IMG/VR virus record: IMGVR_UViG_3300046507_000900
Coordinates: 1 to 22,065 of that record
DNA length: 22,065 nt
Direction: 5' to 3' (one strand)
Source of the DNA: a virus
The notes under the pieces were generated by a model. That model was given only the letters and a program-made list of their open reading frames with translations, did no database searches and was not told the DNA's origin. A program made the position numbers and the translations under genes. This document shows, one piece after another, positions 1-22,065 of this stretch. Within the stretch, counting starts at the first letter, position 1. Each line of letters starts with the position of its first letter.

Positions 1-732
1 ATGGTAGCCAATAAGCTCACTGACACCAAGATCAAAGCAATCAAGAAGCCTGGCATCTACGGAGACGGAGATGGCCTTTTCATTCGTATGCATGCTGGCG
101 GATCAAAATCTTGGTTTTTTATCTACACCAGGGACGGCAAAAAACGCGAGCTAGGATTGGGCAGTCTCGCCGGCACTGCGCCTGTGTCGCTTGCGAACGC
201 TAGGCGGAAAGCGGAAGAACTCCGCGCGATGCTGGCCGAGGGACGAGACCCCCATGCGGAACGAGTCGCCTCGAAGGCAGCTTCAGAGCATACCTTTCAA
301 AAAGTCTCGGAAAAATTTATTGCAGAGCGCTCTGACTGGACGCCTCATACAGAGAGGGAGTGGAAGCGCCATTTGCTGAAACACGCCTCTGCGCTCGCGG
401 AAAAGGCGGTGGCCGATATCACTACCGAGACAGTGGAAGAGACCCTTAGACCACTATGGGAAAAGAAGCCTGCAACCGGTCAGCGGGTGAGGGCAAAGAT
501 CGAATCGGTGCTTGACTACGCTTCGGTCAAAAAGCTGCGGACCGGCGATAATCCGGCGCGGTGGGCTGGACACCTTGAGCACCTGCTAACGAAGGCAGGC
601 CGCGTCACGGGCGCCAACCACAAGGCTATGCCATACGCTGACGTGCCTGGCTTTCTGTCGACGCTGGGGAACAGCACTATCGAACGGCTCATGCGCTTCA
701 TTGTCCTCACGGCAGTTCGCAGCGGCGAGGGA
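1..732 (+). pseudogene. int: Tyrosine integrase, P4-type, 3'-truncated
   Basis: N-terminal part of a site-specific tyrosine recombinase that would integrate and excise the prophage. The first ~90 residues resemble the DUF4102 arm-binding domain of P4-type integrases (GDGDGLFIRM, SWFFIYTRDGKKRELGLGS). A core-binding domain follows at about 95-190. The catalytic domain starts near 210 and reaches the first catalytic arginine in LTAVRSGE (about residue 240). After that residue the reading frame runs into antisense terminase sequence and stops at 951, so the later catalytic His, Arg and Tyr are absent and the protein should be inactive. Family members are usually about 400 residues. The upstream promoter and attachment site lie outside the window. 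Confidence 0.85.
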
Positions 733-734
733 CG

Positions 735-896
735 CCTTACCTTCTCAGCATACTCGTCAACGGGTCCTGTCGGATACTTCGGGTCAAAATGGCCTGGCAG
801 CAAGCTGACCGGCTTCTTATTCCTGGCTGCCCGCTTCTTCGGAACAGAAACCTTACTCGTCGAAGAATTCGTCGGCCGGGTCTTTGCTTTCACCAT
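735..896 (-). pseudogene. terL: Large terminase subunit, N-terminal fragment
   Basis: About 54 residues of a TerL start, beginning at an ATG that overlaps the end of the small-subunit gene by 44 bp. It begins MVKAKTRPT and runs through GHFDPKYPTGPVDEYAEKV, which is the kind of sequence found just before the ATPase domain of phage large terminases. The frame then continues into the reverse complement of the integrase, so the ATPase and nuclease domains are missing. The position directly after terS supports the identity. The exact junction lies within a few bases of 731-738. The short match is recognisable but limited. Confidence 0.65.
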
Positions 897-1251
897 CCGG
901 TTTCGCTCCAGCCTTGCTGGCATCAGCCGGCGTCGCACCCATCTGGCCTAAGCACTGACGAAGCAGGTTCATCGCCTGCACGCCGCAATCCTGACCGGCG
1001 ATCATGCGTCCCAAAATGTTGCTTGCCGTGGCCACCAGAATTCGGTGACTGCTATTCAACCAAGGGATATCCTTGCGTAGCGTCTGCCACGCCTCCCTCG
1101 CCTTGTTCGTGTCGGTGTCCATGATCCACTCTGGCGGGTCGCCAAGATCATCTGTCACTACCGGCTCGTGGCGTTCCTCGAATTTCTTGCGGCGCACGGT
1201 GGCCTGCCCGGTCACCTCGGCCTTCGCCTTAGGCGTCCTCGGCCTTGCCAT
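853..1251 (-). CDS. terS: Phage terminase small subunit (P27-like)
   Basis: Probable DNA-recognition subunit of the packaging terminase, 132 residues. It begins MARPRTPKAKAEVTGQ, typical of P27-family small terminases. The middle part (about 50-95) contains the helical segment WQTLRKDIPWLNSSHRIL, and the acidic tail ends DEFFDE. The ATG at 1251 is preferred over one seven codons upstream because GGAG sits five bases before it. It follows two HNH genes and overlaps the terL start, which is the usual HNH-terS-terL order. The gene is intact but has no function without terL and a capsid. Confidence 0.75.
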   Translation of the reverse strand: MARPRTPKAKAEVTGQATVRRKKFEERHEPVVTDDLGDPPEWIMDTDTNKAREAWQTLRKDIPWLNSSHRILVATASNILGRMIAGQDCGVQAMNLLRQCLGQMGATPADASKAGAKPDGESKDPADEFFDE

Positions 1252-1458
1252 CACAACTCCGCTCGACCGCAAGGGTCATATTTTGAATTGGAAAAATGTG
1301 TACGAATGGGGTGCGCCGCTACATGGTTAGCACCCTACCGGACTTTTGACCCACCCCTCCGGCCAACCTTCCATGATACCACACTCGGCACCGTCATGTC
1401 AATAACAATCTTCAGTAAAATCATTGATTTATCGATTTATTTTCATGTCATTTGTGAA
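1252..1458. other. Intergenic gap between small HNH gene and terS
   Basis: About 200 bases with no convincing gene. The part at 1380-1460 is markedly AT-rich. A loose inverted repeat (GGGTGC and GCACCC) lies near 1309-1334. Reading frames through here on the plus strand are antisense or noncoding. It may hold a packaging (cos/pac) site, as is usual next to terS, but nothing specific is visible. Confidence 0.4.
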
Positions 1459-1752
1459 CTAAATAGGCCATCCATCGGCGCCGTAACGCACCACCACCTT
1501 GCCGTGGTCCTCTAACTGGCCTCGACTTGAGTGACATGGCTTGCATGTGCTGATGAATGGGCCGCTCCAAAACAGGTCAAGATCGCCTTTGTGGGCGATC
1601 TTGTGGTGGACCTCGTTGGCCGCTGTTACATCTTCTCGCTCAAGGCACCAATCGCACAATGGCTGCATTGATAGTTGCGCCTCACGAATGCGACGCCATC
1701 GCGCGGTCTTGTAGAGGTGCAGCCACGACTTGCTATCTGTATATGCGGTCAT
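1459..1752 (-). CDS. Small phage HNH endonuclease beside terminase
   Basis: A 97-residue protein of the short HNH family found just upstream of terS in many HK97-type phages, where such enzymes assist packaging-related cleavage. Seen: N-terminal WLHLYKTARWRRIREAQL, a CDWC pair near 32-35, EVHHK near 46-50, a CKPC-H group near 69-73, and a C-terminal GADGWPI. The central Asn of the usual HNH pattern (normally just before the second Cys pair) is not apparent; the segment reads WSGPFISTCKPC. The start overlaps the stop of the upstream HNH gene by four bases (ATGA), indicating translational coupling. Confidence 0.75.
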   Translation of the reverse strand: MTAYTDSKSWLHLYKTARWRRIREAQLSMQPLCDWCLEREDVTAANEVHHKIAHKGDLDLFWSGPFISTCKPCHSSRGQLEDHGKVVVRYGADGWPI

Positions 1753-2633
1753 GCTACCATTGCGAATAAGCTAGGCTGCGCCGGCGGCGTATTGCTCTTC
1801 ACTGCATTGCACTTGCGACAGGCGCACTGCGTGTTCATGTAGCTATGCGCTCCGCCAAGGCTAAGCGGCATGACATGGTCCAGTTCCGGGGCATTGTCCT
1901 CATACGTTCCGCGTAGTTTGCGAGGAGTACGAACGCCGCATATCTGACACTTCCATTTATCGCGCTCAAATACCTTGATGGGGTTGACGTTCTCAACCAT
2001 CGCGCCACGCAGTCGAGCGCGTTCTTTCTTTCGATTGAGCCGACCAGAGTTGCGCCTGGCACATCTCTTTGAACAGTATGAGCGTCGCATATCACCATAC
2101 TCAGGTGAGAATTGCTCTCCGCACTCCGCACAGGGGCGCGAAGATCTATCAATATTGTCGTTGACCTCGATATACTTTTGCTTCTTACAGGACGCTGAGC
2201 AATAGCTCGCTCCGAGCCTAACGCGCGCGCCGCAGACAGCGCACTTCGCCATTGAAACAGTAAACGACACCAGAAATCTTTGTGCTTCCAATAAAAGCGC
2301 CGGATCGATGACCGGATCCCGCCATACATTTGCTCCTGCGGCGTAACCGCATTCTCGGGAGCAAAACCTTGCTGCATTCTTCTTGTCAGCCTTCCTACTG
2401 AAGGCTAACCCACAATGCTCACCTGTACGCTTCGGAGCCAACTCTTTGCGCCTCGCCAACTCCTTTGCAAGGTCGCGTCCCGATCTGTCGCGATTCGATC
2501 TGTCGCTCGATGGCCTACATTCGTCGCCGCAGTACTTCCGCGATTTGTGGCCAGATACCGGAGCGCCACAGGTCAGGCACTTCCTAAAATTGTCTTTGGC
2601 GGCAACTGGGCCGCCGAAAAGCGCATCTATCAA
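1749..2633 (-). CDS. HNH endonuclease with four N-terminal zinc knuckles
   Basis: A 294-residue protein with a C-terminal HNH nuclease domain. C229-x2-C232, LDH at 251-253, N267 and C272-x2-C275 give a complete HNH/zinc pattern. Ahead of it are four CxxC...CxxxC knuckles at about 19-39, 74-95, 131-149 and 168-191. The second has lost one Cys of its first pair (EHCGLAF). Basic stretches link the knuckles, suggesting DNA binding. The 5' end is uncertain: the first in-frame start is a TTG at 2633 without a clear ribosome site. It lies between the tRNA and the small HNH gene on one transcript. It may be a homing-type or packaging-associated nuclease. Confidence 0.7.
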   Translation of the reverse strand: MIDALFGGPVAAKDNFRKCLTCGAPVSGHKSRKYCGDECRPSSDRSNRDRSGRDLAKELARRKELAPKRTGEHCGLAFSRKADKKNAARFCSRECGYAAGANVWRDPVIDPALLLEAQRFLVSFTVSMAKCAVCGARVRLGASYCSASCKKQKYIEVNDNIDRSSRPCAECGEQFSPEYGDMRRSYCSKRCARRNSGRLNRKKERARLRGAMVENVNPIKVFERDKWKCQICGVRTPRKLRGTYEDNAPELDHVMPLSLGGAHSYMNTQCACRKCNAVKSNTPPAQPSLFAMVA

Positions 2634-2662
2634 GGTCTCGACTCTTCGTCGACCTCATGTGA

Positions 2663-2690
2663 AAGCGGGTGAGCCGAAGCCCACCCGCTT
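2663..2690. terminator. Hairpin between tRNA and HNH gene
   Basis: A perfect 9-bp inverted repeat (AAGCGGGTG and CACCCGCTT) with a 10-nt loop, just downstream of the tRNA on the minus strand. No long U tract follows, so it may be a weak terminator or an RNA-processing or stability element. Confidence 0.4.
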
Positions 2691-2732
2691 AGATCAGCGC
2701 AAGAGGTCGAGAATTGCGCCGATATGTGAATT

Positions 2733-2809
2733 TGGTTGCGCAGGTCCGATTCGAACGGACGATTTCCAGCTTATGAGGCTGGCGAGATACCGGGCTTCTC
2801 TACCGCGCC
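2733..2809 (-). tRNA. Phage tRNA with CAU anticodon, initiator-like
   Basis: A 77-nt cloverleaf with encoded CCA folds by eye. The acceptor is GGCGCGG against CTGCGCA, the D-stem GAGA/TCTC, the anticodon arm CCAGC-CTCATAA-GCTGG and the T-arm GTCCG-TTCGAAT-CGGAC. Two bacterial initiator marks are present: base pair 1:72 is a mismatch (G.A), and the D-stem has A11:U24. The third mark, three consecutive G:C pairs at 29-31/39-41, is absent; it reads A:U, G:C, C:G. So it looks like an initiator-derived tRNA rather than an ordinary elongator Met or Ile2 tRNA. It sits 7 bp after the 94-residue gene, probably co-transcribed. Confidence 0.85.
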
Positions 2810-2816
2810 GTATTCC

Positions 2817-3101
2817 TCACAGCGCCTTGGCCAGCGCCTTCACCTGTTCCCAGGCATGGACGTCGATACCGAGTTTGTCATAGACAGCCTTGATCTTGGC
2901 AGCTGCGTCTTCGAATGCATCGACGATAGCGGGCTCGACAACCTGCTCGACCGCAGGCACAACGGCCTCAATGGCCTCAATGGCCTCAATGGCCTCAATG
3001 GCCTCAATGGCCTCAATGGCCGTCTCGACGGCCTGAACAACTTCGGTCATTTCGGATTTTCCTTTGGTGAACTGGCTCTTGAGCCAGGCGATAACGTTCA
3101 T
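2817..3101 (-). CDS. Small helical protein with EAI tripeptide repeats
   Basis: A 94-residue protein of unknown function beginning MNVIAWLKSQFTKGKSEM. Residues about 29-46 consist of five perfect Glu-Ala-Ile repeats plus variants, encoded by a 9-bp tandem DNA repeat. The rest is Ala/Val/Glu-rich and predicted helical, ending WEQVKALAKAL. AAGGA precedes the ATG at suitable spacing. Rhizobial phages often carry short helical proteins of this style near the terminase genes. The gene leads the minus-strand tRNA-HNH-HNH-terS group. The repeat number may vary among relatives by slippage. Confidence 0.6.
   Translation of the reverse strand: MNVIAWLKSQFTKGKSEMTEVVQAVETAIEAIEAIEAIEAIEAIEAVVPAVEQVVEPAIVDAFEDAAAKIKAVYDKLGIDVHAWEQVKALAKAL
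2970..3014. repeat. 9-bp tandem repeat AATGGCCTC x5
   Basis: Five perfect head-to-tail copies of AATGGCCTC, flanked by a variant copy on the left (AACGGCCTC, 2961-2969) and a partial copy on the right. The unit is a multiple of three and encodes Glu-Ala-Ile on the minus strand, so gains or losses would keep the frame. Confidence 0.95.
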
Positions 3102-3128
3102 GGTGGATTCCTTGAGGATAAAGCAAAA

Positions 3129-3162
3129 GCGGCTGGGAGACGGTTAAGCCTCAACCAGCCGC
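3129..3162 (-). terminator. Leader hairpin upstream of the 94-residue gene
   Basis: Inverted repeat GCGGCTGG and CCAGCCGC with an 18-nt loop. On the minus strand it is followed by TTTTGCTTT and then by the ribosome site of the small gene. It could be an upstream terminator or an attenuator controlling the tRNA-HNH-terS transcript. Confidence 0.4.
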
Positions 3163-3255
3163 ACGATTGCCCAACGCTGCGGAGGAGGCGCGCGAGGGGC
3201 AATGGGGAATTCTGGAAACCGGGCTTTTGCGCAACGTCGCGCTGATAGATCAACC

Positions 3256-3328
3256 GGCTAGACTTAGCCGCGAGGGCCAGAGAAACATGGGCGAAATATA
3301 GTTAGCCGGCAGCGGCAGTAGACTTAGC
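3256..3328. promoter_or_regulatory. Repeated palindromic element in a divergent control region
   Basis: The 312-bp gap at 3102-3413 separates the minus-strand phage group from the plus-strand 295-residue gene and has no gene. It contains GGCTA-GACT-TAGCC, a 14-bp palindrome at 3256-3269, and a second copy of its core TAGACTTAGC at 3319-3328, exactly 60 bp from the first core at 3259-3268. The second core sits inside CAGTA...TACTG. This arrangement resembles paired operators. No confident -10/-35 pair was identified. Confidence 0.3.
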
Positions 3329-3413
3329 AATACTGCATTAACGGGCACACAGCAGCGCAAGGCTTCGAATCGTTGTAATACTGTCTCCTTATTGGAGAGC
3401 AACGAGAAAGAAA

Positions 3414-4301
3414 ATGGCACCTACCGTTAAAGAACTCAAAGATGAGATTGGATTACTAACTTTGAAAAGCGAAGCAGCTGACCAATCAGCCGCTCAAACG
3501 CTCAGGTTTTTTGAGGAGTCAGTCAAGCTGACTGAGAAATTCTGGGCGCAATTTCGATGGCTATCCGGCGCATTTATCACCGTCGCAATTGGCGCAATCG
3601 GTATTCAGGTATTCCAAAGTTACACCCGGCTCACTGACGCTGTGGCATCAACAAAACAACAGGTTAGCGACACCTTAACTGCTGCAAATGAGCGGATTTC
3701 CGCGGCGGAGAAGCGTGCCGATGATAGCGTTTCGGAAGCCATCGCAAAATTGTCGAAAGTGAAAATCGATGACGTTCAGATTGCGAATCCGCTGGACAAC
3801 ACTGATGTCTTATTTGGCTACGCTGATTTCGCTGTCCAAACCCTAAATGGTCGTAATTACGGAGTAGCAATGACCATTACCTTTAACTTCAATATTGGCT
3901 TTACCGGGACGGGCGTTTCCAAAATAAACGGTATTCATGCTGTCGGAAGCCCAGCTCTATTGAATACTATATTCGGTGACCGAGATACCGCCCAAAGACA
4001 AATACTTGCTGCTGGACACCTATTCACGACAGACAATTCCGAAGTTGTACCAAACAACTTTTATATGTTTAATGTAGATGTCAATCGAAACTATGAAAAC
4101 TGCAGCGAATACAATGCTGCGCTATCCAAGCTAGCTGAGCAAGAGACGATCGGGACGATTGATGCTTACCCCGTCTTTCAAGACGCACCCAATGTTTCGA
4201 AACCGAGGTCGTTCAAAGCCAAGGTCGTAAGGCAGAGCGGGCATAGTTGCGAAGATGTATGGCAGCGTATCAGCGTTGATAGGCCATCCGATATAAAGTA
4301 G
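3414..4301 (+). CDS. Membrane-anchored coiled-coil protein, unknown (moron candidate)
   Basis: A 295-residue protein I do not recognise. An N-terminal helical segment (1-47) rich in Lys/Glu is followed by one membrane span at about 49-68 (SGAFITVAIGAIGIQVF). A coiled coil comes next at about 72-115 (AANERISAAEKRADDSVSEA). The C-terminal 180 residues form a polar, probably beta-rich domain. It is on the opposite strand from both neighbours and visibly lower in GC than the phage genes, suggesting recent acquisition and its own promoter. Such single, oppositely oriented genes in prophages are often expressed in the lysogen (superinfection exclusion, defence or host modification). No specific function can be assigned. 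Confidence 0.6.
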   Translation: MAPTVKELKDEIGLLTLKSEAADQSAAQTLRFFEESVKLTEKFWAQFRWLSGAFITVAIGAIGIQVFQSYTRLTDAVASTKQQVSDTLTAANERISAAEKRADDSVSEAIAKLSKVKIDDVQIANPLDNTDVLFGYADFAVQTLNGRNYGVAMTITFNFNIGFTGTGVSKINGIHAVGSPALLNTIFGDRDTAQRQILAAGHLFTTDNSEVVPNNFYMFNVDVNRNYENCSEYNAALSKLAEQETIGTIDAYPVFQDAPNVSKPRSFKAKVVRQSGHSCEDVWQRISVDRPSDIK

Positions 4302-4363
4302 AGGCTGACCCGTCGATGCTCGCGAGTTAACAACGTCCGCGTCACTACAGCGCCTCAAACAAG

Positions 4364-4387
4364 AACGGTCGCACGAATGCGACCGTT
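4364..4387. terminator. Hairpin between converging genes
   Basis: A perfect 10-bp stem (AACGGTCGCA and TGCGACCGTT) with a CGAA tetraloop in the gap between the plus-strand membrane gene and the minus-strand gene ending at 4440. It probably terminates in both directions, although no long T tract follows. Confidence 0.6.
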
Positions 4388-4439
4388 AGGAATTGAGCCC
4401 TTCATCTAAATAGGCTGACGGCACGCGCTCAACCGGACA

Positions 4440-5690
4440 TCATGCGGCGATTTTCCTCTCATCGTCGGCACTTTCTTTAAAATCGCCTCGCGATGTCTCA
4501 TCGATTTCGATCAGTGCATCCAGTGCGGCATCAATCAACGCTGGTCCTCGCTTCTCGGCATAGGCTTGGCCCAGTCCCGTGGCCTTCCCGATATCGCTCG
4601 CGGAAGCGTCGGTGATTGCCATATCCAGCACCTTGACGTGCTTCCCAAGCAGCCCACGCAAATGCTCGACATAATCCAGCGTCTCGACATGCCTTGCGAC
4701 CACTGGCTCTCGGCCGGCCGGCTTGGATGCGGTTGGCTTCGGTTGCTTGACACCTCCGAACCAGTCCGATCCAGGAGCAAGCGCATCGGCACATCGGGTC
4801 GCTGAGAACAGCAGATCCTCGAAAGCGACACTTCCGTCGATGCCAAGCTGAGAGAGTAGCTGTCGAGCCTCTCTGACGCCGTAACGGCCGTGTTTGTCCT
4901 TCGTGTTGGGCGCTTCGCGCGGCAAGGGATTGTAGCAATCGCCGATCGCTTGCTCGCGGGAGAAGGGTTTGCAATACGGCTGCGCTTTTAGCGGAGAAAC
5001 CGCGCCGGTGAGCTTGAGGTAGCTCCAGATTTTGTTGTCGCTTCTATCTGGCTCACTAACACCTTTTGGATCACCTGTCCGCTCTACGGGGCGCAGCGCG
5101 ACTCCCTTCTTCGTCGCGCCCCACTGCACCAGTTCTCCATTGCGGAAAATCAGGTCACCAAGTTTGGCCTCCACGAGATCTTTTCGGATCGTGCGGAACA
5201 CAGGTATTGCATCCGGCGCCTTCATGTAGACGTTCATCATCTTGCCGGTGAATGCCCAACGCTCGCGGTCGATGACTTTCCACCCGACTGCCTCAAGGAG
5301 GCTACCCTCAGATGGATTGATCCTGATCTTGGCGTCTAGATTTGCTTCCTCATCACCTGTCTCGTCGTCAGCAATGACGATCTCGTGCGGAAAATTCAGA
5401 TCGCGCCAGCGTATGAGTGCGAACAGCCTCTTGCCGTCCTGGCGATGCGCCAGCCGCTCGAACGCCGGCCATGCCAACAACGAACGAGCCGGCTTGTTGT
5501 CGTTGGCCGCCTTGCGGATCCTGGCGACGCCTGCCGACGCCTTGGGTGTCTCGAGATGTGCTTCGGCTGGAGCGGCTAACGGTGGCCAGTTCGAAGGCCG
5601 GCCATTCCACCCGCATATTTCGCAGCAATTCAAGATAGGATCGCTGTTCGGCTGGAAGCGCGTCGAATCGGACGGTGCCGTTCTGCGGCG
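4440..5690 (-). pseudogene. Phage protein of unknown function, 5'-truncated and frameshifted
   Basis: The long open frame from 5633 encodes about 397 residues, but its first ~20 residues (MNCCEICGWNGRP) look unnatural. In the adjacent frame upstream the sequence reads naturally (VRFDALPAEQRSYLELL, then MRVEWPAFELATV). The two join smoothly if one base near 5577 is removed, giving ELATV-AAPAEAHLETPKAS. So the gene carries a one-base insertion and its true start was lost at the junction near 5690. Visible landmarks are AANDNKPAR and a helical C-terminus resembling a helix-turn-helix (ASDIGKATGLGQAYAEKRG). The function is unknown; it may be an early or regulatory phage protein. Confidence 0.55.
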
Positions 5691-5734
5691 TTTCCGCCGC
5701 GCCTATATCGAGGAAGGCAAAGGCAACGGCAAGT

Positions 5735-5843
5735 GGCGGCAGCTGAGATACCTCTTGGCGAGCAGGCGAAGGCAGGTGCTGCGGCGCCGCCCGCGGCCAC
5801 GCCGGCCAACGACAACAAAAACGATGGGGCAAACGCCGCATGA
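5735..5843 (+). pseudogene. Portal protein, C-terminal fragment
   Basis: A short reading frame ends exactly in an ATGA overlap with the prohead protease start, the usual portal-protease arrangement. The end reads VAAAEIPLGEQAKAGAAAPP, then ATPANDNKNDGANAA. An in-frame stop at 5577-5579 and unnatural sequence upstream show the bulk of the portal gene is missing. The identity rests on position and overlap, since this low-complexity tail is not diagnostic. Confidence 0.45.
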
Positions 5844-6484
5844 TCAAGATGGAAAAACGCGGCGGCACACTCGGTGTCGAGACGCGTGCAGAAGCAGATG
5901 CACGGACACTGGTTGGCTATGCCGCTGTGTTCAATAGCGACGCTGACATTGGCGGCTATTGGGTCGAGCGCATCATGCCTGGCGCCTTCACTGCATCGCT
6001 AAAGACGGCGGATGTCCGTGCATTGATCAATCACGACACGGGCCGAGTCATCGGTCGCGTGCAGGCAGGGACGTTACGCCTCGCCGAGGACGACAAGGGC
6101 CTGCGCGTTGAGATCGACGTGCCGAACACTACAGATGGCAACGACCTCTGGGAACTTGTCTCTCGTGGCGACATCAGCGGGATGTCATTTGGCTTCTGCG
6201 TAACCAACCAGTAGTGGGATGAAAGCGTGTCGCCAGCAGTTCGCACGATCATGGCGCTAGACCTCTATGAGGTGTCCGCTGTTGCGTTCCCGGCCTACGA
6301 TGACACAACGATCGGCAAGCGCTCCTTGGAGGAGTGGCGCTCGGCGCACCCGCCAGAGCAGCCAACCGCGGATCAATCCCACGAACAAACAATTCCCGAT
6401 CCGGCGGCAGCGCCGGTGAGCAAGGCCGCCCACCGAGCGCGCCTGAAGATGGACTTTGATCTGAAGGTCCGCACCACACGGTAA
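5840..6484 (+). pseudogene. HK97-type prohead protease with in-frame amber stop
   Basis: Serine protease (family S78) that would cleave the scaffold part of the capsid protein during head maturation. Seen: VGYAAVFNSDADIGGYWVER (25-44), His65 in ALINHDTGRVIGR, the Ser region in DISGMSFGF (111-119), and after the stop YEVSAVAFPAYDDT, which is the conserved end of the fold. TAG at 6212-6214 interrupts the same frame between NQ and WDESV, where homologues commonly have Gln or another polar residue; a CAG-to-TAG change explains it. Both parts remain in frame, so this is a single nonsense mutation in a ~214-residue gene. Amber suppression is possible but unsupported. Confidence 0.85.
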
Positions 6485-6521
6485 CGGCGCTGCCGAACCG
6501 CACCACCAAAACCACCACAGG

Positions 6522-6544
6522 CCCGCTTTCGCGGGTTTTTATTT
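6522..6544 (+). terminator. Rho-independent terminator between protease and capsid
   Basis: CCCGC-TTTC-GCGGG stem-loop followed by TTTTTATTT, 12 bases before the capsid ATG. It would act on transcripts from the protease gene. Confidence 0.85.
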
Positions 6545-6555
6545 GGGAAGAACAC

Positions 6556-6681
6556 ATGAAAATCTCTGAAATGCGCGAGAAGCAGCAGCGCCTCGTAGCC
6601 GAAGCACGTGCGCTCCGTGACGAAATCAAGGACGATACCGCAGAGGCGCGTGTTGCCGAAATCGACGCCGCTCATGACAAG
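6556..6681 (+). pseudogene. HK97-type major capsid protein, N-terminal fragment
   Basis: About 42 residues remain, starting MKISEMREKQQRLVAEARAL, the charged delta (scaffold) domain that the protease normally removes. After AEIDAAHDKA the frame runs into sequence that belongs to a tail gene read in another frame. The whole shell-forming part of the capsid protein is missing. The gap also removed the head-tail connectors, tail tube and tape measure that normally lie between capsid and tail tip genes. The ATG follows GGAAGA at good spacing. Confidence 0.75.
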
Positions 6682-6682
6682 G

Positions 6683-7090
6683 CTACTGGTCAACGGCACG
6701 TCAGACAGTGTCGATTTCACCGTCTCCGGTGTCGATCCTGCCACCGGCGGCAAGATGCTCGACAGCATCCCGGCAGTCCGCGGCGCTGCCGTTCAGATGG
6801 GCCTCACCACGCTCGACGACTACTTTCAGCCGATGAGCAACATCATTCCGATCTGGCAAGGCACGGCGTCACATGTCGGCGAGGCCAGTGAAGCGGCGCA
6901 AGGCGAGGATTCACCGACGCTGACGCTGAGCCTGTCCGTCTTGACGGGCGAGGCGACGCGGTCGCGGCCGTCACGCACCTTGTGGTCTGACGCGATGCAG
7001 AAAGCGCTGTCACCGACAGATGACTTCTGCGCGCAGGTCCAGCGCCTGGCGCGCGGCGTGCAGCCGGTCTGGCCCAAATACAGCAACTGA
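6683..7090 (+). pseudogene. Phage tail protein, C-terminal fragment
   Basis: About 135 residues in a different frame from the capsid fragment. They begin LLVNGTSDSVDFTVSGVDP and continue to LARGVQPVWPKYSN. The fragment is directly upstream of an NlpC/P60-like gene, the position of the GTA gene 13 / DUF2163-type tail-tip protein in related phages. I recognise the type and position rather than a named family. The natural N-terminus was lost in the deletion joined at about 6682, so it has no proper start and is probably not translated except as an out-of-frame product. Confidence 0.6.
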
Positions 7091-7116
7091 TTTTTGCCGC
7101 AAGGCGACGAGGCTCC

Positions 7117-7524
7117 ATGACATTGCGAGAGTTTTTGGCTCTGCCGCATCGTTTTCGATGGGGCGGGGTAGGCGGCGACGACTGCACGACCTTTTGCGCT
7201 TCGTGGATTGAGGAATTCACTGGCATTGACCCTATCGCCAGACTCCGCGGCACGTACTCGACAGGTGACGGTGCCGCGAGGCTCATTGCCGAGGCTGGAG
7301 GCCTTATCGCGCTCGCCGCAGGGCGCATCGAGCCGCTCGGATGGCGCCTAACCGATTCACCTGCCGACGGCGATGTCGGTGTGATCCTCGCTCCGTCTGG
7401 GCTCGATCAAGACGTCAAACAAATCGCCGCCGTCCGTTTCGGCCCACTGTGGGCGACACTCGGGCCGCGCGGTGTCGTCGCGAAGAAGGCCGACTTTGTC
7501 GCCGCCTGGAGGCTTTCGATTTGA
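7117..7524 (+). CDS. Tail-tip NlpC/P60-like cysteine peptidase (DUF6950-type)
   Basis: A 135-residue protein probably acting as the tail-associated cell-wall hydrolase or its structural relative, like gene 14 of the alphaproteobacterial gene transfer agent. Residues 12-29 (FRWGGVGGDDCTTFCASW) contain the catalytic-type Cys in a D-C-T context. A possible downstream partner segment is GDVGVILAPS at 87-96. The gene is intact and starts at an ATG 26 bp after the preceding tail fragment. Its TGA overlaps the next gene's TTG start (TTGA), showing translational coupling. Confidence 0.75.
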   Translation: MTLREFLALPHRFRWGGVGGDDCTTFCASWIEEFTGIDPIARLRGTYSTGDGAARLIAEAGGLIALAAGRIEPLGWRLTDSPADGDVGVILAPSGLDQDVKQIAAVRFGPLWATLGPRGVVAKKADFVAAWRLSI

Positions 7525-9733
7525 GGAACGATCGCTTCTATGAGCAGGCATACGCCCTGCCGTTTCAGCGCGCGCTGTGGGAAGCGACGTTACGCAACAC
7601 CACGCAGCACTACCCAATCGCGCGGCGCGACCCGATCTTTACGCCGCTTTTCACGTCATTTTTCACCTCACTGGGTTTTGGCGCGACGGCAGCTGGTATC
7701 GCAGGCAGCTTGACGACTGCGATTGTCACAACGGCAATCACGGTTGGCATACAGATGCTCAACCAGCCCAAGCCGCCGAAGCCAGAAGACGGCAAGGCCC
7801 CAAAGACACAGGCGTTCCATTCCGCATTTGGGGCGTTGGGCGCACGAGGCTCGCCGGATCCTACATGCTCTGGGAGTCAACCGGGAACAAGCTTTATGCC
7901 GTCCAGGCCATAGCCGGCCACCGCATCAAGGCGGTCAATCGCTACTGGCTGCACGATGACGAAGTTACGATCGATGGGTCGGGCGTTACAACAAACGATG
8001 ACGACGGCCGCTACGGCAACAACGTTACGATCCTGTCTCGCCTCGGCGCCGCGACGGAGACGCCATATGCGCAGCTCGTAGCAGATCTCGGCGGGGAGGG
8101 CATATGGACCAACAATCACCGCGGCGACGGCCAAGCCTCGCTGGCGATGATCGCTAAATCGGTTGCTCAGAAGAACCAGCAGACGCGCTTTCCATATGGC
8201 GTGCCGTCGCTCTCTGTCGAAGCCGACCTGACTTACTGCTGGGATTATCGAGATCCCGCGCAAAGCCCCACAAACCCGGCGACATGGACATGGACCCGCA
8301 ATAGCGCGCTCGTTCTCTGCTGGCACGAGTGCTTCAATGAATTCGGTGAGCGGCGCGACTATCGCAAGGCCATTTTACCCGTTCTCGATATGTGGGTCGA
8401 AGAGGCAAACATCTGCGATGAGGATGTGCCTCTCGCGGGCGGCGGCACTGAGAAGCGTTACGAGTGCAACGGCTGGGACACTACGGAAAATAGCCCGAAG
8501 GTCGGCACGAACGCCATTCTTGCCAGCTGCGACGGCTGGATGTGCGAGCGCGGCGACGGGGCGCTTCTGCTCACGGTCGGCAAGTTCCGTGAGACGCGCG
8601 TCGCGACGCTCACCGACGCCGACATCATCGGCCGGCAGATTCAGTATGACGTGCTTTTTGAGGATGAGTGCAACCGCCTTATTCCGAAGTTCACGTATCC
8701 GGCGACAGCCTTCTCGACCTGCGACACCGATTATTTCGAGGACACGGCTGCCCAACTTGCGGCGGGTCGCGTCCTCGCGCAGGACGGCGATTACGGCTGG
8801 GTGCATCAATGGCGGCAGGCCCGCCGGCTCGGAAAGCGCGACTGGCTGCGTATTCAGCAGAAGGTCAAAGGGTCGATCGACGTTCGCCTTTCGGGCATCA
8901 ATGCGATTTATAGCCGCTGGATCCGCCTGAGCACGCCGAACCAGTTGCCACGCCTGAACGGCAAGCTTATCGAAAATCGCCGCGCGGTACTCGCCCTCAC
9001 CAAGGGCGGCTTCAGCATGGAAATTGCCTTGCATCCCGACAATATCGACGACTGGAACCCGGCCGTCGATGAAGGCATGCAGCCTCCCGTTCCGGAAGCA
9101 CCGAATGCCGACGGGATAGTGACGCCTGTTATCAACCTCGTGCAGGCGCAGGCGGGCAACGGCACGGTCTATATCCGCGTCATCATCATTGACCCGGCAG
9201 ACGACAGCCTGACGCCAGTCGTGCGCTATCGCGTGCAGGACATCGGCAGCGGTGTCGTCGGCGCATGGGTGGAACAACAGTTCCCTGATGCGCCGCCGTC
9301 CGGTGGCTTTATCAATCTGAACACGAATCCGGTGCCGACCGATCAGGTTCTTGATGTTGAGGCTGCCTTCATTGGGTCTAACGATTCCTATTCGGACTGG
9401 TCACCGATCACGAGCGTGACGTCGACGTCGGATCCAACGCCGCCTGGCGTGGTTACTGCCGTCTCGGTTGCCGGCGGCTCTGGCCAGGCGACCTTCAATT
9501 GGACAGCCCCGAACAGCCAGAACTATGCCGGCGCTCGGCTCTATTGGAACACAGTCAATAATTTTGCCACGGCAACAGCCGTGAGCCCACCGGAATACGG
9601 TGCGCCAGGCGCGGCAGATGCGCGTCTCGTGACAGGCATATCAGCCGGAACGCGATATGGCTGGGTCGTGGCAATCAACCGCTCTGGAATAGCGGCGACC
9701 GAAGTCGCCACAGGCGCATTCACGGTCAGCTGA
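7521..9733 (+). CDS. Tail hub / host-specificity protein, frame-disrupted
   Basis: Large tail-tip protein comparable in position to GTA gene 15 or lambda J. The start is TTG at 7521, with GGAGG eight bases upstream and overlap with the peptidase stop. The first ~95 residues include a hydrophobic stretch (FGATAAGIAGSLTTAIVTTA) and a KPPKPEDGKAPK linker. The protein then continues in the -1 frame with FRIWGVGRTRLAGSYMLWES. The last ~100 residues (about 9430-9730) form a fibronectin type III domain (SGQATFNWTAP). The shift lies at 7799-7820. A one-base deletion after KTQA fits a decayed gene, but CCCAAAG at 7799-7805 is also a correctly phased -1 slippery heptamer. The ATG at 7577 in the long frame is not the true start. 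Confidence 0.75.
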
Positions 9734-9754
9734 TCACTCGAAAATCTTGTTTTC

Positions 9755-9780
9755 CTCTGGCCGTACGCCGGAGCGTTTTT
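9755..9780 (+). terminator. Rho-independent terminator after tail hub
   Basis: Seven-base stem CTCTGGC and GCCGGAG (one G-T wobble), CGTAC loop, followed by CGTTTTT, in the short gap between the tail hub and the tail spike gene. Confidence 0.75.
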
Positions 9781-9794
9781 GCATGGAGAAATGA

Positions 9795-12514
9795 ATGGCG
9801 AAGAGCCCTCTTGAAATCTGGCAGGACGGCCCGGCTGCACAGCCATATCAGCCGCCTAAGCAGGATATCCGCGATTGGGCGCTGTGGGTGGAAGGCCTGC
9901 TCGATCCTGATGCCACAGGCACTGGTGTCGATTTCGCCACGGATCTGACCGCGCTTGATAATTCGCTGAACGGCCACCTCGGCAATCACAACAACCCGCA
10001 TCAGGTCACCAAGGCACAGATCGGGCTTGGAAACGTCGACAATACGGCGGATATCGACAAGCCAGTATCGACGGCGCAGTCGCTTGCGATAGGCGTTGAG
10101 CACGATCTCTTGGCCTGCCGCCCTGGTGATATGCCTCATCACTTCGTCGATGTGCTTGACGGCGGCGATCCTTCGATCCTGCAGAAGCTAGCGCTTGGCC
10201 AGGAGGCTTCAGGAGATGCTGGTTTCGTGCGCCGGATTGCGGGTGCGGGCATCATTGCCAGGCGCACGCTCTTTGCTATCGAGCCAGGCAAGGTTTATTC
10301 TGCTACTTTCGTGGTGCAGCGTCGAACGAACACGACAGACCCGTCTAACGACGCCGCGCGTTGCGCGCTGGCTTGGTACAATCAGGCAACTGCGCCGGCC
10401 GCCACTGCTCAAACTGTCATTCAGGATCTTTTGACACTGACGGTCGGGTCTGGCCGAACCCTGGTTACCGCAACAATCGCGCGTGCGACCGGCGAGGGGA
10501 TCTCCGTCATAGCGCCCGCTGATGCCCGCTATGTTCGCCCGTTCATTCAACTCTATGGCACGACTTCCGTGACCGACGTTGAGCTGATAGATTGGGGAGA
10601 CGTCACGCATGCGAACGGCTATTCGCCGAATCTTGATGCATTGACTGGACGCGTCGGCGCCCTGGAATCGATTGATGCAGGTAATCGCATTACGGCGCTC
10701 GAGGCGGAAGTCTCGGCGCCCAATACCATACGACTTGCTATGGTTGCGGATCTGGCTGCCATGACGGTTCCAACAACCGTGGATACTGTAGAGATGCAGG
10801 GTTACCATCGTGCCGGCGATGGCGGCGCGATGATGTTGCTTCGGCTTTCTGCTCTCGACGCAATCCAGCCAGGCGAGCAGACTTCAAACGGCGGAACGGT
10901 GCGTTGGGGTATCGCAACTGGGCAGGAAATCCGGCCGGAAATGTTCGGCGCGCTTGCGGATTATACGGTCGGCGGAAGCGGGACAGATAGCACGGCAGCT
11001 TTTCAGAAGGCTGTCGATTACTGCGATGCCGTAGGAATTGGAGAATTGCGCCTTCGGCCAAGCCAGGGTGCCGCCTTCCTGATCACCGCGACCGTCACGG
11101 CGGCAGCTCTTATGCTCGTGGGCACGTTCGGCGCGAAGGTCGTATTCAAGGATATGAACGGCCTGGTTGGCTTTGATAACACCGGGGCGACCAGCGTCGG
11201 AAAGACCATCGGCGCGAGGAATGTTGAATTTATTGTCGAGGGCGCGAACATCGCCTCCGCCGTCAAGGAACCGAAGCAAGACGATCAATACCTGACCTAC
11301 TACACGGCCTATCGTTTCGAAGGCAACTACTGCCATGGTGCCAACAGAGACGCAGCGAAATATTCTTTCGCTTGGGATTAAGGTGCGAGTGCCTGGCTTC
11401 AGATCGGCGATTGCGTGGGCTGCAATGTCATCGGCAACAAAATCCAAGGTGCTTTCGATATTCAGGCAGATCCCGCGGGGCAGTGAACGATCGAGCGCTC
11501 TTCCTCGATGCGGCCGGCGCCGTGATGTCCGCGCGTGTTTCCCACAACGAGATTGGCCCGATTTGGCGCGGCGTTGAAATTGGCGATCGCGCGTTCATGT
11601 CCATGCATGATTGCGACTTGATCGGCACATATGATGGTATCGTATGGGCTGGCACGACGATGTTCAATGAGCCCAAGGTCCGCAACAACAACATCAACGC
11701 GCAGCGCTGGGGGATCGCAGTTGATGGCCCTGACAGTCTAGAATTTACCGACAATACGATTCGGCGACACTCCGCTGGCTGGAAAGGCGCGACCAACGAT
11801 TGGTTCGGAATGAAGATTGCCAACGTGGCCGATCTGAAGCTTTCGAACAACACGGTCCAACCAGACGAAAGCGGCGGCGCGTTCAGCGGCACGATGACGG
11901 CATATAGCCTCACCGCCTGTTCGCTTGCCCTCGCGACTGACAATTTTGTTGGGGTTGGCAACGATGTCGGCTTCCTGCTCGACAATTGCACCGGGCTCAT
12001 CGTCGATGGCACACTCAGTGCTCAAAGCAATGCGGGTAACGTTTTGTTCAGCTTGGTAAACAATACCCGGCTGACCACGATCGCAGCCTACGAACTGGTT
12101 TCGACTTTCGCAGGAACCGTTCTGACAAAGGATGCTTCGATTATCGGCACAATCCAGATGCTTAACAAGCAGTTCGATCTGGAAAGCACGGGAAACGTCA
12201 ACCTCGACATGACACGTGTAAACGCGGCTGCCGACGAGAAAAAATGGCGGACCGTCGTCGGTTCTAATTCCCGCAATCTCCAGGTGCTTACCGACGCTGG
12301 CGCCGGGACGAATTATGAGTTGATCACTCGATCCGGTGCGAGCGTAACGCAGATGGAGTGGCGAGCCACGTTGTTCAAGCTGACGGGTTTCCTCAGCGTC
12401 GGAACGCTGGCGAACCTTCCCAATTTCACCGATGACACAGCAGCCGCCGCCGGTGGGGTCGTAGTCGGGCAATTCTACAGGACAGGATCGGCCCTAAAGG
12501 TAAGAATCGTGTAG
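9795..12514 (+). pseudogene. Tail spike, pectate-lyase beta-helix type, nonsense plus frameshift
   Basis: Receptor-binding spike of about 906 residues if repaired. The N-terminus (MAKSPLEIWQDGP) is followed at about 57-93 by the fibre collar motif NPHQVTKAQIGLGNVDNTAD. FGALADYTVGGSGTDSTAAF near 394-413 marks the start of a right-handed beta-helix, whose remaining rungs (VRNNNINAQRWGIAVDGPDS and others) lie in the second frame. Two lesions are visible. TAA at 11379-11381 falls in SFAWD-stop-GASAWLQIGD (CAA to TAA fits). The frame then continues until TGA at 11484, where restoring one base gives ADPAGQ-VNDRALFLDAAG. Such spikes often bind or cleave host capsule or O-antigen. The collar fragment of about 528 residues could still be made. 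Confidence 0.85.
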
Positions 12515-12520
12515 GGTTTA

Positions 12521-12805
12521 TTAGTACAATCCGCTCCAGAACGGATCCTCTTCTTCCCCAAGGATCGGCGCACGCTCTGGCGAGAACTTTTCCTGGGTAA
12601 GTTGCATGTAGCCGGATACCATGCATGCAACTATACCTACCGCGCACATGATCAAAGATGCGGGAGTTGAGAGCCCTACACAATAGGCAGGTATCCCCAC
12701 GGCCAGGGATGACAAGCCTGTGGCTAAAATGAAGCGCTTTCTCTTCCAACGCTTCAGGAACGCAATGACTTCCGGCATAGAAAGTTCGGTGTGGTGTCTT
12801 CTCAT
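12521..12805 (-). CDS. Small two-span membrane protein in the capsule cassette
   Basis: A 94-residue protein with two predicted membrane spans at about 25-45 (FILATGLSSLAVGIPAYCVG) and 49-69 (ASLIMCAVGIVACMVSGYMQ). The N-terminus is basic (MRRHHTEL; LKRWKRKR) and the C-terminal tail acidic (LGEEEDPFW). It begins 12 bp after the glycosyltransferase stop on the same strand, so it is probably the last gene of that transcript, and it ends six bases from the spike stop codon. It may anchor or regulate the polysaccharide machinery. No family was recognised, and the ribosome site is weak. Confidence 0.6.
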   Translation of the reverse strand: MRRHHTELSMPEVIAFLKRWKRKRFILATGLSSLAVGIPAYCVGLSTPASLIMCAVGIVACMVSGYMQLTQEKFSPERAPILGEEEDPFWSGLY

Positions 12806-12817
12806 TCTGGACGATGC

Positions 12818-15259
12818 CTATTCCGTAATTTGGTATTCGTTACGACCGATAAACAAAGCTAGCCAGGGGAACCGCATAGTACGAAGCCGCATCTTCGCCC
12901 GCTTATTGTGCGGTAACAAGCGGCAGAACTCGCGCAACTGGCCGACAGCTTCACCCCTTCTTCCTTCTCTGAGGAGGGACTCTGCAGCACATCTCAGTAG
13001 ATTCGTAGCAGCGGGGTTGGCCTTGTAAGCTCGGATGAACAGGGCTGAAGATTTTGCATAATTGCCGAGACGAAAATCTTTCCTCGCCCAATCCTCGAGT
13101 CTGTGCCAGTCGGGACCTTGCGGAGCAGAGTTGCTTTCGGATTCCGGAACGGGTGCGATTCTCGACGCGGCATAGCTCGACCACGAGAAGGGCAGGGTTG
13201 TTTTAAGACGGCCCAACTCGATCGAATGCTCCTTCCATCGAAACTGCGTGATGGCGATATCCCTATACCCGTGCGATCGCCTCTCAGCGTGCTCACGCAC
13301 ATCGTCGACCGCTGAGAAGAATGAGTATTTTCGATATAGGAACCACGCAGCCAGTCGCTCAACTGTAGCGGTTTGAGGAGTCGGCACGTCGCCTGCCAGG
13401 AATGCAGTGATGCCGGCTGCTGCCGAGCTGGCGCGATGACCGATGCCCGACAGGTTATAGAAGGCATTGCCGAGCGTTACGGTCGGGGTTTGATGGAGCA
13501 GCGAAAGAAGGCCCACACCTGAGTTGTAGCAGAGGGTCAGATCCGCCACGTCCAGAAGGAAATGAACATTATCCGACCTATCGGCCACGATGAGGTTCGG
13601 CCGCGGTCTGATCGGATCTCGCTTGGACAGCGGATGCGGTTTCACAATGAAAATCATGTCCTGGTGACGGTCGACCAAGTCAGGAAGATTATCGACGAAG
13701 TCCGAATAGGACTGCTCGCCCTTGACGAACATGGTGACAGCCATGTCTTCTTCGAGCTGCAGCGGCACGAAGCAAATTTTCTTGTTGGCGTGCTTCAGCC
13801 CCAAATGCGTGGCCTCAGTCGCCTGGTAGCTATCCATGCTTTCGAGGGTTTGGTTGCCCCGCCTGAGATCCTGAATATAGATCGACGCACAGCTGAGTTC
13901 ACTGGCGGTAAAGCTCGCGGCCTCGAACGCAGGTTGCTCGAACGCCTCAGAATTGTAGCAGACGTCTTCGTTATAGTAGATGCTCGCAGGCAGCGCGCCG
14001 CGCTCGATCACGATCAAGTCACGTCCAAGGTCGCGGGCCGTCACCATGAGGCTGCTGAACGCCGCCTGGCTGGTCATATACGGATTGAACACAGCGAGTG
14101 CGTCAACGTCACCGTCGACCAGTCCTTTTGCCGCGGCGGCAAGCGCCTCCTGGTCATCCGAGAATATCGGCAGGAGTTCGAATCCGGCGAGCCGAAGGGG
14201 TGAAAAATAGCCCCACGTTTCTCGGTTTTTGCAGATACAATATGCTCGACGTCGGCGCTCTAGGTGATCGACACCGAGCAATTCATGCGGCTTTTCGACG
14301 TATACCGACGTGGACTTTTGAAATTGCTCGCGCTTCCAATCGTTGTTCGTATACCAATCCGCCTTCCTATTCCTCTCGTGCCACAGATGGAAAACCTTGA
14401 AGCCAAGGGACTCCGTTGGCTGCGACATCAGCTCGAACAATCGGCGAAATCCCGCATAAGGTCTCGACGTGAAAAATTCCGGGCTTAAGGGGCCGTAGAG
14501 ATCACTGGCCGGCGTCGTAGGCGTAGGGAGGTAGGTCGCATGCATCGACAGGCGAAGAAGGAATTCAAAATCTTCTGACCCGTGCCCTCGGAAATTTGTG
14601 TCATATCCGCCGACGAGCGAGAACATCGATCTGTGTATGAGAAACACGTTGGAATAGGGCGCTATGAAGGATTCTTCTGCACGGTCGAATTTCGAATAGT
14701 TGAGTTTCCAGCCAAGTGATCGGAGGTGCGACGACTTGGCGTCGTTGCTTTTCTTTTGGAAGAAACCGTCTGTGTCCGAACGCGAAAGGTGGTACGCGGG
14801 AATATTGAGCACGACGTCGATCGTGCGGCGCATGTCGAGAGCTGTAGCTGTTTCAGCAAGCCGCTCGAACATGTCGCGCTCTCCGAAAAAGTCGGGATCG
14901 CAGAAGAAAATGAACTCGGATTTTGAGTTCTCGAAGCCTATGTTCCGTGACATCGAGAGGGAGAAGACATCGAAGTCGGGAACAGGTACCAGCGTATAGC
15001 CGCGTCGGGTGCAGACGTCGGCAATCTTTGCCGAGAACTCCTCGTCAGATCCGAAATCAACAATAACGACGCGCGGGCAGGGATTGTAGTATTCGCCCAT
15101 CAAATCGATGCGGTCGAGCAGCCATAAATTTTCGGCATGGATCCGAACGCTTAAAACCATCGTTATATCGCTGGCTGTCACGTCATCGCCCGGGAATATC
15201 GGAGAGCCTATTTCAACAGTTTCTGATGTTGAAAGGTTATGGATCGGCAAAGCTTCCAT
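12818..15259 (-). CDS. Glycosyltransferase fused to KpsS/KpsC-like capsule domain
   Basis: An 813-residue multidomain enzyme for surface polysaccharide. Residues about 28-330 resemble a GT-A (family 2) transferase. They contain ITMVLSVRIHAEN, a DxD motif in FFCDPDFF (about 120) and GGYDTNFRGHGSEDFEFLLR (about 218-237), the acceptor and catalytic ED region found in capsule polymerases. Residues about 470-620 resemble the KpsS/KpsC (Capsule_synth) domain: FVPLQLEED, FIVKPHPLS, CYNSGVGLLSLL. The last ~110 residues are helical and TPR-like (WARKDFRLGNYAKSSALFI). I chose the ATG at 15259 because GGAAGGAAG precedes it; an ATG six codons upstream lacks a site. The frame is intact. It is divergent from the methyltransferase gene. 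Confidence 0.8.
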   Translation of the reverse strand: MEALPIHNLSTSETVEIGSPIFPGDDVTASDITMVLSVRIHAENLWLLDRIDLMGEYYNPCPRVVIVDFGSDEEFSAKIADVCTRRGYTLVPVPDFDVFSLSMSRNIGFENSKSEFIFFCDPDFFGERDMFERLAETATALDMRRTIDVVLNIPAYHLSRSDTDGFFQKKSNDAKSSHLRSLGWKLNYSKFDRAEESFIAPYSNVFLIHRSMFSLVGGYDTNFRGHGSEDFEFLLRLSMHATYLPTPTTPASDLYGPLSPEFFTSRPYAGFRRLFELMSQPTESLGFKVFHLWHERNRKADWYTNNDWKREQFQKSTSVYVEKPHELLGVDHLERRRRAYCICKNRETWGYFSPLRLAGFELLPIFSDDQEALAAAAKGLVDGDVDALAVFNPYMTSQAAFSSLMVTARDLGRDLIVIERGALPASIYYNEDVCYNSEAFEQPAFEAASFTASELSCASIYIQDLRRGNQTLESMDSYQATEATHLGLKHANKKICFVPLQLEEDMAVTMFVKGEQSYSDFVDNLPDLVDRHQDMIFIVKPHPLSKRDPIRPRPNLIVADRSDNVHFLLDVADLTLCYNSGVGLLSLLHQTPTVTLGNAFYNLSGIGHRASSAAAGITAFLAGDVPTPQTATVERLAAWFLYRKYSFFSAVDDVREHAERRSHGYRDIAITQFRWKEHSIELGRLKTTLPFSWSSYAASRIAPVPESESNSAPQGPDWHRLEDWARKDFRLGNYAKSSALFIRAYKANPAATNLLRCAAESLLREGRRGEAVGQLREFCRLLPHNKRAKMRLRTMRFPWLALFIGRNEYQITE

Positions 15260-15419
15260 CAGCTCTTCCTTCCGCATTGATTGAAAAAAGTTTTATGACA
15301 GCCTCCGGCTTTTATCTACCCATACGAGAAAGGGCAACGGGAAACGTGTAAATTCCGCTTGCAAGTTTTCGACATTCGGTCTTGATGCGGACCACTAGGC
15401 GAACGGGGTTTTGCAGTTT

Positions 15420-16115
15420 ATGGCGATGGAAACAGTCGAGCACTTCGGAATTAGTTTGGATATCGATCCGGCCTACATGTCGGAAAACATGATCGAGGTG
15501 TTACGGGCCAAGCGGTACGAAACGACCGAAGCGAAGCAGCTTCAGCGACTCATCCAGGCTAACGAAGTCGTGCTGGAGATCGGGGCCGGGATCGGATTCA
15601 TTTCGGCGTTAATCACCAAGAACCCGCTGACGCGTAGGGTTGTTTCCTACGAGGCCAACCCTGCTCTGATCGATGGCATTTCCACCACCGTTCGAAGGAA
15701 CACCGGAGATGACGCCGCAAAGTGGGAAATAAGAAACGCCGTCTTGATGACCGGCGATATTCCTGAAGCCATGGACTTCTACGTTCATCAGGATTTTTGG
15801 GCATCTTCTTTGACCCCAATTCCTGACGCGAAGGAAGTGGCGCGCGTGGCAGTGCAAAACTTCAACGCGGTGTTGGCCGAAATTCGACCCACTCTCATCG
15901 TCTGCGATATCGAGGGTGGGGAGATGGATCTGTTCAAGAACGCGGATCTAAGCGGCGTGAAAAAGGTCTACATGGAAATTCATCAACGCAAGGTTGGACG
16001 GAATGCCATACGGGAGCTGTTTGGCTATTTCCACGCTAGGGACTTCCATTACGATCAAGCTCACTCGGCCGGCGCCGTCGTGCTGTTTTCACACGTCGAT
16101 CGCGACAAGCGGTAG
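15420..16115 (+). CDS. FkbM-family methyltransferase
   Basis: A SAM-dependent methyltransferase of ~231 residues, probably methylating a sugar hydroxyl in a surface polysaccharide. Motif I is VVLEIGAGIGFISAL (about 50-64), the acidic ribose-binding segment is VVSYEANPALI, then LIVCDIEGGEMDLF (about 155-168) and VYMEIHQRKVG, the usual FkbM pattern. It starts at an ATG (15420) after GGGG; a TTG three codons earlier is also possible. It reads opposite to the flanking cassette genes, and its stop is only five bases from the permease stop. A 160-bp divergent gap to the glycosyltransferase should hold promoters for both. Confidence 0.8.
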   Translation: MAMETVEHFGISLDIDPAYMSENMIEVLRAKRYETTEAKQLQRLIQANEVVLEIGAGIGFISALITKNPLTRRVVSYEANPALIDGISTTVRRNTGDDAAKWEIRNAVLMTGDIPEAMDFYVHQDFWASSLTPIPDAKEVARVAVQNFNAVLAEIRPTLIVCDIEGGEMDLFKNADLSGVKKVYMEIHQRKVGRNAIRELFGYFHARDFHYDQAHSAGAVVLFSHVDRDKR

Positions 16116-16120
16116 ATCGC

Positions 16121-16906
16121 CTATCGCAACGCCCTGCCTCTCCACAATCGCTCAAGACCCAAGCCCAAGAACAAGATCGCGATTGTGAACCAGACTATGT
16201 ACGAAATTGAGATCAAATGCGTGGGGTAGGAGGGATAGAAGCCCGTTCTAAACAGCGAGACGAACTGCATCATTGGACTATAAACGAGAAAGCGCCTGAG
16301 TTGCGGAGGCATGTATTCTGGTATGAAGAACACTCCGCTGTAGAATATCTGGCAACGTGATATCGCCGACCAAAGGAACTTCCACAGTGGGAAGAGGGCG
16401 ATGAAGTAAGCATTCAATAACCCGAATCCGAATGCCGTCAGAGTTAGGCAGGTGAGTGATATTATTATCGGTTCAAAATTATAGGGAATAGCGAACCGGG
16501 AGAGGCCGAAGATATTGATGCCGGCCAAAAAAGCAGCGAATAATAATATAAACGATATTACTTCAATGCCAGCCCTGGCAATCGCACAATCCAGCGGTTG
16601 AATGTAAGGTATTGTCATCAAATGAGTTGATGATGCAATTGCTCCCGCTGTTCTTATACTTATAGAACGAAAATAGAGTACGGGCGCAACCCCGGTTGTG
16701 AGGAAGATCAACAAGCTGTCACCGATGATCAGGTGTCGGCCCATGAACGTAAATATTATGAAATGAACGACAATATAAAACAGGGCTTCAAGCAGATCGA
16801 ACAGGTGTGAGAACGCATGCTTGCTGTTCCGCAGGCGGATTTCTCGAATGAGAAGCGCGGTGATGACGCGACTTTGGCGCTGAAGTCCGATGCTTATAGT
16901 TTCCAC
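16121..16906 (-). CDS. ABC-2 type polysaccharide export permease (KpsM-like)
   Basis: A 261-residue inner-membrane protein with about six hydrophobic spans, of the KpsM/BexB class that exports capsular polysaccharide. It has the N-terminal ALLIREIRLRNSKHAFSHL (the amphipathic R-E-x-R-x-R segment) and the late YSGVFFIPEYMPPQLRRFLV followed by SPMMQFVSLFRTGFYP, both characteristic of the family. The start is GTG at 16906. No ATP-binding partner (KpsT) lies in the window, so it would need one elsewhere. AT content is clearly higher than in the phage genes, a sign of horizontal transfer. It is 24 bp after the zinc-ribbon gene on the same strand, probably one operon. Confidence 0.85.
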   Translation of the reverse strand: METISIGLQRQSRVITALLIREIRLRNSKHAFSHLFDLLEALFYIVVHFIIFTFMGRHLIIGDSLLIFLTTGVAPVLYFRSISIRTAGAIASSTHLMTIPYIQPLDCAIARAGIEVISFILLFAAFLAGINIFGLSRFAIPYNFEPIIISLTCLTLTAFGFGLLNAYFIALFPLWKFLWSAISRCQIFYSGVFFIPEYMPPQLRRFLVYSPMMQFVSLFRTGFYPSYPTHLISISYIVWFTIAILFLGLGLERLWRGRALR

Positions 16907-16930
16907 GGATCAAATTCCACTAATTATCAC

Positions 16931-17146
16931 TCAAATAACAATTCCGTCGTTTCTCAGCATGCCGCCGCAGGATCGGCAGTATCGAAGGGATCTCGGGTGT
17001 TTCTTGCCGCAAGCGATGCAGATTTTGCTGCGGTCAAATGCATCTTTTCTGAACAGCCGAACGGTCAATATAAAAAGCAAAACAATAAACGGCACCGCGG
17101 TTATCAATGAAAACACTATGGCGGCCCAGGAATCGGCATCAAGCAT
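16931..17146 (-). CDS. Small membrane protein with C-terminal zinc ribbon
   Basis: A 71-residue protein with one membrane span (AAIVFSLITAVPFIVLLFIL, about 8-28). A cytoplasmic zinc ribbon follows, with CIAC near 43-46 and CRSC near 57-60. GAGAGG sits a few bases before the ATG. It is the first gene of the two-gene unit with the export permease and shares its AT-richness. The role is unknown; it may be an assembly or regulatory factor for the transporter. The zinc-ribbon call is from Cys spacing only. Confidence 0.65.
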   Translation of the reverse strand: MLDADSWAAIVFSLITAVPFIVLLFILTVRLFRKDAFDRSKICIACGKKHPRSLRYCRSCGGMLRNDGIVI

Positions 17147-17207
17147 ATAGGCCTCTCATCTGCGGGATCGCGTCCTAACGCTTAAACCGCATCCTTCTCA
17201 GACTTTC

Positions 17208-17232
17208 AAGGCGTTCTTCGGGCGCCTTTTCT
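17208..17232 (+). terminator. Hairpin with T tract before lysis genes
   Basis: AAGGCG and CGCCTT stem around TTCTTCGGG, followed by TTTTCT. It lies between the cassette and the holin gene and could insulate the two regions. Confidence 0.6.
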
Positions 17233-17258
17233 AATTCTACCACCATAAAGGGAAAATC

Positions 17259-17471
17259 ATGCAACTCATCCCCGACGTTCGCCGGGTGCTTTCGCGCGCT
17301 TGGTCGCTGCGGCTAATGGAGCTCGCCGCACTCGCCGACATCGTCATCAACGTTGTGCCGGCCACCGCCGATTACCTGCCGTGGTGGCTCACGCTCGCGC
17401 TGCTAGCCGGCGCGTGGGCGGCCCGTCTCGTGGCGCAACCTGAAAAGGAACAAGCCAATGCCAATCAATAA
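17259..17471 (+). CDS. Putative holin
   Basis: A 70-residue protein with two hydrophobic segments (about 18-37, SLRLMELAALADIVINVVPA; and 41-60, WWLTLALLAGAWAARLV) and a short polar tail. It precedes and overlaps the endolysin gene by 14 bp, the classic holin position. A good AAAGGGAAAA ribosome site precedes the ATG. It would form inner-membrane lesions that trigger endolysin action. The assignment rests on size, topology and position. Confidence 0.65.
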   Translation: MQLIPDVRRVLSRAWSLRLMELAALADIVINVVPATADYLPWWLTLALLAGAWAARLVAQPEKEQANANQ

Positions 17472-18072
17472 AATCCGGCCGAGCAAACGCGCGGCCGCTG
17501 CCATTGCTGCTGCGCTCGTGGCGGCCGCTGCCGGCGGATGGCACGCGGTAAGCGACACTTCCGCCACGGTCCACCCGCCGGCCGTCATCCTCGCGCAGAA
17601 GGCGCTGATCGAGACATGGGAAGGCGAGGTGCTGACGGCACATTGGGATCCGTACGCGAAGATCTACGACATCTGCTACGGCAAGACGCGCCTAAACGGC
17701 AAGCCAATCACCAAAGGCATGCACTTCACCAAACAGCAGTGCGCCGACTTCTTGGAAGACGACCTCTACAACGGCTATTACGTGCCGCTCACGAAGAAGG
17801 TGCCGGCGTACACCGGCTTCCCGGTCAGCGTTCAGGCATCGCAGCTTTCCGGCGCATATAACTTCGGCGTTGGCGGCATGGTCGGTTCAAAGGCCATGGA
17901 TTTCGCCAAGCGCGGCCAGTGGCGCGCGGCGTGCGAGGCGCAGACCGCGTGGAACAAGGCCGGCGGCCACGTTGTGCCCGGCATCGTCAATCGCCGCGAG
18001 ATGGGCGACGCGCAGCGCATCGGTGAAGCTGAGCTCTGCGTTTCTGGCCTGCCGGATGGAGGCGCGTTATGA
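17458..18072 (+). CDS. GH24 endolysin (lysozyme), SAR-type N-terminus
   Basis: A muramidase of 204 residues that cleaves peptidoglycan at lysis. The first ~36 residues are basic and then Ala/Gly-rich and weakly hydrophobic, as in signal-arrest-release endolysins. The active site region is WEGEVLTAHWDPYAKIYDIC at about 54-73. Glu55 and Asp64 are spaced as in T4/P21-type lysozymes (nine apart). The position usually held by the catalytic Thr (WT or PT before VCYG) appears to be Asp71. Later conserved segments are FTKQQCADFLEDDL and GAYNFGVG. The TGA overlaps the i-spanin ATG (ATGA). Confidence 0.9.
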   Translation: MPINKIRPSKRAAAAIAAALVAAAAGGWHAVSDTSATVHPPAVILAQKALIETWEGEVLTAHWDPYAKIYDICYGKTRLNGKPITKGMHFTKQQCADFLEDDLYNGYYVPLTKKVPAYTGFPVSVQASQLSGAYNFGVGGMVGSKAMDFAKRGQWRAACEAQTAWNKAGGHVVPGIVNRREMGDAQRIGEAELCVSGLPDGGAL

Positions 18073-18437
18073 GCATGTTAGCTACGCCCGGCGGCCGGTT
18101 TCTGGCTGGCCTACTCGTCGCGCTGCTGCTTTCGGTCGGCGCCTACGTCTACGGCGACCACCGTGGCTACGCGCGGGCGGCCACGACATATACGGCACAG
18201 ATTGCGCAGCAACAGGCCGACCTTGCGACGGCCCGCGCGGCCGAGATCGAGCGACAGACCGCCGTGAACGACGCGGCCAAGGCTGCCGAAGCCAGAGGCA
18301 TCGCAAAGATGCAGGCGGACAACCAATCCCTTCAAGATCAAATTCAGGAGCTGCAGCGTGAAGCTGATCAAGACCCTGGCGCTGATAAGCCTGCTCTTGG
18401 CTCTTCCAGCGTGCAGCGCGTCAACAAAATTCGCTAG
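18069..18437 (+). CDS. i-spanin (Rz-like)
   Basis: A 122-residue inner-membrane spanin component that, with the lipoprotein partner, fuses inner and outer membranes at the end of lysis. It has a single N-terminal span (about 10-30, GRFLAGLLVALLLSVGAYVY) followed by an Ala/Gln/Glu-rich periplasmic coiled coil (AQIAQQQADLATARAAEIER and onward). It starts within the endolysin stop and contains the start of the o-spanin gene in another frame, the hallmark Rz/Rz1 arrangement. Confidence 0.85.
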   Translation: MSMLATPGGRFLAGLLVALLLSVGAYVYGDHRGYARAATTYTAQIAQQQADLATARAAEIERQTAVNDAAKAAEARGIAKMQADNQSLQDQIQELQREADQDPGADKPALGSSSVQRVNKIR

Positions 18438-18672
18438 TCCGCCGCCGGCCCCCATCTTGGCGAAGCCGGATTCTGCTCTCACAAAGGACTGCGATAAGCC
18501 GGTCGATATCGGCTCTTCTGACCTGCCGCAGGCCAAGTTGGAGAAGTTCTGGATGCGCGATCGGCAATCTCTGCTGACGTGCGGGCGTGGTAAAGCGGCC
18601 TTGCGCGACTTCTATGCTGACCGTGACGCGCGGCTTGTCGCTGTACCCACGCCGAGGCCGCAGCATGACTGA
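18358..18672 (+). CDS. o-spanin (Rz1-like lipoprotein)
   Basis: A 104-residue outer-membrane lipoprotein. Its signal peptide MKLIKTLALISLLLALPAC ends in a lipobox with Cys19, followed by a Pro-rich segment (SPPPAPILAKP). The start is GTG, with AGGAG six to eight bases upstream, lying inside the i-spanin gene; the overlap is 80 bp. It is longer than the classic Rz1, as in many rhizobial phages. Confidence 0.85.
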   Translation: MKLIKTLALISLLLALPACSASTKFASPPPAPILAKPDSALTKDCDKPVDIGSSDLPQAKLEKFWMRDRQSLLTCGRGKAALRDFYADRDARLVAVPTPRPQHD

Positions 18673-18973
18673 GCTTCTTCCGTACATTGCACCACTCGTC
18701 GGCTTGGCCGGCCTGATGCTTACCATCTGGTGGCGGGTCGAAGGCAAGATCGAATCGGCAGCCAAGCGCGCTGACGACGTCGACAAAGAACTCGCCGCCC
18801 ACAAGCTTCATACCGCGGAAACCTACATCACCAAGGCCGGCCTCCGCGAGACCACAGACCAGATCATGAGCGCGATCGGCGGCGTGAAAGCCGCCGTCGA
18901 AAATATGACCCTCCGCGTTGATCGCATCGTCGAAAACCAATCCAAGGCGCAGCGCACCACGCGCGCCTCCTGA
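18665..18973 (+). CDS. Small membrane/coiled-coil protein after spanins
   Basis: A 102-residue protein of unknown function, starting at an ATG that overlaps the end of the o-spanin gene. One N-terminal membrane span (about 3-23, ELLPYIAPLVGLAGLMLTIW) is followed by a helical region (GKIESAAKRADDVDKELAAH) and a second amphipathic helix near the end. It could be an antiholin or second holin-like component. The position in the lysis operon is the only functional clue. Confidence 0.65.
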   Translation: MTELLPYIAPLVGLAGLMLTIWWRVEGKIESAAKRADDVDKELAAHKLHTAETYITKAGLRETTDQIMSAIGGVKAAVENMTLRVDRIVENQSKAQRTTRAS

Positions 18974-19014
18974 CGGCCACCGGCCACCCCACCACCACAA
19001 TTTAGGAGACTCCC

Positions 19015-19332
19015 ATGGCCTTTCCGGCATTTCACGTCGTTTGCGGTTTCGCTGGCTCGCTCTTCGCTCGAGACAAGTCGCAGGCAATCCTTGGTAAAAT
19101 CACATGGTCGGAAGCGCCGTCCACTGGCGTCGTGTCCACCAACGTAGCGCCGCAGGAAAACTCCGGTTCCGGCCAGCCGATCTTCCGCATTCGCGCAACG
19201 GCCGATTCCTGGGTTGCCGTCGGCCCGGCCCCCGACTCTAATAACGCCGGCAAGCGCATCCCCATCCCGGCGAACACCGACTATGACGTCTACGCCGAGC
19301 CGAACGACAAGTTCATGTGGCAGGCTGCCTAA
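19015..19332 (+). CDS. Phage protein of unknown function
   Basis: A 105-residue protein starting MAFPAFHVVCGFAGSLFA, with AGGAG before the ATG. It contains QPIFRIRATADSWVAVGPAP and a Pro/Asp-rich end (IPIPANTDYDVYAEPND), suggesting a small beta-rich domain. It lies in series with the SGNH gene, their stop and start overlapping as TAATG. It is probably a virion or accessory protein. I do not recognise a named family. Confidence 0.65.
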   Translation: MAFPAFHVVCGFAGSLFARDKSQAILGKITWSEAPSTGVVSTNVAPQENSGSGQPIFRIRATADSWVAVGPAPDSNNAGKRIPIPANTDYDVYAEPNDKFMWQAA

Positions 19333-20798
19333 TGACGGGGCTTAAAACCAGCCTTAGGCGGGGGAGCGCACTGCGCACCCTTGCCGGTCTACGGGGTGGC
19401 TCCCCGTCGCAGGGTGGGGGTGGGTACGTGCCCACCGATCCCGACGCGATTGCCTATCTCGCGGCCATCTCGGCGCAGCATTCATCGAAGCAGAAACAGG
19501 CGATCGACACCTTCATCAAAGGCATGAAGGCAGCCAGCTTGTGGACACGTCTCGATCGCTTCCACCTTGCCGTGAAGGGCGCCCAGGCCGTTACGATCGA
19601 CATGAAGTCGGCGCTGTCGAAGGCGACCGTCAATGGCACGATGACCTTTACGGACGGCATCGGTGCGAAGGGTGACGGATCGACGGGCTATATCGGCTCT
19701 GGCTTCATCCCCTCGACGGCTGGCGGAAACTTCCAGCGCGATAGTCACCTTATCGGCGGCTTCGTTGCTGATCCGAATGCTGTCGGCAACAATTTCCTTG
19801 TCGGCACTCTCAGCAGCTCCTTCGGGCCGCGCTTCCGCGTCTCCGCGACAAATTCCGGCCTGTTCGCTGCGAATGGCTATTCCGGCAATGGTCAGACGAT
19901 GTTCGGCCCGAGTTTCTTGAAGTCCATACCGAATGTCGCCGACATCTCACGCACTGGGTCGACAGCGGTTTCTATTGCTTCAAACGGCGTACCCGGCACC
20001 CCTGACGCCACCGCCTCAACCGGTATCGACGCCCAAGAACTCTGGTTTATGCGCAACGGCAGCACCTATAACGGGGTGGAGACATTCGTCGCGGGCTGGA
20101 TTGCGGGCGGCATGGTAGATGCCGATCGTGCCGTATTCCACGGCCTTGTGCGCGATCTGCTGATCGGAATGCAGAATTGGGTCTTTTGCTTCGGCGACAG
20201 CCTCACAGAATGCAAGGTGCCGGGTGGCTCGCAGATCGCTAACCCTTGGCCGTCTATCCTTCAGTCAGCACTTGGCATTCCGTTCTCTAATCAGGGGACA
20301 GCAGGCGAGCCGTCGTCAGCTGGCGGCGGCACCACAGGCATACGCCCGAGGCAGATAGCCGATCTTTTCGGCAACCATGCCGCCGAAGTCATATGGTCTG
20401 GCAAAAATAATGTCGCTGACCCAACGACCGTTCTTGCTGACGACGATCTGATGATCGCTCATCTTGCCACGAGCCGCTTCATCATGATTGGCATCACGCC
20501 CACGACCGGAAGCGATGCGTCTTCTGGCCAGACGAACTATGCTGCTCGAATGCAGATCAACAACGCCCGGCAGACCAAGTATGGCGCTCAGTACCTCGAT
20601 TTATTGCCGGCGCTTCAGGCCGGAGGGGATGGCTCTGCCAATGACAATGCTGACATCGCGGCCGGGGCTATCCCGCGCTCACTAATGATCGACACCACAC
20701 ACCCTTTCGGCGTTCCCGCAAATTCAAGGGGCTTTACCGGCCCGCAGATCATCGCGGATGCCATTCGGACCAAGGGCGCGGCTCTCGGCTACTGGTAA
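19332..20798 (+). CDS. SGNH-hydrolase domain protein (putative polysaccharide esterase)
   Basis: A 488-residue protein. Residues about 30-275 form an uncharacterised, Gly/Ser-rich beta domain (a lectin- or virion-like region). Residues about 284-488 form an SGNH/GDSL hydrolase: FGDSLTE with the nucleophile Ser at about 290, WSGKNN as the Gly/Asn block, and IDTTHPF carrying the late Asp/His. Such phage enzymes remove acetyl groups from surface polysaccharide or act as virion esterases. The true start is the ATG at 19332 overlapping the previous stop; an in-frame start 15 bases upstream lies inside that gene. It is intact and ends the plus-strand phage operon. Confidence 0.8.
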   Translation: MTGLKTSLRRGSALRTLAGLRGGSPSQGGGGYVPTDPDAIAYLAAISAQHSSKQKQAIDTFIKGMKAASLWTRLDRFHLAVKGAQAVTIDMKSALSKATVNGTMTFTDGIGAKGDGSTGYIGSGFIPSTAGGNFQRDSHLIGGFVADPNAVGNNFLVGTLSSSFGPRFRVSATNSGLFAANGYSGNGQTMFGPSFLKSIPNVADISRTGSTAVSIASNGVPGTPDATASTGIDAQELWFMRNGSTYNGVETFVAGWIAGGMVDADRAVFHGLVRDLLIGMQNWVFCFGDSLTECKVPGGSQIANPWPSILQSALGIPFSNQGTAGEPSSAGGGTTGIRPRQIADLFGNHAAEVIWSGKNNVADPTTVLADDDLMIAHLATSRFIMIGITPTTGSDASSGQTNYAARMQINNARQTKYGAQYLDLLPALQAGGDGSANDNADIAAGAIPRSLMIDTTHPFGVPANSRGFTGPQIIADAIRTKGAALGYW

Positions 20799-20803
20799 CT
20801 GCT

Positions 20804-20828
20804 CACCCCCACCCTTGGTTAGGGGGTG
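20804..20828. terminator. GC-rich hairpin after SGNH gene
   Basis: Seven-base stem CACCCCC and GGGGGTG with an 11-nt loop, six bases after the stop codon. There is no T tract, so termination here is likely but weak by sequence. The stretch to 20930 has no gene. Confidence 0.5.
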
Positions 20829-20930
20829 CGCCTCAGCAAGGGCCACAAGCAAATCCAGATCGAAAATCTGTTGCCGTGGGAACTATCGCGTCACGAAGTC
20901 CCTTGTGCGAAAGCAGCCACCAGGCATCAA

Positions 20931-21428
20931 TTACCTAAATGTCGTTGTGTCTCGGAAGTCGCCGAGTTCAATATAACTCAATTGCAGGGCTCCTCCGCGT
21001 CCAAACCCCAGGAAGTAAAATCGAACCTTTTCGTCGAATTCCATAAAAGGATGCATACCTTCCTTCACTCGGTCTGCAGTGTTGGTCTTATACTGGACAT
21101 GAGTATCTTGCATGCTCTGCTGCACTCGATCGTACGAGAGGTCAGCCTTTTCAGGCCTTTCAAACGAAATTTCCTTATTGATCCGCAAATTGCGTCCAGT
21201 TGTTTTTCTGAAAAGATGGAGTTGAACCAGATAAGACGAAACATTTTCGCCGTTAATTCGGAAAAAGATTTCAAGCGGGCCGTACCGCAAAGTGCCATCA
21301 AACATGTCGTCGTAACGAAAGTCGAGGTGGCTGGGCTGACCCAAGATACGCAGAGTTTCACTGAAAGTTTGGCCCACACGTGCCGGGCCGATTTTCGCTT
21401 GAGCTGCAATTTCCATGAGGTTCGTCAA
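20931..21428 (-). CDS. Unknown protein near prophage right flank
   Basis: A 165-residue protein I do not recognise. A TTG start at 21428 is preferred because AGGAG lies nine bases upstream; an ATG four codons later (MEIAAQAKIG) is the alternative. Visible features are GQTFSETLRILGQPSHLDFR near the start, a central beta-rich stretch (LRYGPLEIFFRINGENVSSY), and charged residues throughout. There is no signal or membrane span. The layout is reminiscent of small immunity or polymorphic-toxin-neighbourhood proteins, but this is only a resemblance. It is opposite to the phage genes and lower in GC, so it is probably accessory. Confidence 0.5.
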   Translation of the reverse strand: MTNLMEIAAQAKIGPARVGQTFSETLRILGQPSHLDFRYDDMFDGTLRYGPLEIFFRINGENVSSYLVQLHLFRKTTGRNLRINKEISFERPEKADLSYDRVQQSMQDTHVQYKTNTADRVKEGMHPFMEFDEKVRFYFLGFGRGGALQLSYIELGDFRDTTTFR

Positions 21429-21459
21429 CTCGGGCCGCTCCTGTTTTACTTCAGGTATA

Positions 21460-21624
21460 CCCACACCCGAAGTACGGGTGCCAGTGGCAGGGGTCGAACC
21501 CGCACCCCAGCATTGACGCTTGGGATCGCTGTAGCGATACGTTACCATTCCGTCACGCTGGCGGATTGTTGATAGCTCAAGATAATTGGGCCGGCAATCG
21601 CCGGCAGCCCACCCACACCCGAAG
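21460..21624. repeat. 13-bp direct repeats flanking the tRNA-like element
   Basis: CCCACACCCGAAG occurs at 21460-21472 and again at 21612-21624 in the same orientation. The copies bracket the tRNA-like sequence. In the left copy it forms part of a CACCCG-AAGTA-CGGGTG hairpin. It could be a remnant attachment or duplication site. Confidence 0.7.
21479..21562 (-). other. tRNA-like element with defective anticodon arm
   Basis: An 84-nt sequence with recognisable tRNA parts: acceptor GCCAGCG against CACTGGC (one mismatch), a type-II-like D-arm (ACG...CGT with GGTAA), a long variable arm (CCCAAGC...GCTGGGG) and a T-arm (GCGGG-TTCGACC-CCTGC). The anticodon arm reads ATCGCT-AC-AGCGAT, i.e. it closes on itself with almost no loop, so no normal anticodon is visible. 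CCC rather than CCA follows the discriminator. It is probably a tRNA relic or decoy. Confidence 0.5.
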
Positions 21625-21681
21625 GATAAATGTAAGCGGCCGGTCAGGCATTTGACGGTCGACGTTTCCCGGTGATAGCCA

Positions 21682-22065
21682 TTGAAGATATGGGAACTGG
21701 CATCCAAGGCGCATGATACCGTGGGAACGAGTTTTGTAACATTAGGGCGAGACCGTTCGGGGATTGCAACTTCGACAGATAATATGGTCGGGTTTTGGGC
21801 AAACGATTCCTTGTTAGAACTGTGGTTGCGGCTACTGGCACTTCACATTGATGAACCATCCAGCGCGAGTGACTACCGTCACAGAATTAGGACACAGTGG
21901 CTCCTGGCTTCAAAGTACAATTTCGTGGGGGCCGTGCCCCATGCTCTTGAAGAATTCACGGCAACAACCGAAGGGTTCGACATCGTCAGGAAAGCTGTCA
22001 ACTCACTTTCTAGGGTGATCGGCCAATTGGATCAACCAATTCAGCACCAGACCCTAAATCTCATG
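21682..22065 (+). CDS. Unknown protein, runs off the window end
   Basis: An open frame of at least 128 codons with no stop before the window end. It reads naturally from a TTG at 21682 (GGTGA upstream) as (M)KIWELASKAHDTVGTSFVTL. Alternative starts are GTG 21721 and ATG 21784. It is predicted mostly helical (DSLLELWLRLLALHID, FDIVRKAVNSLSRVIGQLD), without membrane spans. I recognise no family. A minus-strand frame over the same bases is considered its shadow. Confidence 0.5.
   Translation, partial: MKIWELASKAHDTVGTSFVTLGRDRSGIATSTDNMVGFWANDSLLELWLRLLALHIDEPSSASDYRHRIRTQWLLASKYNFVGAVPHALEEFTATTEGFDIVRKAVNSLSRVIGQLDQPIQHQTLNLM

Follow-up and report, generated by a model that had tools for sequence, protein, structure and literature searches.

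The five genes lying between the tail spike and the holin of this rhizobial prophage probably constitute a K-antigen conversion cassette, carried in a variable slot between spike and lysis genes in a family of rhizobial prophages, with repeated gene exchange between that slot and host K-antigen loci. The window, meaning the whole stretch of DNA that was analysed, is an IMG/VR virus record of 22,065 bp. As the sequence-only reading had described, the five open reading frames sit exactly between the end of the spike (12514) and the start of the holin (17259). All of them, about 1,480 codons, are open, and the block has a GC content of 0.48-0.56, lower than the roughly 0.60 of the phage genes. 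The features of the region are as follows.

5840-9733, plus strand: decayed head/tail module (protease with a TAG, capsid/minor-tail remnant fusion, NlpC/P60-type protein, frameshifted gpJ)
9795-12514, plus strand: tail spike, broken (Pfam and PHROGs matches)
12521-12805, minus strand: 94-aa membrane protein with two hydrophobic spans (hydrophobicity of the ORF)
12818-15277, minus strand: bifunctional capsule glycosyltransferase (GT), 819 aa (Pfam PF10111 and PF05159, structure comparison, motifs)
15411-16115, plus strand: FkbM-family methyltransferase, divergent from the GT (PF05050)
16121-16906, minus strand: KpsM/RkpT-like ABC-2 capsule permease without its ATPase (phmmer to KpsM)
16931-17146, minus strand: 71-aa zinc-ribbon protein with one hydrophobic span, accessory (CxxC...CxxC motif)
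17259-18437, plus strand: lysis cassette of holin, GH24 endolysin and Rz-like gene (Pfam DUF7940 and PF00959; PHROGs lysis)

The prophage itself is cryptic and defective. Its protease gene contains an in-frame TAG (6212-6214), and a deletion has joined, at about 6684, the N-terminus of the capsid and the mid-portion of a minor-tail gene, indicating that capsid, head-tail and tape-measure genes were lost. gpJ, matched to phrog_5616 (E 1.5e-174), is frameshifted at about 7790-7817, and the tail spike is interrupted by an in-frame TAA (11379-11381) and, near 11480, by a frameshift. The lysis genes have open frames, the holin belonging to DUF7940 (PHROG 1356) and the Rz-like gene having a homologue at the matching position in related prophages. 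Since the phage is defective, the cassette genes cannot now be spread by it alone.

The largest gene of the block encodes the GT, which matches Glyco_tranf_2_2 (PF10111, E 3e-64) and Capsule_synth (PF05159, E 4e-10) and consists of a GT-A domain (residues ~30-336), a KpsC-like GT-B domain (residues ~340-696) and C-terminal helical repeats. When its AF2 model (pLDDT 87.5) was compared with known structures using VIA-align, it matched KpsC (6mgb) with a Z of 20.7, and the N-terminal GT-A domain matched LARGE1/heparosan synthase with a Z of ~18. Residues D511, H548-P549 and S586-G587 are conserved; D511 falls in the column of the Asp of the KpsC-family GQVExDAS motif and is, by profile alignment only, the counterpart of the nucleophile D160 of KpsC. 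The domain thus combines the KpsC fold, the nucleophile Asp and the HP motif, and its modelled structure leads us to predict a β-Kdo/ulosonic-acid transferase. An ERG motif (residues 425-427), considered as a lost KpsC catalytic Asp, was dropped because the profile alignment places this Asp at D511. The β-Kdo glycosyltransferases KpsC/WbbB and the bifunctional polymerases K4CP/PmHS2 are the nearest known enzymes, which the GT resembles in its KpsC-like and GT-A domains, joined in one chain; sequence identity is only 12-18%. An open frame of 819 codons with conserved catalytic motifs is not a product of chance. Synonymous sites were saturated in the dN/dS comparison of the window genes.

The FkbM methyltransferase passes the curated cut-off of PF05050 (24.9 bits for 22.7). 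Its counterpart is 67% identical in L148, an unrelated phage, and 65-67% identical in L070 and L079, two complete K-antigen loci holding GT, FkbM and KpsM/T/E/D/S. R. mongolense and R. nepotum are species whose complete K-antigen loci contain the GT/FkbM pair, and the two genes are always divergently oriented in the window, L148 and L070/L079. Among 395 Rhizobiaceae-family genomes, the GT was found in only three and FkbM, at at least 60% identity, in only one, so that the co-occurrence of the pair is not due to chance.

To see this block in its phage context, we used gpJ to find 62 related prophages, 45 of which had both the spike and a lysis gene in the fetched DNA, and searched for slot homologues with an alignment of homologues and with FkbM as queries. 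Across the relatives, the content of the interval between spike and lysis genes varies, and this cargo slot is enriched in genes for surface glycans: such families account for 18 of 51 slot ORFs versus 3 of the 32 ORFs lying past the lysis genes (Fisher 0.007, post hoc), the slot count covering the larger ORFs scanned. In relatives, the slot also holds pure modifiers (acyltransferases, methyltransferases, WcbI). The sequence-only reading had proposed looking for the block in other rhizobial prophages between spike and lysis genes. This search returned the GT/FkbM pair in L148, with divergent order and slot identical to the window, and a different GT set with a KpsM permease in L026/L060. The surface-glycan genes resemble morons, lying inside phage DNA and outside the conserved gene set and being absent or different in relatives, and they recur as cargo in the independent phages L148, L151 and L026/L060. 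The proposal that the prophage holds a surface-polysaccharide (K-antigen) cassette as cargo is supported by this recurrence and by the one third or so of larger slot ORFs in surface-glycan families. Viral-contig scans for close relatives with the GT or the permease alone found nothing, which made the alignment and FkbM queries necessary, and neither gene had a match in 50,697 deposited phages. The 94-aa membrane protein has positional counterparts in spike-adjacent small two-span proteins of L151 (114 aa) and L060 (122 aa); neither it nor the 71-aa protein had a plasmid match or a Pfam or PHROGs family. Two candidates were not counted. L076 (Shinella) was not taken as a prophage, since the phage-like matches near its GT proved to be genes for plasmid partition and for a small membrane protein, and L150 was not taken as a slot case, its GT lying at a contig end past an integrase, together with an IS fragment, in what may be flanking host DNA. 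In L091 (Paracoccus), a frameshifted GT and an acetyltransferase come right after a prophage lysis gene instead of before it.

The slot GT of L151 is 84% identical in amino acids and 80% in nucleotides, over 2,550 bp, to a GT of the rkp-3 K-antigen region of S. meliloti pSymB. The L151 endolysin also matches this region (78% of nucleotides over 886 bp), as does a 178-bp acetyltransferase relic (85%), and the order of GT, endolysin and relic is identical in L151 and pSymB. In the 12 best S. meliloti/medicae records, the GT and endolysin matches are collinear. On pSymB, a broken phage endolysin and an Rz-like gene adjoin the K-antigen GT, with phage relics on one side of the region only. The dN/dS values between L151 and host copies are 0.09-0.16, and in the GT tree phage copies are interleaved among host copies. 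We infer that the slot exchanges genes with host capsule loci, and likewise the direction of this exchange. It is possible, though we hold it only tentatively, that the slot acts as a standing shuttle of rhizobial capsule diversity, in which polymerase cassettes circulate next to the spike and stay in the host capsule region when the prophage decays or recombines; part of the K-antigen region of S. meliloti 1021, namely a CatB-type acetyltransferase and the adjoining GT, might then be a prophage deposit. We take the GT to be SMb20805 and the acetyltransferase SMb20804. The rkp-3 GT belongs to the same family as that of the window (48-50% identity), and an orphan KpsM permease, rkpT2, lies near it; unlike the window, rkp-3 is a capsule region on a plasmid and has KpsT/E of its own, an acetyltransferase replaces FkbM, and the phage genes are relics.

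The permease has no Pfam match. It nevertheless shows full-length homology to KpsM (E 4.5e-15 over residues 21-268 of the solved KpsM 8tsh, phmmer). It shares 51-59% identity with permeases that other genomes encode in capsule-type loci and just 24-33% with rhizobial RkpT-type permeases, and L148 and L151 have the GT without the permease, indicating that the permease role is not conserved with the GT. No homologue of KpsT, KpsE, KpsD or KpsS was found in the window at E<=0.01, so the permease lacks a cognate KpsT ATPase at this locus and export would need host machinery. Of a complete ABC-dependent (group 2) capsule locus (KpsM/T, KpsE/D and KpsC/S), only the permease and the GT are present, and the block is therefore not filed as a capsule locus. 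The earlier description of a surface-polysaccharide cassette with an export permease stands, but the cassette is not self-sufficient, and the capsule swap and phage exclusion that the reading envisaged are putative.

Our proposal extends from gene content to the presumed expression of the cassette, its product, its coupling to host KpsT and a receptor change. The GT would act as a two-domain polymerase, its GT-A sugar transferase and KpsC-like Kdo-type transferase building or extending a K polysaccharide that FkbM would methylate. The KpsM-type permease would export the polymer through the host KpsT ATPase and KpsE/KpsD conduit, and the altered capsule could change the phage receptor on the lysogen, while slot and host K-antigen loci would swap such genes repeatedly. 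Alternatively, the cassette could modify or block the host capsule and make no new one, the orphan permease competing with the resident KpsM or the GT and FkbM decorating or capping the host polymer, leading to less phage adsorption. The absence of KpsT/E/D/S, the many pure modifiers among same-slot neighbours, a possible capping or decorating role of FkbM, and the GT without permease in L148 and L151 all speak for this. However, the GT is a two-domain enzyme of the polymerase type that retains both of its active sites, and its relative in S. meliloti seems to influence the production of K antigen, if our gene assignment is right (PMC5539429). We regard modification or blocking as unlikely.

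That the cassette is a K-antigen conversion cassette also has to be weighed against the possibility that it is leftover cargo of a dead prophage and now functionless. The structural genes carry five or more lesions or deletions, which speaks for decay, but all five cassette genes are open with intact catalytic residues; the chance of a lesion-free cassette is roughly 2-8%, which is weak evidence, the lysis genes also being open. We judge such a relic improbable. Finally, rearrangement or misassembly could have brought phage genes up against a host capsule locus, rearrangement being the outcome that the sequence-only reading had singled out as fatal to phage cargo. That outcome was not observed, even though relatives of the GT, FkbM and KpsM-like genes do exist in ordinary K-antigen loci, and the GC content of the block differs from that of the phage genes. 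Yet the pair, its orientation and its slot are repeated in L148, L151 has an S. meliloti-type GT in that slot and L060 a further cassette with a permease, and the phage genes keep their normal order on either side (gpJ-spike-[block]-holin-endolysin-Rz), which makes this explanation very unlikely.

In Acinetobacter baumannii, a prophage Wzy polymerase alters the lysogen capsule and, as in the window, the capsule polymerase lies near a tailspike depolymerase (PMC13228068, PMC9241936). That system is Wzy-dependent, with a membrane polymerase and a determined capsule structure, whereas the window would use the ABC-exporter pathway, with a two-domain GT and a permease. Serotype-converting phages of Shigella and P. 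aeruginosa (PMC3851460, PMC4815439) also carry morons that remodel the surface glycan after lysogeny, but they modify the O antigen, whereas the genes in the window are for synthesis and export of a K antigen. Phi3LM21 of Sinorhizobium sp. LM21 (PMC5537653) is likewise a rhizobial prophage with a predicted LPS glycosyltransferase; it has one GT and no capsule cassette, and no slot or exchange with K-antigen loci was described. Prophage capsule conversion is known for Wzy-type capsules; in these plant-associated bacteria it appears to extend to the ABC-exporter (K-antigen) pathway, through genes for a polymerase-type enzyme and a permease. Lying beside the spike, such a slot could enable a phage to alter the receptor of its own spike. 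The rkp-3 capsule genes of S. meliloti have been replaced in nature, which was accompanied by an altered K antigen and phage resistance, prophages not being mentioned (PMC5429615); the prophage slot offers a testable vehicle for this replacement. The K antigen of rhizobia further matters for symbiosis and for how sensitive the bacteria are to plant NCR peptides (PMC5539429), S. meliloti being the partner of alfalfa.

The sequence-only reading had described five open genes between the tail spike and the holin, and all five were confirmed:

12521-12805, minus strand: two-span membrane protein
12818-15277, minus strand: capsule glycosyltransferase (GT), 819 aa
15411-16115, plus strand: FkbM methyltransferase
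16121-16906, minus strand: KpsM-like permease
16931-17146, minus strand: zinc-ribbon protein

Along the phage strand, the order is gpJ (phrog_5616), tail spike, block, holin, GH24 endolysin and an Rz-like gene. Four of the five block genes run opposite to the phage genes, FkbM being co-directional with them, and the GC content of the block is lower than that of the phage genes. The IMG/VR record is complete at 22,065 bp and is the entire window, so the bacterial flank is not readable.

A gpJ search yielded 62 related prophage loci, and the slot between spike and lysis genes was surveyed in the 45 loci, some of them redundant, that had a lysis gene inside the fetched DNA. At its shortest the interval is empty, at its longest it extends about 7.7 kb past the spike, and its gene content varies between phages.

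Pfam content of the spike-to-lysis slot in related prophages
L002, L011, L030, L058: acyltransferase-3
L055: acyltransferase-3 with SGNH
L003, L022: RgpF
L017/L019: WcbI and FkbM
L050: FkbM
L061: MBOAT
L031: GT2
L033: PMT-type GT
L027: GT cluster
L026/L060: two fused GTs with sialyltransferase-type domains and an ABC-2/KpsM permease, then an endolysin-like gene

Surface-glycan families, generic methyltransferases excluded, account for 18 of 51 slot ORFs versus 3 of 32 ORFs past the lysis genes (matched scan; Fisher p 0.007), a comparison that is descriptive since the classes were picked after the data had been viewed. The L026/L060 slot, seen whole in L146 (3798-11313) and L147, encodes GT fusions that bear sialyltransferase-type domains (CST-I/GT8 and GT4/GT29) as well as an alpha/beta hydrolase; its KpsM permease shares 51% identity with those of rkp-3, the S. 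meliloti K-antigen region. The long cassette of L027 (15077-20086) encodes a 1,013-aa GT2+GT1 protein, a GSCFA protein and a MUCI70-type GT. Several of these prophages, L026/L060, L041 and L059 among them, share genes for an ATP-dependent DNA ligase, SRAP and a trypsin-like protease on the far side of the lysis genes.

The 819-aa GT contains the Pfam domains PF10111 and PF05159. In its AlphaFold2 model (21 sequences; pLDDT 87.5), residues ~340-696 match the KpsC β-Kdo transferases (Z 20.7; 276 residues superposed at 3.2 Å, with 15% identity) and, at Z ~15.6, the Kdo domain of WbbB. For residues ~30-336 the matches are LARGE1 and heparosan synthase, each through its GT-A domain (Z ~18), while a longer stretch of the chain matches chondroitin polymerase. 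When its profile was compared with that of KpsS/RkpZ-type proteins (E 2e-8), D511 fell on the Asp of their GQVExDAS motif, which, judged from solved KpsC sequences, is most likely the nucleophile D160; the QLxxDMAV and KxHPL motifs are conserved in nearly all homologues. The K polysaccharide of S. meliloti 1021 is a Kdo homopolymer (PMC5539429), with which the predicted Kdo-type transferase would be compatible. FkbM scored just above the Pfam cut-off, and our searches found no relatives of the zinc-ribbon and two-span proteins.

The window permease is homologous to solved KpsM. Among 395 family genomes, 9 contained its closest relatives (52-59%); the four examined closely mostly showed loci with KpsE-, KpsT-, KpsS- or KpsD-like genes, L134 being the one locus devoid of them. 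The orphan permease there (9555-10391) is of the window's subtype (59%), is followed by a GT gene and has no KpsT or KpsE nearby.

The proposed search for the block between spike and lysis genes of other rhizobial prophages was positive for the GT/FkbM pair in L148 (IMGVR_UViG_3300048853_000015). This phage has a distant gpJ (32%) and a different spike, followed by GT (56%) and FkbM (67%), divergent as in the window, and then small lysis-type genes. Few hosts have the pair: the GT was found in 3 of 395 family genomes and FkbM in 1 at 60% or more, a count that takes in the sample's central genome, selected for having the pair. In R. nepotum (L070) and R. mongolense (L079), the pair belongs to a complete K locus that also encodes KpsM, KpsT, KpsE, KpsD and KpsS. 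None of KpsT, KpsE, KpsD and KpsS was found in the phage slots tested, which suggests that the phage copies are enzyme modules dependent on a resident exporter. GTs of the same family were also seen on a small conjugative IncX5 plasmid of Citrobacter freundii (L066, 8697-20249; 36%), apparently a near-complete mobile capsule locus with a KpsM-type permease, an ABC ATPase, an acetyltransferase and capsule export genes, and in Paracoccus caeni (L091, 9602-14004), where a frameshifted copy and an acetyltransferase adjoin an endolysin at a prophage end.

A link to a host capsule region came from L151 (IMGVR_UViG_2937036028_000014), a member of the window's prophage family (gpJ 66%) whose slot holds a two-span protein, a GT, a methyltransferase-like gene and a calcium-binding protein before a GH108 endolysin. 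Its GT is 84% identical to that of the S. meliloti pSymB K-antigen region (80% nt over 2,550 bp), and the latter adjoins a broken GH108 endolysin matching that of L151 (78% nt over 886 bp), with an Rz-like and a phage membrane gene in the neighbourhood. In S. meliloti 1021, this decayed lysis cassette (L068, 7846-9446; pSymB record ~618.3-619.9 kb), comprising the frameshifted endolysin, the Rz-like gene and the small membrane gene, adjoins the K-antigen acetyltransferase and GT. Since the 1021 record has no locus tags, we infer that these two are SMb20804/SMb20805, for which an effect on K polysaccharide has been reported (PMC5539429). At the corresponding site, L151 itself has a remnant of the S. 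meliloti acetyltransferase (178 bp, 85%). Each of the 12 best S. meliloti/medicae records shows its GT and endolysin matches in collinear arrangement. Further S. meliloti/medicae strains, as well as L075/L077, also carry endolysin relics. The dN/dS between L151 and host copies (0.09-0.16) indicates that the enzyme has stayed functional.

Endolysin-free K loci in hosts (L158 and L073), which have a comparable calcium-binding/acetyltransferase/GT or methyltransferase/acetyltransferase/GT set, suggest that phage-host exchange probably went in both directions; for pSymB, the phage relic speaks for phage-to-plasmid transfer in that single case. The GT tree agrees with such exchange, the phage GTs being scattered among those of hosts; its supported branches require three or more changes.

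Most likely, a lysogen would make an altered or additional K polysaccharide using the phage GT, phage FkbM would methylate it, and the phage permease would export the product with host KpsT/E/D as assumed partner. A receptor change in the lysogen is plausible because replacement of rkp-3 genes in S. meliloti coincided with a changed K antigen and local-phage resistance (PMC5429615). In Acinetobacter, prophage polymerases near the tailspike convert the capsule (PMC13228068), and a rhizobial prophage GT had already been noted for LM21 (PMC5537653). A literature search with most subscription papers outside its reach returned no account of a spike-adjacent slot that has K-antigen genes in common with the capsule loci of rhizobia, and none of relic phage lysis genes within rkp-3; these negatives carry little weight.

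The window prophage is cryptic. The protease frame is interrupted by a TAG (6212-6214) and resumes beyond it, gpJ switches frame near 7790-7817, and in the spike a TAA (11379-11381) is followed by open sequence in the same frame, with a frameshift near 11480; the block is free of lesions. The capsid gene start is fused straight to a minor-tail protein of 199 aa at its residue ~66. In L003 and other relatives, the region directly upstream of that protein holds the tape measure (1,149 aa) along with further tail genes. Isolated lesions could be sequencing errors, whereas the deletion is not so explicable. At positions 1-951, an integrase-like N-terminal part passes into unrelated sequence, either a further sign of decay or the record edge. 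A tRNA-Met (CAT; 2733-2809, minus strand), flanked by HNH-type and repeat-encoding genes, may be phage-borne or an attachment-site relic, and a 94-aa ORF (2817-3101, minus strand) contains a run of EAI tripeptide repeats.
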